This document shows positions 1-64,000 of a stretch of 64,000 nucleotides of DNA, in pieces. The notes beneath the pieces are model-generated. The model was given only the letters and a program-made list of their open reading frames with translations, was not told the DNA's origin and made no database searches. This DNA is from Lachnospiraceae bacterium. GTDB taxonomy: Bacteria; Bacillota; Clostridia; Lachnospirales; Lachnospiraceae. The position numbers and the translations under genes were made by a program. Every line of letters starts with the position of its first letter. The first letter of the stretch is position 1. Location of the stretch: the NCBI GenBank assembly GCA_022510565.1, contig JAFLTE010000001.1, positions 62,001 through 126,000 on the forward strand, read 5' to 3'.

Positions 1-493
1 CCGTCAAACCGCAGGGTGCATCCGCCTCAAATAAAATATTCGTGCCAAAGGGGATTGTATGTCCGTCGAAAAGAAAATCCTGCGCCGCCTCGTTACCCGC
101 AGCAAAGTGCCTTGTCTCGTAAAATTCGGCGTAGGACGGAATGAATTTCTTTGGGATAAAAGCAAGGATTTCCCCGTTTTGCAGTGCCGCTGCCACATTG
201 TAGAGTTTACCGTCTTTTTCCAGAGGCAGTCCCACGAATACCAGCGCATCGCTGCCCTCCGTGGCTTCCGCTGCTTTTCGCAGAGCTTCTTTAGCCTGTT
301 CCAGCAGAAGCTCCTGCAAAAACAGGTCGCCGCAGGTGTAGCCTGTAAGACACAATTCGGGGAAAACAACGATTTTCGCACCGTTCGTGCACGCCTCCTC
401 GATTCCCTTGCATACTTCTTTTGCGTTATATTCAGGATCGGCAACCTTGATTTTGGGGGTCATTGCCGCCACTTTGATGAATCCATGCTTCAT
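1..493 (-). CDS. nadE: NAD+ synthase, N-terminal glutaminase part (runs off left edge)
   Basis: Glutamine-dependent NAD+ synthase makes NAD+ from deamido-NAD+, ATP and glutamine-derived ammonia. Only the first ~164 residues are in the window, read leftwards from an ATG at 493 preceded by an AAAGGCGG ribosome binding site. The visible part is a nitrilase-fold amidase domain: a start rich in KVAAMTPKIKVADP, the glutamate of VVFPELCLTGYTCGD and the lysine of FIPKKFIPSYAEFYE, both typical of the Glu-Lys-Cys triad. The catalytic Cys and the synthetase domain lie outside. The frame is open to the window edge. A stand-alone nitrilase-family amidohydrolase is possible, but the TGYTCGDLF and YAEFYETRHF strings favour NadE. 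Confidence 0.85.
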   Translation of the reverse strand, partial: MKHGFIKVAAMTPKIKVADPEYNAKEVCKGIEEACTNGAKIVVFPELCLTGYTCGDLFLQELLLEQAKEALRKAAEATEGSDALVFVGLPLEKDGKLYNVAAALQNGEILAFIPKKFIPSYAEFYETRHFAAGNEAAQDFLFDGHTIPFGTNILFEADAPCGLT

Positions 494-565
494 GGAGTAC
501 CGCCTTTCTATGTTTTGCTAGTGTACCGCATAAATATATTCTGTCCCAAATTGTGTAAAATATCA

Positions 566-1447
566 TCACACATGAATCTTTCCATGAATTTTCTGAAGCT
601 CCTCCACCGTGAACACATAATTCGTGTTGCAGAAATGGCAGTTTAATTCCACATCCTGTCCCTCATCAATTAAATCCTGCAATTCTTTCCTGCCGAGGCT
701 CAGGAGTACTTTTTCCACCCGCTCCTTACTGCAGTTACAGCAAAAACGCACCGGCATGGTGTCGGTAATTTCAAGTCCAAGCTCACCCAATACTGTCTCC
801 AAAATCTGCTCCGGTGTCTGTCCCTCTTCCAGGAGTGTTGTTATAGGTGACATGGTTGTCAGTTTTTCTTCTAATTTTGCGATTACTTCCTCGCTCGTAA
901 AAGGCATAAGCTGAATAATCAATCCACCCGCCTGCTTTACGGTGTTATTTTTCTCCATCAGAACTCCCAGCGCCACACTGGACGGAACCTGTTCGGATGC
1001 CGCGAAATAATAGGTCAGATCATCCCCTATCTCTCCCGTGGTAAGCTCGATAGTGGAAGAATAAGGTTCTTTCAACCCCATATCCTTAATCACGGTAAGT
1101 ACGCCTGCGCCAATCACACCGCCTACGTCCAGTTTGCCGACACTGTTGGGCGGCATCATCGCCTGCGGATTGTCCGCATACCCCTTCACATTACCCTGAG
1201 AATCCGCCGTCACAGTCAGACCATGGACGGGGCCCGCTCCGTTTATCTGAAGCGTCAGCATATCCTTCTCTCCCTTGAGCATACTGCCCATCATAAGGGC
1301 GCCCGTCATAAGCCGCCCCAACGCCGCTGTCACCACGGGACTTAAATCATGGGCGCTTCTCGCATGCTCCACCGTCTCTCTCGATGTAATGGCGAAGGCG
1401 CGTATCTGCGCATTCGCCGCCGTTGCTCTCACAATATAGTCTGTCAT
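566..1447 (-). CDS. hslO: Hsp33 redox-regulated holdase chaperone
   Basis: Cytoplasmic chaperone that binds unfolding proteins when oxidised. The 293 residues match the family length. The N-terminal domain starts MTDYIVRATAANAQIRAF and contains the GPVHGLTVTADSQGNVKGY stretch. The C-terminal redox switch is intact, with a Cys-X-Cys pair near residues 237/239 and a Cys-X-X-Cys pair at 270/273, the four zinc ligands. The start codon overlaps the stop of the upstream methyltransferase by four bases (ATGA), so the two are translationally coupled. The gene ends about 70 bases before nadE. Identification is firm. Confidence 0.96.
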   Translation of the reverse strand: MTDYIVRATAANAQIRAFAITSRETVEHARSAHDLSPVVTAALGRLMTGALMMGSMLKGEKDMLTLQINGAGPVHGLTVTADSQGNVKGYADNPQAMMPPNSVGKLDVGGVIGAGVLTVIKDMGLKEPYSSTIELTTGEIGDDLTYYFAASEQVPSSVALGVLMEKNNTVKQAGGLIIQLMPFTSEEVIAKLEEKLTTMSPITTLLEEGQTPEQILETVLGELGLEITDTMPVRFCCNCSKERVEKVLLSLGRKELQDLIDEGQDVELNCHFCNTNYVFTVEELQKIHGKIHV

Positions 1448-2256
1448 GTTTCTTTACTTTCTCCTTTTCTCGCCACCACGTAGATACGCTCGCTGGTATC
1501 GTTGATTTCTCCGTGGGTGTCCGCGTCGATTGCCTCCACGAACACAAGCCCCGCCTGCTCTAAGTATGCCTGCATCTGCTTAAGGCAATACCCCCGCTGA
1601 TAATGGGTTTCCTGAAAGCGCCTGTATAAATCCGCCTTTTCATCTTCCTGCACGAATACGGTCAGATCATACTCGTTAATCTGCTTGTCCTTATGATAAT
1701 AATTATCCCAGATAAAGCTGCACCGCTCTCTGTTCTCCGCTATCGTAGCGTCTCCGATAACATGCTCATATTTGTACACTGTATTGAAATCAAAGATAAA
1801 GATACCATCCGGTAAAAGATAGTTATTGACTAAGCGAAAGGTCTGAACTACGTCCTCATCTTCAAGCAGATAATTAACAGAATCGCAGATGCTGATTACG
1901 GTGCCGACTGCCCCGTAAAGTTCAAAAGAGCGCATATCCTGCATAAGATACAGAATATCCAAGCCGGACTGCTCCCGCTTGTCCATGGCAATCTGCAGCA
2001 TTTCCTGCGCATTGTCAACTCCGATCATGTCGTATCCGCGCCTCGCGAGAAGCTGTGTCAATGTGCCTGTACCACATCCTAAATCCAGTATGGTATTGCG
2101 TTCCTGCTGTAAATTGCCATTAATGACATCTATGTCATTTTCTTGGCGGTACTTCTTCATCAATTCCACCAGATAATCACACCACTCCTCGTAGGGCGTA
2201 TCATCCATAAAAGTATCATAGACAAGCGCAAAATCCGTGTATGCATCCATCGTCAT
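1444..2256 (-). CDS. Class I SAM-dependent methyltransferase
   Basis: Predicted cytoplasmic methyltransferase of 270 residues; substrate unknown. The SAM-binding motif I (LDLGCGTG, residues 57-64) is perfect and is followed by an acidic motif II (MIGVDNAQEM) and a motif-III-like ICDSVNYLL. The start MDAYTDFALVYDTFMDD resembles the widespread Firmicute 'class I SAM methyltransferase' proteins with a YxxFAxVYDxLM opening. It sits directly upstream of hslO with a 4-base overlap. A second ATG two codons in is an equally possible start. Without a substrate-specific domain I make no claim on what is methylated. Confidence 0.88.
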   Translation of the reverse strand: MTMDAYTDFALVYDTFMDDTPYEEWCDYLVELMKKYRQENDIDVINGNLQQERNTILDLGCGTGTLTQLLARRGYDMIGVDNAQEMLQIAMDKREQSGLDILYLMQDMRSFELYGAVGTVISICDSVNYLLEDEDVVQTFRLVNNYLLPDGIFIFDFNTVYKYEHVIGDATIAENRERCSFIWDNYYHKDKQINEYDLTVFVQEDEKADLYRRFQETHYQRGYCLKQMQAYLEQAGLVFVEAIDADTHGEINDTSERIYVVARKGESKET

Positions 2257-2281
2257 TGTATCTTCCCGTCATGATTCAGAC

Positions 2282-2782
2282 TTAATGTAACAAGGCCCCC
2301 AGAAGCCCATATGAAACAATCGACATGATAACCGTAGCTATAGCAATACCGAGAAGCTCCGCAAGCACCGCTTTCTTGAAATCCACGTCAAGCAGCGCCG
2401 CGATGAGCGAACCCGTCCACGCACCCGTACCCGGCAGAGGGATGCCTACGAACAGCACCAACCCCCAGAACTCGTACTTCTTGATATTGTCGCTTTTACT
2501 CATGGCGCGGTTTTCCAGTTTCTCAATCAGTCCACGGAAAATCTTGATTTTCTTCAACCATTTAAAAACCTGCTTAATAAACAGCAGTATAAAGGGAATC
2601 GGAATGATATTGCCGATAATACACAGCGGGATTGCCGTGGTGATCGGAACTTGCAGCAGGGAAGCTACAATCAGTCCCCCTCGAAGCTCCAGAATCGGTA
2701 TCATCGATATGATGAACACAACGACTTCCTTTGATACATATTTACCCAGTGTAACCGCAAACGCTGTCGCTAATTTTTCCAT
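2282..2782 (-). CDS. COG2426-type small membrane export protein
   Basis: Integral membrane protein of 166 residues with four to five hydrophobic segments. It resembles the family annotated as putative small multidrug export proteins: a start of ISMIPILELRGGLIVAS, the central FWGLVLFVGIPLPGTGAWTGSLIAALL motif, and a final hydrophobic helix. The PLPGTGAWTGS loop is characteristic. True substrate is unknown; the drug-export label is a family name, not evidence of function. An AGAGGTAAGG-like ribosome binding site precedes the ATG at 2782. It lies downstream of hisC with about 90 bases between. Confidence 0.8.
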   Translation of the reverse strand: MEKLATAFAVTLGKYVSKEVVVFIISMIPILELRGGLIVASLLQVPITTAIPLCIIGNIIPIPFILLFIKQVFKWLKKIKIFRGLIEKLENRAMSKSDNIKKYEFWGLVLFVGIPLPGTGAWTGSLIAALLDVDFKKAVLAELLGIAIATVIMSIVSYGLLGALLH

Positions 2783-2875
2783 ATTCCTTACCTCTTACCT
2801 GTGATTTTTTCGCCAAGATATGTCCTAAATATTTAGTTTCTGTATATTATATGTCCATTTAGCGTAAAACTTGAT

Positions 2876-3946
2876 TTATAATATATTCTCCAAAGCGCGG
2901 TACAATGCCTGCATCTGCTCGTCCGTGCCGATCGTAATACGCAGATGATTGTCTATTCGCTCCTTGTTCCAGTATCTGACATATATGTCATTTTCTTTTA
3001 ATTTCTCGAAAATCTCTTTCGCCGGCATGCTGCCGTGAGCGGCAAAAATAAAATTGCCGTAAGACTTGGGAAATGTAAAGCCCAGCCTTGTCAATTCCTT
3101 CTCCGCCGTCTCGCGGGTTCTCACAATCTTCTCGCAGCATTCATTGAAATACGCTGTATCCTTCACCGACTCCACACCAAGCTGCAGTGCGGTATAATTC
3201 ATCGTGTAAGAATTAACGGAATATTTCACATCGTTTAAGTACTTAATCAGTCTCGGATTTCCCATGGCATATCCGATTCTCATACCCGCCATCGCCCTTG
3301 ACTTAGAGAAAGTCTGCACCACCAGAAGATTGTCGTACTTATGAATCAGCGGCAGACAGCTTGTTCCGCCGAAATCGATGTATGCCTCATCCACAATCAC
3401 CACCACATCCCGGTTGGCCGCCACAATCTCCTCGATTTCCGAAACACTCATCAGCACACCGGTGGGCGCATTCGGGTTAGGGAAAACAATACCGCCGTTT
3501 TCCATACCGCTCTCTCGGGGAATATAATCCTCTTTCCGAATCAGAAAATTCTCATCCAAAGGCTGCCGCTTATACGGAATTCGATATAAATCGGCCCACA
3601 CATCATAAAAAGAGTAAGTAATGTCCGGAAACAGAATCGGCTTGTCGGAATTAAAAAAGGTCACAAACGCCTGACACAGCACATCATCAGAGCCCACTCC
3701 GATAAAAAGTTCATCCGTGCCGATTCCGTAATAGTCCGCAAGGGCCGCCGCAAGCTCGGTTTTCTCGGGAAATGCCGGATATAACCGCATCTGCTCAGCA
3801 TCAAGTGCGGCAATCTTCGCCGCAACGCCCGGTGCGGGCGGATACGGACTCTCATTCGTATTTAATTTAATAACACCTGTTCCTCTCGGCTGTTCCCCCG
3901 CCGTGTAAGGAACTACTTTACGCACATTGTCTTCCCAACTCATCAT
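2876..3946 (-). CDS. hisC: Histidinol-phosphate aminotransferase
   Basis: PLP-dependent fold-type I aminotransferase acting in histidine synthesis (imidazole-acetol phosphate to histidinol phosphate). Visible family marks are LNTNESPYPP near the start, the FPNPNAPTG motif, IVDEAYIDFGG, and the PLP lysine in TFSKSRAMAGMRIGY (about K215). The 356-residue length is normal. I chose the ATG at 3946 because GAGGGAG lies eight bases upstream and the ATG overlaps the preceding stop as ATGA; a GTG three codons earlier also fits. No other his genes are near. It is coupled to a glycosyltransferase-TPR gene, so a role on another amino-acid phosphate cannot be excluded. Confidence 0.9.
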   Translation of the reverse strand: MMSWEDNVRKVVPYTAGEQPRGTGVIKLNTNESPYPPAPGVAAKIAALDAEQMRLYPAFPEKTELAAALADYYGIGTDELFIGVGSDDVLCQAFVTFFNSDKPILFPDITYSFYDVWADLYRIPYKRQPLDENFLIRKEDYIPRESGMENGGIVFPNPNAPTGVLMSVSEIEEIVAANRDVVVIVDEAYIDFGGTSCLPLIHKYDNLLVVQTFSKSRAMAGMRIGYAMGNPRLIKYLNDVKYSVNSYTMNYTALQLGVESVKDTAYFNECCEKIVRTRETAEKELTRLGFTFPKSYGNFIFAAHGSMPAKEIFEKLKENDIYVRYWNKERIDNHLRITIGTDEQMQALYRALENIL

Positions 3947-4956
3947 GCTTTCCACTCCCTCGCAAGCCTCTCGTACTCCTCCGCCTGCGCCTCATTGCCC
4001 GCCACGCGATAGCATTTTGCAAGACCGTACAGAGGGATATCCCCTCCGCTGTGGATATTTAAAATGCTCTCCGTCTCATAAGCGGCATTATAAAACCATA
4101 CAATGGCCTCGTCTATATCCCGCCTCTGCAAATAGTAATCGCCCAATTCGCAGCAGATTTCCGCACAGCCATCGCAGGCAATCACCTTCATAGCATACTT
4201 AAAAAAGTCTGCTGTATCGCCGCATAACCTTGCCGCCCTCGCCGCAACACACGCCGCTTCCTTGATTTCCTCTTCACTTCTCTCCGTATCCTGACATGAG
4301 TGTCGGAAAAAATCTCTCGCTGCGATAAAATCTTTATCTTCTCCGGATATAAACAGCTCCTTGGCATAGATATTGTGAAGACGCTTGTCCAATCTGTGCC
4401 CCTCGCCCGTCATGCGCACAAAAGCCGCCAAATCTCTGTCTTTATGGTTATTCTCGGGCATATGGCATATCTCTATCTCACTGTCATAAATGACCGGATC
4501 CAAACCTACCTGCTCGTGGATTGCCCCCTGCCACTGAAAGGTCCTAAGTCTTTTAAACAGCTTCGGGCGAAGTTCCTTATCAAAATTGTAGATGGTGCCG
4601 TGGGCAAGCTGATTGGCATAGTACATCTGAACGATGTCAATCTCCGGCAAAAGCGTTTCTTTAAGCTGACGAAAAGCTTTCCGATTGTCCTCATCTAAGA
4701 CCTCATCCGCATCGGCGGAGTAAATATACTCCATATTTGCCTTAGAAAAAGCAAAGTTTCGCGCTGCCGCAAAGTCTCCGATCCACGCAAAATCATAAAT
4801 TTTATCCGTATATTTCGCCGCAATAGCCTTCGTTGCATCCGTTGAGCCCGTGTCCACAATAATAATCTCGTTCATCAGGCCCGCTACGCTGTCAAGGCAT
4901 CTTGCCAGAATCCTCTCTTCATTTTTCACGATCATGCATAAGCTGACTGTGATCAT
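3943..4956 (-). CDS. Family 2 glycosyltransferase with C-terminal TPR-like region
   Basis: Cytoplasmic GT-A fold transferase of 337 residues. It begins ISLCMIVKNEE-like (VSLCMIVKNEERILARCLDS), then IIIVDTGSTD and the DXD-equivalent YSADADEVL, the pattern of SunS/TPR-type GT2 enzymes. The C-terminal ~130 residues contain helical pairs such as LGDYYLQRRDIDEAIVWFYNAA and YGLAKCYRVAGNEAQAEEYERLA, which are TPR-like. The acceptor is unknown; SunS relatives glycosylate peptides, but nothing nearby encodes such a peptide. It overlaps hisC and the upstream small gene by four bases each, so three genes are coupled. Confidence 0.85.
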   Translation of the reverse strand: MITVSLCMIVKNEERILARCLDSVAGLMNEIIIVDTGSTDATKAIAAKYTDKIYDFAWIGDFAAARNFAFSKANMEYIYSADADEVLDEDNRKAFRQLKETLLPEIDIVQMYYANQLAHGTIYNFDKELRPKLFKRLRTFQWQGAIHEQVGLDPVIYDSEIEICHMPENNHKDRDLAAFVRMTGEGHRLDKRLHNIYAKELFISGEDKDFIAARDFFRHSCQDTERSEEEIKEAACVAARAARLCGDTADFFKYAMKVIACDGCAEICCELGDYYLQRRDIDEAIVWFYNAAYETESILNIHSGGDIPLYGLAKCYRVAGNEAQAEEYERLAREWKA

Positions 4957-5318
4957 AACGTTCCCCTCTTATAATATATTGACTTCCTCATACATTCCTC
5001 CATGTGCAGCAGGCTCTTGGCCCGCCCTGCACAGAGCATCATGTCCGAGTATCTGTTCCTTCGCACGAAACCTTTCGACGGACAGACTTGATACAGCGTC
5101 GTGTAGGATAAATCAGCCATCCGCTCCCCAATCCGCACCTGATAACCACCACCGTTATGGCGAAGTACGGCCCGACCCAGATAGCAGTACCTATCGCCGT
5201 TCCAGTTATAGATTCGTACCGTGCGATACTGTACAATGTACAGCGCAAATATTAATAATATCGACAACACAGTCAAACATGTTGCTGCGTATGTGACATT
5301 GAAATCTTGAAAAATCAA
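4953..5318 (-). CDS. Hypothetical single-pass membrane protein
   Basis: I do not recognise this protein. It has one clear membrane segment (ATCLTVLSILLIFALYIV) near the N-terminus, followed by a basic domain of about 80 residues with two short beta-rich stretches (TVRIYNWNGDRYCYLGRAVL). I chose the TTG at 5318 because a perfect AGGAGG lies nine bases upstream; an upstream in-frame GTG at 5384 lacks a ribosome binding site. The stop overlaps the glycosyltransferase start by four bases (ATGA), which supports a real, co-translated gene. Function unknown. Confidence 0.55.
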   Translation of the reverse strand: MIFQDFNVTYAATCLTVLSILLIFALYIVQYRTVRIYNWNGDRYCYLGRAVLRHNGGGYQVRIGERMADLSYTTLYQVCPSKGFVRRNRYSDMMLCAGRAKSLLHMEECMRKSIYYKRGTL

Positions 5319-5444
5319 GCTTAATTTCCTCCTGTATAGGTTTAGCCGGCAGACTGTACAATATATCCTGTAAAAATATCGCACATATACCTTAGAGTAG
5401 CATACTCCCCCGCGGATTGCAAACCGAACCGTCTGCTGCGCGCA

Positions 5445-6617
5445 TCAATTGCGGCGCTTACTCACAATCCGCTTTCCAAGCCCGGATAAACCGTACTGAA
5501 TCCCCAGCGGTACTATAACCCCAAGTGCCAGATAAACCATTTTGAACTGTTCTGCGCCCCTCACGAAATAGTAGTAATCAATATTCGTATAGAACTGCGC
5601 AAAGTCAAAATCTCCGCAGAGTCCCGTAGAGGCGGCAATCAACGCAATTACCGTCTTAATAATCATAAAAACCAGCACATGATGCATCATCACCGCATAT
5701 GTATTCCGGCCAAGATACCGCACCGCTTTGCTGTTCTGCATAATCGGTGTAAGCACTCTGGCAATCCGTTGCCAAAAAGCTATTCCTGACACAGCTGTCA
5801 CATACGGAATCACAGGCCCGTTTGCAAAACCTGTACACCATACGCTGCTGTACGCCAATCCGTAACAGCACAAATTAAGAAGCACCTGAATCCCCACCAC
5901 AATAACAAAATAGGGCAGATTGCCGAGCGTATCATGTTTTTCTAACTTTGTACGGTAGAATCGTCCCATCTGGAAACACGGGAACAGAAAAAGGATTTTC
6001 CCGGGAGCCTTGTAATATCCCCAGACATGCCCGCCGATGGCAAGCCATACCACTGCCATGCCCACGAGCAGACTGCCGACAAGCATAACCCAATCTATAA
6101 CTGCAGACTGCCGCGAAGCATCTCCTTCCCGACCGCCGTCCCGCCTCCCGGACGCCCCGGTAATTGGCTTCGTAATCCATGACAATATTAACCGCGCTGC
6201 CAGATTCATCATTTCCACAACAAACAAAACCGGAACAAACCATGCCGCATAGTTATAAATAAACTGATAACCATGCAGAAATGGCGCAATAAAAAGTGTC
6301 TGAAATCCGATTCCTTCTCCCATGGAAAAACCGAATCCCCGCATAAGCCACGCAATGATTCCGTAGACCAGATTCCATATAAAATAGGGAACAAGCAATC
6401 TGCATATTTTCTTTTTCAGATATAATAACGGATGTTTTTCTTCTGACTCTTTATAGAAATATCCCGAAATAAACATAAAAAGAGGTATATGGAAGGAATA
6501 GTACGGGAACAACTCCCCCACCGTCATAATGTTATAACCGACATGCCCCGCCACTACCATAATGATTGCCAGTGCGGACAAGATACAGAACGTCATATTG
6601 TACTGCTTTTGCTCCAA
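5445..6617 (-). CDS. Acyltransferase family 3 membrane protein
   Basis: Polytopic membrane protein of about 390 residues with ten or so hydrophobic segments, of the acyltransferase-3 superfamily that O-acylates cell-envelope sugars. Family marks are the histidine in IIMVVAGHVGYN, the FHIPLFMFISGYFY motif, and a late MMHHVLVFMIIK segment. The start is probably a TTG at 6617, with GGAGG eight bases upstream; it begins one base after the TAG of the NYN gene, so the two form an operon. An ATG seven codons downstream is the alternative. The substrate is unknown; no glycan gene is adjacent. Confidence 0.82.
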   Translation of the reverse strand: MEQKQYNMTFCILSALAIIMVVAGHVGYNIMTVGELFPYYSFHIPLFMFISGYFYKESEEKHPLLYLKKKICRLLVPYFIWNLVYGIIAWLMRGFGFSMGEGIGFQTLFIAPFLHGYQFIYNYAAWFVPVLFVVEMMNLAARLILSWITKPITGASGRRDGGREGDASRQSAVIDWVMLVGSLLVGMAVVWLAIGGHVWGYYKAPGKILFLFPCFQMGRFYRTKLEKHDTLGNLPYFVIVVGIQVLLNLCCYGLAYSSVWCTGFANGPVIPYVTAVSGIAFWQRIARVLTPIMQNSKAVRYLGRNTYAVMMHHVLVFMIIKTVIALIAASTGLCGDFDFAQFYTNIDYYYFVRGAEQFKMVYLALGVIVPLGIQYGLSGLGKRIVSKRRN

Positions 6618-7655
6618 CTATTTATCCTCCGCAAACCGTACTTTTCTTGCATTGATGTCACCGTAGAGTTCCAGCTCGGGAATCGCCTGCAGGAATTTGG
6701 TAAATTGAGAATAACCGTAATTTTTCGGCTTAAAACGGGTATATTTCTGATGTACGTTATTACTCAGCTCATTCACCCTGATTCCTTTCTTCCCCTTCTC
6801 CTTCACAGTCGCCTTGATATAGCCGACGACTTCCTCCTCCGTCTCCCTGTTAGCGATAAGTTCTACGTTGATTCTCGTGTTATTCTTCACAAGCTTCAGA
6901 CTCGGAATCTCCTCCAGGAAACGAGACAGAAGGCTGTAACCATAGTTTCGCACATCGAAATCAGGATATTTGTTCAGCAGTCTGCTTCCAATCTCTCCAA
7001 GCCCTGTCTCCTTATCCTTATTTTCATTCTCCGTAATAATATTGATAATCGCACTCTCAATCACTTCCTTGCTGATGGATGTGGATTCTTTATCGTTTGT
7101 GCCGCTCTTAACCGATGCTTTCTTATTCTTAGCACCTTTTCCCGAAGATGCGCCCGACGCTTTCGCCGCAGCACTCTTTGCGCTATCCTGCGTATCCTCC
7201 TCCTGCAGATCTTCTTCGTCCTCATCTATCAGATTTTCCAGAACGGTAAACTGGGAGCATGCCGTTCTGAATGAGCGGGGCGTTTTCTCCTCACCCATAC
7301 CGACCACCATCATGCCCGATTCCCTGAGTCTGATGGCCAATCGAGTAAAATCACCGTCGCTTGATACAATACAGAACCCGTCCACATTTCCCGTGTATAA
7401 AATATCCATGGCATCAATGATAAGCGTGGAATCTGTGGCATTCTTACCCACCGTATTGCTGAACTGCTGCATGGGTGTGATGGAATTCTCCACCAACTTT
7501 GTCTTCCATCCCTTTGCCTGCGTACTTGTCCAGTCGCCGTACGCCCTACGGTATGTGACGATTCCGTGCTTAGTCATCTCATCCATGATTGCGGATATAT
7601 ATTTAGAAGAAATATTATCCGTATCAATCAAAATCGCAAATCTCTTATCCTCCAT
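6618..7655 (-). CDS. NYN-domain nuclease with two OST-HTH/LOTUS domains
   Basis: 345 residues in three parts. Residues 1-150 are a NYN (PIN-like) nuclease domain with the acidic residues expected for metal binding: ILIDTDNIS, DSTLIIDAMD and VSSDGDFTRL. A Lys/Ser/Ala/Glu-rich linker follows (~150-195). Two OST-HTH (LOTUS) domains then occur, each ending in an NYGYS-x-x-x-FL motif (NYGYSLLSRFLEEIPSL; NYGYSQFTKFLQAIPEL). LOTUS domains bind RNA or G-quadruplexes in eukaryotic germline proteins. A bacterial RNase or RNA-binding role is inferred. The start ATG has GAAAGGAA upstream and a promoter candidate lies at 7767-7795. The acyltransferase is co-transcribed. Confidence 0.85.
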   Translation of the reverse strand: MEDKRFAILIDTDNISSKYISAIMDEMTKHGIVTYRRAYGDWTSTQAKGWKTKLVENSITPMQQFSNTVGKNATDSTLIIDAMDILYTGNVDGFCIVSSDGDFTRLAIRLRESGMMVVGMGEEKTPRSFRTACSQFTVLENLIDEDEEDLQEEDTQDSAKSAAAKASGASSGKGAKNKKASVKSGTNDKESTSISKEVIESAIINIITENENKDKETGLGEIGSRLLNKYPDFDVRNYGYSLLSRFLEEIPSLKLVKNNTRINVELIANRETEEEVVGYIKATVKEKGKKGIRVNELSNNVHQKYTRFKPKNYGYSQFTKFLQAIPELELYGDINARKVRFAEDK

Positions 7656-7766
7656 AAGCCAATTCCTTTCCTATACATAAAAGAGCCATCTCGCTCATTA
7701 TGCTATTTTCAAATCACATATCATACATTGATAACATATGTTTGCAATTCGTATAATCTGTCTATA

Positions 7767-7795
7767 TGAATACCTTGTATCACTTTTCCAGTCAA
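7767..7795 (-). promoter_or_regulatory. Candidate SigA promoter for the NYN/acyltransferase operon
   Basis: On the minus strand TTGACT (7790-7795), a 17-base spacer and TATTCA (7767-7772) precede the NYN gene, giving a leader of roughly 100 bases. The -10 is imperfect. Confidence 0.4.
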
Positions 7796-8084
7796 ATTTA
7801 TATGGTTAAATCATGATTTGTTTCTTTGTGTTTGTCCACATTTGTGTTTACGTATATACATCTTAAAATATTCGTAAATAAGTCTATCTATTTTTTCGAT
7901 TTTTTTCGAATCAGTTTGAATAATAAAAAGCAAGTTTAAATATTTTGCGTTATTTTACCAGTAACACCTGAAATTATACAAACCGTCGTTTGCGGCATCT
8001 AGGCAAAAATCGTATGTTATTTTTAATCAGAAACGCTCATTTTATCACATTTTGTACCGTTTTATCCATCCTCTTTTCACATCA

Positions 8085-8115
8085 AATCCCTTGGGATGTA
8101 CAATCCCAAGGGATT
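8085..8115. terminator. Strong inverted repeat downstream of the kinase-like gene
   Basis: AATCCCTTGGGAT and ATCCCAAGGGATT are perfect 13-base arms around a 5-base loop. It lies about 55 bases past the stop of the minus-strand gene at 8169. The T-tract after it on the minus strand is poor, so it may be a pausing or RNA-stabilising hairpin rather than a full intrinsic terminator. Confidence 0.5.
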
Positions 8116-8168
8116 CTCTCTATAACATAAGTATGCCGACAGTCGGTCATTTTGCGAACACCGTTATA

Positions 8169-8804
8169 TCAATCACCCAAAGGACCAACTTTCATATCCA
8201 AATACTCTTTAATCAATTTCACACAATTGTCCCAACCCACCTTGGAGCTGTTAAGTATTAAATCGTAATTTAAAGGATCTTTCCAATTTCGTCCCCTGGT
8301 GTAATATTTATAATAATCGGCACGATACTTATCTGTCTTGTGCACCAGTTCTTTTGCCCTGTTTTCCGACACCTGCATTCTATCCATAACAGTTGCTACG
8401 CAATCCTTTTCCGGTGCCTCCACATAGACACTGATTACGTTGGGCTCATCCCGCAGAATATAATCCGCACATTTACCGATCACCACGAAGGACTCTGTCT
8501 TGGCCAGCTCTCTGATAATTTCGGACTGGATATTAAAGAGATTGATGTCCGACGTAAATTCCTTGTCTCTGGGCTCCACCACGTAAGTGTACGGAATCTT
8601 CATCAAATGCTTCATCGCGTAGCTGCCGCGCAGCTTTTCATCCACTTCCGCGAATAACTGCTTGTTAATACCGCTGTACTCTGAAGCCATGTCGAGAAGC
8701 TGTCGTTCATAGCACGGAATCCCCAGTTCTTTGGCAAGCTGTGTTCCGATTGCCTTACCTCCGCTTCCGAATCCGCGTCCAATCGCAATTACATAATTCT
8801 TCAT
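8169..8804 (-). CDS. Cytidylate-kinase-like P-loop protein
   Basis: 211-residue cytoplasmic P-loop protein of the cytidylate kinase-like family common in Clostridia. The nucleotide-binding loop is IGRGFGSGGKAIGTQLA, followed by the FVVIGKCADYIL strand and a lid-like RVMQVSENRAKELVHKTDKYRADYYKYYTRGRNW region. These proteins resemble CMP kinase, but their substrate is not established. The start is the ATG at 8804, with TAAGGAGG a few bases upstream; an upstream in-frame extension has no ribosome binding site. It follows the CapA-domain gene and is probably the last gene of that operon. Confidence 0.8.
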   Translation of the reverse strand: MKNYVIAIGRGFGSGGKAIGTQLAKELGIPCYERQLLDMASEYSGINKQLFAEVDEKLRGSYAMKHLMKIPYTYVVEPRDKEFTSDINLFNIQSEIIRELAKTESFVVIGKCADYILRDEPNVISVYVEAPEKDCVATVMDRMQVSENRAKELVHKTDKYRADYYKYYTRGRNWKDPLNYDLILNSSKVGWDNCVKLIKEYLDMKVGPLGD

Positions 8805-8862
8805 ATGCCGGTCCTCCTTACTGCATATATATATATAGTGTACCATATATTGGGTATTCCTG

Positions 8863-10380
8863 TCACAGATTCGGCGATAATTTTTCCAAAGAATCCTCGG
8901 AATATTCCACCGTGTACTTTCCGTCCTCAAAGCACGTGATCACAAGAGGCTGCAGCGAATATTCCGCAACTTTATAGCCGTCTTGTGTAAGTGATACGGT
9001 AAACTGTGCCATACCGCCTTTTACACAGGATTTCTCCTGCTGAGCGCTGATATAATTTCCCAAGGAGTAGTAGACTAACATCTCATGTCCGCTGTCATCC
9101 CGCAGTATTTCGTAGGGCTGCAGCACATGAGGATGTGTGCCGATTACCACATCTGCCTTGCCTTCCAGAAAAACTTCCGACCACTTTCTCTGGAATTCAT
9201 CCGGCTGCTGCTCGTATTCCGTCCCCCAATGGACAAACACCATCACAAAGTCCGTCTCTTCTCTCGCGGCGGTAAGGTCTGCTTTGACCTGATCTTCATC
9301 CTCTAATAAATGAAGCATATACGCCTTATCTTTCGGAAGCGTAGACCCGTTTGTCCCATAGGTATAGTTGAAAAGAGCAAACCGCACACCATTCCTTGTA
9401 AGGACTTCATAAGGACGATACTCCTTCTCCTCCTCGGATTGTATGCCAATACACATGACATCATGTGAATCAAAAAAGCTTTTCGTAAAATCGATGCCTT
9501 CCACACCTTGGTCAAGTGCGTGGTTGGTGGCACAGGTTACTACGTCAAAGCCGACTGCAGTCATCGCCTCTCCAACCTCCACCGGTGTGCCGAATCGCGG
9601 GTATCCGCTGTACTTGGATGGCTCATCCGTAAAAGGTGTCTCCTGATTGATTACTGCGACATCACTTTTGGTGATTGCATTTTTTACTTCCTTATTCTCA
9701 AATAAGAAATCAAAGTTGTTGTTTGAGTTATGTAAACCATATAGATAGATTGGCTCATGTATTAGATTATCCCCGAATACAACAAAGGAAACGTCCGTGT
9801 CCTCTTTCGTAAACCCCCACGAATCCCAGACCCAGCTACTCACACGTCCGTCCGGTTCTGTCAGAAGGAGACGCTGCCGTCTACCATCCGTGTTGCTTAC
9901 CGTACCACCGGTTTGCACACAGTCTCGGTCCTTCGCAGATATCGCGACCACATCCACCCCTATGTAGGATGACATCCACTTAGGCTTGACACCCTCTCCG
10001 TCATAGGAATAGACGAAAATATGCTGAGACCATGTCTGCTCGTCCTCTTCCACCCAGAAAGGCTTACTTCTGCCAAACCGTCCCACTTTCCAGCAGAGCA
10101 GCACAAGTTCATCCACACCGTCACCGTCTATGTCGCAGGACATCGCATCCTGCACCTTGATATCCTTTGAAGAGGCCCATATGACACTACTGTCATAAAT
10201 AATCTTGACTGCTTTGCGCTTCAGAATAATCTCATACTGCCCTGATGCATCTGATGAGGTTCTGCTTTTCCACTCTATCCATTGGGGCAAGACATATGTG
10301 TCACTCCATCGAATCCATATAAACCCCAAGCACGCGCAGACAACTGCGAGTGCCGTCAAAATGTACCTATTCCCACTCAT
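8863..10380 (-). CDS. CapA-domain (poly-gamma-glutamate synthesis type) membrane-anchored protein
   Basis: About 505 residues. An N-terminal membrane anchor (ILTALAVVCACLGFIWIRW) leads to an extracellular part. Residues ~45-190 resemble FG-GAP-like repeats (DIDGDGVDELVLLCW, IFVYSYDGEGVKPKW). The C-terminal ~300 residues are a CapA metallophosphatase-like domain: VFGDNLIHEPIY, VAVINQETPFTDE, VTCATNHALDQGVEG, DFVMVFVHWGTEYE, VVIGTHPHVLQPYE and YYSLGNYIS. The ATG at 10380 overlaps the DUF3160 stop by 14 bases; a TTG 13 codons upstream is less likely because it has no ribosome binding site. No capB/capC-type synthetase is present, so polyglutamate synthesis is not supported; surface polymer processing is an inference. 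Confidence 0.82.
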   Translation of the reverse strand: MSGNRYILTALAVVCACLGFIWIRWSDTYVLPQWIEWKSRTSSDASGQYEIILKRKAVKIIYDSSVIWASSKDIKVQDAMSCDIDGDGVDELVLLCWKVGRFGRSKPFWVEEDEQTWSQHIFVYSYDGEGVKPKWMSSYIGVDVVAISAKDRDCVQTGGTVSNTDGRRQRLLLTEPDGRVSSWVWDSWGFTKEDTDVSFVVFGDNLIHEPIYLYGLHNSNNNFDFLFENKEVKNAITKSDVAVINQETPFTDEPSKYSGYPRFGTPVEVGEAMTAVGFDVVTCATNHALDQGVEGIDFTKSFFDSHDVMCIGIQSEEEKEYRPYEVLTRNGVRFALFNYTYGTNGSTLPKDKAYMLHLLEDEDQVKADLTAAREETDFVMVFVHWGTEYEQQPDEFQRKWSEVFLEGKADVVIGTHPHVLQPYEILRDDSGHEMLVYYSLGNYISAQQEKSCVKGGMAQFTVSLTQDGYKVAEYSLQPLVITCFEDGKYTVEYSEDSLEKLSPNL

Positions 10381-12628
10381 ATTTGTATCGATAACTTTCC
10401 GTCCATTCCGGTTGCTCAATCGACTTATCGCGTTCGTAGTTACCGTCCTCGTTAGGCTTGATTCCCCTCATTTGATGCCATCTGCTGTCCGTCAGCCTGT
10501 CATCTATAGGCCACGGGAACTGATAGAAAGAATATACGCTTCCCTTGGCAATCTTAATTTTACCCTCAACCTTGACAATCGCATATATTTGCGAAGGATT
10601 TCCGGTTCCTGCCTCAAGAACCCAGCCGTTAGGATTTGTCGCTATATCCACGACAACCGCCGCCGGACACTCCTGCGTAGCCACCGTCTCGCCGCCCGTC
10701 TCCTCCTTAATGGCCTCAAGCCAGAAATGCTCAATATTTCCGCCGTAGCTTCTGATAAACTCATATTCTTCTTCTGTCAAATTCTCGTCACGAAGCTCCT
10801 TCTTGGAAATTTCCAGCATCGTATCTGCTATTTGTGACAACCGCGTCAGATTTTCATATTGATTGACCGTGAGCATACCGTACTCATTAAGACCATATGC
10901 CGTACGCTCTGCCAACTCGGCCAATCTGGCATATACAAGCGGTTCCGGCTCTACATACCCTCTATCGTCGGGTTCTTCAATCCAGCCGCCTCCCATTTCC
11001 GCCATCACTTGTTTTGTATATAGGACGGTATCGTGCTTTAACTCCGTAAAGCTGCCCGCAAAACATTCCAAATCTTTTTTCGCCCACTCTTCGCCCTGCA
11101 TGAACATCGGATATCCTTCGCCCTTAACATCCAAGAGCGGCCGAAGCGTATTGAGCCATCCCGCATACAGGCTCGCCGACCACAACTCCTCATTTTCTTC
11201 CGCCAAAGTTTCCCTGAGTGCACTCATGTTCTCCGAATATCCCGGATAGCTTGTGACATCACCCTCTTCCAGAATACCGAGTGCAATATCACTGCCGAGT
11301 GCCGCCGGAACGTCCAGCACATCCGGAAGCAGCCTCTTCTCATGGGCCTTATTCTCCTTGACACGGCTGTAAATCAGTTTCTGCATGATCGACGCGTCTA
11401 TGGTAAACCGCTGTCCCATAAATCGGAATCCCGGAATGATGTTGTCAACCCCGTCTATAATCGGTATAGAATTGATTTGCGGAGGCGCAAGTTCGCCGGT
11501 CGCCTTATGTAAGCGCGCAAACAAATCTTTATCCCCGATTAAGTCGTCCGTTGTAACACCGTTTTCATAAGCCTCATTTAAAATCGGTATGTATTCGTTC
11601 ACGCCCGAATCATCGCTGACACCCACGAAAAACGCTGTTATCTCATAGATGGATTTCCACAAATCATAGGCTTCTGTGTCCTCAGAAATCGTTTTGCTGA
11701 CTAAGAGCGCACTTCTGTCCAGCTCCTCATCATCTTGTTTAAAATGAATTCTGCCGTACCACATCATTGCCCGGAAATAGCGCTCCAGCTGCTCATCGCC
11801 CTCATAATATCCACGCGGCGCATACTGCGAATAATCTTCCATGACGCCCGTTATTTTAGATATTTCTATTCCTTCTTCCTTGCTAATATGCTCCAGCTCA
11901 AACTCCACAATATCCTTTACATCATCATTTACAGCAGTTTTATCGTCAAGCAGCTTCAGACCTACGGTGAAGAAAGGCACATTGCGTCTTGCAGCATTCT
12001 CCCACTCGCTGCCTTTCAACTTCTCGTACTCATTGATGCTGTCGTCGAGCATCCTGCGACTCAACTGCTCAACTCTGTCCGCCAGATAATCTCTCTCTAT
12101 ATTTTTCTGCAGATAGGCAAAATACAGGTGATAGGTGTGCATCAACGAATCAACCGTCACAAAACTCGCAATCTGGTCATATCTGTTATACTCATAAATC
12201 TCAAAAAACTCACTGCCCGCATCACCGCACACGACAAAATTGTTCTGTACCAGCTTCTCCTGTACCCCATCCTGCAGATAAAACTGCCACAGATTATCAA
12301 TGTTGCTTAAGTCCTCCTCCACCGTGTAGGGTGCCACGTTTGGTGTCACATCCGTCTCTCTGACTTTTATCTCGATATCTCCGGTATATAATAATGCATC
12401 CCTTGCATCGTCAAACTGCTCGTTATCGCTTTCGTCCTGTTCAGGAACATCATTTTGATCCGGTGCAGTATTTTCCTCCGGTGCGCCAACTGCTTCCTCC
12501 GTACCATCATTGGCCTCATCCCCCTGCACAATACCGGCATCTCCCGGCTGCTCCTGCCCGCCGCAGGCGCACAGCGAGGTGGCTAACAACGTCGCCGTCA
12601 TAAATACAGCTAATCCTCTTTTTATCAT
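10367..12628 (-). CDS. DUF3160-family lipoprotein
   Basis: Large surface lipoprotein of about 753 residues. The start is the ATG at 12628, with GGGAGGA upstream. It carries a lipobox (LLATSLCACGG, Cys at about residue 21) and a low-complexity acidic linker (~25-75, rich in E, D, Q, P). The rest is mostly helical and resembles DUF3160: VTVDSLMHTYHLYFAYLQKNIE, PRGYYEGDEQLERYFRAMMWYGR, GFRFMGQRFTIDA, and a C-terminal VVVDIATNPNGWVLEAGTGNPSQIY. The biochemical function is not known. It heads an operon with the CapA-domain and kinase-like genes, suggesting a joint envelope role. Divergent from the plus-strand gene at 12784. Confidence 0.8.
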   Translation of the reverse strand: MIKRGLAVFMTATLLATSLCACGGQEQPGDAGIVQGDEANDGTEEAVGAPEENTAPDQNDVPEQDESDNEQFDDARDALLYTGDIEIKVRETDVTPNVAPYTVEEDLSNIDNLWQFYLQDGVQEKLVQNNFVVCGDAGSEFFEIYEYNRYDQIASFVTVDSLMHTYHLYFAYLQKNIERDYLADRVEQLSRRMLDDSINEYEKLKGSEWENAARRNVPFFTVGLKLLDDKTAVNDDVKDIVEFELEHISKEEGIEISKITGVMEDYSQYAPRGYYEGDEQLERYFRAMMWYGRIHFKQDDEELDRSALLVSKTISEDTEAYDLWKSIYEITAFFVGVSDDSGVNEYIPILNEAYENGVTTDDLIGDKDLFARLHKATGELAPPQINSIPIIDGVDNIIPGFRFMGQRFTIDASIMQKLIYSRVKENKAHEKRLLPDVLDVPAALGSDIALGILEEGDVTSYPGYSENMSALRETLAEENEELWSASLYAGWLNTLRPLLDVKGEGYPMFMQGEEWAKKDLECFAGSFTELKHDTVLYTKQVMAEMGGGWIEEPDDRGYVEPEPLVYARLAELAERTAYGLNEYGMLTVNQYENLTRLSQIADTMLEISKKELRDENLTEEEYEFIRSYGGNIEHFWLEAIKEETGGETVATQECPAAVVVDIATNPNGWVLEAGTGNPSQIYAIVKVEGKIKIAKGSVYSFYQFPWPIDDRLTDSRWHQMRGIKPNEDGNYERDKSIEQPEWTESYRYKYEWE

Positions 12629-12783
12629 GATATCCTCCCTCATTTGCATCTGTATTTCTGCATATTCTATGTATATTATATCACATATTACTCACCTTCG
12701 CGTGCCAATCTCGAAAATGCTTCGCATTCTCCTATTTAAATAAGGACAAATATATAGTAAAATATATCTACTTAACAATTACT

Positions 12784-13851
12784 ATGCCTTTCACGAGAGA
12801 ATATATGGAGCGCAACAGATTAAAGATGAAATACTATAGGAGATATCCTAAAAATAATATACTGATTTTATGCACCATAATTGTAACGTGTGTTATTTTA
12901 TCTTTCTTTATGCTGAGCAATCGAACTTCTGCTCCAAATCGGAAAGTGGAAGTCCTTGCCTATTCCGACCCGGAACAGACACCTGATATGTCGACGCTTC
13001 CTGCGCCCAACTTATACCCCGATTTAAGTGTCCCCACCTATATTACCAAAATAGACGACCTCTATTTTCTGGTGGATTGCTATCACGACCGGATTCTATA
13101 TCACGACAATTTGACTGACCCGCTGACAGAGTGGCTTGTTATGACGGATGAGATCAACAAAGGACATACGATTGCCGGCGACGGGCTCGTCTACCTGGCC
13201 GACGATACGGAGAACCACCGCATTCTCGTGTTCGAAAAGAAGGATGGATTCTTCGTCCACACGCAGACCTTCTCGGATATCGGAAACAGACCACACTACG
13301 TCATCTATGACTCGCCCACAGACACCTTCTACGCATGGAGCTCTATGAGCGGGGAAATGTACCTGTTCCGGCACGAGCAGGATGACAGCCGTATGTACTT
13401 AAGTGAAATCCGTCGCATAGAACAGCTTGATAATGTATATGTCCGCTCTTTTACGATTCTGGACGATGAAATCTACTTTGTTTCGGGTAATTCCAGTATT
13501 CTGCGAGTCGATTTAGACACTTTTGAGCTTCTGGAAGCCTACCCTGTGCCGGATTCCATGGCGGGCATGATTCAGCTCACCAAAATTCAGGACTACTATT
13601 ATATTACCGTCTCTACAGATATCACCGGAAATCAGGACTACGCTACGATCGTGCGCACGCAAGACCTGTCGGGGCTTATACAGGGAGATTATGAAGATAT
13701 TTATGAGAATTTTATCGGCGGCGGTACGCCTTACTATATCACTGCCTTTGAGGATGCTTATTACCTGACGGAACACAGACTGCCGGGGCATTCGGTATGG
13801 AGATTCAGAGTGCAGGACAACGAACTGGTAGACGTAGAGACTGTCTATTAG
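12784..13851 (+). CDS. Hypothetical membrane-anchored beta-propeller-like protein
   Basis: I do not recognise a named family. The 355-residue protein has one N-terminal membrane segment (NNILILCTIIVTCVILSFFML) and an extracellular domain with repeated four-strand-like units, e.g. ITKIDDLYFLVDCYHDRILYH, LVYLADDTENHRILVFEK, DEIYFVSGNSSILRVDL. This pattern resembles NHL or six-bladed propellers. Three in-frame ATGs (12784, 12805, 12826) are possible; none has a strong ribosome binding site, with GAGAG before 12805 the best. It is the only plus-strand gene in the first 37 kb and is divergent from the DUF3160 operon, so the two may share a control region. Confidence 0.7.
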   Translation: MPFTREYMERNRLKMKYYRRYPKNNILILCTIIVTCVILSFFMLSNRTSAPNRKVEVLAYSDPEQTPDMSTLPAPNLYPDLSVPTYITKIDDLYFLVDCYHDRILYHDNLTDPLTEWLVMTDEINKGHTIAGDGLVYLADDTENHRILVFEKKDGFFVHTQTFSDIGNRPHYVIYDSPTDTFYAWSSMSGEMYLFRHEQDDSRMYLSEIRRIEQLDNVYVRSFTILDDEIYFVSGNSSILRVDLDTFELLEAYPVPDSMAGMIQLTKIQDYYYITVSTDITGNQDYATIVRTQDLSGLIQGDYEDIYENFIGGGTPYYITAFEDAYYLTEHRLPGHSVWRFRVQDNELVDVETVY

Positions 13852-13900
13852 CCCGCAATCTACCCTTGCAGACCGATTCTCCATGCCTATGCACCACTTC

Positions 13901-14806
13901 CTACTCCTCCACAAGCGGAAACCTTAACTTCAGATATAACATCCCGTCCTCATACCACGCCGTGATACTGCCGCTCATCTGTTCCGTCAACTGCTTGGCG
14001 ATAGCAAGACCGAGCCCCGTAGCAGTTTTCGCATTCTCCACAGTGTAGAATCTGTCAAACAGCCGTCCGACCTGTACCTCGTCCAGCGCGGCAGCATGGT
14101 TTGCAAAGACTACTTCGCCCTGCTCACTTAAGGTAATTCGCAGATCTCCGTCGCTGTATTTCAACGCATTATGCAGTATATTTTCAAAGATACGATGTGT
14201 TATCTTTGCATTAATTCTACATTTAACTTTTTCTTCCGGCAATCGGATGTCAGGATTAATGCCTTTTTTCATTAGGACAGCATAAGACGCCAACACGCTT
14301 TCCTCAAGAAGCATGCCCAAGTCTTCCTCTGCCATATCTCCCTCCTCCGTTATCGGCACAGCCACCGTATACTTGAATAACTCTTCCGTCAACTGGCTCA
14401 AAACTTCGGTTCTTTCAGCTATGACACTTAAATAACGGTTGATATTTTCTGTTTTTTCCTCTCCTTCCAACAGTTCCAGATAACCGCGGATTGCCGTCAA
14501 AGGTGTTCTGATATCGTGGGAAATATTGGTAACCGCCTCCTTCAATGCCAAGTTGCCCTGATAGTAAATCTGCCTTTGATTACGCAGCACACGCAGTTCT
14601 TCGTTCAGACTTTCTGCAAGCGCACACATGGCTTTATCCCGGCTTGCGATATCAATCAATGTGTTGGTATCCGTCTTCAGTCTGTACGAAACGCCTTCCC
14701 TTATTTCATTGGCCGCTTTCCTCATAAGCAGAATCTTACCGCACAACATCACAATAACAACCGCACATATCCCAAACAGACCCCAAGTCCAGACACCGAC
14801 GTACAT
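13901..14806 (-). CDS. Sensor histidine kinase
   Basis: 301-residue membrane kinase with a single N-terminal membrane segment (WGLFGICAVVIVMLCGKILLM) and essentially no extracellular domain. H-box NISHDIRTPLTAI contains the phosphoacceptor His (about residue 97). N-box is ENILHNALKYS, F-box-like GRLFDRFYTV, and G2 box TGLGLAIAKQL. Intramembrane-sensing kinases of this shape usually work with an ABC transporter that detects or exports peptide antibiotics. It starts three bases after the permease stop and is the last gene of the response regulator-ABC-permease-kinase operon. Confidence 0.92.
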   Translation of the reverse strand: MYVGVWTWGLFGICAVVIVMLCGKILLMRKAANEIREGVSYRLKTDTNTLIDIASRDKAMCALAESLNEELRVLRNQRQIYYQGNLALKEAVTNISHDIRTPLTAIRGYLELLEGEEKTENINRYLSVIAERTEVLSQLTEELFKYTVAVPITEEGDMAEEDLGMLLEESVLASYAVLMKKGINPDIRLPEEKVKCRINAKITHRIFENILHNALKYSDGDLRITLSEQGEVVFANHAAALDEVQVGRLFDRFYTVENAKTATGLGLAIAKQLTEQMSGSITAWYEDGMLYLKLRFPLVEE

Positions 14807-14808
14807 GA

Positions 14809-15561
14809 TTACTGAATATCCTTTCCTTCAAATTTCCATACGCCGAAACCTACAAGGCACGCCGTCTCTGTCAACAGTGCCAGTACAGTCGATATATAGG
14901 GCGCTTGCTCTGCTCCTGCAACGTACATCACTAAAGTAGAAGGAAACAGTAATCCTATAATATGCCACACAAATCCCGCAGTGTCGGGCTGTCCCATCAA
15001 TTCTCCGTAGCATATCATACCTAACACCAGGATAACCAACGCTCCAATCAGGTTAATTTCTACCGACCTTGCTTTGTTTCTATCCAACATTTCCACCAAT
15101 ACAAAAAACGCTGTATATACCGCGAAAACGAGAATACTGTAAAACATGCCTGCACCGATATTTTGTATTTGCAATATTTCTTTCCCTACACAAAGAAAAC
15201 CGAAGAAGACGGCAGACAGGTAATAAGTAGTACACATAATCATACCTGCCAATAAACAGGTCGCAAAATTAACCAGATAGATGTCCCTTCGCCTGTGTCC
15301 TACCATCAGCTTATTGCGAATCGTACCGTCACCGTACTCTCTATTTAGAAAAATCGAAACAAATATCGCCATGGTGATACCGGATAAAAGCAGTACATTA
15401 TAGAAATAAATATTCCAGTTCTCAACCACGCCCCTCTGTGCTACATGCATCCCGGCATTAGCATATACAAATATCGCATAGCCTACCATAAAAACCTCTC
15501 CCAGCAGAAAAACCCAGCTAGTCTTAAGTCTCATCATATTTGCCCTAAACAGTCTGCTCAT
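14809..15561 (-). CDS. ABC-2 type transporter permease
   Basis: Membrane protein of 250 residues with about six hydrophobic segments and a cytoplasmic N-terminus (MSRLFRANMMRLKTSW). NREYGDGTIRNKLMVGHRRRDIY is the conserved loop of ABC-2 permeases of the LanG/BcrB kind. The ATG at 15561 has GGAGG nine bases upstream and overlaps the ATPase gene by 17 bases; a GTG three codons earlier is the alternative. Together with the ATPase it forms a probable peptide-antibiotic resistance or lantibiotic-immunity-like exporter. The substrate cannot be read from sequence. Confidence 0.85.
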   Translation of the reverse strand: MSRLFRANMMRLKTSWVFLLGEVFMVGYAIFVYANAGMHVAQRGVVENWNIYFYNVLLLSGITMAIFVSIFLNREYGDGTIRNKLMVGHRRRDIYLVNFATCLLAGMIMCTTYYLSAVFFGFLCVGKEILQIQNIGAGMFYSILVFAVYTAFFVLVEMLDRNKARSVEINLIGALVILVLGMICYGELMGQPDTAGFVWHIIGLLFPSTLVMYVAGAEQAPYISTVLALLTETACLVGFGVWKFEGKDIQ

Positions 15562-16468
15562 ATCTGCCACCTCCGATCAGTCTGATATAATAACTTTCCA
15601 AGCTTTCCTCTTTCTCATTGATAGAAAGCACCTCACAGCCCGCTTCCGCCAGTGCACAGACCAGTTTTGTGACACGCGTGTCACTATAGATTTCCGCCTC
15701 CCGCTCCGACAGGAAGCAATACTCCGCCTGCATACCGTCCAACACAACAGCCAGTGACTTTCCGTCAGACACCGTCAATCGCAGAGATTTCCTACAGGCT
15801 TCCTCCAGCTCCTTTGCAGTAATCTCCTTCACCATATGTCCGTGGTCAATAAAGCCGTAGTGAGTGGCCAACTTGGAAAGCTCCTCCAGAATATGACTTG
15901 AAATCAAGATTGTCATTTGCTTCTCCCTGTTTAACTTAAGGAGCAGTTCCCTGATTTCAACAATGCCCTGCGGATCCAGTCCATTGACAGGTTCATCCAG
16001 CATCAGAAAGTCCGGGGCACCCGCCAGCGCAATCGCTATACCGAGCCGTTGACGCATACCGAGAGAAAAGTTCCCTGCCTTCTTGCTGCCCGTATCATGA
16101 AGCCCCACCAGGTGCAGCAGTTCGTCTATTCCCTCCTCCGAAGGCAGTCCCAGAACACGGTACTGTTGACGCAGATTTTCTTTCGCCGTCATATTTCGAT
16201 ACATAGCAGGTGTTTCAACAATGGCGCTTGTTCGTCTTCTAACCTTGTCGATACCCTTTTCATTATTCTGTACTCCGTATAAAGTGAAATTCCCATCACT
16301 AGGCTTCTGTAAGCCGCTGAGCAGACGAATCAGAGTAGTCTTACCGGAGCCGTTCTGACCCACCAGACCGTAGATTGCCCTTTTCGGGACAGATAGAGAC
16401 AGGCCGTCCAACGCCTTATCGTGCCTATAATATTTGCACAGCCCGTCTACAGTTAGAATAACATCCAT
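15545..16468 (-). CDS. ABC transporter ATP-binding protein (BcrA/LanF-like)
   Basis: 307 residues. Walker A GQNGSGKTTLIRLL, signature LGMRQRLGIAIAL (a LSGGQ variant, SLGMRQR), Walker B FLMLDEPVNGLDP and switch His in ILISSHILEEL are all present. The C-terminal ~90-residue extension is typical of bacitracin/lantibiotic immunity ATPases. The start is the ATG at 16468, with AAGGAGGA upstream; an upstream in-frame extension is not needed. It overlaps the permease gene by 17 bases. A triple direct repeat, likely a response-regulator site, lies between it and the regulator gene. Confidence 0.92.
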   Translation of the reverse strand: MDVILTVDGLCKYYRHDKALDGLSLSVPKRAIYGLVGQNGSGKTTLIRLLSGLQKPSDGNFTLYGVQNNEKGIDKVRRRTSAIVETPAMYRNMTAKENLRQQYRVLGLPSEEGIDELLHLVGLHDTGSKKAGNFSLGMRQRLGIAIALAGAPDFLMLDEPVNGLDPQGIVEIRELLLKLNREKQMTILISSHILEELSKLATHYGFIDHGHMVKEITAKELEEACRKSLRLTVSDGKSLAVVLDGMQAEYCFLSEREAEIYSDTRVTKLVCALAEAGCEVLSINEKEESLESYYIRLIGGGRYEQTV

Positions 16469-16532
16469 AATTTTTCCTCCTTCCGGCGCATTTCCTTTGA
16501 CCCTCGCGCCTGTCACAATACTAACACCGAAA

Positions 16533-16563
16533 GGTTAAGAAATCGGTTAAGGAAAAGGTTAAG
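16533..16563 (-). promoter_or_regulatory. Three CTTAACC direct repeats, putative response-regulator site
   Basis: On the minus strand CTTAACC occurs at 16557-16563, 16545-16551 and 16533-16539, one copy per 12 bases. The first overlaps the stop of the response regulator gene; the last lies about 65 bases before the ABC ATPase start. OmpR/PhoP-type regulators bind direct repeats of this size with 10-12 base periodicity, so this may be an internal promoter control site for the transporter. A poor TATTGT -10 follows. Confidence 0.5.
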
Positions 16564-17290
16564 AATTGGTAAAGTTCGCACGCAGACGAAAACCGATGCC
16601 CCACACCGCCTCAATATAGTCCTTGCCCGTTACCTCTCGCAATTTCCCGCGCAGGTGGCTGATATGCACTTTCAGCGAACTTTCCATACAGTCAGGCGTA
16701 TCCTCGCTGATACGTTCCAACATGACAGAGCGCGAAATAATCTGGGTTGGATTCGACATAAGAAGTTTCAGAATAGCAAACTCCGTTCTGGTCAGCCGAA
16801 CCTCCCGACCGTCCGCAAAACACTGTAGAGATGTAGTATTTATGGCAATTTCTCGATAGTTTAATGTGGATTTAACTTCATCGTTACTTGTTTCCGACAC
16901 GCTATCACAGCCGTTTTCTCCATTTGTATCATCCGTTATTCTATTTTTACGAAGGTGCACTGCGATTCTCGCCATCAGCTCCTTACCGGAGAAAGGCTTC
17001 GTGACATAATCTACGGCACCGCCAAGCAGAAGTTCCACCTTATCCTCCACATCCGCCCTGGCGCTCACTACAATCACCGGAATATCCTTAAGATGAGGCA
17101 GAACCTCCTCACCCTTCAGTCCCGGCAGCATCAGATCCAGCAACACCAAATCCGGCTTGTCCTCACGCAAAACAAGCAGTGCTTCTGTGCCCGAATAGGC
17201 ACGAAGCACCGCATAACCTTCTTTTATAAGCATTTCCTCCAGCATATTTCCTATGCTGGCATCGTCATCTACAATCAGAATTTTTTTCAT
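16559..17290 (-). CDS. OmpR-family response regulator
   Basis: 243 residues: receiver domain 1-115 with acidic pocket D8/D9 (ILIVDDDAS), phosphoacceptor D52 (LVLLDLMLPG), and the K of VTKPFSGKEL. A winged-helix DNA-binding domain occupies ~150-240, with EVRLTRTEFAILKLLM and a recognition helix in SSLKVHISHLRGKL. The spacing between domains is longer than usual and Asn/Asp/Ser rich. It is the first gene of the four-gene module with a transporter and kinase, so it probably controls that module. The ATG follows a weak GGAAAA site; a TTGTAC-N17-TATAAT promoter is at 17333-17361. Confidence 0.93.
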   Translation of the reverse strand: MKKILIVDDDASIGNMLEEMLIKEGYAVLRAYSGTEALLVLREDKPDLVLLDLMLPGLKGEEVLPHLKDIPVIVVSARADVEDKVELLLGGAVDYVTKPFSGKELMARIAVHLRKNRITDDTNGENGCDSVSETSNDEVKSTLNYREIAINTTSLQCFADGREVRLTRTEFAILKLLMSNPTQIISRSVMLERISEDTPDCMESSLKVHISHLRGKLREVTGKDYIEAVWGIGFRLRANFTNS

Positions 17291-17332
17291 TTTTCCTAAT
17301 TCAAATAATCATAATATTAATTTATATGTTTT

Positions 17333-17361
17333 ATTATATCTCAAGATGTGAAATTGTACAA
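17333..17361 (-). promoter_or_regulatory. SigA promoter for the response regulator-ABC operon
   Basis: TTGTAC (17356-17361), 17-base spacer, TATAAT (17333-17338) on the minus strand, about 40 bases upstream of the regulator start and just past the erm stop. Confidence 0.6.
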
Positions 17362-17373
17362 TCATGTGCATAC

Positions 17374-18231
17374 TCAACTATGTCTGATACGTTGATAACA
17401 TCGAAACAAGCATAGCCACTGAATATACAGTGTTGCACCGTTTTCGGGCAAATCAGGCAGACCTGCCTGCTTTAGCGCCACTGACACCTGTCTTTTGGTG
17501 AGCAGCCCGTTTTTTCCACAAATCCCGTATTTCATACCGTGCTCAATAAATTTTCGGAAAGCGCCACACTCTTTTCTATTTAGATCCGGTACTGCTTTCC
17601 TCACAAAATGAAGCAGCACGGAATCTACCGACGGCATAGGATGAAAATCTTCCCTGCGGAAATGATAAACAATCTCCGTCTCCCAATTCACCTTAAGCAA
17701 TAGGGATTTCTCCGTTTCCCTCGGAAGACCCGCAAACCTTTTTGCCGCTCCCTTTTCCATGACAAGCCATATATCCACAGGAAGATTTGACACTTGTGTC
17801 AGTTTCTCAACAATCTGCGTCGTAATAAAATAGGGAATATTTGCAAAAACCTTGTAATCTCCCTTTTTAGGCAGAGAATAGTTGAGAAAATCCCCGTGTA
17901 TCAACCTTAAATTGGAAATATGTGACAGCTTTTCCTTCGTACTTTCGTACAGATTTCTGTCAATTTCAACCGAATAGACACAGCCACCCTTCCGGCACAA
18001 CGCCTCCGTCAAGTGTCCCTTACCTGTTCCAATTTCTATGACTGTATCGTTTTTATCAATATTGCTAAGATGTACAATCCTGTTTATGATTTTTTTGTCT
18101 GTTATGAAATTTTGTGAATGTGACACGTGCGTCACATACTCAGAATTTGTCTTATGCGCTTTAGCCCCATTGGTTTTAGGGTATCCCGCATTGAAACGAC
18201 TGTACTTGAATGATTGCCCGCTCTTTTGCAT
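17374..18231 (-). CDS. erm: Erm-type 23S rRNA adenine N6-methyltransferase
   Basis: 285 residues. Methylates a 23S rRNA adenine (A2058 in E. coli numbering) and so confers macrolide-lincosamide-streptogramin B resistance in the family. The N-terminal 35 residues are basic. The core reads SQNFITDKKIINRIV, then SAM motif I EIGTGKGHLTEAL (66-78), motif II VYSVEIDRNLYE, GDFLN, and catalytic motif IV NIPYF (131-135); NIPY rather than NLPY separates Erm from KsgA. FHPMPSVDSVLL follows. GAAGGAGG precedes the ATG at 18231. The long leader with promoter, leader peptide and terminator indicates inducible expression. Only a resistance test would show which drugs are affected. Confidence 0.9.
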   Translation of the reverse strand: MQKSGQSFKYSRFNAGYPKTNGAKAHKTNSEYVTHVSHSQNFITDKKIINRIVHLSNIDKNDTVIEIGTGKGHLTEALCRKGGCVYSVEIDRNLYESTKEKLSHISNLRLIHGDFLNYSLPKKGDYKVFANIPYFITTQIVEKLTQVSNLPVDIWLVMEKGAAKRFAGLPRETEKSLLLKVNWETEIVYHFRREDFHPMPSVDSVLLHFVRKAVPDLNRKECGAFRKFIEHGMKYGICGKNGLLTKRQVSVALKQAGLPDLPENGATLYIQWLCLFRCYQRIRHS

Positions 18232-18302
18232 TGTGTGCCTCCTTCATATTTCGTATCCGACAGTCTATGAGACCGCCGCTCGCATCCGGATGAAAAAGGC
18301 AA

Positions 18303-18343
18303 TAAAAAAGCAGGATATCCCCCATGAATGGAAATATTCCTGC
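18303..18343 (-). terminator. Intrinsic terminator inside the erm leader
   Basis: Minus strand: arms GCAGGAATAT (18334-18343) and ATATCCTGC (18310-18318) are followed directly by TTTTTT (18304-18309). It sits about 70 bases before the erm start, so transcription would stop before the gene unless the hairpin is prevented. AAAGCAGATAT upstream (about 18425-18436) can pair with its 3' arm plus part of the T-tract, a possible alternative structure. Confidence 0.75.
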
Positions 18344-18436
18344 TCAACTTATACAAGAATGCTAAGCAATCAAAAAAGGCCGTTTGTATTCGCACGCAAA
18401 AAAATCCCATTTACATGAGACACTATATCTGCTTTC

Positions 18437-18484
18437 TTATCGCCCCTGTATACGGATGCGAGCAATACGAATACAAATTAACAC
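18437..18484 (-). CDS. Putative erm leader peptide with R-I-R arrest motif
   Basis: A 15-codon frame starts at a GTG (18484) with AGGTGG seven bases upstream and encodes VLICIRIARIRIQGR (first residue Met if used as start). An in-frame ATG at 18502 would add six residues but has no ribosome binding site. The peptide carries R-I-R at residues 9-11, matching the Arg/Lys-X-Arg/Lys motif at which macrolide-bound ribosomes are known to stall, as in ErmD-class leaders. The codons for residues 8-11 are the ones complementary to the segment before the erm start. Too short to detect by homology; conservation across strains would confirm it. Confidence 0.65.
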   Translation of the reverse strand: MLICIRIARIRIQGR

Positions 18485-18532
18485 ACGTAAGCCACCTTTC
18501 ATAATATACTCATATATAATTATATTGTTGTA

Positions 18533-18561
18533 AATATATCACAAACACACAGGTTTGTCAA
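18533..18561 (-). promoter_or_regulatory. Consensus SigA promoter for erm
   Basis: TTGACA (18556-18561), 17-base spacer, TATATT (18533-18538) on the minus strand. The expected start of transcription is near 18525, giving a leader of about 290 bases before erm. Confidence 0.8.
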
Positions 18562-18603
18562 TTTATCACTGTATCACCGGTCCATGCACATCACCTTTCG
18601 GCG

Positions 18604-19206
18604 CTACTCCTCCGCCACGAAGACTCCCGCTAACGTATCCTCCGCGCTCACAATTTCCGGACCGTCCGAAGCTGCCGTTGCATTTTCCGCAACCTCCTGA
18701 GGGTCGTCGTACTCCTTCTTCTCCTCTTTGCCCCAGAGTGTGTCATACTCTTCGTCCTTTTCCTTCTGACGCTTAACCATCTCACCTACGGTCTTGGCCG
18801 CCGTATACAACTCGTAACTGAAGTCCATCAGCTTCTTTTCATCCGACTGCGGCACGGTCGCTCCTTTCATAATACGGCGGGCAACTTCCATGATTTTGCC
18901 CATTTCTTCTCCGTATTCTTTATATGCATCCGCCTGCTGCTCCGCCACCGTTGCATTCCAGTACGCGCAATACTGATCCGCCAATTTGTCCAGATAATCC
19001 TGATATTCCTTCTGCTTCTCATCCAACTCTTTAATGGATAATTCCAAGACAGCGGCATCCTTGCTGAATAACGCTTTATCTTCTTCGTTCTGTGTGGATT
19101 CCATGCGGGACTGTACATTCTTCAACTGTTTCGATAAGGCAGACTTTTGCTGCTGATACGCCTTGACCTGTTCTCTGTAGATTTGCTGCGCTTCTCCGAT
19201 TTTCAT
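18604..19206 (-). CDS. Hypothetical coiled-coil protein
   Basis: About 200 residues, soluble, with no recognised domain. Residues ~5-75 are a heptad-like coiled coil (REQVKAYQQQKSALSKQLKNVQSRM, then KDAAVLELSIKELDEKQKEYQDYLDKLADQY). A second helical part contains DEKKLMDFSYELYTAAKTVGEMV, and the C-terminus is acidic. I chose the ATG at 19206 (GGATGGTGG upstream); longer in-frame starts exist up to 19296 but lack a site. Glu/Lys/Gln-rich composition may inflate apparent similarity to other coiled coils. Function unknown. Confidence 0.65.
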   Translation of the reverse strand: MKIGEAQQIYREQVKAYQQQKSALSKQLKNVQSRMESTQNEEDKALFSKDAAVLELSIKELDEKQKEYQDYLDKLADQYCAYWNATVAEQQADAYKEYGEEMGKIMEVARRIMKGATVPQSDEKKLMDFSYELYTAAKTVGEMVKRQKEKDEEYDTLWGKEEKKEYDDPQEVAENATAASDGPEIVSAEDTLAGVFVAEE

Positions 19207-19318
19207 ATATACCACCATCCATGTGTTATGTACATTCCACAGTTTTTGTTCCCGTAAAATGCGTATACTTCCGTGTATCAAATCATATATCGTCATATCT
19301 CCCTACAAAATAAAGAGA

Positions 19319-19504
19319 TTATTTTTTATGAAGGCCTCTGATAATATTAAACAGACCTGCAAGTACATTACAACAAAGAGTGGCAAATAACAATGCATTA
19401 TCTTTTCTTCCCTGAAAAAAATATACACCAATGAACATCACTCCTGCCAAAAACAGTCCTGTAATTGATATCCACATCAATCTGTCCAATAATTCATTAT
19501 CCAT
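19319..19504 (-). CDS. Small two-helix membrane protein
   Basis: 61 residues with two membrane segments (WISITGLFLAGVMFIGVYFF and LLFATLCCNVLAGLFNII) separated by a short QGRKDN turn and a basic tail RGLHKK. GGGGAGGA lies at ideal distance before the ATG at 19504. No family recognised. Its good start signals and typical membrane topology argue that it is expressed. Confidence 0.6.
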   Translation of the reverse strand: MDNELLDRLMWISITGLFLAGVMFIGVYFFQGRKDNALLFATLCCNVLAGLFNIIRGLHKK

Positions 19505-19610
19505 AATCGTTCCTCCCCAACTTTATTTTTTCAAGATATTGTATTTCACTATTTTACCATAAGTGCACACGCAATTCCACTTTACTATTTTTAGATTGCT
19601 CTCAACATTT

Positions 19611-20423
19611 TCAGTCGGCAGAGGTGCCGGTATCCCTCCATTTTCTCGCGAGAAACAGGCCAACCACCACAAATATGAATGCAAAGGCAGCAGTTATTAT
19701 AGCATCTGAGACAGATATGTCCGCCATCTCCTGAACCGGAATTATATGAAATATTGCGGGGAGTTCAGAGACGATATCATAAATCGCATGATAAAATACT
19801 ACAACCCATATATTATTTGTCCTCAAATATAGGGCTCCCAAAAATATGCCAATAAACGTAGCATAAAACACCTGAGCAATCGTTGCATATAGCATCCGGG
19901 GTTCAGAAAACAAATTTAACAGATGTATGGCTCCAAAGAAAAGGGCTGATAAAATAATCGCTTCCATTTTCCCCTTAAATCGATCATTCTGTATTTTTGC
20001 CATAAGAACATTCAACACAAGACCTCTGACCAGAAATTCTTCAAAAACTCCCACAAATATCTGCTCTATGATTACGATGATGATAAGGTAAAATGATGGT
20101 GAAACTGCGGGATATTCCGCCACCTCCAACAGCGAACCTGCCAGATTATTGAGTGTGGCAAGCAGCATAAAGCCTCCAATCCCAATACCTTTTAAAAAAT
20201 TCTCTCTCCTTAATCCAAAACTCTCTATCCCAAAATAAGTTTTATAAAAAATAAGTATCCCGAAACCGGCAATAATCCTGCCAATCGTTTCGGCTAACCG
20301 CTGCTCTACACGGATATGCGTAAGCAGCACATGGATGATATTGTATATCCCAAAACTTGCAACAATCGCCACCAGACAAAATAATATTGTGTTAAACCAA
20401 TTTTTTGTAATAAACTTTTTCAT
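19611..20423 (-). CDS. CPBP-family intramembrane metalloprotease
   Basis: 270-residue polytopic membrane protein of the CAAX-protease/bacteriocin-processing (CPBP, Abi) family. All three conserved motifs are visible: FEEFLVRG (E128, E129, R133), FGAIHLLN (H167) and a late VVFYHAIYD. In Firmicutes such proteins process or give immunity to peptides, but no bacteriocin gene is next to it. It lies 140 bases downstream of an XRE regulator with a membrane tail. Confidence 0.88.
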   Translation of the reverse strand: MKKFITKNWFNTILFCLVAIVASFGIYNIIHVLLTHIRVEQRLAETIGRIIAGFGILIFYKTYFGIESFGLRRENFLKGIGIGGFMLLATLNNLAGSLLEVAEYPAVSPSFYLIIIVIIEQIFVGVFEEFLVRGLVLNVLMAKIQNDRFKGKMEAIILSALFFGAIHLLNLFSEPRMLYATIAQVFYATFIGIFLGALYLRTNNIWVVVFYHAIYDIVSELPAIFHIIPVQEMADISVSDAIITAAFAFIFVVVGLFLARKWRDTGTSAD

Positions 20424-20566
20424 TGTACAATCTCTTTCTCATCTTTTGTTGAGCGCGTCTATTATGTTATTCATTTTGTTGCTCCCTTCATAAAAAGAAA
20501 CGGAGCAGCTGACAGTTTTATTATACTGCCGGCAACCCCGCAAATCAATGATGTGACTGAAGAAAA

Positions 20567-21073
20567 CTACTTACCCATTATCCTTTTCTTAAACGCTTGA
20601 AGCTTTGCCAGACAACCGCTTGTATACAGTATACCTCCAATCATCACGCTGTAAGAAAAACCGAGCGTAAATCCCTCGCAGAAATCAAGCAGTTCATTAT
20701 GAACGCCCTCGAAACACATTTCTGCCACTACATAAAAGGTAAATAGGACTGCACCCGCACTAAAAAGGATACACATTCTTCTGGATAATTTCTTCTTCTC
20801 CTCATTACTGTAATCCGCGACCTTTAATACGGTTTCCTTCATCTCTTCATTCATACTCTCACTTCTCCTTTCTCCGTCCAACAGCTCCCTGAGTTCTACA
20901 TCATAGTAATCCGCAATTTGAATCAGAACGTCCAAATCCGGCATATTGAAGCCCGTTTCCCATCTGGAAACAGTTCTTCCCGATACTCCGAGAGTTTCCG
21001 CCAGGTGTTCCTGCGTAACTCCTTTTTCCTTTCGAAGCTCCTTTAAAAAGCTGCCAATCTTTTTCTGGTCCAT
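20567..21073 (-). CDS. XRE-family regulator with C-terminal membrane segments
   Basis: 168 residues. Residues 5-62 are a helix-turn-helix domain (LRKEKGVTQEHLAETLGVSGRTVSRWETG). The rest carries two membrane segments (CILFSAGAVLFTFYVV and FTLGFSYSVMIGGILY). This HTH plus membrane-tail layout is frequent in Lachnospiraceae next to membrane proteins; a signal at the membrane may be sensed, but this is inference. It could regulate the downstream CPBP gene. The ATG at 21073 has AAGGAGG upstream. Confidence 0.85.
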   Translation of the reverse strand: MDQKKIGSFLKELRKEKGVTQEHLAETLGVSGRTVSRWETGFNMPDLDVLIQIADYYDVELRELLDGERRSESMNEEMKETVLKVADYSNEEKKKLSRRMCILFSAGAVLFTFYVVAEMCFEGVHNELLDFCEGFTLGFSYSVMIGGILYTSGCLAKLQAFKKRIMGK

Positions 21074-21237
21074 GGTTGCCTCCTTTCTGTCCTCAGAATA
21101 TCCTCTTCAGACAGACGATAACACGACACAAAGTGAGAGAATATGAAATTTTGCAGTTTAGACATGTAATGTCTGCTTGAAAAAGTCTGGAATTACTTCA
21201 CCTGTAAGCGGCTTAATAATGCCTCCTGCAAAATTTA

Positions 21238-21258
21238 GGAGAAGCACCTTGCTTCTCC
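21238..21258 (-). terminator. Hairpin downstream of the SDR gene
   Basis: GGAGAAGCA (21238-21246) and TGCTTCTCC (21250-21258) form nine-base perfect arms about 50 bases after the SDR stop. The following minus-strand bases are TAAATTTTG, a weak T-tract. Confidence 0.5.
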
Positions 21259-21308
21259 CGTTATCTTTTACGGTTTCAAATAATTAGTGTGTCCTGCTTA
21301 CAAATTCT

Positions 21309-22193
21309 TTACGACCCCACAATCGTACCGCCGTTCGGATGAAGCACCTGTCCGGTCATATAACTTGCATCGTCAGAGGCCAGAAAAACATAGCACGGTG
21401 CCACTTCGCCGGGCTGTCCTGCACGCATCATGGGAACCTGCGCCGTTCCACTTCCGAAAGTCCGCACTTCCTCCGCAGAGTAGGAGGCCGGAATCAACGG
21501 AGTCCATATCGGGCCGGGAGAAACCGCATTGACGCGAATGCCCTTGTCTACTAACGACAATGCCAATGACCTCGTAAGCGACACAATAGCTCCTTTAGCG
21601 GCACTGTAATCAATCAAATCTTTATTGCCCTCGTAAGCAGTGACCGAAGCGGTATTGATAATACTTGCGCCTTCCTTCATATGGGGCAGCGCATTTTGAA
21701 TGAGATAAAAATAGGAAAAAACATTGGTCCGAAATGTATTTTCCAACTGTTCCATGCTGATATCCGTAATACTCCTACATATATATTGTACCGCGTGATT
21801 ATTCACCAGAATATCCAGTGCGCCGAAGTATTCTACCGTTTTATCCACACATTCCTTGACAAAGTCGGGGTCTTTTAAATCGCCTGAAAACAGATGGCAC
21901 GTTCTTCCAATCTGCTCAATATGCTCCGCCGTCTCCTGCGCGTCTTTCTCCTCGTCAAGATACACAATCGCTATATGTGCGCCCTCTTTAGCAAAAGCAT
22001 ATGCTACAGCTCTGCCGATTCCGCTGTCCCCGCCTGTAATCAATGCTACCTTTCCTGCAAGCTTTGCTTTTTCCCTGCCGCACTCCGAGACAGGCTGCGG
22101 CACCATAACATACTCGAATCCCGGTTGTCTGTCCTGATGCTGAGGCGGAAACGGAGCCGGTATCTCCTCACATTTCGTAATGCATTGTCTCAT
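21309..22193 (-). CDS. Short-chain dehydrogenase/reductase (general stress protein 39-like)
   Basis: 294-residue NAD(P)-dependent oxidoreductase. The N-terminal ~45 residues (PPQHQDRQPGFEYVMVPQP) are the extension found in the YhdF/YdaD (GSP39) subgroup. Cofactor loop TGGDSGIGRAVAYAF, NNHAVQ (a NNAG variant), catalytic Ser in INTASVTAYEGN, and the YSAAKGA motif Tyr/Lys are all present; SPGPIWTPL follows. The natural substrate is unknown. It lies alone between the XRE gene and the amidotransferase gene. Confidence 0.9.
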   Translation of the reverse strand: MRQCITKCEEIPAPFPPQHQDRQPGFEYVMVPQPVSECGREKAKLAGKVALITGGDSGIGRAVAYAFAKEGAHIAIVYLDEEKDAQETAEHIEQIGRTCHLFSGDLKDPDFVKECVDKTVEYFGALDILVNNHAVQYICRSITDISMEQLENTFRTNVFSYFYLIQNALPHMKEGASIINTASVTAYEGNKDLIDYSAAKGAIVSLTRSLALSLVDKGIRVNAVSPGPIWTPLIPASYSAEEVRTFGSGTAQVPMMRAGQPGEVAPCYVFLASDDASYMTGQVLHPNGGTIVGS

Positions 22194-22225
22194 ACCCGAT
22201 TCCCCATCGGTAAAATATTATGATA

Positions 22226-23014
22226 TTATATGCCGAATCCGTCAAAAAGTGCGGTCAATCCCGATTGCATCTCCTCCGGCGGAACCGGATCGGTATATAC
22301 GTGATGCCTATCTTCACCGCGAAATATTTCCCGGCCGTCGCGATATACTATGACCGTGGAAAGCGGAACCTCATGCCACGACTCATCCGAGAGCGGTTTG
22401 GTTGAGAGCATGATACCGTCGGGCAGCTCCAGATAATGGAGAGATGAAGCCATATTGGCATGTACATAGAACTGCTCGCTGTCATAGATCATAAGATTCA
22501 CCTTATTACCGGGAGCGATTTCGGCAATGGAAGACTCAACGACATCAAACCGCTCCTTACTCGTCGCTGCCCGACCGAGGCGGTTTTCAAGACTGTCAAT
22601 ATTTTCAATTATATAAAGCAATATTCTCTCGCTGTCAGAGGAACCTCGCTGAACCTGCGTGTACTTTTCAAGCACTTCACTTTGGAAGATGGTGCCGTTG
22701 TGAATGAGCGTCCAACAGCGGTCACCCGCATCACGCTTTACAAAAGGATGACAGTTTGAAAATTCCAGGGCACCCACACTGGCCTTACGAATATGTGCCA
22801 AAAGCAAAGATTCCTCGACCGGTACAGAGAGCCGATTCATAAGATAGGTACTGTCATTGGCACATATAGGCTCCTTTTCAACAGAAACCGCATTGCCGTA
22901 GAAAGTGGCAAGACCCCAACCGTCGGGATGGTTGGGGCTATGAGAATAAAACTCCTTCAGCCATTTTGTAAGATCATGATTTTTAGCCGCGCAAAAGCCG
23001 AATAGTTCACACAT
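22226..23014 (-). CDS. Class II glutamine amidotransferase (YafJ-like)
   Basis: 262 residues. After removal of the initiator Met, Cys2 (MCELFGFCAAKN) would be the N-terminal nucleophile. HSPNHPDGWGLATFYG and LLAHIRKASVG are Gn-AT-II glutamine-binding motifs, as are TLIHNGTI and STKPLSDESW. No synthetase domain is fused, so the partner receiving ammonia is unknown; a stand-alone gamma-glutamyl hydrolase role is possible. The gene starts six bases after the ABC ATPase stop, so it is likely the last gene of the amino-acid transporter operon. Confidence 0.85.
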   Translation of the reverse strand: MCELFGFCAAKNHDLTKWLKEFYSHSPNHPDGWGLATFYGNAVSVEKEPICANDSTYLMNRLSVPVEESLLLAHIRKASVGALEFSNCHPFVKRDAGDRCWTLIHNGTIFQSEVLEKYTQVQRGSSDSERILLYIIENIDSLENRLGRAATSKERFDVVESSIAEIAPGNKVNLMIYDSEQFYVHANMASSLHYLELPDGIMLSTKPLSDESWHEVPLSTVIVYRDGREIFRGEDRHHVYTDPVPPEEMQSGLTALFDGFGI

Positions 23015-23020
23015 TTTAGT

Positions 23021-23800
23021 TTACCTCTCTCGATCTTTGAGTGAATTAAGGAAATCCCTGGCACGCTGTGTTTTAGGTGCAGTAAAAAATTCTTCCGGGG
23101 TATTTTCCTCAAGAATTATGCCGCCGTCCATAAAGATGATTCTGTCCGCCACGCGTCTGGCAAAGTTCATTTCATGCGTAACTATGACCATCGTCATGCC
23201 TTCCTTTGCAAGCTCTGTCATTACATCCAAAACCTCACCTATCATTTCCGGATCCAAAGCGCTCGTGGGTTCATCAAACAAAATTGCTTTCGGGTGCATC
23301 GCCAGAGCACGCGCTATGGCAACGCGCTGCTGCTGACCGCCGGAAAGCTGTGCCGGCACTTTATGTGCCTGATTGTCCACACCGACTCTTTTCAGAAGCT
23401 GCATACCTTCCTCGTACGCTTCCTTCTTCGGTCGATGAAGCACATCTCTGGGGGCGATTGTCACATTATCTATTATACTCTTATGCGCGAAAAGATTAAA
23501 GGACTGAAATACCATACCTATTTCGGAGCGAAGTCTTGCAAGTTCCTTTCCCTCCTCGGGCATGACATCTCCGGCAATAATAATCTCGCCGGAATCGACA
23601 GTCTCCAGCCGGTTAATCGTGCGGCAGAGTGTGGATTTCCCGGAGCCCGACGGTCCGATAATCACGACCACCTCTCCCTGATTTACCGTAAGACTGATGT
23701 CCTTCAGTACGTGATGTGTTCCAAAATACTTATCTATGTGCCGCAGTTCAATAACAGGGACCTGCTGTAAAGCATCGGGTTTATTCTGTTCCTGTGCCAT
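23021..23800 (-). CDS. Polar amino acid ABC transporter ATPase
   Basis: 259 residues. Walker [18 protein letters not shown], signature [15 protein letters not shown], Walker [16 protein letters not shown] and switch His in [10 protein letters not shown] are intact and match the GlnQ/HisP class. It energises the two permeases and substrate-binding lipoprotein immediately upstream (23823-26375). The N-terminus [15 protein letters not shown] is typical. The substrate is probably a polar amino acid such as glutamate or glutamine, which would fit the amidotransferase downstream, but this is inference. Confidence 0.93.
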
Positions 23801-23822
23801 AAGCTTTATCTCCTTTTCTATC

Positions 23823-24653
23823 TCATTTCACCGTTACAGCGGAAACCTTACGGCGCCCGGCAATCGCAACAGACAACTTATTCAACAAATAATTTATGAT
23901 AATATAAATTACAGCCGCCACCAGGTACACCGAGAGAAGTGCATCATAGTTGCTGATGAGAACCTTTGCATTCTGCATTAAATCCGCGTAATTTACCACA
24001 TACGCAAAGGTTGTATCTTTTAAAACAATAACGATTTCCGCAATCAACGCCGGAATCACATATCGGAATCCCTGAGGAAAAACTATCTTAAAAAACACGC
24101 TGCCGCTGCGCATTCCCAGTGAAACCGCCGCCTCTGTCTGCCCCTTAGGTACAGCATTGACCCCGGAGCGCAGCACCTCGGCAACCACTCCTGCCGCTGA
24201 AATTGAGACAGGAAGCACTATCTTCCAAAATGCCGGAAGCTTCAACCCAAATTGCGGAGCAAGAAGGAAAAAGAAGTATATAAACAGCAAGGTAGGTATA
24301 CCGCGGGTAATCTCAATTAATACAGTACTGAGTCCACGCAAAATTCTGCTTCTGCTTATTCTGCCAAGCATCAGCAGAAGACCCGCCGCAAAAGTGACTA
24401 CACTTGACATAAGCGCGACCTTTACAGTACCCGCGAGACCGCGACCGAGAAATCTCCACGTTGTATATCTCGTGAAAATTGACCAGTATTTTGCACTCAA
24501 CTGTCCTGTGATATAAAACTGTCGAACAATAACCACTAGCAGTGCAGTCAGGGCGATAAGCGAAATTACTGTAGCAACTGCAATATACCTTCTTGTTTTC
24601 GGACCCGGAGCTTCATAGAGTATATCTCTTATAGAAACATTTGCAGTACTCAT
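23823..24653 (-). CDS. Polar amino acid ABC transporter permease (second)
   Basis: 276-residue membrane protein with five to six helices. [12 protein letters not shown] opens the permease domain, [21 protein letters not shown] is the conserved segment, and the coupling loop [37 protein letters not shown] is characteristic of the His/Glu/Gln/Arg/opine family. About 50 N-terminal residues precede the domain and include one extra hydrophobic segment. It overlaps the first permease by four bases (ATGA), forming a heterodimeric pair. Confidence 0.92.
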
Positions 24654-25324
24654 CGCAGTATCCTCACTTTCCGGTCAATATAATTACCCAACTGTCCAAT
24701 CACAACAGCAGTTACACAGTATAGAACCGCCGAAATCATAAACGCTGTAACACCACCCACTGCATGTGTATTGATGTAGGAAACAATACCGGTAAGATCT
24801 GTGGGATTTAAGGGAACCTGTGATGCCAACGCCGATGTGAGCATGGTTGCGACCAGTAAATTTGTCATCTGCAATACAGTAGAACGCACTGCCTGCGGAA
24901 GCACGACATTTTTGACCATCTGCATAAAGGTCATCCCAAGAGATCGAGCCGCTTCAATTTGACCCGGACTTATGGTGTTCATACCCGCCATAAGGTACTC
25001 AGAGCAAAACGCAGACGGGATTAGTGTGAGTGCAATCAAAACACATATATAATACGACAGCACAATATTAAGATACGGCAATGCATACACCAAAAGAATA
25101 AGCAGCGCCGCACCGGGAATATTCCTGAATACCTGCACATAGAAATCCGCTGCGACCCGCAAAGGCTTGATTGGAGATATACGCATAACCGTAATGATAA
25201 TACCGATGATTACTGCGAATATAAATGCTAACGCAGTGAGCTCATATGTAGTCAGCAATGCTGATAAATATTTGTCTCCATACTGGGAGAGAAGCGCGTT
25301 TATACTCATATCTTTCTCTTTCAT
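24650..25324 (-). CDS. Polar amino acid ABC transporter permease (first)
   Basis: About 224 residues, five membrane helices. VFRNIPGAALLILLVYALPYL and the coupling loop EYLMAGMNTISPGQIEAARSLGMTFMQMVKNVVLPQA match the glutamate/glutamine permease family. The ATG at 25324 has GGGAG at good distance; an ATG five codons further in and in-frame starts up to 25369 are alternatives. It pairs with the permease that overlaps its stop. Confidence 0.9.
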   Translation of the reverse strand: MKEKDMSINALLSQYGDKYLSALLTTYELTALAFIFAVIIGIIITVMRISPIKPLRVAADFYVQVFRNIPGAALLILLVYALPYLNIVLSYYICVLIALTLIPSAFCSEYLMAGMNTISPGQIEAARSLGMTFMQMVKNVVLPQAVRSTVLQMTNLLVATMLTSALASQVPLNPTDLTGIVSYINTHAVGGVTAFMISAVLYCVTAVVIGQLGNYIDRKVRILR

Positions 25325-25382
25325 AAATGTCTCCCGAATCATTTCGACCCGAGAGACATATTCATACATATCTGTTGCAATA

Positions 25383-26375
25383 TTATTGGATTACGGGAGC
25401 TGCCGGTGCTGTGTCAATACCGGTACGATCGCCCAAAGTAATCTGCCACAAATCTGCCCATGTACCGTCATCTACAAGTTTCTGCAGAAAATCATTTACA
25501 AAGGCTACACCGTCGGAATCAAGCGGAAGACCAACACCGTAATTATCTTCGGGACCGAAAACATCACCTGCAATCTCATATACGCCCGGATTCTTAACAA
25601 TAGCGTTCAGAAGCAGTGTGTAGTCGGTGACATAAGCATCCACACGCCCCTGCTCCAGAGCAGTACGTGCCTCGGCATCGGTTTCAAATTCCTGAACAAC
25701 GGCATCAGGTGCAAACTCGGCCAAAATATCGGGGCCCGTAGAGCCTGCCTGCGTTGCCACGATCTTACCTGCCAGACTGTCAACACCTGTAATCTCGGTA
25801 TTGCCGGCTTTTACAAGAACAGCCTGCTGAGATGTGTAGTACGGACCCGCAAAGGAAATAACCTCCTGACGAGCCGGTGTGATGGAATATGTTGCGAACA
25901 CTACATCAACCTGATCACTCTGCAGAACGGATTCACGGGTGCTGGAATCAACCTGCGTCAGTTCATACTTGCTCTCATCACCCAAGATATAGCGTGCAAG
26001 CAACTGATAAAGACCTGCATCAAAACCACGGAGACTGTCATCAGTCTCATCGAGCTGGCTGAACAGGAAAGAAGTACGTGTACCGCCGACTCTCAGTACG
26101 CCCGCTTCCTTAACTGCGGAAGCCCAAGCACTTGCTGCGATATCAGCATCGTCGGCTACAATGCCGGAAGCAATAAGTGCATCAAATGCGTCTTTGTCAA
26201 GAGCAACCGCTACAGGCTCCTCTGACTCGGTACTTGCTGCGTTCGATGCATTAGGTGCCGAATTCGATGCGGATGCATCAGAGTTACCGCAGCCGGCAAG
26301 CAAGGATAGTGACAATGTCGCTATAAGAAGCAGCGCAAGAAGTTTACTTGTCTTTGTTGTGTTAAATTTTTTCAT
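25383..26375 (-). CDS. Polar amino acid ABC transporter substrate-binding lipoprotein
   Basis: 330-residue lipoprotein with a lipobox (LSLSLLAGCGN, Cys at about residue 29) and an Asn/Ser/Ala/Glu linker. The periplasmic-binding-fold domain contains VLRVGGTRTSFLFSQLDETDDSLRGFDAGLYQLLARY, DVVFATYSITPARQEVISFAGPYYTSQQAVLV, and IVATQAGSTGPDIL, the family-3 (GluB/FliY-type) pattern. The ATG at 26375 has GGGAGGAG upstream; a longer in-frame start is not needed. It heads the five-gene operon to the amidotransferase, with a consensus-like promoter at 26425-26453. Confidence 0.92.
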   Translation of the reverse strand: MKKFNTTKTSKLLALLLIATLSLSLLAGCGNSDASASNSAPNASNAASTESEEPVAVALDKDAFDALIASGIVADDADIAASAWASAVKEAGVLRVGGTRTSFLFSQLDETDDSLRGFDAGLYQLLARYILGDESKYELTQVDSSTRESVLQSDQVDVVFATYSITPARQEVISFAGPYYTSQQAVLVKAGNTEITGVDSLAGKIVATQAGSTGPDILAEFAPDAVVQEFETDAEARTALEQGRVDAYVTDYTLLLNAIVKNPGVYEIAGDVFGPEDNYGVGLPLDSDGVAFVNDFLQKLVDDGTWADLWQITLGDRTGIDTAPAAPVIQ

Positions 26376-26424
26376 TTTAGTTCTCCTCCCTGCGGAAATT
26401 ATCCGCGTGTATTTCAATGTATGC

Positions 26425-26453
26425 ATTGTATACCTATTTTCCTACTATGTCAA
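26425..26453 (-). promoter_or_regulatory. SigA promoter of the amino acid transporter operon
   Basis: TTGACA (26448-26453), 17-base spacer, TACAAT (26425-26430) on the minus strand; leader about 45 bases. Confidence 0.75.
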
Positions 26454-26479
26454 TAGGATTTTGGGAGATGATTAACATT

Positions 26480-26686
26480 TTATCCTCGCTGATAGCGCGC
26501 ATGATACTCAGCATTAATCTGCGCTATCTCCTTTTTACCGTCTATGTAATCCTGATACATATCAAAAGGACTTCCGCCGCCAAGCCAACAGGAAGAACAA
26601 TTTTCACATCCGCCGCCGCAGTCCAGTGACTGCCTTATGATCTGTTCCCGCTCCTGCCTCGTAGTATCTTTAATCAGTAAACTCAT
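26480..26686 (-). CDS. Small conserved Cys-rich protein
   Basis: 68 residues: a helical start (MSLLIKDTTRQEREQIIRQSL), a glycine/cysteine cluster CGGGCENCSSC that could bind a metal, then SPFDMYQDYIDGKKEIAQIN. I know proteins of this outline as common hypotheticals in gut Clostridia. Function unknown. The ATG at 26686 has AGGAGAG upstream; a longer in-frame start exists at 26722. Confidence 0.65.
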   Translation of the reverse strand: MSLLIKDTTRQEREQIIRQSLDCGGGCENCSSCWLGGGSPFDMYQDYIDGKKEIAQINAEYHARYQRG

Positions 26687-26764
26687 ATGACTTCTCTCCT
26701 TTGCAACCAATAATTTCCTCATTAGAAAAGGCTATTGATACAGTTTTCGCCGATGTCCTCTTGT

Positions 26765-27392
26765 CTAGCGTATTCTTTTCACACAACAAGTCTGCATAAA
26801 GTCAATTATCGCTTTGTCATTATCTGTCTCGTAAAACTTTAATAATAGAGTCTTGAATTCTTCCAGTTTTTCAATCGGGATTTGAAAAATGCCAACATCA
26901 TGCTGAACTAATATTTTATTTGCGATAAGTTGCGCTACACGCTTATTTCCATCTATAAACATTTGTGTTCTTGCAACATAACAAAAAATATTTTAAGGCA
27001 CGTAACTCAATGTCTTCTATCTGTTCAATACTTTCTAACCTATCTATAATAACTCCTGTATGTGGCACCTCCGATTCCCATGAAGTACCGCCTATCTGCA
27101 CCGGAATTGTTCTAATTTCTCCGGCATAATTAAATAATAATTCTCCGACAATCTTATTATATTCCCTGAGCAGCATAAGATTATTGCTGTAGTCAAGATT
27201 ATCTAACAAGAATTGCCATGCTCTCTTCATGTTAATAATAAACAAGACTTCTTCCGTCTTTGTGGTAGTTACCGCATTGGCTAATATTGCTTCTGTCTTG
27301 GGAAAAGTCGTTCCTAACCCTTCAAGATTTGCACTCTTCCATATACTATCTACCAATAGCCTTTTTGCCATTTCTATTGCTGAATCATGCAT
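26765..27392 (-). pseudogene. Frameshifted Fic-family protein gene
   Basis: Two overlapping frames together encode one Fic protein (AMPylator-type). The first starts at the ATG 27392 (GAGGTGGGGG upstream) and runs to 26943, with an N-terminal inhibitory-helix-like motif SANLEG fitting the (S/T)XXXE(G/N) pattern of class II Fic proteins. The second frame carries the Fic loop MFIDGNKRVAQL, after 26962. Fusion needs removal of one base in a T6 run near 26985-26990 (after the codons for ALKY), which would give continuous YFCYVARTQMFIDGNKR. The usual catalytic His of HxFxxGN is Gln here. Probably decayed, unless the frameshift is a sequencing error. Confidence 0.75.
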
Positions 27393-27540
27393 TATTCCCC
27401 CACCTCTTAATCTGCCCAACTATATAAAACTCGCCATAGCTAGTATAACATAAAAACTCTATTTTTCTATACTTCATTCAGCACCCGCAGAAAGTTTACA
27501 TAGTTGACAAAAAGATAATCAATTCTGAAAATACCGGAAT

Positions 27541-28185
27541 TTACCGAATTCCATCCCATTCATCTAGAAATTCCGACATATAGGTTTTCATATAGGCATC
27601 TCTTTGTTCGGCTATCTTTTTCGCTGTGGCGGTATTCATCAAATCTTTGAGTTGGAACAGCTTTTCATAAAAATGGTTGATCGTCGTAGAAATATGATTT
27701 TGGTATTCATCCGCATTCATGTTTACAATTGGTTTAATCTCAGGGTCATGAATGATTCGATTATGGCTACCTCCATACGCAAAAGCTCTGGCAATACCGA
27801 TAGCCCCTATGGCATCCAGTCTGTCGGCATCCTGCACACACCTACCCTCAATCGTTTTGGGTATAATGGAATCTGTTCCTCTAAAGGACACTTCTCCAAT
27901 GATATCGCATATTGATTTTATCATTTGTTCCGATATACTGTGCTTTCTCAAAAAGGCAACCGCTCTGTCCTTATTTGCATGTGTTTCAGGCGATAACTTG
28001 ATGTCATCCACATCATGCAACAACGCAGCCAGCTGGACAATCGTTAAATCAGCATTCTCTTGTTCTGCAATTCTCGTTGCCATTTTGTATACTCTCAGAG
28101 TATGAAAATAATCATGACCACTATAGTCATCCTTAAAGGTATTTATAACAAATTTGACAGCATCGTTAATTATCGTTTTATCCAT
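27541..28185 (-). CDS. HD-domain metal-dependent phosphohydrolase
   Basis: 214 residues. HD motif residues: H of HDYFHTLRVYKMA, the HD pair in LAALLHDVDDIKL, and a downstream Asp in VQDADRLDAIGAIGIARAF, with the GGSHN stretch following. This is the YedJ/YpgQ-type HD hydrolase pattern; family members hydrolyse nucleotides or cyclic nucleotides, so the precise substrate is not predictable. It stands alone between the fic remnant and the deacetylase. Confidence 0.88.
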   Translation of the reverse strand: MDKTIINDAVKFVINTFKDDYSGHDYFHTLRVYKMATRIAEQENADLTIVQLAALLHDVDDIKLSPETHANKDRAVAFLRKHSISEQMIKSICDIIGEVSFRGTDSIIPKTIEGRCVQDADRLDAIGAIGIARAFAYGGSHNRIIHDPEIKPIVNMNADEYQNHISTTINHFYEKLFQLKDLMNTATAKKIAEQRDAYMKTYMSEFLDEWDGIR

Positions 28186-28315
28186 AAGTCACTCTCATAA
28201 ATTTCAGTTCATTTCTTTACAACTATTATAGCACAATATACATGTTTAGGCTCTGATTTTAGTATTTAATCCAATGATTGGCAGCACAAAAGCACTGGGG
28301 TAAAGAATATAGAAA

Positions 28316-28344
28316 GGGGAAGAAACCCGTTTCAGCCTCTTCCC
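28316..28344 (-). terminator. Hairpin after the polysaccharide deacetylase gene
   Basis: Minus strand arms GGGAAGA and TCTTCCC, with an inner GTTT/AAAC pairing possible, followed by CCTTTCTAT. It lies about 20 bases past the stop at 28365. Confidence 0.45.
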
Positions 28345-28364
28345 GCTCCCATTAACTATGTAAT

Positions 28365-29363
28365 TTAATCCGCTATCTGCCGTCCTTCGTGGTCCAGATG
28401 ATAGTTATTCCGATAAATCAGCTCTGAAATCGGCACCAGTTCATATCCTTTATCCTGAAGCGTTGTAATTAAGGTATCCAACGCATCCGCGGTGTACTTG
28501 GCGCCGTTATGACAGAGAATAATACTGCCGTTTCCGAGATGCTTGTGCTCCGTCACCGTCTTGATGATGGAATCTACACCGTAGTCTTTCCAGTCGAGAG
28601 AGTCCACATCCCACTGTATGGAAAAGTATCCGCAATCCTTCGCCACTTTTATGACATTGTTGTCATAATCTCCGTAGGGCGGCCTGAACAGGAACATTTC
28701 ATACCCTGTCAGTTCCTGTACCTTAGTATGTACATCCATCAACTCCGTCCGCTTCTCCTCATCGGACAACTGACTCATATTTTTATGGTTCTCACTGTGA
28801 TTGCCGAGGTCGTGTCCGTCCGCCAGAATCCTTTTAACATCATCCGGATAAGACTCTACCCAGCCTCCCGTCATAAAAAAAGTTGCCTTTACATTATGTT
28901 TTTTCAGAATATCCAAGATTGTCTGCGTGTCTTCATTTCCCCATGCCGCGTCGAAGCTCAGCGCGACCTTATTCTCGTTGGTCTGCACACAGTAGATAGG
29001 AAGTTCACGCCCATTCACCGTATTACTGACCGTAATTGAATCCGGCAGTATTCTGGTCATGCCTTGTATTAACGCGATAGTCGCCAAAGCAAACGCTGCA
29101 GATTGTACCACCTGCAAAAGGACAGCCTGCATAAAACCTTTTCTTTTATGCTCCTCTTTCGTTATGCCGTCCGAATGTACGCTTCCACCGCAATACTGTC
29201 CGTAACGTCGTTGCTGCTGACGCTCCGCTGTCCACGCTTCAACCTGCTCCGGTGCCGGCCAGACTTCACCGGTGCGCCCCGCAGAATCCCTTTGCACTTT
29301 TCCTTCCAGTTCATGCAAAGCAAGCTTAATCTTATCGTTCCAACGCATTCCGTATTTACTCAT
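28365..29363 (-). CDS. Polysaccharide deacetylase, membrane-anchored, PdaB-like
   Basis: 332 residues. A cytoplasmic ~90-residue stretch (RWNDKIKLALHELEGKVQ) precedes one membrane segment (LQVVQSAAFALATIALIQGM). The extracellular NodB domain has motif 1 VALSFDAAWGNEDT, motif 2 HDLGNHSENH, motif 3 RPPYGDYDNNV, and ILCHNGA. The FDAAWG form is like spore-peptidoglycan deacetylases of the PdaB group. I chose the ATG at 29363; two upstream in-frame ATGs (29378, 29408) exist. Its upstream region contains a large inverted repeat and the left 51-bp repeat of the galactan islet, so it was probably next to the membrane gene at 37110 before the insertion. Confidence 0.85.
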   Translation of the reverse strand: MSKYGMRWNDKIKLALHELEGKVQRDSAGRTGEVWPAPEQVEAWTAERQQQRRYGQYCGGSVHSDGITKEEHKRKGFMQAVLLQVVQSAAFALATIALIQGMTRILPDSITVSNTVNGRELPIYCVQTNENKVALSFDAAWGNEDTQTILDILKKHNVKATFFMTGGWVESYPDDVKRILADGHDLGNHSENHKNMSQLSDEEKRTELMDVHTKVQELTGYEMFLFRPPYGDYDNNVIKVAKDCGYFSIQWDVDSLDWKDYGVDSIIKTVTEHKHLGNGSIILCHNGAKYTADALDTLITTLQDKGYELVPISELIYRNNYHLDHEGRQIAD

Positions 29364-29370
29364 AATAATA

Positions 29371-29405
29371 CCCTGCATATAATTGTTATTAAAGTATATG
29401 CAGGG
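29371..29405. repeat. Inverted repeat over the deacetylase ribosome binding site
   Basis: CCCTGCATATA (29371-29381) and TATATGCAGGG (29395-29405) are perfect 11-base arms around a 13-base loop, extendable with G-U pairs. The inner end of the 51-bp direct repeat (29401) falls inside one arm. The arm nearer the gene holds the GCAGGGT ribosome-binding region, so the RNA hairpin could hinder translation. Confidence 0.65.
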
Positions 29406-29451
29406 CATCTTCTTATTTACGATTATTTTTGATTATCTTTCTTCATGCGCT
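29401..29451. repeat. Left copy of 51-bp direct repeat
   Basis: Identical base for base to 37088-37138. It starts CAGGGCATCTTC and ends CTTCATGCGCT. The minus strand of 29423-29451 repeats the last codons (MKKDNQK and stop) of the membrane gene at 37110, but no coding sequence precedes it here: an orphan 3' end. Confidence 0.9.
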
Positions 29452-29464
29452 TAATATATTCCAC

Positions 29465-31123
29465 TCAGTCAACCTTTCTCAGAATAGCCATATCCAAATT
29501 ACACCAATCACCTGCGTCTGCAACTGTATATACACCGATTTCCAATGTATTATTCGTTACAACAATCTCGTCAATCGAATAAATATTCCAATTTATATCG
29601 CTGGTAGTAATTGTTGTGTTAAGTTCACTTCCTCCATAATTTTTTGCGTATAACTGTAGTACATTTTGGTCTCCATTAGTCATTGCCCATACGGAGAATT
29701 GGTATGTGCCGTTTGGTAAATTCGTAAATGTTTTGTAAACAGAGCAGCTATATGCTTCATCGTCCCAAAACGTGAGTTTATAATTTCCATCATAGGCATT
29801 ACCATATTCGGTTTTTATAGTTTCATCACTTGTCGAATCACTGCGCCATACATTCCAACCGGAGGGCGTGGTCGTAATTCCATCGGCTTCAAAGCTTATA
29901 TTGCTAAGCAAGTTCTGCGTCGGCTGATTCAACACTTTGATTGAATCAAGTGCATTACCGTTAAAATCAAACAGTGTCATATTATCCCACGTGTTACTCG
30001 GAGTAACAGTATCATTTTTGTAGGCAACTCCTGCGTCGGATGCATATGTGCCACCTTCAACGGGCAGCCATTCCGGTTCCCAATAAAAGAATCCTATCCC
30101 TTTATCATTCGGAACATTGAGAAGTATTGACTCCAAATCATTCATAAATTCAAATTGACCATCGGTGGTTGCCGGATATCCAGCTATGTCCTCATCCCCG
30201 CTGATAAATACATTGCCCACACCATCTCCGTCTTCTGTCGTCCATGCATATGCCGTTTCAACAATGCAAACCTCTTTATTATAGGTTGAGGCCAGATAAT
30301 TCAAATTATATTGCAGGCCTTCCATAGTCCCATGCCACATAGGATAATAAGAAAGTCCAAAAACATCAAAGTCAAGGTTTGGTGATGTTTTCAGCAAGTT
30401 TCCAAAAAACCAAGTATATAATGAATTTTGTCCCCCTTGGTCCAAATGAAGAATAATCTTGGCATTCGAGGCCGCAGAATCTCTTACACCCGAAATAGCT
30501 GACTCTAAAAGTCCCGCAAGATTTGAAAAATCTTCAATTCCATCCCCTACTTTACCGTCATCGTGAAGAATACCGGTTGAAATCTCATTCCCTACTTGAA
30601 CCATGTCAGGAACTATTCCCGCTGAAGCAAAATCATTTAAGGTTGTCTTCATATAATTATATAGTGTTGTCTTAAGTTCAGAATATGTAAGATTTTCCCA
30701 ATCTTTTGGCTTAATTTGATTTGCCGGATCTGCCCAGAAATCACTTAAATGAAAATCAATAAGGATTCCCATTCCAAGATTCTTAGCTCTCTGTGCCAGT
30801 GCCAGAGTGGTAGCATAATCGTTATTTCCGCCTCCATATGCATTCCCATCTTTATCATATGGGTTTACCCATAATTTTAAACGAACATAATTTGCTCCAT
30901 TGTTGCGTAAGATTGTAAGCGCATCACTCTCCGATCCGTTTTGATAGTATTTTGCCCCTAAATCCTCTAGCATATCAAGTGTTGAGACATCCACACCTCT
31001 GATAAAATTCGAGGTGTCAACCGCTCCGGTATTTGTATATGCATGTGCTGACATACCGGTAAATAGTTGCGTCATCGCAAGTGCCACTGCAATTGTAGTT
31101 TTAATGAATTTACTTTTTTTCAT
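29465..31123 (-). CDS. ganB: Secreted GH53 endo-beta-1,4-galactanase with C-terminal CBM
   Basis: 552 residues. It cleaves beta-1,4-galactan, a pectin side chain. Signal peptide residues 1-28 (ends SAHA). The GH53 (beta/alpha)8 domain (~38-395) has FIRGVDVSTLDMLE, YVRLKLWVNPYD, the acid/base Glu in VQVGNE (E180), LSYYPMWHG and the nucleophile Glu in VCIVET (E289), and FYWEPEWLP. Residues ~409-552 are a CBM61-like galactan-binding domain (NISFEADG, SGWNVWRSD, NLPNGTYQFSVWAM). No membrane anchor, so it is secreted or loosely attached. Last gene of the islet operon. Confidence 0.93.
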   Translation of the reverse strand: MKKSKFIKTTIAVALAMTQLFTGMSAHAYTNTGAVDTSNFIRGVDVSTLDMLEDLGAKYYQNGSESDALTILRNNGANYVRLKLWVNPYDKDGNAYGGGNNDYATTLALAQRAKNLGMGILIDFHLSDFWADPANQIKPKDWENLTYSELKTTLYNYMKTTLNDFASAGIVPDMVQVGNEISTGILHDDGKVGDGIEDFSNLAGLLESAISGVRDSAASNAKIILHLDQGGQNSLYTWFFGNLLKTSPNLDFDVFGLSYYPMWHGTMEGLQYNLNYLASTYNKEVCIVETAYAWTTEDGDGVGNVFISGDEDIAGYPATTDGQFEFMNDLESILLNVPNDKGIGFFYWEPEWLPVEGGTYASDAGVAYKNDTVTPSNTWDNMTLFDFNGNALDSIKVLNQPTQNLLSNISFEADGITTTPSGWNVWRSDSTSDETIKTEYGNAYDGNYKLTFWDDEAYSCSVYKTFTNLPNGTYQFSVWAMTNGDQNVLQLYAKNYGGSELNTTITTSDINWNIYSIDEIVVTNNTLEIGVYTVADAGDWCNLDMAILRKVD

Positions 31124-31165
31124 ACCTTCTCCTTTCGTTTACCATGATTAATTTTATCTGGAAAG

Positions 31166-32011
31166 TTAGCCTTTTACGCCTCCGGCTACCAACCCATTCT
31201 GAATAAATCGCTGCAACCCCATAAACACTACCATAATCGGTAAGGATGAGATAACCGCTGCTGCCGAGAACATCGTCCAGTGTGCAGCAAACTGGTCACT
31301 GATAAATGACTGTAATCCTAATGCCAGAGTCATTTTGCCCGGCGTCTGTAAAAATATGGAAGTAATTACATATTCACTGTACGTTGCTATAAATGAAAAC
31401 AAAAACAGCACCGCCAGCTGAGGCATCGCCAATGGCATGACAATCTTATAAAACACCTGAAACTGATTTGCTCCGTCCACCAGTGCCGCCTCATCAAGTT
31501 CTATAGGTATCCCGTCAATATATGACTTTAAAAGCCATATATTGAATGCGCTTCCTCCAGCCAGCACAAAAATAAGTGCTATACTGCTGTCAACAAGCCC
31601 AAAGTTGTATATCAAGATGTAATAACCGGCCACTGCCATGCTGTTAGGAAAAACCTGAAGCACCAAAAGCGACATTAATCCATATTTCCTGCCTGTAAAG
31701 CGAAGTCTTGCAAACGCGTATGCCGCCAGAGAAGTCAATGCTAACTGAATTATTGCAACAATCAGGCACAACTTTAATGAATTGAACACCCATTTGGTAA
31801 AATTTGTTTCCCGAAACAATTTAACATAATGTTCCGTGCTCAACTTATTCGGAAACAGGGATGACAAAAAGAAACTATCTCCCGCCGAAAATGATGACAT
31901 GACAATCCACAAGGCCGGAAAGATTACTAAAACCATAGTGATCCATATGACCACACGGCTGATCCACAAGCTCCTTAAATCCGAAGGAGACATTTTTTCT
32001 TTATATTTCAT
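31166..32011 (-). CDS. ganQ: Galactooligosaccharide ABC permease, MalG-like
   Basis: 281 residues, six membrane helices. The EAA loop reads IPIELDEAALVDGANQFQVFYKIVMPLAMPQ, characteristic of CUT1 sugar permeases; VIFPALWIVMSSFS and YILIYNFGLVDS are also typical. It pairs with the MalF-like permease three bases upstream. By analogy with gan operons it imports galactan oligomers released by the extracellular GH53. No ATPase gene is in the islet; a shared MsmX-type ATPase elsewhere is expected. Confidence 0.88.
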   Translation of the reverse strand: MKYKEKMSPSDLRSLWISRVVIWITMVLVIFPALWIVMSSFSAGDSFFLSSLFPNKLSTEHYVKLFRETNFTKWVFNSLKLCLIVAIIQLALTSLAAYAFARLRFTGRKYGLMSLLVLQVFPNSMAVAGYYILIYNFGLVDSSIALIFVLAGGSAFNIWLLKSYIDGIPIELDEAALVDGANQFQVFYKIVMPLAMPQLAVLFLFSFIATYSEYVITSIFLQTPGKMTLALGLQSFISDQFAAHWTMFSAAAVISSLPIMVVFMGLQRFIQNGLVAGGVKG

Positions 32012-32013
32012 TT

Positions 32014-32925
32014 TTAGTCCACCTCCTTAAATGATCCGGATAAATGCATGTTGACCAGTGTAAATGTACCAACAATAAGAAATATTAGTACGCTAAACGT
32101 TGCCGAAAGCTCATATCTGTTTGACCACGTCGTCATCTTATATGTAGTACTTGCAAGTATATCCGTATATCCTGCAAACTGGTTATCCACTCTTGCAGGA
32201 CCACCTTGCGTAATCATATAGATATTTCCAAAATTATTAAAATTAGAAGCAAAAGTTGAGATTACTAACGGTACGGAAAGCCTTGTAACCATGGGCAGCG
32301 TGATACTTTTAAAACATTGAAACTTTGATGCACCGTCTATCCTCGCCGCCTCATAATAATCATTGGAAATCGCCTGCAGCCCTCCAAGACAAACATTCAT
32401 CATATAAGGGAAACCGAGCCATACATTGACAATTATAATTCCCGCACGTGCCCAAAACGGGTCTGTAAGCCATGGCACATTCCACATGATTCCTATAGTA
32501 TGAAGTAAATTGTTGATTCCACCATACTGTTCGTTTAACAATCCTTGCCATGCGAGAATTGCTATCGTAGACGGCAGTGCCCAAGGAACAATCAATACAG
32601 CTCTGTATATTTTCGACTCTTTCATATGCGGATTATTCAACAAAATCGCCAGAATAAGTCCTGTAGCATACGAACCCGCTGTACTTAAGATTGCGAAGCA
32701 TACCGTCCAGCCAAGCACCGGAAAGAAAACATTTTTGATACTTCCCGAAAAAACTGTAAGATAATTCTCCAATCCCACAAAAGAAAAATCGCTTAAGTGA
32801 TACATATTATAATTGGTAAACGAAATGACAACCGTATATACAATCGGCAGGCACGTCACAACAAAGATTGACACTAACGCCGGCAGTAGGTATGGATATG
32901 CTCCTGCATTATTCCTTTTTTTCAT
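32014..32925 (-). CDS. ganP: Galactooligosaccharide ABC permease, MalF-like
   Basis: 303 residues, six membrane helices (YLLPALVSIFVVTCLPIVYTVVISF first). The EAA loop is ISNDYYEAARIDGASKFQCFKSITLPMVT. Length and pattern match GanP/MalF permeases without the large MalF periplasmic loop. It starts seven bases after the substrate-binding protein stop and three bases before the MalG-like gene, so all are in one transcript. Confidence 0.88.
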   Translation of the reverse strand: MKKRNNAGAYPYLLPALVSIFVVTCLPIVYTVVISFTNYNMYHLSDFSFVGLENYLTVFSGSIKNVFFPVLGWTVCFAILSTAGSYATGLILAILLNNPHMKESKIYRAVLIVPWALPSTIAILAWQGLLNEQYGGINNLLHTIGIMWNVPWLTDPFWARAGIIIVNVWLGFPYMMNVCLGGLQAISNDYYEAARIDGASKFQCFKSITLPMVTRLSVPLVISTFASNFNNFGNIYMITQGGPARVDNQFAGYTDILASTTYKMTTWSNRYELSATFSVLIFLIVGTFTLVNMHLSGSFKEVD

Positions 32926-32932
32926 AATATCA

Positions 32933-34135
32933 CTACTTTCCTGAATTCATTAATTCAACAGCTTCCATCAGTTGGTTTACTATATTTTCTGCAGTTTCCT
33001 GCGGCGTAAGCTCTCCCATCCACATGGAACGGATATTATTCGTATGTATCGCCCAAAGCTGTCCCATTTCCGAAACGGTAGGCATCGGTTCACCATTATT
33101 GATTTGGGCTATAAATGCCTTTGAGTATTCATTACCCTGTATCTGCTCGTCTTGCTGATCAGATAATTTTGCCGGAATCCTGTCACCTGACTCATACATT
33201 CCCATAGCCCCGTTATCAATCAGATACATAATAAAGTCCCATGCCTTATCCTGACTGTCGCTCTTATTGCTTACAAAGCTTATCTGCGTTCCTACCGGTG
33301 TAACAAACGGCTGACCGTTAAATGTCGGCATCTCTACGATAGCAAACGGCGTCCCGGCGGACGTAAATCCATCAATATCCCACGGGCCACCAATGTAGTA
33401 TGCAGTCTGCCCATTCTGGAAATTACTCCTCGCTATATCAGCCGTAACATCCGCCGAAAGCAATTGATATTCATTACACAAATCGTTAATAAATTCATAT
33501 GCCTGTACGGCCCCGCCATTAGCTAAACCAATATTTTTCACATCATATGCTCCATTTTCGTATTTAAAAATGTATCCCCCACATGCTCTTACAAATCCAA
33601 GGTCATAATAAATACTTGTGGCATCAAACTGTACACCACCGCCTTCTGTGGCTTGTTCAACAAGCTCCTCCCATGTATCCGGCACTTCGGATATCATATC
33701 TGTATTGTAGAACAGCGCCGTTGTCTCAACGGAAAGCGGGGCAGCATACCTAATACCGTTTACGTAGCATGCCTGTATGGCGGCATCGGAAAAGTCTTTG
33801 TTATTGTAAAGTTCATCAGGAACTTCTGCTGCCAATCCTGCATTGATATAATCAGCAAGCTGGTCGTTCGGTATTCCCACCACCGCATCCGGTCCATCTG
33901 CGCTGTTGATTGCCTGAGCAAATTGTTGCACAGACGGCGACTGATGAATCACCTGAACCTCAAATCCGTTTGCCTCTCCCCACTCATCGGCATACTTCTG
34001 AATCGTTTCCGCTTCTACATCCATGTTAGTCCATATGGTGAGCTTATTGTCCGGACCTTTGGACGCTCCGCACCCTGAAAGAGTTGAGGCAACCAGCACA
34101 CATACCATAGATACAACTGTTATTTTCTTTTTCAT
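32933..34135 (-). CDS. ganS: Galactooligosaccharide ABC substrate-binding lipoprotein
   Basis: 400-residue CUT1 solute-binding protein with a lipobox (LVASTLSGCGA, Cys about residue 22). The mature domain has KLTIWTNMDVEAETIQKYADEW, DAVVGIPNDQLADYINAGL, RYAAPLSVETTALFYNTDMI and FQNGQTAYYIGGPWDI, the maltose-binding-protein-like pattern. It would deliver galactooligosaccharides to the adjacent permeases; specificity is inferred only from the two flanking GH53 genes. Confidence 0.88.
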   Translation of the reverse strand: MKKKITVVSMVCVLVASTLSGCGASKGPDNKLTIWTNMDVEAETIQKYADEWGEANGFEVQVIHQSPSVQQFAQAINSADGPDAVVGIPNDQLADYINAGLAAEVPDELYNNKDFSDAAIQACYVNGIRYAAPLSVETTALFYNTDMISEVPDTWEELVEQATEGGGVQFDATSIYYDLGFVRACGGYIFKYENGAYDVKNIGLANGGAVQAYEFINDLCNEYQLLSADVTADIARSNFQNGQTAYYIGGPWDIDGFTSAGTPFAIVEMPTFNGQPFVTPVGTQISFVSNKSDSQDKAWDFIMYLIDNGAMGMYESGDRIPAKLSDQQDEQIQGNEYSKAFIAQINNGEPMPTVSEMGQLWAIHTNNIRSMWMGELTPQETAENIVNQLMEAVELMNSGK

Positions 34136-34147
34136 TGAGTGCCCTCC

Positions 34148-35221
34148 CTACATCATTTTTAGATTCAACAAAGCTCTGTTAGCATTTCCTTTAGAATCAA
34201 ATAACGCCTGATTCGCCATTGAATTCCCTGCCTCTACCTTATCTTGCATATAATCACAACCGTTTTGGTTAGCCCACTTGCAATCGGGAATCGGAAGCCA
34301 TGCAGGCTCCCAGTAAAAAACGCCAATACCCCTGTTATTGTTTACGCTTCTGACTGTGGCAAACAGATCTTTCAAAAACCTCTCTTGGCCCTCCATTGTT
34401 GCCGGATAACCGGTGGCTTTTTCCTGTTCCTCCAAAAAAACAATCCCTGTGCATCCCAGCGTATCTGTTGTGTATCCAATTGATGTTTCGGCAACGATTA
34501 TATCCTTATCATATCTGCTGCTCACATCATTCATATTATCAAGAAGAAGCTGCAGACTGCCATTCCAATGTGGATAATATGACATTCCAATCACATCATA
34601 ATCAATATCAAATGGCTGTATTTTATCAAACCACTGCCTGTATTGTTCATTATTCGTTCCAAAATCAAGATGGAGCACGATTTTTGCTTTAGGACATTGT
34701 TCCCTCGCACCTCTGACTCCTGCTTTTAAAAGCATGACCATTGTTTCTGTATTATCAATATGTCCGTCCGGCCAGAGCAATCCTTTCGTAATTTCGTTTC
34801 CAATCTGTATCATTTCCGGAATTAACCCTACATTTTTCAGAGCTTTCAGAGTATTGACTGTATGTAAATATACTGCCGTTTCAAGATTCTCACCTTCGAG
34901 ATTCTCCCATGTTTTAGGTTTCATCTGCTTTGCAGGATCAGCCCAAAAATCACTGTAATGAAAATCCAACATATATGACATCTCGCTGCTCAGAGTACGT
35001 TTTGCAAGTTCAATTGTTGTTTGCAGATCATTCATACCACCGCCATACGGCTTCCCATATTCATCATATGGATCCTGCCATATCCTGAGCCTAATCATAT
35101 TCGTACCACATTTTTGCAAAATGTGAAACAAGTCTTTCTTTTGACCATCCATATAATATGATGCACCATGAGCCTCAAGCTCTTTAATCATAGATACATC
35201 CATTCCTTTGACAAACTGCAT
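34148..35221 (-). CDS. Cytoplasmic GH53 beta-1,4-galactanase
   Basis: 357 residues and no signal peptide: the ATG at 35221 begins directly with the first beta-strand (FVKGMDVSMIKELEAHG). Catalytic residues are in IQIGNE (E143) and IIVAET (E245); FYWEPAWLPIPD and SYYPHWNG also match GH53. It lacks the C-terminal binding domain of the secreted paralogue at 29465, and the two catalytic domains are clearly similar, indicating gene duplication or paired inheritance. A role in trimming imported galactooligosaccharides is inferred. It starts three bases after the lipoprotein gene. Confidence 0.9.
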   Translation of the reverse strand: MQFVKGMDVSMIKELEAHGASYYMDGQKKDLFHILQKCGTNMIRLRIWQDPYDEYGKPYGGGMNDLQTTIELAKRTLSSEMSYMLDFHYSDFWADPAKQMKPKTWENLEGENLETAVYLHTVNTLKALKNVGLIPEMIQIGNEITKGLLWPDGHIDNTETMVMLLKAGVRGAREQCPKAKIVLHLDFGTNNEQYRQWFDKIQPFDIDYDVIGMSYYPHWNGSLQLLLDNMNDVSSRYDKDIIVAETSIGYTTDTLGCTGIVFLEEQEKATGYPATMEGQERFLKDLFATVRSVNNNRGIGVFYWEPAWLPIPDCKWANQNGCDYMQDKVEAGNSMANQALFDSKGNANRALLNLKMM

Positions 35222-35224
35222 CTA

Positions 35225-35776
35225 TTACTCCTTAACCAATGTAATATCATCAATTGTTCCCCATCCGCCGGGAGCGGTCGTAACGCTGACACCAATGGTA
35301 ATCTCTCCGTCCGTTACATTAAGCCCCGCAAGTTCTGCCGTATACCAGTTTACATATCCATTAAGCGAAGCGTCTACCGTAACAGTATTTCCACCTATAA
35401 TCGCATAAAAGTAAACTGACGCATTTTCATCTCCGGCTGCCTCACCTTGTATATGCCCCGTCAGTTTGTAAGAACCTGTCTCCAATCCTGAAATTGTCTG
35501 TTCCGCAGTAAAATTAACATCATTGGATCCCGAATAGAAATGAAGAGACTGCACACCCGCATAGCAATCTGTATCGCGCGTGTAAATATCAAGTTCTTCC
35601 GTAACATTATCAATATTGGTAACATTCCAGCCTGTGAAATCAGCTTCCTCAAAGCTTCCGTTTACCACGTAATTACCGTTTTCATCTGCCTGAGCCTTTG
35701 CCCCTGAGTTTCCGCATCCTGCAAGCACAACAATCATGCCTGTGAAAAGTAATGCCAAACATACTTTTTTGTTCAT
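35225..35776 (-). CDS. Surface lipoprotein with CBM61-like galactan-binding domain
   Basis: 183 residues. Lipobox MIVVLAGCGN (Cys about residue 21), then essentially a single carbohydrate-binding module: YVVNGSFEEADFTGWNVTN, LHFYSGSNDVNFTAEQTI, LETGSYKLTGHIQGEA and GGWGTIDDITLVKE. The module resembles the C-terminal domain of the secreted GH53 at 29465 (same NxSFE start and terminal DMAILRKVD-like strand). It has no enzyme domain, so a surface capture role is inferred. First gene of the operon. AAAGGAG precedes the ATG at 35776. Confidence 0.8.
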   Translation of the reverse strand: MNKKVCLALLFTGMIVVLAGCGNSGAKAQADENGNYVVNGSFEEADFTGWNVTNIDNVTEELDIYTRDTDCYAGVQSLHFYSGSNDVNFTAEQTISGLETGSYKLTGHIQGEAAGDENASVYFYAIIGGNTVTVDASLNGYVNWYTAELAGLNVTDGEITIGVSVTTAPGGWGTIDDITLVKE

Positions 35777-35902
35777 GATATCAATCTCCTTTACATAAAT
35801 AATATAGTTAGTGCTAATTGATGGAACACCACACATTTATTTTGTGCGTAATAAATAAATAAATAAATTATTATTATATAAATAAATTATTTACTTATAA
35901 TT

Positions 35903-35931
35903 ACAATAACACTTTACTTTTTATCTGTCAA
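35903..35931 (-). promoter_or_regulatory. Candidate promoter of the galactan operon
   Basis: TTGACA (35926-35931), 17-base spacer, TATTGT (35903-35908) on the minus strand, then a leader of about 120 very AT-rich bases (repeated AAATAAAT-type units). Confidence 0.6.
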
Positions 35932-35965
35932 CAAACAATAGATAATTTGACTAAATACACAATTT

Positions 35966-35980
35966 TATAAGCGCTTTTTA
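35966..35980. promoter_or_regulatory. cre-like / LacI-type operator candidate
   Basis: The palindrome AAGCGCTT (35969-35976) with AT-rich flanks resembles CcpA catabolite-response elements and other LacI-family operators with a central CG. It lies about 40 bases upstream of the -35 of the galactan promoter. Confidence 0.4.
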
Positions 35981-35997
35981 AGACAAATGGCACAAAA

Positions 35998-36022
35998 TAA
36001 AAAAGAACCCGAAGGTTCTTTT
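35998..36022 (-). terminator. Intrinsic terminator of the lacI-type gene
   Basis: Minus strand AAAAGAACC, TTCG tetraloop, GGTTCTTT and a T-rich tract (TTTTTTATTTTG). It separates the regulator from the operon, so the operon depends on its own promoter. Confidence 0.8.
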
Positions 36023-36032
36023 GAAGTTTCTT

Positions 36033-37016
36033 TTAACAACTTTTACGGAATATGGGAATTCCGTTTACAAAGATGACTTTTGTGACTTTTCCACCGTTCA
36101 GCGCCCGGTTTCTCAATAAATCCAGCGCCGACTCACAGATGATTGGTATATCAATATGGAATGTTGTTAACGGGGGCGATACATACTGTGCCACATTGAC
36201 ATCATTAATGCTGAACACCGCAATTCGCTCCGGTATCTGCACGCCCGCCTCATTCAATGCTTGCAGAACTCCGACCGCAAGGGTATCGTTTGCGACGCAG
36301 AGCGCCGTCGGCATATCTTTCCGCGTTGCCAGTTCTTTTCCCGCTCTATATCCCTCCGCCACCGAATACTTCTGTGTAATATATATGTCATCCTCGCATA
36401 GGCAGCCATAATACGCCGCGCTCTGGCGAAAGGACCATTCCCGTATATCCATGGATGGCTGCTCTGTATCCACATTCTTGTCCGTCCCGCCGACGAAACC
36501 TATCTTCTTATGTCCTTTCTCCACAAAATAGTCTACCATCTGCGTAACAAAGGAATCTAAATTAGGGCGCACCGCGTCAAAAAGTTTTTCATTCGGAGAT
36601 GTGTCGATAAACACACCGTTCTCGCATTTTCCGTACAATTGTTCCAACTCTTTCCGATTCATCCACCCTAATGCAACAAACGCATTTAAATCTGAAGGAA
36701 CCGCCTCTATTCCTTCTTCTTTTGTAATTACGCTTAAATGAATATTTACTTTCTTAGCCTGACTCAGCAATTCATCATAAATCGCCCGGTAATAAATATC
36801 TTCCAGCTCTTCTCCCGGCGATATCCAAAACAAAAACGCTGCATTTTCGATTTTAGGGTATATTATCTTTTTCTTATATCCTATTTTTTCTGCCGTCGCA
36901 AAAATTGCTTCCCGCGTTTCCTGACTGACGGATATTCCCTCATCATAATTCAATACTCTTGATACCGCTGCGCTCGAAACGCCCACAATCTCTGCTATTT
37001 CTTTTACCGTTGCCAT
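36033..37016 (-). CDS. LacI-family regulator of the galactan genes
   Basis: 327 residues. The N-terminal helix-turn-helix (MATVKEIAEIVGVSSAAVSRVLN) is followed by the hinge and a periplasmic-binding-like effector domain (VDYFVEKGHKKIGFVGG, PTALCVANDTLAVGVLQALNEAGVQIPERIAVFSINDVNVAQYVSPPLTT). Its place inside the 51-bp repeats with the galactan genes makes it their likely repressor, responding to a galactooligosaccharide or galactose. An 18-base AT palindrome overlaps its own -10 (37037-37054). GGAGTTGGAGG precedes the ATG. Confidence 0.9.
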   Translation of the reverse strand: MATVKEIAEIVGVSSAAVSRVLNYDEGISVSQETREAIFATAEKIGYKKKIIYPKIENAAFLFWISPGEELEDIYYRAIYDELLSQAKKVNIHLSVITKEEGIEAVPSDLNAFVALGWMNRKELEQLYGKCENGVFIDTSPNEKLFDAVRPNLDSFVTQMVDYFVEKGHKKIGFVGGTDKNVDTEQPSMDIREWSFRQSAAYYGCLCEDDIYITQKYSVAEGYRAGKELATRKDMPTALCVANDTLAVGVLQALNEAGVQIPERIAVFSINDVNVAQYVSPPLTTFHIDIPIICESALDLLRNRALNGGKVTKVIFVNGIPIFRKSC

Positions 37017-37036
37017 ACATGACCTCCAACTCCATT

Positions 37037-37066
37037 AATATTTACATAAATATTTTACTATGTCAA
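37037..37066 (-). promoter_or_regulatory. Promoter of the lacI-type gene with overlapping palindrome
   Basis: TTGACA (37061-37066) and a TAAATA -10 (37039-37044, spacer 16). The perfect palindrome AATATTTA-N2-TAAATATT (37037-37054) covers the -10 and could be an autoregulatory operator; it lacks the central CG usual in LacI sites. Confidence 0.45.
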
Positions 37067-37087
37067 ATGGATTTGAAAACGTATTGT

Positions 37088-37138
37088 CAGGGCATCTTCT
37101 TATTTACGATTATTTTTGATTATCTTTCTTCATGCGCT
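37088..37138. repeat. Right copy of 51-bp direct repeat
   Basis: Identical to 29401-29451. It spans the last 29 bases of the membrane-protein gene, its stop (37110-37112) and 22 bases beyond. The identity ends sharply on both sides. Confidence 0.9.
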
Positions 37139-37598
37139 CCAATTCCGCTTCTATGGCATCGACTCTGGCACTCGTCTGCTGTATTCGTGGATCATCGGAC
37201 CGCTCCGGCTCCGAAAACGTCTTCCTGTTTGCAAAGAGGATGCGAGCCAATAGACCGGCGCCGCCGAAGATAAGCACTAAAATCAGCACCCACTCATACA
37301 AGGTAAGGCGCGTCAACCTGACAGTTGTCGTCATGATGATTGCCAAGACTATAATCAACACACCGGCTGCGGTAAACATTTTGGAAGGAAAACTGCCCTC
37401 CGATGCAAACATCCATACAACTCCGATGATAAAAGGCACCATAATCAGCCCATTACTCATGTTAAATCCGCCAATTCTGAAACCATATCCCCAAAGCGAC
37501 GAGTACACTATGACTTTCTGAGAAAAAATAAACAATCCTGCTATGAGCATTGCCAAGCCCGCTAAAAACTGCAAAAGTTCGTTTCTTGCCTTCTTCAT
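37110..37598 (-). CDS. Hypothetical four-helix membrane protein with coiled-coil tail
   Basis: 162 residues with four membrane segments (LLQFLAGLAMLIAGLFIF, GLIMVPFIIGVVWMFA, MFTAAGVLIIVLAIIMTTTV, YEWVLILVLIFGGAGLL) and a charged C-terminal helix (VDAIEAELERMKKD). I do not recognise a named family. Its last seven codons and stop are the part duplicated as the left 51-bp repeat at 29401, so this gene was probably the neighbour of the deacetylase at 28365 before the galactan islet entered. Confidence 0.75.
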   Translation of the reverse strand: MKKARNELLQFLAGLAMLIAGLFIFSQKVIVYSSLWGYGFRIGGFNMSNGLIMVPFIIGVVWMFASEGSFPSKMFTAAGVLIIVLAIIMTTTVRLTRLTLYEWVLILVLIFGGAGLLARILFANRKTFSEPERSDDPRIQQTSARVDAIEAELERMKKDNQK

Positions 37599-37952
37599 CG
37601 TATCCTCCGTATCAGTCTGTTATATTTTGTATACTGCCGTTAAATAAACACCTATATTAATAAAAGTATATCCGATTTTTACTGCAATGTAAATCCTGCT
37701 GCTTTTGATTAAGTGACTTTTCACTCAAAATAATAACACCCAAATCATGATGATGTTGCGAGCGTCCAAAAAAATGTAATCAGATTTAGAAATTTTTTCG
37801 ATTTTCCTCTTTACAAATCACCATAAATACCGAAATAATATATGTAAGATTAATTATATCTAAGTGCGTCCATACAGACGGCGCTAAAGAACATACGAAC
37901 ACGATACATAAGACATGGAAGTCGCAATTTTAAGAACATGGAGGGTAAAGAA
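37599..37952. other. Intergenic region of about 350 bases between divergent genes
   Basis: AT-rich, no open frame with start signals. It must hold the promoters of the membrane gene (minus) and the FliD-like gene (plus). The only site I can point to is the SigD-like element at 37813-37838. Confidence 0.5.
37813..37838 (+). promoter_or_regulatory. Weak SigD (flagellar sigma)-like promoter candidate
   Basis: TACA (37813-37816), 14-base spacer, CCGAAATA (37831-37838), near the TAAA-N14-16-CCGATAT form used by flagellar sigma factors. It lies about 115 bases upstream of the FliD-like gene. Two mismatches make this tentative. Confidence 0.25.
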
Positions 37953-39161
37953 ATGGGTATTGGTTTAGGCGGATTTAATTCAGGTATGTCGGACATTTAT
38001 TCCAGTTTATTGGGAGGTTCAACAGGCTCCGACGCATCAAGCACTTTATTGACAGATTATGCATCCATCAAGAACGGAAGCTATGGCAAGATGATGAAAT
38101 CATACTATGCCAAGGTAAACGAGGAAGAATCTACTTCTTCCGGCAGTAATTCGAAGACAAAAAATACAGATGCTGCATCTGCCAGTGCGGCAAGAAAGTT
38201 TTATGAGAGCGCAACAGCGATGAGCTCTCTTGATTACAGCGAAGATAACATTGATGAGTTGTATGACAAAGTATCGGAGTATGTTAAGAATTACAATGCT
38301 TTGATGACCGCTGCTTCCAAGAGTGAGAACGCTTCTGTTAAGGCTCAGGCAGACGCTTTGAATGATTATACTTATCAGAATTATAAGTTGTTTGCCCGAC
38401 TTGGTATTACCATGAATTCAGATCGTACTTTGTCAATTGACGAGGATACATTTAAGAAGGTTGACAACAAGACCGGCGCAACGAACATTCCTACCTTGAA
38501 GACTCTTTTCCAAGGTATCAACTCTTTTGCGGATAAGTCAGCTGACAGAGCAAGCAAAATATACAGTCTCGCAAGCGACGGCGACTATGTTACTTCCTCT
38601 AAGGCAAAATATGCCGGAAGTACAGGAAGCTACGTTGCCGGCTCCAGCAGTAAGAAAGACAGCGATTCTGATACCAAGACGAGCGATTCAAAGATGGCAT
38701 CTTCCGCAAGCACGCTGTATAAAACTCTTGAGAAATTAGGCAACACGACATTCGACAGCGATCATAAGGATAGCGTATATGACGCTTTGTCTGCCTTTAT
38801 CAAGGATTACAACGCTCTGCTTAAAGATGCTGAGAAGAGTGAAAATACCAAAGTCACCAATCAGGTTGACTATTTAAAGAATCTTATCAGCAACAACAAG
38901 AGTGCTTTCGCCAAAATCGGCATTACCGTTAATTCCGACAAATCTCTGTCTATCGACGAGGATAAGTTCAAGGAAGCCAATATGAGCGATGTAAAGAGTC
39001 TGTTTGAGGGTTCATACTCTTTCGCCGAAAAGATGAAAGACAGAATCAATCAGATTTATCGTTATGCTAGTAGCGGTGGTTCTTTGGAAACGCAGACTTA
39101 TACCAATCAGGGTGCCTACTCTGCTATTAACGCAGGTACAACATTAGATACCACCCTGTAA
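37953..39161 (+). CDS. Protein with two FliD-C-like repeats
   Basis: 402 residues, no signal peptide or membrane segment. Two homologous blocks, about 81-208 and 252-374, each contain a helical VSEYVKNYNALM / LSAFIKDYNALL segment, then a short strand region ARLGITMNSDRTLSIDED / AKIGITVNSDKSLSIDED, then SLFEGSYSFAEK-type helix. The GIT-x-x-SD-x-x-LSIDE string is the hallmark of the C-terminal domain of flagellar cap FliD. The N-terminal ~75 residues and the linker are Ser/Gly/Lys/Asp rich. It is much shorter than FliD, lacks its other domains, and no flagellar genes are here. I chose the ATG at 37953, with GGAGGG upstream; an ATG five codons earlier overlaps that site. Confidence 0.7.
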   Translation: MGIGLGGFNSGMSDIYSSLLGGSTGSDASSTLLTDYASIKNGSYGKMMKSYYAKVNEEESTSSGSNSKTKNTDAASASAARKFYESATAMSSLDYSEDNIDELYDKVSEYVKNYNALMTAASKSENASVKAQADALNDYTYQNYKLFARLGITMNSDRTLSIDEDTFKKVDNKTGATNIPTLKTLFQGINSFADKSADRASKIYSLASDGDYVTSSKAKYAGSTGSYVAGSSSKKDSDSDTKTSDSKMASSASTLYKTLEKLGNTTFDSDHKDSVYDALSAFIKDYNALLKDAEKSENTKVTNQVDYLKNLISNNKSAFAKIGITVNSDKSLSIDEDKFKEANMSDVKSLFEGSYSFAEKMKDRINQIYRYASSGGSLETQTYTNQGAYSAINAGTTLDTTL

Positions 39162-39178
39162 AAAATGAACAAATAGAG

Positions 39179-39204
39179 AAAAGCACCGAAATCTCGGTGC
39201 TTTT
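39179..39204. terminator. Bidirectional terminator
   Basis: AAAAGCACCGA (39179-39189) and TCGGTGCTTTT (39194-39204) with T-runs on both strands. It serves the plus-strand FliD-like gene and the convergent isomerase gene. Confidence 0.85.
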
Positions 39205-39216
39205 CTTTTGTTTGTC

Positions 39217-40701
39217 TTATGCGAAAGGATTCTCAGTCGGATACGGTAAGCTCTTAGGCTGGTTGTAACCAATCTCGCCTACTTCTACGCCGATATACTT
39301 AAATACCTCATACAACGCTTTTCCAAAGTGTCCGAATGCAACCGCACCATGATGAGGATAATTCTTCTCAATCAGCACATGACGATAGAATCTGCCCATC
39401 TCCGGAATAGCGAATACGCCGATACCGCCGAAGGACTTGGTCGCTACAGGAAGAACCTCACCTTCTGCCACATAGGCACGCAGAATGTTGTCAGCCGTGC
39501 TCTGCAGACGATAGAAGGTAATGTCGCCGGGAACGATATCTCCTTCCAAAGTACCTTGTGTCACTTCCTCAGGCAATGTTCTTGCCATAATCATCTGATA
39601 CTCCATGCTGCACTTGGACAGCTTCTTGGAGCAGGTATTGCCACAATGGAAGCCCATGAAAGTATCCGTAAACTTATAATCGAATTTGCCTTCGATAGAT
39701 TCTTTGTACATATCCTTCGGTACGGAGTTGTTGATGTCGAGCAATGTAACGATATCATCGCTGACAGCTGTACCGATAAACTCGCTCAAGCATCCGTAAA
39801 TATCTACCTCACAGGAAACCGGAATGCCTCTTCCTGTCAGACGGCTGTTTACATAGCAGGGAACGAAACCAAACTGTGTCTGGAATGCAGGCCAACATTT
39901 ACCAGCAATCGCTACATACTCACGATAGCCTTTGTGCTCCTCAACCCAGTCAAGCAGTGTCAGCTCATACTGTGCCAGCTTCGGCAGAATGGTAGGCTTA
40001 TTGTTGCCTGCACCAAGCTCTGCTTCCATATCCTTAACCACGTCGGGAATACGAGGATCATCTGCGTGCTTATTGAAGGCCTCAAACAGATCCAATTCGG
40101 AGTTTTCCTCAATCTCTACACCCAGGTTGTATAACTGCTTAATCGGTGCGTTACAAGCAAGGAAGTTAAGCGGTCTGGGACCGAAAGATATAATCTTTAA
40201 GCCGGCAAGTCCAACGATGGCACGGGCAATCGGAATAAACTCATGGATCATATCCGCGCAATCTTCCGCATCCCCTACCGGATACTCCGGAATATATGCC
40301 TTAACGTTACGAAGTTTTAAGTTATAGCTTGCATTTAACATACCGCAGTATGCATCGCCTCTTCCCTGAACCAAATCATTCTGGGATTCCTCAGCCGCTG
40401 CAACAAACATCTTGGGACCTTCGAAATGCTTTGCCAGCAGAGTCTCAGATATCTCCGGACCAAAGTTGCCCAGATATACGCACAAAGCATTACACCCGTT
40501 ATCTTTAATGTCCTTGAGTGCATTTACCATATCAATCTCACTCTCGATAATGCAGACCGGGCACTCATAAATGTCTGCTGCATCATATTTTGCCTTATAC
40601 GCTCCCACCAAGGCTTTTCTTCTGTTGACTGCAAGTGATGCCGGGAAACAGTCACGGCTTACAGCAACAATACCAATTTTAACTTTTGGTAAATTGTTCA
40701 T
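39217..40701 (-). CDS. L-fucose/L-arabinose isomerase-family protein
   Basis: 494 residues, probably a cytoplasmic aldose-ketose isomerase (FucI/AraA superfamily). Recognisable features are the N-terminal VKIGIVAVSRDCFPASLA, the central PVSCEVDIYGCLSEFIG with a metal-ligand-like Glu, a second cluster DTFMGFHCGNTCS, and the C-terminal HHGAVAFGHFGKALYEVFKYIG. It is co-transcribed with DUF4867 and xylulokinase genes, implying a pentose such as D-arabinose, L-arabinose or D-xylose/xylulose; I cannot decide which. No AraB or FucK is present. GGAGG precedes the ATG at 40701. It ends at a bidirectional terminator. Confidence 0.78.
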   Translation of the reverse strand: MNNLPKVKIGIVAVSRDCFPASLAVNRRKALVGAYKAKYDAADIYECPVCIIESEIDMVNALKDIKDNGCNALCVYLGNFGPEISETLLAKHFEGPKMFVAAAEESQNDLVQGRGDAYCGMLNASYNLKLRNVKAYIPEYPVGDAEDCADMIHEFIPIARAIVGLAGLKIISFGPRPLNFLACNAPIKQLYNLGVEIEENSELDLFEAFNKHADDPRIPDVVKDMEAELGAGNNKPTILPKLAQYELTLLDWVEEHKGYREYVAIAGKCWPAFQTQFGFVPCYVNSRLTGRGIPVSCEVDIYGCLSEFIGTAVSDDIVTLLDINNSVPKDMYKESIEGKFDYKFTDTFMGFHCGNTCSKKLSKCSMEYQMIMARTLPEEVTQGTLEGDIVPGDITFYRLQSTADNILRAYVAEGEVLPVATKSFGGIGVFAIPEMGRFYRHVLIEKNYPHHGAVAFGHFGKALYEVFKYIGVEVGEIGYNQPKSLPYPTENPFA

Positions 40702-40741
40702 AGATTATATCCTCCTTTTAAACCGGCGCTGCCGGTAATAT

Positions 40742-41365
40742 TTACTCTCTGATATCCAGGTTCTTTCCGACCAGTCCGATGTGTGCACCCGCATCCAGAC
40801 CACCTTCCGCATGACCGATCAGCCACTTGTTCTGTGCTGTAATCAGGGAATCCTCCCATCCTTCATGCTTTTCATCTAACGGATAGTTGGTTTTGGCAGG
40901 AAGGACAATTCCCACCTTGAATCCGCCTTCATTTGCGCTGCAAGGTGCATAGTGCAATGTGGTAGCATAAATCTCTACCGCGGTTCCCTCCGGCACGAGG
41001 AAAGCCTCCATCTTCGATGTGTCATATGTAAAGTCATCCGTAATATCCTGCTGCATACCTAAAATAAGCACTGCGTCCGTCGCCGCCACATTAATCTCGG
41101 AGCTTCTGTGATATTCTACTGCGTTCAACTTGTAATTATGCCCATTGCAGTACCCCACCTCAATAGGTAGTTCTCCGTATGTACGTCTCTGCAGCTCCTT
41201 AGCACACCGGGTAGCCTCCAGCGCCGCAATCGACGGTTCATAAGCCACATCCTCCGGTAAGGGAGTCTCTTTCTTCAATACTTCCACCAAATCGCTGAAA
41301 TCGATTCCCTGTACAACCCTACCGTATTTACGGAATGCAGGATCCGTTATCTTCTTAATCTCCAT
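40742..41365 (-). CDS. DUF4867-family protein
   Basis: 207 residues, no membrane segment. The sequence (FRKYGRVVQGIDFSDLVEVL, IEVGYCNGHNYKLNAVEYHRSSEINVAATDAVLILG, EAFLVPEGTAVEIYATTLHYAPC) is beta-rich and resembles a cupin: HNYKLNAVEYH and LVPEGTAVEIYATTLHY would supply the metal-ligand histidines and Glu. It sits between xylB and the isomerase, so a sugar isomerase or mutarotase-like role is inferred. The ATG at 41365 has AAAGGGG upstream; a GTG eight codons earlier is less likely. Confidence 0.75.
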   Translation of the reverse strand: MEIKKITDPAFRKYGRVVQGIDFSDLVEVLKKETPLPEDVAYEPSIAALEATRCAKELQRRTYGELPIEVGYCNGHNYKLNAVEYHRSSEINVAATDAVLILGMQQDITDDFTYDTSKMEAFLVPEGTAVEIYATTLHYAPCSANEGGFKVGIVLPAKTNYPLDEKHEGWEDSLITAQNKWLIGHAEGGLDAGAHIGLVGKNLDIRE

Positions 41366-41394
41366 TTGTTCATACCCCTTTCCTTTCACTGAAA

Positions 41395-42870
41395 CTACTG
41401 AATTTTATCGAACAATTCCTTACATGCCGGATAAATCTGTCTAAACTGCTGATAGCGTGCCTCGTACTTTGCCACAAGATCCGCCTCCGGCTCTACGGTA
41501 TCCACTACTTTGACAATCTTAGCGGCCGCTTCTTCCACATCGGCGTACTCTCCGCACGCAACCGCCGCAAGCATAGCACCGCCCATGGCAGGACCTTCCT
41601 CGCTCTCAATCACATCCACCTTCAAGTTCATAATATTGGCAATCATCTTTTTCCACAGCGGACTCTTCGCACCACCGCCGCAAATCTTAGTCCTCTCAAT
41701 CTTGATTCCCAGAGATTTTGCCACTTCCAGAGAATCGCGCAGTGCAAAAGCAACACCTTCTAAAACCGCCTGAGTCATATCCGCTCTGGTAGTGTCCATC
41801 GTCATACCGATAAATGTACCTCTGGCATTGGGATTATTGTGAGGCGAGCGTTCTCCCATCAAATAGGGCAGGAAATACACATGATTCTCTCCCAATTTAT
41901 CATTGGTAATATCCTTCTGCTCTGCTGCATAATCCGTGGTGCCGATAATCTCGTCCATCCACCATTTATTACAGGAAGCTGCGCTCAACATACAGCCCAT
42001 CAAATGATAATGCCCATCCGCATGAGCAAAAGCGTGCAGCGCATTGTATTTATCCACTCCAAACTTATCAGAGGAGATAAAGATAGTTCCGCTTGTGCCG
42101 AGGGAAATATTGCACATACCGTCTCCGACCGTACCTGTTCCCACGGCTGCAGCTGCGTTATCGCCGCCGCCTGCCGCCACTTTCACCGTCGCAGGAATTC
42201 CCAGTTCTTCCGCTATCTGTGGTAAAACCGTCCCCACCGTCTCATAACTTTCATAAATTTTAGCAAGTTGTTCTTCCTTGACACCGCATATATCGCACAT
42301 TTCTTTCGACCAACAGCGATTCTTCACATCAAACAACAGCATACCGGAGGCATCCGATACATCGGTGCAGTGTACACCTGTCAGCTTGTAGGCAATATAG
42401 TCCTTAGGGAGCATAATCTTCTTAATCCGAGCAAAGTTCTCAGGCTCCTTATTCTTCACCCACAATACCTTCGGCGCGGTAAAGCCGGTAAAAGAGATAT
42501 TCGCCGTGTATGCCGAGAGTTTGTCCTTGCCGATCACATTGTTCAGATAATCGCACTCCTCCGCGGTTCTTCCGTCGTTCCATAAAATAGCAGGTCTGAT
42601 AACCTCGTCATTCTCGTCCAGAATGACAAGTCCGTGCATCTGCCCGCCGAAACTGATACCGGCGATCTGACTCTTATCCACTCCGGCAATCAACTCTTTA
42701 ATACCCGCCATACTCTGCTCATACCAGTCTTCCGGCTTTTGCTCCGACCAGCCCGGATGCGGAAAATAAAGCGGATATTCCTTTGATACAATATTCACAA
42801 TTTTGCCGTTTCCTTCCATCAAAAGAAGCTTAACGGCACTTGTCCCCAAATCAACACCAATGTACAGCAT
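41395..42870 (-). CDS. xylB: Xylulokinase
   Basis: 491-residue FGGY-family kinase that phosphorylates D-xylulose to feed the pentose phosphate pathway. The start YIGVDLGTSAVKLLLM is the ATP-binding loop; SFGGQMHGLVILDENDEVIRPAILWND is the sugar-binding motif typical of XylB; GGGDNAAAAVGTGTVGDG and GGGAKSPLWKKMIANIMN follow. First gene of the sugar operon. AGGAGGGG precedes the ATG. A promoter is predicted at 42908-42936. Confidence 0.93.
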   Translation of the reverse strand: MLYIGVDLGTSAVKLLLMEGNGKIVNIVSKEYPLYFPHPGWSEQKPEDWYEQSMAGIKELIAGVDKSQIAGISFGGQMHGLVILDENDEVIRPAILWNDGRTAEECDYLNNVIGKDKLSAYTANISFTGFTAPKVLWVKNKEPENFARIKKIMLPKDYIAYKLTGVHCTDVSDASGMLLFDVKNRCWSKEMCDICGVKEEQLAKIYESYETVGTVLPQIAEELGIPATVKVAAGGGDNAAAAVGTGTVGDGMCNISLGTSGTIFISSDKFGVDKYNALHAFAHADGHYHLMGCMLSAASCNKWWMDEIIGTTDYAAEQKDITNDKLGENHVYFLPYLMGERSPHNNPNARGTFIGMTMDTTRADMTQAVLEGVAFALRDSLEVAKSLGIKIERTKICGGGAKSPLWKKMIANIMNLKVDVIESEEGPAMGGAMLAAVACGEYADVEEAAAKIVKVVDTVEPEADLVAKYEARYQQFRQIYPACKELFDKIQ

Positions 42871-42907
42871 GATACCCCTCCTGTTTCGGTTAATTTCTCA
42901 TATTTCA

Positions 42908-42936
42908 ATAATAATATTTGCAACAAAGAAAATCAA
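42908..42936 (-). promoter_or_regulatory. Promoter of the xylB operon
   Basis: TTGATT (42931-42936), 17-base spacer, TATTAT (42908-42913) on the minus strand, about 35 bases before the start. Confidence 0.6.
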
Positions 42937-42994
42937 TAGAAGAATGTATTTTCCAAGCAATGGGTAATATTTTCCCTGCGCATAATAAAAAGAA

Positions 42995-43033
42995 AAAGGA
43001 CTGTCCGCAGTAACTATCTGCCAGCAGTCCTTT
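42995..43033 (-). terminator. Intrinsic terminator of the GGDEF-EAL gene
   Basis: AAAGGACTG (42995-43003) and CAGTCCTTT (43025-43033) form a nine-base stem followed on the minus strand by TTCTTTTT. It lies about 30 bases after the stop at 43065. Confidence 0.8.
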
Positions 43034-43064
43034 TATCAGGCCTATGTAAGCATCGCTTTCCGCT

Positions 43065-44753
43065 TTAGGTAGAACTCAGAGTTCGTAAATACTGCTCCTC
43101 AAACTGGCTCTCGGATGCGGGTTTGCCGAAATAATACCCCTGTATCATGTCCGGCTTCGTATTCATCATCTTATTCAGCTCATCTTCCTCCTCGATTCCC
43201 TCCATACAGACTAAGGAACCAAGACTGTGTACCATATCTATGATATGGCTGATGATATTGTAATCATGCTCATTCTGAAGCGCCTGTACAACGAAGCTTC
43301 TGTCGATTTTGACCGTCGTAGCCTCGATTTCCTGCAGATATCGCATATTGGAATAACCGGTTCCGAAATCGTCAATCGCCACATCGAAATTCTTCGTCTT
43401 CAGATTTCTGAACAGCTCCTTAATCCTGCCGTCCGTCTCTATATAACCGCTCTCCGTCAGCTCCAGCACCAGACTTTCCGGCGGAATTCCCACCTCTTTT
43501 ATGCACTTGTCTACATCATCCATCAGATCACTCTTGTGAATCTGTACATAAGACAAATTTACATTCACGTGAAAATCCGGCACTACCTCTCTCCATTTCT
43601 TACAAGTGTGCGCCGCCTGCCACATGACATATTTCCCTACGGGGATGATCAGACCGCTCTCCTCGAGAATCGGAATAAATACAGCCGGGGACATATTCCC
43701 GTACTTCTCACAGTTCCACCGAAGAAGCGCCTCGGCACCAATCAACTTATAGTCTGGCGTTGATACGATAGGCTGATAAAATACCTGAAATCCCCTAAAA
43801 TTATTATTGATATCCTGCCGCATGAGCTTACGGATATCCAGTCTTCTCAAATATCCGTCATATGCTTCTTTGTCAAACAGTGCCATTTGATTTTTGCCGC
43901 GGCGTTTCGCCTCATTCAGGGCAAACTCCGTCAAGCGCAAAATCGTCTCAGCGTTTTTTCCCTCAAACTCATCCTGCATGATGCCTGCAGATATTGTATA
44001 AAAACAACTGTATTCTTTTCTACGGACTGTCTCACTGACTTTGTTTCTAATTTCGTTATAAATGTCACCGGCATTGCAGTCGGAATCCGAATATGAATCC
44101 ACCACCATGAACTCATCCGCCATCAAACGGTACACGTCTACGCGGGGATCTACCGTCGCCATGATGCAGTCGGCCAACTCGCGCAGTACATTGTCTCCTG
44201 CCTCTATACCTTCCTTCTCATTAATCTCCTTAAAATTATCAATGCCAATTCGCATCATATAGTTGATTGTCTGTGGTCTGTCGCGAAGAATTTCTTCCAT
44301 ATCATACTGAAACCGCACTTCTTTGCGAAGTCCGGTAACATTGTCTGCCTTCGCTTCCTTGCCAAGCTCCGTCACTCTGCCGAATAAAAGTTTGTGTCCG
44401 CCATTACCCGTAATGACCGTGCCTCTGCAGTTAATCCAAACCATCTTATGCGCTCTGTCAAACCAACGGTACTCCAGCTCATGGACATCCTGCTCACCCG
44501 CAGCGCATTTTCTGATATCCTCTTCCACCTTCGGCAAATCCGATGGATAAATCAGCTCCGGGAAAAACAGTCCTGCATTCTCAGTCACATTATTTGCAAA
44601 CGGAAATCTCTCGACCATTTTATTCGTCACTATATATGTATCGGTGGTTAAATCCATAACATAATAATAGGAATCGGAAGACCTCTGAAGTACTTCCAGG
44701 ACCGCTATCAGTTGTTCCAGCGACATATCTTGCAATGCTGCCACATATTTCAT
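43065..44753 (-). CDS. PAS-GGDEF-EAL cyclic di-GMP phosphodiesterase
   Basis: 562 residues, soluble. PAS-like domain ~28-130 (YYYVMDLTTDTYIVTNKM ... FDRAHKMVWINCRGTVI). GGDEF domain ~138-296 has a degenerate active site, MADEF at 211-215, so it should not make c-di-GMP and may be a regulatory module. EAL domain ~305-555 has EALLRW (341-346), NVNLSYVQI, LELTESG, IDDFGTGYSN, VKIDRSF and CMEGIEEEDE, all metal/catalytic motifs intact. It therefore probably degrades c-di-GMP in response to a PAS signal. It stands alone with a perfect promoter upstream. Confidence 0.9.
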   Translation of the reverse strand: MKYVAALQDMSLEQLIAVLEVLQRSSDSYYYVMDLTTDTYIVTNKMVERFPFANNVTENAGLFFPELIYPSDLPKVEEDIRKCAAGEQDVHELEYRWFDRAHKMVWINCRGTVITGNGGHKLLFGRVTELGKEAKADNVTGLRKEVRFQYDMEEILRDRPQTINYMMRIGIDNFKEINEKEGIEAGDNVLRELADCIMATVDPRVDVYRLMADEFMVVDSYSDSDCNAGDIYNEIRNKVSETVRRKEYSCFYTISAGIMQDEFEGKNAETILRLTEFALNEAKRRGKNQMALFDKEAYDGYLRRLDIRKLMRQDINNNFRGFQVFYQPIVSTPDYKLIGAEALLRWNCEKYGNMSPAVFIPILEESGLIIPVGKYVMWQAAHTCKKWREVVPDFHVNVNLSYVQIHKSDLMDDVDKCIKEVGIPPESLVLELTESGYIETDGRIKELFRNLKTKNFDVAIDDFGTGYSNMRYLQEIEATTVKIDRSFVVQALQNEHDYNIISHIIDMVHSLGSLVCMEGIEEEDELNKMMNTKPDMIQGYYFGKPASESQFEEQYLRTLSST

Positions 44754-44846
44754 AAGAATGCACCGCCCTTCACTTTCACTATATCAACCCTTCGTAATTT
44801 CCCAAATATATGTGGGCAAACAAATCTATAGTGTATACTTACTAAC

Positions 44847-44875
44847 ATTATACTCGCCCCTATATTTAATGTCAA
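44847..44875 (-). promoter_or_regulatory. Perfect-consensus SigA promoter for the GGDEF-EAL gene
   Basis: TTGACA (44870-44875), 17-base spacer, TATAAT (44847-44852) on the minus strand. A leader of roughly 85 bases follows with no obvious riboswitch fold. Confidence 0.85.
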
Positions 44876-45053
44876 TCAGCCTTTGTCACTTTTGACTATT
44901 TTTTCTTTTTCATTTTTTTGATTTTTATTAAAAATACACGAACAAATATATTCTATACAAAAGATATGTCTTTTGATATACTAAATATATTATTATATTT
45001 CGGCATTTTTTCGTGATAATTAAACTTCTATAAGCAAAACGGAGGAAATTGAG

Positions 45054-45989
45054 ATGAGCAGAAAAAAAGCAGTTGTTTCGTTGGGACACGAAGCTCTTGG
45101 CTATACAATACTGGAACAGTGGGATGCCGTCAAGGTAACCGCGCGGTCACTGGCAGACCTGGTGGAGTCTAACTACCAGCTCACAATCACCCACAGCAAC
45201 GGTCCTCAGGTCAGCATGATACATAAAGCCATGACGGAACTTCGCCGTATCTATATCGATTACACGCCCGCGCCTATGTGTGTTTGTTCCGCTATGAGTC
45301 AGGGATATGTAGGCTATGACATTCAGAATGCCCTGCGCGCCGAACTGCTCAGCCGTGGTATTTCCAAGCCTGTCAGCACAATCCTGACACAGGTGACTGT
45401 GGACCCTTACGACGAAGCGTTCTACGAGCCCACCAAGGTAATCGGGCGCTATATGTCCAAGGAGGACGCTGAAGTAGAAATCAAAAAGGGAAACTATGTA
45501 ATAGAAGAATCCGGAAAGGGGTTCCGCCGCGTAGTGGCAGCTCCCAAGCCCATTGATATTGTAGAGATTGATGCCATACGCGCACTGGCAGATGCGGACC
45601 AGGTCGTTATCGCCTGCGGCGGCGGCGGCATCCCTGTAATCGAGCAAAACCATGTGTTGAAGGGTGCTTCCGCAGTTATCGAGAAAGATTCTATCGCAGG
45701 CAAGCTGGCGGGCGACTTAAACGCCGATGAACTGATTATTCTCACCGGCGTTCCGTGTGTGTATAAGAATTTCGGTATGCCTGGTCAAGAGGCATTAAAT
45801 AACCTGACAGTCTCCGAGGCGAAAGAATTGATAACCCAAGGGCAGTTCGAGGAAGGCACGATGCTTCCTAAGATTGAAGCGGCAATCGCCTATCTGGAGA
45901 AAAATCCTGCAGGCAGCGTGCTGATCACTTCTATATCCGCTGTCTCCGAGGCTATCAAAGGCAAGAACGGCACGGTTATTACCGTATAG
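45054..45989 (+). CDS. arcC: Carbamate kinase
   Basis: 311 residues, amino-acid-kinase fold. Carbamoyl phosphate and ADP are converted to carbamate and ATP in arginine or purine/urea fermentation. The sequence shows NGPQVSMIH, VTVDPYDEAFYEPTKVIG, VIACGGGGIPVI, EKDSIAGKLAGDLNADELIILTGV and TMLPKIEAAI, all ArcC motifs. No arcA or arcB adjoins, so the carbamoyl phosphate source is elsewhere. CGGAGGAAAT precedes the ATG. The ~300 bases upstream separate it from the divergent GGDEF-EAL gene; a palindrome AAAAGA-TATG-TCTTTT (about 44958-44973) is there. Confidence 0.94.
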   Translation: MSRKKAVVSLGHEALGYTILEQWDAVKVTARSLADLVESNYQLTITHSNGPQVSMIHKAMTELRRIYIDYTPAPMCVCSAMSQGYVGYDIQNALRAELLSRGISKPVSTILTQVTVDPYDEAFYEPTKVIGRYMSKEDAEVEIKKGNYVIEESGKGFRRVVAAPKPIDIVEIDAIRALADADQVVIACGGGGIPVIEQNHVLKGASAVIEKDSIAGKLAGDLNADELIILTGVPCVYKNFGMPGQEALNNLTVSEAKELITQGQFEEGTMLPKIEAAIAYLEKNPAGSVLITSISAVSEAIKGKNGTVITV

Positions 45990-46014
45990 ATGACACACGT
46001 GTCACATTCAGATT

Positions 46015-46500
46015 TTACTTGGTATTGGCGCTCCCGAGCACCATCAGAAATGCACCTATCATAATACAGAAATCAGAGATATTGAAAACAATATTTCTGA
46101 TTTTTTCATTTTTCACAGGAAAACTGATGTAGTCCACTACATATTGACGCATCAAGCGGTCATAAGTATTGCTGTAGGCACCTCCCAGGAGAAAAGCCAG
46201 CCCTGCTTTCAGTATGCCACTGCCCCTGTAAGTAAAGGTCACCAGAAAAAGCACCGTTGCACCCAAGGTCAGAACAAGAGAAAGCGCTGCTATCAGACTG
46301 CGTCTGCGCTCTCCGACGTTGAGAAAGGCACCCTGATTGTGGTGACGACGAAGCAGTAATCTACCATTCCAGAAAGTATGTTCCTGCCCGTCATCTTCCA
46401 TACGTTCAATGTGATTTTTAATGAGCAAATCTGCGACGAATATTGCCATCGCCAGAAGCGAACATCCTAAGATTGCCATAATTTCCTCCGCGTTTGTCAC
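46015..46500 (-). CDS. lspA: Lipoprotein signal peptidase (LspA)
   Basis: 161 residues, four membrane helices. It removes signal peptides from diacylglyceryl-modified prolipoproteins. The catalytic aspartates are in YDRLMRQYVVDYISF and FNISDFCIMIG; HNQGAFLN is the LspA NxGxAF-like motif (family NxGaaf). It starts six bases after the Csp-like protease stop and converges with arcC; a short TGACAC/GTGTCA hairpin lies between. The core motifs are slightly divergent (QGAF), so it may be a second, specialised LspA. Confidence 0.85.
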   Translation of the reverse strand: MTNAEEIMAILGCSLLAMAIFVADLLIKNHIERMEDDGQEHTFWNGRLLLRRHHNQGAFLNVGERRRSLIAALSLVLTLGATVLFLVTFTYRGSGILKAGLAFLLGGAYSNTYDRLMRQYVVDYISFPVKNEKIRNIVFNISDFCIMIGAFLMVLGSANTK

Positions 46501-46506
46501 ATACAG

Positions 46507-48198
46507 TTACGTCCTCGCCAACATCTCAAACGTACCGCTAATGCTGACTCTGCCGTATCCCCAGCGATTATCGGGATACACAATATTATCCGGTCTGGCA
46601 GCACCACGAATCAAATAGCTCTTGACCCCTCTGGTGGCCACTGTAGGCACATTGCCGTCCACCACTGCCCATTCCATGAACTGCGCCACACAGCCGGCTG
46701 CAAGCGCTGCCGCAATGCTGGATCCGGTGGTCGTTCCCAATGCCGTGGAAACCTGTACGCCGGGCGCAGATAAATCAGGCTTGATATCTCCGTTCTTCGT
46801 AAATCCTCTGCCCGACTGGGGAAACCAACTTCCCGATAAGCCGTTGTAAGCCGATATCGTAATGACCTGCTGCGCATTGGCGGGCTCCGTCAATGTCACA
46901 TCCGGGCTGGGCGCTAAGAAAGTTACGTTTGTCTCAAGGAAATCGGTAATCGGCAGCCACATATGAAAAATCCCCATGCCGTTTTGCTCTTCCTCCGAAG
47001 AATCGACACGCACATTCCACACCCCCGGCGTGGGATTCTCAAAACGGAAGAAAATCAACTGTTCTCCCGAATTACGCTCCACGATCACATTGCTCACGAT
47101 AATTCGTGTCTGTTCGAAGACAAAATTAATTTCCCTGTCCACTTTGCTCCTGAAATCAATCTCCTGAGACGTCTCACCACCGGGCGAACGCACCCTCACC
47201 GCGTAGGTATCAGGCAGATTTCCCCACAGTTCCAGGCAGAACCCCTTGGTCTGTCCCGCGACACGAATTTCTACCACATCCGGCACAACACCCTCATAAT
47301 GATGTTCTTTGTCCCCCTCATTGCCACCGCACACGACGACCGCGCGGCTTCTCCTGTTCGCAACAATATTCAGATAGGAAGCTAAAGGCGATGTTCCGTT
47401 ATGACTGCCCTGATTGGATCCCAATCCCAGTACAATCACCACCGGCCTTCTGAGAGCAATCGCCATACGCTCCAGATATTTGACCGCCTCCATAATATCG
47501 TTCTCCTGATATGCCGCCACGCCGTCGGCAATCAGATAATAGTCCCGTAAATACTGCTTGGCACCCTTTAATTTGACGACTGCAATATCTGCCTGAGGCG
47601 CAGCGCCTCTAAATGCTAATCCTTGGCTTAATATTGATCCGACTGCTGCCGATGCAAGTCGTGTGCCGTGCCCATCCGTATCGGTAGAGGGCACAATTAA
47701 CTCCGGTGTATCCGACGAAAGCGCCCGCTCAATGTCCGAGCGCATATATTCCGTTCCGTACTGAAAACCTTCCGGCGGATTCCCGTCCTGTATGGTTTGA
47801 TCCCAAATTGCCATAATGCGGCTGGAACCGTCTGAGCGACGGAACACATCCAACTGATATCGTATGCCGGTATCTATAAAGCCTACCACTACACCGGCTC
47901 CCTGAAGCGACAACGGCGGATTCTGCACGCGAATATTACCCATGGCCGCCAAATTATCCGGATTAAACACCTCTTCAGTCTGCATCAGGCCGTACAACGT
48001 GGGAATCATCGAGTATCCGTAGTAAGACACGGACATCGGCGGTATCATGCTTCGATTCACATTGGCAACACCGTAACCGCCGTCGATAGCGTGAAAACAG
48101 AAATCAAGCGGCGTAAGTCCTGACAATTCATCTGCCGTCACATAGTCTGTAATAAAGTCTGCATACTCGTTTGAAAGGATTTTTTCCTTACATGTCAT
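46507..48198 (-). CDS. Subtilase family (S8) serine protease, Csp-like
   Basis: 563 residues, no signal peptide. The catalytic triad is complete: D109 (VVGFIDTGIRY), H177 (TDGHGTRLASAA) and S494 (TGSSIAAA). An N-terminal ~95-residue pro-like region (ITDYVTADELSGLTPLDF) precedes the catalytic domain, and a beta-rich insert (~330-450) splits it, as in clostridial CspB/CspC germination proteases. Family members of this type cleave or sense during spore germination; other roles are possible. It is upstream of lspA with six bases between. Confidence 0.85.
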   Translation of the reverse strand: MTCKEKILSNEYADFITDYVTADELSGLTPLDFCFHAIDGGYGVANVNRSMIPPMSVSYYGYSMIPTLYGLMQTEEVFNPDNLAAMGNIRVQNPPLSLQGAGVVVGFIDTGIRYQLDVFRRSDGSSRIMAIWDQTIQDGNPPEGFQYGTEYMRSDIERALSSDTPELIVPSTDTDGHGTRLASAAVGSILSQGLAFRGAAPQADIAVVKLKGAKQYLRDYYLIADGVAAYQENDIMEAVKYLERMAIALRRPVVIVLGLGSNQGSHNGTSPLASYLNIVANRRSRAVVVCGGNEGDKEHHYEGVVPDVVEIRVAGQTKGFCLELWGNLPDTYAVRVRSPGGETSQEIDFRSKVDREINFVFEQTRIIVSNVIVERNSGEQLIFFRFENPTPGVWNVRVDSSEEEQNGMGIFHMWLPITDFLETNVTFLAPSPDVTLTEPANAQQVITISAYNGLSGSWFPQSGRGFTKNGDIKPDLSAPGVQVSTALGTTTGSSIAAALAAGCVAQFMEWAVVDGNVPTVATRGVKSYLIRGAARPDNIVYPDNRWGYGRVSISGTFEMLART

Positions 48199-48293
48199 CT
48201 CATTAAATAACAGTTAATATTATATTCAAACTGTTCTTTCTCATGCTTTCCTTTATACTATGTCTATACTGCATGTCCCGTCATTATACTTCA

Positions 48294-49778
48294 TTATTTA
48301 TTCTGCCCGCTGCCCGCAATCACATTCAAATTATCCGGATGTTCCAGCGAATTGCTGCGAATATCGATGATAGGGCCACCCGTTCCTTCAATGTACTCTC
48401 TGGTAATCGTCACCCTGCCGATATTGTCATCCTTGGGCACTTCATACATAATATCAAGCATAAATTCTTCGATAATGGCACGCAGCGCTCTGGCTCCTGT
48501 TTCCTTCTCCATAGCCTTTTCCGCAATCGCTTCCAATGCGCCGTGCTCGAAATCCAGCTTTACCTCATCTAACTCAAGCAGCTTCTGATACTGTTTTAAA
48601 ATAGCATTCTTGGGCTCTTCGAGAATCTTAACCATCATCTCTTTACTTAAGCCTTCCAGCGTAAAAATCACCGGAAGACGGCCGATAAACTCCGGAATCA
48701 TACCGAATTTCTTAATATCCTCCACCGTCACCCTGCTCAAAATATTCTTATCCTTATCATACTTATCACGCAGCTCAGCATTGTAACCAATGGACGTACG
48801 TTTATTCAATCTCTGCTTAATAATCTCCTCCAAATCCGGGAATGCTCCTCCGCAGATAAAGAGAATATTCCTCGTATTCACTGTGGCAAGAGGCACCATG
48901 GCGTTCTTGGAATTGGCACCGACCGGAACTTCCACCTCCGCACCCTCTAACAGCTTCAACATACCCTGCTGCACGGATTCCCCGCTGACATCCCGGGAAT
49001 TGGTATTTTTCTTCTTGGCAATCTTGTCAATCTCATCAATAAATATAATGCCTCGTTCCGCCCGCTCTACGTCATTCTCAGCAGCCGCCAGAAGCTTGGA
49101 AACTACGCTTTCAATGTCATCGCCGATATATCCCGCTTCTGTCAGGGATGTGGCATCGGTGATTGCGAGCGGGACATCCAGAAGCTGTGCCAGCGTCTTA
49201 ACCAGATATGTTTTGCCGCAGCCCGTAGGTCCAATCATCAGCATGTTGGATTTCTCGATTTCGATTTCGTCCATCGTTCCGGTAGCCACACGTTTATAGT
49301 GATTGTACACTGCCACAGACATGACCTTCTTCGCGTATTCCTGTCCCACTACATACTCATCCAATTTCGCCTTAATCTTATGAGGCGGCATAATATTCTT
49401 GATATCAATTTCCGGCTTGCCGTCAGATTGCTTCTTTTTCTTTATTTTCTGCTTGTTGGGAATGCCGCCGTCCCCTTGCAGATCCGCCAGATTGACAAAG
49501 CTGATATTGGGAAAGCCCTGCCCGTTACGAAAATCGGAGTTGGGAGGCTGATTTAACAGACCTTGATAATCAAACTGGCTGACCGTATCCATCGTCTTCT
49601 GCATACAGTCGTCACAAACGCATATATGATTAGGCAGACGGAACATTTTGCCGGCCTTACTCTCCGGTCTGCGGCAAATGAAGCAGACATCCTCGTAATC
49701 GTCATGAGAACTGTTCTTGTCTGTATTTTTTTCATCCTTTATCTCATCATTGGTGTCATTATATCTGTCATCACTCAT
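48294..49778 (-). CDS. clpX: ClpX-type AAA+ unfoldase (divergent, probable second copy)
   Basis: 494 residues. A ~30-residue acidic extension precedes the zinc finger: Cys32/35 (VCFICRR) and Cys55/58 (CVCDDC). Walker A is GPTGCGKTYLVKTLA, Walker B GIIFIDEIDKIA, pore loop GYIGDDIE, and the sensor region VNTRNILFICGGAFPDLEE. The ClpP-docking IGF loop is replaced by IGY (TSIGYNAEL). No clpP or tig lies nearby, unlike the usual clpX locus. The ATG at 49778 has GGAG upstream. It may act with ClpP or alone. Confidence 0.85.
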   Translation of the reverse strand: MSDDRYNDTNDEIKDEKNTDKNSSHDDYEDVCFICRRPESKAGKMFRLPNHICVCDDCMQKTMDTVSQFDYQGLLNQPPNSDFRNGQGFPNISFVNLADLQGDGGIPNKQKIKKKKQSDGKPEIDIKNIMPPHKIKAKLDEYVVGQEYAKKVMSVAVYNHYKRVATGTMDEIEIEKSNMLMIGPTGCGKTYLVKTLAQLLDVPLAITDATSLTEAGYIGDDIESVVSKLLAAAENDVERAERGIIFIDEIDKIAKKKNTNSRDVSGESVQQGMLKLLEGAEVEVPVGANSKNAMVPLATVNTRNILFICGGAFPDLEEIIKQRLNKRTSIGYNAELRDKYDKDKNILSRVTVEDIKKFGMIPEFIGRLPVIFTLEGLSKEMMVKILEEPKNAILKQYQKLLELDEVKLDFEHGALEAIAEKAMEKETGARALRAIIEEFMLDIMYEVPKDDNIGRVTITREYIEGTGGPIIDIRSNSLEHPDNLNVIAGSGQNK

Positions 49779-49893
49779 GTCAAAGCTCCATACCTTTCCT
49801 CTTGTATATAGCACTTATCGCTCTATTCCTATCATAGTATAAAAAGGTGTTTCCCACAAGTAAACATTTTCTAAAACGCTAATTTATACGCGC

Positions 49894-49919
49894 AAAAGGC
49901 GGCCTAACGACCGCCTTTT
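49894..49919 (-). terminator. Intrinsic terminator of the htrA gene
   Basis: Minus strand AAAAGGCGG, 8-base loop, CCGCCTTTT; about 20 bases after the stop at 49940. Confidence 0.8.
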
Positions 49920-49939
49920 CTGTATATATCTTGTCAATA

Positions 49940-51457
49940 CTAATTCTGAACCTTATTGCCGAGAGTCAACTCCACTTTTCTGCTCACATAACCGTTGTTG
50001 GATGCCGACATAACAGTAATTTCGACCGTATCGCCTTTGGCATGGAATTCCAGTTCCTTCTGCAATTCGTCCATGGAGGTAATCTCCTCACCGTCGAACT
50101 CGGTGATAATATCGCCCTTCTTCAGCCCTGCCGCCGCTGCCGCCGTATTGTCATACACTTGAGTGATAAACACACCTTCCGGTATTCCGTACGGTTCGGA
50201 TACGTCCGCTGTGACCGTAAGGCCTGTAATACCCAAATATCCTCTCTCATCTTCCGCAACTTTGTTTTTGGTTTCCTTTAACATTAATTCCGCTATAATC
50301 GGGCTTGCGGAGGAAATCGGGATGGCATATCCCATACCTTCTATGGAGCTGCCGCCAATCTTGTTGGAGTTAATTCCGATGACTTCACCCTTCACATTCA
50401 GAAGGGCACCACCGGAATTGCCCGGATTGATTGCCGCATCCGTCTGGATAAAAGTACCGTCGGAACCGTCTGAAAGCTGTATACTTCTGTTCAAGGCACT
50501 GATTACGCCCGTGGTAACGGACTGACCGTACCCCAGAGAGTTACCGATGGCAATTGCAGGCTCTCCCACTTTCAGGGAATCGGAATCACCAAGCGTTGCA
50601 ACTGCAATTTCCTGCAGTGTATCACTGTCAATCTTCGTGAGCGGAACCGCGATTACCGCCAAATCCATATCCGCATCGGTTCCCTTAACGGAGGCTTCCG
50701 CCTCGCTGCCTTCCACGAACTGCACCGTCAGCTTCTCAGTGTCCGCAATCACATGATAATTCGTCACAATTAAGAGCTCCGTGTCATTCTGTCCCACGAT
50801 AATGCCCGAACCACTGGCATCCGCCTCATTAATAATGTACTGTCCGAAGAAAGACATCTTCTCTGTATAATGATTATCTATTGACACAATCGCAGGCATA
50901 ACTTCCGTGACAACATCTGACACATCAGACACCACCGTAGTGATACTGTCGGTTACACGGATACCACTTTCCGCCTGCACCAGATTATCGTTGCTGTAGG
51001 CATCAATACCGGATTTACCACTCTCGTTCAAAACCTCTTCTCCGACAGCCTCCAGGGAAACATTCGTCTCATTGGTATTGCCGCCCACTCTGCTTGTCAC
51101 AGATTGCACCGCAAACAGTCCCAATCCCGCAAACACACCAAAAAGCAACCCGAGAGATACGCTTACCAGCGCTTTTTTCAGAAAACTGCCTTGCGTCGTC
51201 TTTTTTTGCTGCGCTTTCTTGTCCTGATTTATATTTCCATTCTGATTAAGACTCCCATTCTGATTGACCTGCGCATAACTGTTGGGATATGTGTTGCCGT
51301 ATTGATAACTGGTGGTACTGTTCTCATACGGATTGGACACCGTATGCTGCCCATATACGCTATCGCTGTATATATTCTGACTCTGATTCACGTTTTGATT
51401 CGTATTCTGATTCTGATAAAGATTGTCATTTGGATAATTATTGTTATTGTCGTACAT
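49940..51457 (-). CDS. htrA: HtrA/DegP-type membrane serine protease with PDZ domain
   Basis: 505 residues. Residues 1-80 are a cytoplasmic tail dominated by Asn, Gln, Tyr and Ser. A membrane segment (LVSVSLGLLFGVFAGLGLFAV, ~96-118) follows. The extracellular trypsin-like domain has the His in IVTNYHVI, Asp in ADMDLAVIAV and Ser in INPGNSGGALLN. A C-terminal PDZ domain (YGIPEGVFITQVYDNTAAAAAGLKKGDIITEFDGEEI) completes it. The order matches HtrA quality-control proteases of Firmicutes, whose N-terminal tails are usually shorter and less biased. Confidence 0.93.
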   Translation of the reverse strand: MYDNNNNYPNDNLYQNQNTNQNVNQSQNIYSDSVYGQHTVSNPYENSTTSYQYGNTYPNSYAQVNQNGSLNQNGNINQDKKAQQKKTTQGSFLKKALVSVSLGLLFGVFAGLGLFAVQSVTSRVGGNTNETNVSLEAVGEEVLNESGKSGIDAYSNDNLVQAESGIRVTDSITTVVSDVSDVVTEVMPAIVSIDNHYTEKMSFFGQYIINEADASGSGIIVGQNDTELLIVTNYHVIADTEKLTVQFVEGSEAEASVKGTDADMDLAVIAVPLTKIDSDTLQEIAVATLGDSDSLKVGEPAIAIGNSLGYGQSVTTGVISALNRSIQLSDGSDGTFIQTDAAINPGNSGGALLNVKGEVIGINSNKIGGSSIEGMGYAIPISSASPIIAELMLKETKNKVAEDERGYLGITGLTVTADVSEPYGIPEGVFITQVYDNTAAAAAGLKKGDIITEFDGEEITSMDELQKELEFHAKGDTVEITVMSASNNGYVSRKVELTLGNKVQN

Positions 51458-51604
51458 AATACTTTACTCCTTCCTAAGCGTCAGACCGGTTTGATGCCGA
51501 TCTTTCCTTTGATCTTGAGGCTAGTATATCCTTCAATTGTGTATAAAGTGTGACGACTTTTTATAAAAATTGTGTTTTCTGTTTTTTATCAAAATCAGAA
51601 TGAT

Positions 51605-53431
51605 TTATTCTACCGTGACAGATTTCGCAAGATTTCTCGGCTTATCCACATCACAACCCTTGCCTACGGACACATAGTATCCGAAAAGCTGCAGCGGTAT
51701 AATCGCCAGTGAATTGGCAAAGTATGGGTTCGTCTCCGGAATATAGATTACATAGTCCGCCGCTTTCTCAATCTCCTTATTCTCCTCACAGGTGACTGCC
51801 AGCACAAACGCGCCTCTTGCCTTTACTTCCACCATATTGCTGATGGTCTTGGCATACAGTTCAGGCTGCGTGGATACAGCCGCAACTAACGTCCCCTCCT
51901 CAATCAGGGAAATCGTACCGTGCTTTAATTCTCCCGCCGCATAAGCTTCAGAATGAATATAGGAAATCTCCTTTAATTTCAATGAGCCCTCCAGCGAAAT
52001 CGCATAGTCGATGCCTCTGCCGATAAAAAATACGTCTTTGGCACCCACATAGCGATTGGCAAATTTCTGTATTTTCAACTTATTGTTCAAAAGCAACTCA
52101 ATCTGGTCGGGCAGACATTTTAAATCTCCCAGAAGCGACGTAAACGTCTCATTATCAAGCTGTCCCCGCACCTTGCCGAGTTTCATCGCCAAAAGATACA
52201 GCGCAATAAGCTGCGCACTGTATGCTTTCGTGGTAGCCACGGCAATCTCCGGTCCTGCCCAAGTGTACATGACATTGTCAGCCTCTCTTGCGATAGAGCT
52301 TCCCACCACATTGACAATGCCGAGCACCTTAAATCCTCTTGCCTTGGACTCCCGAAGTGCCGCCAACGTATCCGCAGTCTCACCGGACTGGCTGATTACA
52401 ACCACCATGGCACCTTTCTCCAGAATCGGATTGCGATACCGGAATTCGGAGGCCAAGTCCACCTCCACCGGAATACGCGCCAAACCCTCTATGACGTATT
52501 TGCCGGTAACACCCGCATGGTATGCCGAACCACACGCTACAATATGAATCTTATTAATAGACGCAAGCTCCTCATCCGTCATATTCAGCTCTTCAATGAC
52601 AATATCATCTTTCTTAATGCGCGGCATGAGAGTGTCGGTCACGGTTTTGGGCTGTTCGTACATCTCCTTCAGCATAAAGTGCTCATAACCTGCTTTTTCT
52701 GCCGCATCGGCATCCCAATCAATGGTAACGGCTTCCTTGCGAATCTCTTCCTCGTCCACCGTATAGAAATGCATATGGTCCGCACGCAGACGCACCACTT
52801 CCTGATTATCCACATAGTATACTTTGCGCGTATATTTCAGAATGGCAGGCACATCGGAGGCAATGAAACACCCATCTTCATTCTGTCCCACAATAAGCGG
52901 CGAGTCCTTTCTGGCCGCAAAAATCTGATCCGGGCAGTCCGCAAAGAGAATGCCCAATGCATAGGAACCCTCCACACGGTGCAGTACTTTCGTCACCGCC
53001 TCCAACGGATTTCCCTTATAATAATAATCCAACATATGCGCCAGCACCTCTGTGTCGGTCTCCGACACAAACTTGTATCCTTTGTCGGTCAACATCTGGC
53101 GCAGCTGCAAATAGTTCTCAATAATACCGTTATGTACGACCGTAATCGTCTCATCCATATTAAAATGGGGATGCGCATTCGTATCGTTCGGAACACCGTG
53201 GGTCGCCCATCTGGTATGTCCGATACCACAGACACCCGGCATCGTCTCCCCTCCGCGGGTGAGATTCTCCAACACTTTGAGCCTGCCTACGGACTTCGTA
53301 ATATTAATTTTAGCGCCGTCATAGACTGCCATGCCCGCCGAGTCGTATCCACGGTACTCTAACTTCGACAATCCGTCCAAAATAATGGGCGCAGCATGTT
53401 TCGTTCCGATATACCCTACGATTCCACACAT
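51605..53431 (-). CDS. glmS: Glutamine-fructose-6-phosphate aminotransferase (isomerising)
   Basis: 608 residues. Makes glucosamine-6-phosphate, the entry to cell-wall amino sugars. Cys2 (MCGIVGYIGTKHA) is the amidotransferase nucleophile; GHTRWATHG and NGIIENY follow. Two SIS domains start around residues 285 and 457 (SQSGETADTL; YIHSEAYAAGELKHGTISLIEEG), and DVDKPRNLAKSVTVE ends it. It begins 40 bases after a glycosyltransferase gene, so there is no room for a glmS ribozyme in front. Confidence 0.96.
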   Translation of the reverse strand: MCGIVGYIGTKHAAPIILDGLSKLEYRGYDSAGMAVYDGAKINITKSVGRLKVLENLTRGGETMPGVCGIGHTRWATHGVPNDTNAHPHFNMDETITVVHNGIIENYLQLRQMLTDKGYKFVSETDTEVLAHMLDYYYKGNPLEAVTKVLHRVEGSYALGILFADCPDQIFAARKDSPLIVGQNEDGCFIASDVPAILKYTRKVYYVDNQEVVRLRADHMHFYTVDEEEIRKEAVTIDWDADAAEKAGYEHFMLKEMYEQPKTVTDTLMPRIKKDDIVIEELNMTDEELASINKIHIVACGSAYHAGVTGKYVIEGLARIPVEVDLASEFRYRNPILEKGAMVVVISQSGETADTLAALRESKARGFKVLGIVNVVGSSIAREADNVMYTWAGPEIAVATTKAYSAQLIALYLLAMKLGKVRGQLDNETFTSLLGDLKCLPDQIELLLNNKLKIQKFANRYVGAKDVFFIGRGIDYAISLEGSLKLKEISYIHSEAYAAGELKHGTISLIEEGTLVAAVSTQPELYAKTISNMVEVKARGAFVLAVTCEENKEIEKAADYVIYIPETNPYFANSLAIIPLQLFGYYVSVGKGCDVDKPRNLAKSVTVE

Positions 53432-53470
53432 ATTCCAAATCCTCCCTCAGAGTTCGCGAAGCGACATCTC

Positions 53471-54415
53471 TTAAACAAACTTGTTTGCTTTGTTCCAGTA
53501 TTCCTTGTCGGAAGACATCATAACGACTAACTTCCTCGGTAGATAACGATAGTGTTTTCCGAACCAATATCCCATATACTTGAAACCACTCAATAATATT
53601 ACACGGGGAATCCGGAGCTTGGCACCTGAATTCCACAGATGCCGTACGGTCTGGCGGACCAAGCGGATACCCTCTGATTCCGACGGGTATGCCGCAAACA
53701 CTTCCGGGTGTTGTGCCTGCGAGACACCCAAATCAAAATTCCTGTGAAACTGTTCCCGACAGTTGTAATCATGGGAATGAAACACCTTCGCATCAGCCGC
53801 ATACGCTATGCCGTACCCTGCTTCCACAGCCCCCGCAGCATAAATCATATCTTCATTGAATATTGTATGTTTGATAAAACCGCCCAATTCGTCAAATATT
53901 TTCCGGTTATAGGCAGCACACACATTGGAACAGAAAAATGTCTTGATGCCCAGCCTTTCCAAGTCTGCTTTAGTCTTAATTACAGATTTGTCCGGATAAT
54001 TGAAATTTCTTGTATATTTTTCGGCTTCACTGCTGTCCTTATTAGCAAGCTGTCTGGCGTATGCGACCGCAACGCCGTCCTCACGAAGCTGCTTTAAAAG
54101 CTCTTCCACCAGATATTCATCCGCCGGCACGGCATCATCCGTCATCATAACAAAAAAATCCGCATCCGATTGCCGTACGCCGAAATTTCTTGTCTTTCCG
54201 TGGTTAAACTCTCTCTTAGATATATGTTTTACTGTAATGTTATGGTAGTTCTTCGGAAAAGAAATCCCATAAAATAACCGGTCAAAATATTTCTGCTCTG
54301 TGTTTATGACAATAATCCGGTTGATCGGAACACTCTGGTGCTCCAAATGCTCAATCAGAGTCAGGAATTTGTGATCGGGCTTGTAGACGGGGATGATGAC
54401 ATCTACCTTATCCAC
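53471..54415 (-). CDS. Family 2 glycosyltransferase
   Basis: 314-residue GT-A enzyme. VDVIIPVYKPDHKFLTLIEHLE starts it; RIIVINTEQ, VKHISKREFNHGKTRNFGV, and FFVMMTDDAVPADEYLVEEL (DXD region) are typical of rhamnosyl- or similar transferases. A C-terminal hydrophobic stretch may associate with the membrane. It probably adds a sugar to the glycan made by this cluster. The start is a GTG at 54415 behind GGGAGGGGG, only ~20 bases after the terminator of the LCP gene. glmS follows. Confidence 0.88.
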   Translation of the reverse strand: MDKVDVIIPVYKPDHKFLTLIEHLEHQSVPINRIIVINTEQKYFDRLFYGISFPKNYHNITVKHISKREFNHGKTRNFGVRQSDADFFVMMTDDAVPADEYLVEELLKQLREDGVAVAYARQLANKDSSEAEKYTRNFNYPDKSVIKTKADLERLGIKTFFCSNVCAAYNRKIFDELGGFIKHTIFNEDMIYAAGAVEAGYGIAYAADAKVFHSHDYNCREQFHRNFDLGVSQAQHPEVFAAYPSESEGIRLVRQTVRHLWNSGAKLRIPRVILLSGFKYMGYWFGKHYRYLPRKLVVMMSSDKEYWNKANKFV

Positions 54416-54433
54416 GTTTTTCCCCCTCCCGAA

Positions 54434-54463
54434 ATAAAAGGAGCCCGAAAAACAGGCTCCTTT
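54434..54463 (-). terminator. Intrinsic terminator between LCP and glycosyltransferase genes
   Basis: Minus strand GGAGCC (54455-54460 read as arm), a 9-base loop, GGCTCC and TTTTATTT. It is only eight bases past the LCP stop and ends about 20 bases before the next start, so downstream genes depend on read-through or a promoter in this gap. Confidence 0.7.
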
Positions 54464-54470
54464 GCTCTGC

Positions 54471-55658
54471 TTATTTTCTCAAATATCCATTTGTATCGGA
54501 ATAAATCTTTTCGCTGCACCGCTTAACGGTTTCCGAAGGCTCATAGTCATAATCGTCAAACAGGAACTGATGCAGCCATTTTACGTTGTCCTCCAGACTG
54601 GTAGGAACTACACAGGAACCCTTCGAACCGATTGTTCCGGTTGCACGGTTAGACTCCTGCGGGAATCCTGCCGTATCGGAGATATAATATTTGTTCACAT
54701 CACCCAGCATCTCCAGAATTTCCGACAAGTCTAAGGATGTGTATGTTTCACTGAACACACTGCTGGCCGTATCTGTCAGCTTAGTAAGGGAAGCCTTCTT
54801 CGCCTGATCCGCTACTGCGGACAATACTTCCCTCTGTCTCTCCGCACGCTTAAAGTCATCACCCGCCGTGTAACGAATACGGCAGTAGCCTGTTGCCTGC
54901 AAGCCGTCCAAAAGCTGATATCCCGTGGAAGTCACCGGAGTATAGGAGCGCTTCAAATCCTCGGCAATGCAGAGCTGATAGTTATTTAAGTGACTGATTT
55001 CCGCATCATCCACATCAATCCAGACACCGCCCAGAGCGTCTACAGTATCCGTCAATCCCGCAAATCCTACAGTGACGAAATCCGTGATATTCATATCCAG
55101 ATTCATGTTCAGCATATTAATCGCCATCTCCGGACCGCCCTTAGCGTATGCGGCATTACATTTATTATAGGTATCGTTACTCAGATTCAGATAAGTATCA
55201 CGGTATACCGACACAAGCTTGCATTCGCCCGTATCCTGGTTGATGGATGCAATCATAATCGTATCGCTTCGCGTGTTCTTCGTCAGAGCACCGGTTGTAG
55301 AATCCACACCGAACAGGGCAATATTCCGATAGCCCTTCATGGTGGTCTCCTGCGCTTCCTTGACCGGCTCGTTGATGATGATATCGTCTTCCTTAATCTC
55401 CATCTTGCCGCCCTTAGTCGCGGTCAGGACACTATAGAGAACCACTACCGCCACAACGAGAATAATAATTTCTACTATAAAAATAATAATTCTTCTGCGC
55501 TGTTTCTTTGCCTGCTGTTTCTTACTTGAAGCTTTTTTGCCCGAACCCTTCTTTCCTGAACTCTTTTTGCCGGAAGGCTTCTTACCGCTCTTGCTTCCGG
55601 AGGAGGATTTTTTTCTCGGACGTTCATCTTCATATTCATCTTCTACATATTTAGCCAT
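54471..55658 (-). CDS. LytR-CpsA-Psr (LCP) family protein
   Basis: 395 residues. A very basic Lys/Ser/Gly N-terminal cytoplasmic tail (1-55) precedes one membrane segment (IIIFIVEIIILVVAVVVLYSVL). The extracellular LCP domain has NIALFGVDSTTG, RSDTIMIASINQDTGECKLVSVYRDTYL, the AYAKGGPEMAINMLN segment and GYCRIRYTAGDDFKRAERQREVLSAV. LCP proteins move lipid-linked glycans to peptidoglycan. In this cluster it would attach the polysaccharide made by the neighbouring transferases. The promoter at 55762-55789 may start a separate transcript. Confidence 0.93.
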   Translation of the reverse strand: MAKYVEDEYEDERPRKKSSSGSKSGKKPSGKKSSGKKGSGKKASSKKQQAKKQRRRIIIFIVEIIILVVAVVVLYSVLTATKGGKMEIKEDDIIINEPVKEAQETTMKGYRNIALFGVDSTTGALTKNTRSDTIMIASINQDTGECKLVSVYRDTYLNLSNDTYNKCNAAYAKGGPEMAINMLNMNLDMNITDFVTVGFAGLTDTVDALGGVWIDVDDAEISHLNNYQLCIAEDLKRSYTPVTSTGYQLLDGLQATGYCRIRYTAGDDFKRAERQREVLSAVADQAKKASLTKLTDTASSVFSETYTSLDLSEILEMLGDVNKYYISDTAGFPQESNRATGTIGSKGSCVVPTSLEDNVKWLHQFLFDDYDYEPSETVKRCSEKIYSDTNGYLRK

Positions 55659-55761
55659 ACGTCGTACTCCCTTAATTTACATATCATCGTAAAACGATTC
55701 CTGCCTTCTATTCTCTCACAACCTGATATAAAAATCAAGTTGTAGCGCAAGTCTCCCTATC

Positions 55762-55789
55762 ATTATACTACATCTTGATATAATTGCAA
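55762..55789 (-). promoter_or_regulatory. Candidate promoter upstream of the LCP gene
   Basis: TTGCAA (55784-55789), 16-base spacer, TATAAT (55762-55767) on the minus strand in the 147-base gap after the sugar-phosphate transferase gene. Confidence 0.5.
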
Positions 55790-55805
55790 TATAATTAGTA
55801 TTTCA

Positions 55806-57215
55806 CTAATAGGCGTTTTTATTTATAAACCCTTTGAAAATCGTCAGAAACATAATCTTGATATCAAAGGACATAGTCCAGTTCTCAATATAGAAAATAT
55901 CGTGCTCTATCCGCCGTTTGATGGATGTATCGCCGCGGTAACCGTTGATCTGCGCCCAGCCTGTAAGTCCCGGTCTGACCTGATGCTTCACCATATAGCG
56001 CGGTATTTCTTCCTTAAACTTCTCCACGAACTGAGGGCGCTCCGGTCTGGGGCCCACTACGCTCATATCGCCCACTATGATGTTGAACAGCTGTGGCAGC
56101 TCATCAATGCTTGTCCTTCGCAAGAATTTACCCACTTTGGTGACACGCGGATCATCCTTGGTCGTCCACCCCGTTTTCTCTGCGGAAGGCTTCTGCACTT
56201 CCATGGTACGGAATTTATACATTTTAAAAGGTTTATTGTGCAGCCCGATACGCTCCTGCTTAAAAATGACAGGACCTCTTGAAGTGCAGCCCACAGCTAT
56301 GGCGGCAATCAGCATAACCGGCGAAGACACTACCAAACCTACCAGCGATACGATAATATCAACCACCCGCTTGGCAATCCAATTGAGCGTATTGGTGAGC
56401 GGCACATAACGGATATTGATTACCGGAAGCCCCATCAGGTCTTCCGTATACGGACGGCTGGGGAACATACTGTTATAGTCCGGAATAAATTTGGTGTGGA
56501 CACCGGATTTCTCGCAAATATCCACTATATGCTCCAGATTGTCGTAATCCTTCAGAGGAAGTGTAATCGCAATCTCATCAAGAGTGCTCGCCGGCAGAAT
56601 ATAGAACAGATTTTCAACAGTTCCCAGAACCTTTACGCCCTTATAGAGCGTACCGGCAGGTACACTGTCATCAAGAATCCCCCGCACCACATAACCCCAT
56701 TGGGGATTGGAATTGATACGATTAATATACTCCTCCGCCGCACGGGAATATCCCACCAGCAGAATATATTTCAAATTGTACCCTTTTTCTCGGAAATACT
56801 GTAAGAGTGCACGGATTACGGAGCGTGCAATATTCGTAAACAAAATATTGATGACAAAGAAATACGCCATCATAGCACGGGAAAAGTGAATCTGCGAGAC
56901 GAGATACCAGCCCGCCATCAAAAGAATCAAGCCCACCACATTGGCCTGAAAGATATTGAGAATTTCGTATTTGTGAACTGTGGCACGCTTAGGGGTATAC
57001 AGATTGAAAATATAGTACAGAATGAGATAACCGGGAACGATCACATAGAGCATCTCAAAATATGTGCGCGTAGGAAGTACACCGACGTTATCACTGACAT
57101 CGGTAAAAGGACTGGCGAACTTCAAATACCAAGCTAACATATAGGAAGCCGCTATAATCAAGGCATCCAAGACTACATGCAGTCTGTTGAAATACTTCTG
57201 GTTATCTTTAATCAT
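55806..57215 (-). CDS. Polyprenyl-phosphate sugar transferase (WcaJ/EpsL-like)
   Basis: 469 residues, four N-terminal membrane segments, a cytoplasmic Rossmann-like middle (LLVGYSRAAEEYINRINSNPQWG, ~150-240), one further membrane helix (VVDIIVSLVGLVVSSPVMLIAA), and a C-terminal sugar transferase domain. The catalytic part shows GPVIFKQERIGLHNKPFKMYKFRTM, SIDELPQLFNIIVGDMSVVGPRPERP and RPGLTGWAQINGYRG. It primes the lipid carrier with the first sugar-1-phosphate (glucose or another hexose). It initiates the polysaccharide of this cluster. Confidence 0.93.
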   Translation of the reverse strand: MIKDNQKYFNRLHVVLDALIIAASYMLAWYLKFASPFTDVSDNVGVLPTRTYFEMLYVIVPGYLILYYIFNLYTPKRATVHKYEILNIFQANVVGLILLMAGWYLVSQIHFSRAMMAYFFVINILFTNIARSVIRALLQYFREKGYNLKYILLVGYSRAAEEYINRINSNPQWGYVVRGILDDSVPAGTLYKGVKVLGTVENLFYILPASTLDEIAITLPLKDYDNLEHIVDICEKSGVHTKFIPDYNSMFPSRPYTEDLMGLPVINIRYVPLTNTLNWIAKRVVDIIVSLVGLVVSSPVMLIAAIAVGCTSRGPVIFKQERIGLHNKPFKMYKFRTMEVQKPSAEKTGWTTKDDPRVTKVGKFLRRTSIDELPQLFNIIVGDMSVVGPRPERPQFVEKFKEEIPRYMVKHQVRPGLTGWAQINGYRGDTSIKRRIEHDIFYIENWTMSFDIKIMFLTIFKGFINKNAY

Positions 57216-57275
57216 CCCTTAATCCTCTTTGGATGTATCATACAATATTTTGTCCAAAAACACAACCTGCGCATA

Positions 57276-58244
57276 TCAACCCATAAAGCGATACCATATA
57301 TTGCGCCACAGCTCCAACTGTATCATCACATAGTTGTAGAGTCTCTCCCTGCTAAACTTAAGCTTATGCGCTCTGCCTTCTTCAGAAAGACACAACATAA
57401 CTCCTTCACACAGACCTTTCATGTATGTGGAACCCAACCCTTTCTTTATAAAGAAAGCTGTCTTCACCGCGAATCCCGTAAGAAGAAATGGAAGATTCAG
57501 AAAAACCTGTGCAGCCGGCATATTCTTGTAAATGAGATATATGCTGTTTCTGGAAGTCAACGAAACCTTAAAGTCATTGTATCTGGAACCGCTGGCACCG
57601 CTGCCCGCATGGTAGACTACCGCATCCGGAATATACAGATTGACATAGCCGTGGATTCTTGCACGGTATCCAAGGTCAATGTCCTCCAGGTAGGCAAAAT
57701 GGTTCTCGTCCATGCATCCGATCTCGTCAAACACCTTCCTGCGGTAAATGGCCGCACCGCCGCAGGCCGCAAAAATCCTGCGTTTATATCGGTAATCCTG
57801 CAGTGGTTTATCCTTGCCATAGGCAAACGCCCACCCCAGCGCGCAGTAATAATCCCCCGCATCGTCAATCAGACCGGGACGGTGCAGATTTCTCATCTGT
57901 GCCGAACCTGAAAACACTTCGGGATGCTGCTCCAACGGCTGCTCCAATGCCCGAACAAAACCGGACTGTACTTCCGTATCGTTATTCAGTAAAATAACAT
58001 ATGTTGTTTTACTGGCCTCAATGCCTATATTGACTGCTTTACAGAATCCGTAGTTTTTGTCCAGACAAATCATTTCAACCTGCGGGAATTTTTCCTGTAC
58101 GAGCTGTCTGCTGCCGTCCGTTGATCCGTTGTCTACCACAATAATGTGCGCAGGCTCGTCAGCCAAAAACCGAAGGCAGTTCTCAATATAATTTATGCCG
58201 TTATAATTTGGAATCACAATCGTGGATCGTATATGCCGTTCCAT
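57276..58244 (-). CDS. Family 2 glycosyltransferase
   Basis: 322 residues. STIVIPNYNGINYIENCLRFL, IIVVDNGSTDGSRQLV, and VILLNNDTEVQSGFV (DXD) are followed by AACGGAAIYRRKVFDEIGCMDE and DIDLGYRARIHGYVN, the acceptor-side motif of WbbL-type rhamnosyltransferases. It probably adds a deoxyhexose or similar residue to the growing glycan. It starts ten bases after the next glycosyltransferase stop, and its C-terminus has hydrophobic segments. Confidence 0.9.
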   Translation of the reverse strand: MERHIRSTIVIPNYNGINYIENCLRFLADEPAHIIVVDNGSTDGSRQLVQEKFPQVEMICLDKNYGFCKAVNIGIEASKTTYVILLNNDTEVQSGFVRALEQPLEQHPEVFSGSAQMRNLHRPGLIDDAGDYYCALGWAFAYGKDKPLQDYRYKRRIFAACGGAAIYRRKVFDEIGCMDENHFAYLEDIDLGYRARIHGYVNLYIPDAVVYHAGSGASGSRYNDFKVSLTSRNSIYLIYKNMPAAQVFLNLPFLLTGFAVKTAFFIKKGLGSTYMKGLCEGVMLCLSEEGRAHKLKFSRERLYNYVMIQLELWRNIWYRFMG

Positions 58245-58254
58245 GCCACCCCTC

Positions 58255-59682
58255 CTATTGATTAATGTCTATCGTTATCTGCGGATCCCACAAAACACGG
58301 TATCCGTGTTTACGTGCCGCTCTTCCCAGTTCCATGCTCAACTTACGGTATCCCGCCTCATCACAGGAAAGTCCCGATACATCCGCAATCCGTATCTGCC
58401 TGCTGCCACGTCCCATCCTGCATCGAACAGTCCGTTCCACATAGGGAAGTCCCGTAATATGTTCAAATTCTTCTCTTAATTCCTCTCTGACCTGCACACA
58501 GCGGATATCTGCCGCCGCCACATCCTGCTTCATTGCTGCCCGGTGGGTGCTGCCGCCGCTGTATTCCCGGTGAAGTCCCAGATACAGGCTGCTTCCGTCT
58601 TCCGCCATGGCACCCGCACAGATGCGCTTTCTCCTGTCCAGAATTCTGCCTCCCACAATTCCCACATCTTTTCGGGCCGTCAAAATATCCGGCAGATAAG
58701 TAATCTCATAGAATCCCAAATGCAGACTATGCTTCACTTCCACAGGCCAGCCCTGTCCCCGACAGAAATCCTCAAGTGTTGCTTTTCCTGCCTCATAGGC
58801 ATAAGTTTTGCTGGAGGTATTGTCCGCCGTAGAATTCACATGACAGCGCCAGTGATAGAGAACTTTCGGTATGTGAATAACTCTCTCCGACAGTTCCTCC
58901 GGAGTCATTGTTCGACATAAATCTCCTACCGTCCGAAGTACCAGGTCGTAATCCTGCGCACCGTCATATTCGCCGCGTAATCGCAGCTTTTTCATAAGTT
59001 TGGCTTCCACCGCCATAAAGTGACAGATGTAATTGTTTGATAAAATTAAATCTAGATTAAATAAACACTTCCTGTGCGGTGATATAAAACAATGGGTGTT
59101 ATCATCATATTTGTCTTCATCCGTATATATCAGGACGGGTGTTATTTCACGTTGTTCCGCACCGTGAAGCGCCGTTGCCATGTGATATAGTGCATCCGGT
59201 GCCAGAAAATCGTCATGGTCCAATAGGGCAATATAATCTCCTGCTGCCGATGCAATGCCGACATTTGTATTATCCGATATACCTTTATTCTCTGTTATCC
59301 GGATATATTTGATGCTCTTGTCCGTCCGTTCATCAGATATTTGTTTTACGACATTTTCCACGATGCACCCGGTGCTCGCATCCACAATAATCAGTTCCCA
59401 TTTGTCGTAGCTCTGCCGGCATACGGAGTCTATCATCTCACGCAGAAATTTCTCGTCGGTATTATAGGCAGGCACGACGATGCTGAACAGGGCAGTATAT
59501 GCCGCTGACTCTATTCGCTGTGCAGCAAGCTTCTCCTCGGACGGTTCCTTATAATAATAGTCGCTGTTTCTTTCTTCCTCAATCCGCTCCTTAGCAGCAT
59601 AGTATGTGTGTCGGACACCGTTTTTCTTTAAATAACGCGCGGTTTTTATTAAGTTGTTGATTTTGATAATGCCATTACCCAT
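58255..59682 (-). CDS. Family 2 glycosyltransferase (O-antigen type)
   Basis: 475 residues. The GT-A domain lies at ~70-330: FSIVVPAYNTDEKFLREMIDSVCRQSYDKWELIIVDAS, then GISDNTNVGIASAAGDYIALLDHDDFLAPDAL (DHDD as the metal motif). The C-terminal ~120 residues (ILDRRKRICAGAMAEDG ...) resemble the second-domain remnant seen in the double transferase at 61530. The ATG at 59682 has GCGGGGTG upstream; a TTG 13 codons earlier is less likely. It is in the operon of the glycan cluster. Confidence 0.88.
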   Translation of the reverse strand: MGNGIIKINNLIKTARYLKKNGVRHTYYAAKERIEEERNSDYYYKEPSEEKLAAQRIESAAYTALFSIVVPAYNTDEKFLREMIDSVCRQSYDKWELIIVDASTGCIVENVVKQISDERTDKSIKYIRITENKGISDNTNVGIASAAGDYIALLDHDDFLAPDALYHMATALHGAEQREITPVLIYTDEDKYDDNTHCFISPHRKCLFNLDLILSNNYICHFMAVEAKLMKKLRLRGEYDGAQDYDLVLRTVGDLCRTMTPEELSERVIHIPKVLYHWRCHVNSTADNTSSKTYAYEAGKATLEDFCRGQGWPVEVKHSLHLGFYEITYLPDILTARKDVGIVGGRILDRRKRICAGAMAEDGSSLYLGLHREYSGGSTHRAAMKQDVAAADIRCVQVREELREEFEHITGLPYVERTVRCRMGRGSRQIRIADVSGLSCDEAGYRKLSMELGRAARKHGYRVLWDPQITIDINQ

Positions 59683-59741
59683 ACTACACCCCGCATAGAC
59701 GTATCGCCCTGCGCAAGGCAAGGCGATATCGTCGTTCTCTC

Positions 59742-61463
59742 TTAGAGATATGCTTTCAAATCTTCTGTCAATTTATTCAGCCGTTCCTCGGCATCCGCTA
59801 AATTGGTGCCCTTCACGCCCATGTAGAACTTAATTTTCGGCTCGGTGCCGGAAGGACGGGCACAGCACCATGAATCGTTGGTCAAATCGAAATAGAGCAC
59901 GTTGGACTTCGGAAGCCCCGTCTCACCCTCTGCTCCGGTCTCCAGATTCAATGTCTTGCCTGTATTGTAGTCCCTGAATTCCTTAACTTTAAGCTCGCCG
60001 AAGTTCTTGGGCGGATTGCTTCGAAGTTTACCCATGAGCTCCTCGATCTGCTTCGCACCGTCAATACCCTTCATCGTAATGGAATACTGGCTCTCTTTGA
60101 AATATCCGTACTTCTCATACAGTTCAATCATCTGGTCCCATACGGTCTTGCCGTTCTTCTTACACCATGCAGCCATCTCACACAGGCACATTACGGCAAC
60201 CACTGCGTCCTTGTCTCTGGCATGTGTTCCCGCAAGACAACCGTAGCTTTCCTCAAGACCAAACACATAGTTATTGGAACCGCTCTGCTCGAACCACTTA
60301 ATCTGCTCACCGATGAATTTGAAACCTGTCAGAACCTCAATAAATTTTACTTTATAGTCTTCCGCAATGGCACGCGCCATATTGGTGGTAACAATCGTGG
60401 TGACAAGTGCGGGATTCTGCGGCATCTTGCCGGTAGCCGTTCTCTCACGCAGTATGTACTCTGCAATCAACATACCGGACATATTGCCCGTAAAAGGCAC
60501 ATACTCGCCGGACCCTTTGTCAAGCGCATAGATACCCAGTCGGTCTGCATCGGGGTCTGTCGCAAGCACGATATCCGCATTTTTCTCCTTCGCCAGCTTC
60601 AGTGCCAGTGTGAACGCCTTGGGATCTTCCGGATTCGGGTACTCCAATGTAGTGAAATTGGGATCGGGATTCTCCTGCTCAGGAACCACATATACATTCT
60701 TAAAGCCAAGCTCCGACAGAATTCTTCTGACAGGCACATTGCCCGTTCCGTTAAACGGAGAGTAGACAATCCTCATGTCTTCCGCCATGTCTTTAATCAC
60801 ATCCGGATGAATAATCTGCTTCTTCAGTTCCTCCATGTACTTGTCGTCAATCTCTTTACCGATAACCACGTAGAGTCCGGCTTTCTTCGCCTCCTCCTTG
60901 TCCATGGTCTTAACGGTATGATAATCGGTCACATTGTTTACTTCCGTGATGATCTCTTTATCTTTCGGAGCGGTAACCTGCGCACCGTCTTCCCAATAGC
61001 ACTTATAGCCGTTATATTCCGGCGGATTGTGGCTGGCGGTGATGACGATACCCGAAATACATTTGAGTTCGCGCAGCGCGAAAGATAATTCGGGTGTAGG
61101 ACGAAGTGCATCAAAGACGTAAGCCTTAATACCGTTAGCTGCCAGGCAGAGTGCCGCCTCGTCCGCAAATTCAGGGGACATTCTTCTGGAATCGTAAGCA
61201 ATCGCCACGCCTTTTTCTTCTCCACCCTGTTTCTTTATGTAATTGGCAAGACCCTGTGTCGCTTTGCGCACGGTGTAAATATTCATGCGGTTCGTTCCCG
61301 CACCGATTACACCGCGAAGTCCGCCGGTGCCGAACTCAAGGTCTTTATAGAAGCGGTCCTCGACCTCTTTCTCATTGTCCTTGATTGCAAGAAGCTCTTG
61401 CTTGGTCGCGTCGTCAAAGTAAGAGTCTGTTGTCCAAAAATCAAATTGTTCTCTGTAGCCCAT
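59742..61463 (-). CDS. pgcA: Phosphoglucomutase/phosphomannomutase family protein
   Basis: 573 residues. It interconverts hexose-6-phosphate and hexose-1-phosphate, feeding nucleotide sugars to the glycan cluster. The catalytic Ser is in IVITASHNPPEYNGYK (S144), the metal loop is ATDPDADRLG, EESYG follows (GLEESYGCLAGTHARDKDAV), and the phosphate loop is RPSGTEPKIKFYM. The length matches the long PgcA-type enzymes. GGAGGT precedes the ATG at 61463; longer in-frame starts to 61517 are not needed. Confidence 0.94.
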   Translation of the reverse strand: MGYREQFDFWTTDSYFDDATKQELLAIKDNEKEVEDRFYKDLEFGTGGLRGVIGAGTNRMNIYTVRKATQGLANYIKKQGGEEKGVAIAYDSRRMSPEFADEAALCLAANGIKAYVFDALRPTPELSFALRELKCISGIVITASHNPPEYNGYKCYWEDGAQVTAPKDKEIITEVNNVTDYHTVKTMDKEEAKKAGLYVVIGKEIDDKYMEELKKQIIHPDVIKDMAEDMRIVYSPFNGTGNVPVRRILSELGFKNVYVVPEQENPDPNFTTLEYPNPEDPKAFTLALKLAKEKNADIVLATDPDADRLGIYALDKGSGEYVPFTGNMSGMLIAEYILRERTATGKMPQNPALVTTIVTTNMARAIAEDYKVKFIEVLTGFKFIGEQIKWFEQSGSNNYVFGLEESYGCLAGTHARDKDAVVAVMCLCEMAAWCKKNGKTVWDQMIELYEKYGYFKESQYSITMKGIDGAKQIEELMGKLRSNPPKNFGELKVKEFRDYNTGKTLNLETGAEGETGLPKSNVLYFDLTNDSWCCARPSGTEPKIKFYMGVKGTNLADAEERLNKLTEDLKAYL

Positions 61464-61529
61464 GATGTTACCTCCGTTTTTCTTCATAAAAATTATTTTA
61501 TCACATTGCTGACTCACTCGTAAATATTT

Positions 61530-63527
61530 TTAATCCAATTTCAGTGCAAAATCACTCCTGTCAAGCGAGAAATTGGGATTGTAGTACGGGTCGCCTTTTA
61601 CGAGCAGCTCCTTCCATTTCGTGCGGAAAGCTTCGGATTCCCGCTCGTAACGCTCTGCTTTCTCACCATGGTCATCCAGCCCGCGGGAGACAGACTCGAA
61701 GTGATACAGCTCGGCGAAAGGAGTGAAAACGTTGACATAGCCTGCTTTCCATGCCCTGACGCATAAATCCACATCATTCAGGGATACGGCAAAGTCCTCG
61801 TCCAGACCTCCCAGCTCATTGAATAAAGCTTTACGCATCATCAGGCAGGCGCCCGTCACCGCCATCACGTTCTGCGCGTAACACAGCCGTCCCATGTAAC
61901 CCAGATTGTTACTGCTGACACGATAATGTGTGTGTCCCGCCGTCCTGTGCTGTCCCAATCCCAGCACTACACCCGCATGCTGGATTGTCCTGTCCTCATA
62001 ATAGAGCTTGGCACCCACCGCACCCACATCGCTTCGTTGGGCATACATGAGCAGTTCCTCAATCCAGTCCAAACTTATGACACTAGTGTCATTATTCAGC
62101 AACAAAATATAATCGCCGCGGGCTTTGGATACGCCCAGATTATTAATCTTGGAATAATTGAAATCTCCCTCGTAGGTAATCACCTTGACGTTGGGGTTTT
62201 CCTGTACTTTCTTATAATAGTCAAAAATCTCTTTCGTGGTGCTGTTATTCTCCACCACAAGAATCTCGTAATGTTCATAACTGCTCTTCTCAAGAATCGA
62301 GGATATACAGCGCTGCAGATCTTCCACGTGATCCTTATTGGGAATGACGATACTCACCAAGGGATTGCCTTTAATCTCGTATTTAATCTGAAAAATTGTC
62401 TCGAACGCCTTGGTGGAGAGAATCTCGAAATTCTCATATCCCCGCTCTCTAAGATGTGCCGACACGGCGCCTTTTGCCGCGTCGATGGCATAACTTTTGG
62501 CATTGATGTCAGCCGCCACACTGTCCGCGTGGGAACGCCAGTAATAGAGTAGTTTAGGGACATGCACCACGCATTTTGCCTTGCTTGTCAACCGCAATAT
62601 CGCGTCATGGTCCTGACTGCCGTCAAACTCCGAACGGAACAGCCGAACGCCTTCGATGAGATTCTTGTCAAAGGCGCTGAAATGGCAGATGTAGTTGTTC
62701 GCCCGCAGATTATCCGGCGCATAATCCGGCTTAAAGTGCAGCGTAATCATGTGGTCTATGGATTTATTGCCCTTGAAGGTTGCTTCATCACAGTAGATAT
62801 AGTCCGCTCCCTTGTCACAGATAACCTTCATATACTCATAAAGCGCACTGGGATGAAGCACATCATCGTGGTCAAAAAGTGCAATATAATCGCCGCTTGC
62901 CATGGAAAGGCAGGCGTTTGTATTCCCTGATATGCCTTCATTTTTCGGCAGCTTACGATAGCGGATACGGGAGTCTGTCTCTGCGTACTCCTTGCAGATT
63001 CGCTCCACGTCACTATGCTGTGCATCGGAACCGTCCGCCAGACACAGCTCCCAATTCGTGTAGGTCTGCGCTCTGACGGAGTTGATTGCCTGGCGCAGGA
63101 ATTTCTCCGGCGTATTGTAAAGAGGCACGAGTAAGCTGAATTTCACATTTCTGCTAAAAGTTTCCTTACCCTGTCTGACCGCTTCCTCTTCATTCGGGAA
63201 GCTTGCCGTCCCGTGCTGTGTACGCGCCTTTCTCTCGATCTTCTTGGCGTTCAGCTTGCGCATTACGCCCTTCACGCTGCCGTAATAACCCAGCCGTTCC
63301 TTACTTCTGCGTATAAAATGTACCAGAGAACGCAGCGGTTTGGACATACGCCAGACGATGCTCCCTTTAATGTGATTCAGGCGCTCTTCAAGCTCCGCGC
63401 CTTTATTCTCGGCTTCGGCAAGTTTGCCTGCGAGCACATCGCCCTTTTTCTTCTCACGTTCATACGCTTCCTTATAGTAACGGAGTCTTTCGTCCGCCGT
63501 CATTTGCTTTGGGTCTTTTTGTACCAT
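61530..63527 (-). CDS. Bifunctional tandem family 2 glycosyltransferase
   Basis: 665 residues. An N-terminal coiled coil (~15-58) leads to a membrane-associated NHIKGSIVWRMSKPLRSL motif. GT2 domain 1 (~128-385): FSLLVPLYNTPEKFLRQAINSVRAQTYTNWELCLADGSD, GDYIALFDHDDVLHPSAL. GT2 domain 2 (~395-640): VSIVIPNKDHVEDLQRCISSILEKS, YILLLNNDTSVISLDW, DVDLCVRAWKAGYVN. The tandem layout is typical of O-antigen transferases that add two sugars in succession. Neighbours are the partial gene at 63561 and the phosphomutase. Confidence 0.92.
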   Translation of the reverse strand: MVQKDPKQMTADERLRYYKEAYEREKKKGDVLAGKLAEAENKGAELEERLNHIKGSIVWRMSKPLRSLVHFIRRSKERLGYYGSVKGVMRKLNAKKIERKARTQHGTASFPNEEEAVRQGKETFSRNVKFSLLVPLYNTPEKFLRQAINSVRAQTYTNWELCLADGSDAQHSDVERICKEYAETDSRIRYRKLPKNEGISGNTNACLSMASGDYIALFDHDDVLHPSALYEYMKVICDKGADYIYCDEATFKGNKSIDHMITLHFKPDYAPDNLRANNYICHFSAFDKNLIEGVRLFRSEFDGSQDHDAILRLTSKAKCVVHVPKLLYYWRSHADSVAADINAKSYAIDAAKGAVSAHLRERGYENFEILSTKAFETIFQIKYEIKGNPLVSIVIPNKDHVEDLQRCISSILEKSSYEHYEILVVENNSTTKEIFDYYKKVQENPNVKVITYEGDFNYSKINNLGVSKARGDYILLLNNDTSVISLDWIEELLMYAQRSDVGAVGAKLYYEDRTIQHAGVVLGLGQHRTAGHTHYRVSSNNLGYMGRLCYAQNVMAVTGACLMMRKALFNELGGLDEDFAVSLNDVDLCVRAWKAGYVNVFTPFAELYHFESVSRGLDDHGEKAERYERESEAFRTKWKELLVKGDPYYNPNFSLDRSDFALKLD

Positions 63528-63560
63528 ATCCGCAGTATCCTTTCCTGCTCTTCTATACGC

Positions 63561-64000
63561 CTATATCTCAAACGTCTTGTCGCTCCATGCAAGCAGCTTT
63601 TCACCCTGTTCATTGGTGCAAAGCATACCGACACGATATGTTCCTTCCTGCAGCTCTTCCCGAAGTACGCGAAGCACAAAACCTGCCAGAGCAATATTTC
63701 GCTCCTCAGGCAGAATCGCCTCCACATCCCTGCGATACCAGTCCGAAGGAGCAGCACTGTAACCTCCGCCTTCGGTGCGCTCCAACAAAACACGCCTGTC
63801 ATAAAGAGCATTGTCCGCGCCCGGCACGTAATTCCATCCCATAATCCATAGAATGTCCGGTTCGCCCGCATGTATCTTGTGCTGTATTTCCGCTCTGTCT
63901 ACGGTAAGCTTCAGACGATTTGTTTTGACTCGCTTGGTCAACCCGCCCTCCAACGGCTCCGTCTCGGTCGTAAACAGATGCTTTTCATACGAAAACTTAT
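63561..64000 (-). CDS. C-terminal part of a glycan-cluster protein (runs off right edge)
   Basis: Only the last ~146 residues are visible; the frame is open to the window edge, so the true start lies beyond 64000. The visible part is beta-rich (VKTNRLKLTVDRAEIQHKI, RRVLLERTEGGGYSAAP, NIALAGFVLRVLREELQEGTYRVGMLC) with no membrane segment. It resembles the beta-sandwich tail carried by some polysaccharide-cluster transferases, but I cannot name a family. Its stop is about 35 bases before the tandem glycosyltransferase start, so it is in the same operon. Confidence 0.6.
   Translation of the reverse strand, partial: KFSYEKHLFTTETEPLEGGLTKRVKTNRLKLTVDRAEIQHKIHAGEPDILWIMGWNYVPGADNALYDRRVLLERTEGGGYSAAPSDWYRRDVEAILPEERNIALAGFVLRVLREELQEGTYRVGMLCTNEQGEKLLAWSDKTFEI

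What the first reader, a model, noticed from the sequence alone, without database searches (positions are those of the whole stretch)
29401..37138. Galactan operon sits exactly between identical 51-bp direct repeats
29401-29451 and 37088-37138 are identical over 51 bases and diverge at once on each side. The right copy is the 3' end of a membrane-protein gene plus 22 bases; the left is an orphan copy just before the deacetylase. Between them lies only a complete galactan-utilisation set and its LacI regulator. This is the pattern expected for an inserted islet that restored the target gene's 3' end, but no recombinase is inside. It appears to have split a membrane protein-deacetylase pair.
Basis: partly seen in the sequence, partly recalled or inferred. 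Interest (0 to 1): 0.8.

Follow-up and report, generated by a model that had tools for sequence, protein, structure and literature searches.

The report
Inserted galactan operon between short repeats
A gut bacterium carries a set of genes for eating plant galactan slotted between two neighbouring genes, with a 51-letter copy of the neighbour's end on each side; most relatives checked have the empty slot, and how the set got in without a mobility gene is still inferred.

Summary
In detail: 29401-29451 and 37088-37138 are identical over 51 bases. In 464 kb of this genome no other exact direct repeat of 27+ bases at 0.3-30 kb spacing exists. The islet lies between a membrane-protein gene and a pdaB-like deacetylase gene, adjacent in 24 of 25 congener stretches where both were found. 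The window's joined flanks align with 10 congeners' empty sites. So it is an insertion, and the repeat is host sequence. The same seven genes sit elsewhere in G077. A 99%-identical islet contig in MAG HAN048 ends where an occupied/empty assembly bubble would (inference). No recombinase was recognised in the islet. I favour insertion by illegitimate recombination that duplicated 51 bases; site-specific integration in trans is not excluded. New member of a known kind (repeat-flanked variable segment).

More striking, in passing: the neighbouring deacetylase gene is in pieces or ends early in 33 of 77 genomes of the genus (hand-sorted), with a serine recombinase within 2 kb of a break in 16 of 22 examined.

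The parts
29401..29451 (-). R2, left copy of the 51-base direct repeat, directly upstream of CATATACT in the deacetylase leader
37088..37138 (-). R1, right copy: last 29 bases of the membrane-protein gene plus 22 bases
29452..37087 (-). inserted DNA between the repeats, lower G+C (0.408) than the flanks (0.442, 0.455)
36033..37016 (-). LacI-family regulator
35225..35836 (-). 203-aa protein without a Pfam or NCBIfam family, probable lipoprotein (by eye)
34148..35221 (-). GH53 galactanase, 357 aa, no signal peptide by eye
32933..34135 (-). solute-binding protein of an ABC transporter (MalE/GanS-like, below NCBIfam cut-offs)
32014..32925 (-). ABC permease (MalF-like)
31166..32011 (-). ABC permease (MalG-like)
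29465..31123 (-). GH53 galactanase, 552 aa, with N-terminal signal-like stretch (by eye)
37110..37598 (-). membrane-protein gene whose 3' end is duplicated; no Pfam family
28365..29408 (-). PdaB-like polysaccharide deacetylase, intact here; by comparison of leaders the start is probably 29363
29371..29405 (-). inverted repeat with 11-base arms over the deacetylase CATATACT element; R2 ends inside its left arm

Best explanation
The islet is a laterally acquired galactan operon, from promoter to last stop codon, inserted between the membrane-protein stop codon and the CATATACT element of the deacetylase leader. Shown: insertion at a site that is empty in most congeners checked; duplication of 51 host bases; no recombinase recognised in the islet; the same seven-gene block at another locus in another species. 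Inferred: the joins were made by illegitimate recombination (a template switch, or one-sided homologous recombination with incoming DNA) at or beside the inverted repeat over the deacetylase leader; resuming 51 bases upstream of the departure point makes the repeat. The duplication was kept because R1 preserves the membrane-protein 3' end and R2 preserves the sequence upstream of the deacetylase -10 element. Later spread between strains would be by ordinary recombination. Function from the families: LacI-controlled import and cleavage of beta-1,4-galactan.
For: Joined window flanks align collinearly with 10 congener junctions; G106, whose deacetylase is the best match among the 76 other genomes (85%), is empty with a like leader. 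Genes adjacent in 24 of 25 stretches. All seven genes, the 552-aa galactanase at 80% identity, lie at another locus in G077; the core operon lies behind a tex-like gene (named by eye) in G013, G073, G078 and G098 and elsewhere in G106, while this genome's tex-like locus has no operon. Core operon to G106 73.7% in DNA against 84.1% and 81.4% for two flanking genes; to G013 75.9% against 86.0% and 83.6%. Homology to G077 stops at the last stop codon and just upstream of the lacI promoter: a trimmed block, not an element with ends. The same slot in G028 holds an unrelated 10.6 kb sugar block without a long repeat and with no recombinase in the 8 of 10 called ORFs tested.
Against: In PMC2884548 (passages) 66-94% of repeats flanking variable segments are under 30 bases, so 51 is in the tail. 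Junction microhomology could not be tested because the donor is unknown. In PMC11317153 (passages) template switching was not observed among gut transfers, although only five insertions there were assigned a mechanism. In HAN048 the sequence changes from 99% identity to a diverged left copy at the islet edge while R2 equals this window's R, which a site-specific unit carrying its own R would also give. Core operon to HAN046 81.5% is close to its flank identities (82.0% over 666 bases, 79.3% over 450), so a foreign history is not visible against that genome.
Confidence: 0.5

Rival explanations
1. Site-specific integration of a circle by an integrase supplied in trans or since lost; R is the attachment sequence, and the islet carries one copy (like islands that replace the 3' end of a protein gene).
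For: R1 restores a gene 3' end. In HAN048 the left copy is diverged and the right copy equals R, as expected if islet plus R is the unit. Sharp edges on both sides.
Against: No recombinase recognised in the islet. R at no other occupied site (2 of 77 genomes). No inverted repeat of 6 bases or more inside R. HAN003 carries the islet without the 552-aa galactanase and without R2. Of 25 stretches with both genes, none has a recognised integrase element between them (24 adjacent, G028 a sugar block).
Confidence: 0.25
2. Campbell-type integration by homologous recombination of a circular DNA that already carried a copy of R next to the operon.
For: Would give exact direct repeats of the shared stretch; 51 identical bases.
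Against: Needs an earlier joining of R to the operon; 51 bases is short for efficient homologous recombination (recall). No plasmid or viral record with the islet was found: one 3% match in plasmids, no relative of the 357-aa galactanase in viral contigs.
Confidence: 0.12
3. The islet is ancestral at this locus and was deleted between the repeats in other species.
For: HAN048 and HAN003 contigs carry the islet at a like deacetylase leader. Deletion between direct repeats is a known route (PMC2884548, passages).
Against: 24 of 25 congener stretches lack it; congener operons sit at other loci; no leftover islet was seen in the ten aligned junctions.
Confidence: 0.06
4. Assembly artefact of a mixed metagenome.
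For: All key genomes are metagenome bins; the HAN048 and HAN003 islet contigs sit in bins whose other tested genes are 71-79% identical to the window and may be misbinned.
Against: Both islet edges recur independently in HAN048, with a different left flank.
Confidence: 0.05

Closest known systems
Repeat-flanked variable segments of bacterial species (PMC2884548; passages seen)
   Same: Presence/absence block at a fixed locus, direct repeats at its base, no mobility gene recognised
   Different: The repeat is 51 bases (most there are under 30) and keeps both neighbours' ends
Prophages and islands that replace the 3' end of a protein gene (e14/phage 21 in icd; recalled, from no call)
   Same: Direct repeat made of the target gene's 3' end, gene left whole
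   Different: Those carry an integrase; none recognised here, and the block is only an operon
Galactan (gan) operons of Bacillus (recalled)
   Same: GH53 galactanase, solute-binding protein and two permeases in one operon
   Different: Two GH53 genes and a LacI regulator, no beta-galactosidase in the block; the GanS model scored 163.9 bits against a cut-off of 700
Sporulation gene-intervening elements: skin, SPbeta in spsM, vfbin, gin, yin (PMC5595907, PMC10747680; passages seen)
   Same: For the neighbouring deacetylase gene in congeners: large serine recombinases at breaks inside the gene
   Different: Not the window's islet, which lies outside the reading frame and has no recombinase; excision not tested

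Membership tests
Integrase-bearing genomic island | Recombinase gene within the element | tested here: not met
   None among the 7 islet proteins in Pfam and NCBIfam; one of the seven has no family, and smaller ORFs were not scanned
Integrase-bearing genomic island | Direct repeats at the ends with the target gene's 3' end restored | tested here: met
Integrase-bearing genomic island | Same attachment sequence used by other inserts | tested here: not met
   R with up to 3 mismatches in 2 of 77 genomes, both with this islet
Integrase-bearing genomic island | Excised circle | not testable with these tools
   No reads; the ends of the HAN048 contig do not suggest an abundant circle (inference)
Repeat-flanked variable segment | Locus empty in relatives | tested here: met
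   24 of 25 stretches with both genes; alignments; between species only
Repeat-flanked variable segment | Direct repeats at the base of the segment | tested here: met
Repeat-flanked variable segment | Variable between strains of one species | tested here: inconclusive
   Only suggested by the ends of the HAN048 contig; word length of that assembly not confirmed
Transposon or IS element | Transposase gene | tested here: not met
   None among the 7 islet proteins
Transposon or IS element | Terminal inverted repeats | not tested
   -
Sporulation gene-intervening element (congeners' deacetylase gene, not the islet) | Serine recombinase at the interruption | tested here: met
   Within 2 kb of a break in 16 of 22 affected genomes examined; 11 of 11 recombinases tested have Resolvase and Recombinase domains
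Sporulation gene-intervening element (congeners' deacetylase gene, not the islet) | The interrupted gene belongs to sporulation | tested here: inconclusive
   PdaB model 222.7 bits against a cut-off of 237.4; SpoIVA in 71 of 77 genomes; leader motif reads as sigma-E/K-like by recall
Sporulation gene-intervening element (congeners' deacetylase gene, not the islet) | Precise excision during sporulation | not testable with these tools
   Needs culture; short shared cores at the breaks resolved in 2 of 15 pairs

The most novel reading that the evidence does not exclude
The islet plus one R copy is a catabolic cassette without its own recombinase that still moves between species at a fixed slot and is now polymorphic (occupied and empty alleles together in the HAN048 gut population). 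The slot adjoins a pdaB-like deacetylase gene that is a genus-wide target of skin-like serine-recombinase elements at four main positions, so the locus is a recombination hotspot tied to sporulation.
Probability: 0.2. Interest if true: 0.65.

Novelty: new member of a known kind. Interest (0 to 1): 0.4.

Why it matters
It is a capture of a fibre-degradation operon in an uncultured gut Lachnospiraceae lineage whose empty site is known in congeners, so the way gut bacteria gain sugar operons without recognisable mobility genes becomes testable at one defined junction. The neighbouring gene may matter more: a pdaB-like deacetylase with a conserved, sporulation-type leader is in pieces or ends early in 33 of 77 genomes, at four main positions, with at least three kinds of serine recombinase nearby. 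The passages seen in PMC10747680 name sigK, spsM, spoVFB, gerE and yabG as interrupted sporulation genes; 'deacetylase' occurs 0 times in that paper and in PMC5595907. My two searches on this point were made, in an open-licence library only.

Tried and rejected
Phage or plasmid carriage: 3 stretches matched a peptide pattern of the 357-aa galactanase in viral contigs and none encodes a relative; a 23-base part of R has no exact match in viral contigs; plasmids gave one match covering 3% (a permease).

A direct repeat around the G028 insert: only 16-base matches, one pairing the membrane-protein gene with the deacetylase gene, judged chance. Inverted repeats inside R: none of 6 bases or more. 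Short shared cores at the deacetylase breaks: 15 pairs compared, a plausible 10-base core only in G027 and G032; the other 13 gave 6-8 base matches no better than chance.

Independent check of the word length of the HAN048 assembly: 42 contig ends compared, one overlapping pair, by 52 bases and not 55. The bubble reading of the islet contig therefore stays an inference.

Transfer or misbinning: the islet contigs of HAN048 and HAN003 are 99.0% and 98.5% identical to the core operon here, but other genes of those bins are 71-79%. HAN048's own membrane protein-deacetylase pair is on another contig, without the islet, with the deacetylase broken near codon 271. I cannot tell recent transfer from misbinning.

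Statistics: the Fisher value for the HAN048 left flank used a mismatch count set by hand (9) and is not used. For HAN003, 4 of 54 flank bases against 67 of 4337 islet bases differ, p 0.011.

Paper searches without a specific hit.

In this version I corrected the description of G106 as nearest congener, the position of R2 relative to CATATACT, the operon threshold, the list of genomes with extra deacetylase pieces, and the number of G028 ORFs tested.

Full report
Observation. The two 51-base copies are exact and end at once on both sides; they are the only exact direct repeat of 20 bases or more in the window. In seven segments of this genome, 464 kb in all (window included), the only other exact direct repeat of 24 or more at 0.3-30 kb spacing is one of 26 bases; 20 order-2 Markov shuffles of the window gave longest repeats of 14-19. 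The repeat is real and exceptional in the part of the genome scanned.

Anatomy. All seven islet genes are on the minus strand: LacI regulator, a 203-aa protein without a family, GH53, solute-binding protein, two permeases, GH53. Islet G+C is 0.408 against 0.442 and 0.455 beside it. R1 is the last 29 bases of the membrane-protein gene plus 22 more. R2 ends directly before CATATACT; with the last base of R this reads GCATATACT, which stands at the deacetylase leader in 19 of 23 congener loci searched and 10 of 15 (misses include loci without the gene's 5' end). I read it as a sporulation-sigma-type -10 element, by recall. The last five bases of R are the start of an inverted repeat with 11-base arms over that element. 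So R1 keeps the membrane-protein gene whole and R2 keeps the sequence upstream of the -10 element in place.

Empty site. The window's flanks joined across one copy of R are collinear with the membrane protein-deacetylase junction of 10 congeners. G106, the best deacetylase match of the other 76 genomes (85%), is empty too, as are G104 and G020. Of 59 congener stretches examined, 25 hold both genes; the matches lie 19-203 bases apart in 24 and 10.6 kb apart in G028. In the other 34 stretches one or both genes were not found, so the tally speaks for those 25 only. In G028 the slot holds a different sugar block: GH43/esterase, PTS parts, glucosamine-6-phosphate isomerase, an amidohydrolase and a nucleotidyltransferase; 8 of 10 called ORFs were tested and none is a recombinase.

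Origin. The 203-aa marker protein at 69% identity or more occurs in 12 of 77 genomes, this one included; the next best is 46% or less. The core operon sits behind a tex-like gene in G013, G073, G078 and G098; in G106 it follows prfB-like and other genes; in G077 all seven genes, with the second galactanase at 80%, lie beside a carbamoyltransferase-like gene (gene names by eye). This genome's own tex-like locus has no operon. Core-operon DNA identity to G106 is 73.7%, below two flanking genes (84.1, 81.4%); to G013 75.9% against 86.0 and 83.6%. To HAN046 it is 81.5%, near its flank values (82.0% over 666 bases, 79.3% over 450), which does not support a separate history. Against G077 homology ends at the last stop codon and just upstream of the lacI promoter.

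Near-identical copies. MAG HAN048 holds a 7775-base contig with the whole islet (72 substitutions and 8 gap columns in 7636), R2 identical and the left copy diverged: 3 differences in 42 bases, 13 more unaligned. HAN003 holds a scaffold (98.7% over 3123 and 97.9% over 1214 bases, with a 100-N gap) without the second galactanase and without R2; its second permease runs straight into the deacetylase leader. Other genes of these two bins are 71-79% identical to the window: recent transfer, or contigs put in the wrong bin.

A possible empty allele in HAN048. The contig starts exactly 55 bases before the islet. Its last 55-mer starts right after the last base at which the two copies differ (14 bases of R2, 41 of leader). 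A graph assembly with word length 55 of a sample holding occupied and empty alleles would break exactly there, and an abundant circle would break it elsewhere. The word length is not confirmed: the one overlapping contig pair found shares 52 bases. I take this as suggestive.

Mechanism. Shown: insertion, duplication of 51 host bases, no recombinase recognised, block found elsewhere. Inferred: template switch or one-sided homologous recombination near the leader inverted repeat, with selection for whole neighbours. Site-specific integration in trans fits the HAN048 pattern equally well and is the main rival. Known background: 10-18% of variable segments in the species groups of PMC2884548 are flanked by direct repeats, 66-94% of them under 30 bases (passages). 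PMC11317153 reports microhomology at gut transfer breakpoints, with end joining dominant and template switching not observed (passages), which counts against the exact route I favour.

The gene next door. Breaks fall near codons 152-161 (14 genomes), 165-192 (9), 196-200 (3) and 270-304 (7). Several breaks coincide with contig ends, so an insert is inferred there and not seen. Of 22 affected genomes whose stretches I examined, 16 have a large serine recombinase within 2 kb of a break; in G001 and G077 one lies about 6.6-6.7 kb away, in G016, G023, G078 and G099 none was seen. All 11 recombinases tested have Resolvase and Recombinase domains, and cross-identities of 22-26% between groups point to at least three kinds. 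G009, G024, G025, G036, G082 and G106 have a whole gene and one or more extra 3' pieces downstream; G010 has extra 3' pieces beside a broken gene. In G009 an Abi_2 gene stands between the two copies, which share a 304-base exact stretch; in G023 an Abi_2 gene stands beside the 3' piece. SpoIVA is present in 71 of 77 genomes. This looks like sporulation gene-intervening elements at a new gene; excision was not testable.

Noticed in passing
window 28365-29408 (intact here); congener loci L084, L085, L086, L087, L088, L089, L091, L138, L146, L150, L160, L200: The PdaB-like deacetylase gene is in pieces or ends early in 33 of 77 genomes of the genus at four main positions, with large serine recombinases within 2 kb of a break in 16 of 22 examined: a candidate new target of sporulation gene-intervening elements.
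   Followed up: partly
L093:3734-14159: G028 carries an unrelated sugar block (GH43/esterase, PTS, glucosamine-6-phosphate isomerase, amidohydrolase) plus a nucleotidyltransferase gene in the same membrane protein-deacetylase slot, without a long direct repeat.
   Followed up: partly
L095:3660-6561: G009 has a whole deacetylase gene, then an Abi_2 gene, then a second deacetylase 3' piece from about codon 198 with a 304-base exact match: another block flanked by a duplicated gene 3' end.
   Followed up: partly
L084:10893-11996 and L085:5360-6463: The elements in G010 and G012 carry a Rep-like protein (PF02407 Viral_Rep, 24.7 bits, cut-off 26; G010 copy tested) near the serine recombinase.
   Followed up: no
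L241 end (HAN048 C29) and L138 start (HAN048 C79): Two HAN048 contigs overlap by 52 bases near the end of the element that breaks its deacetylase gene; an alternative join (circle or variant) is possible but unexplained.
   Followed up: partly
window 29371-29405: Inverted repeat with 11-base arms over the deacetylase CATATACT element, with similar sequences in many congener leaders; possible terminator or regulator site.
   Followed up: no
G000 C1 38012 and 39611 (locus L207): A 26-base exact direct repeat 1.6 kb apart, the only other one of 24 or more found in the 464 kb scan.
   Followed up: no
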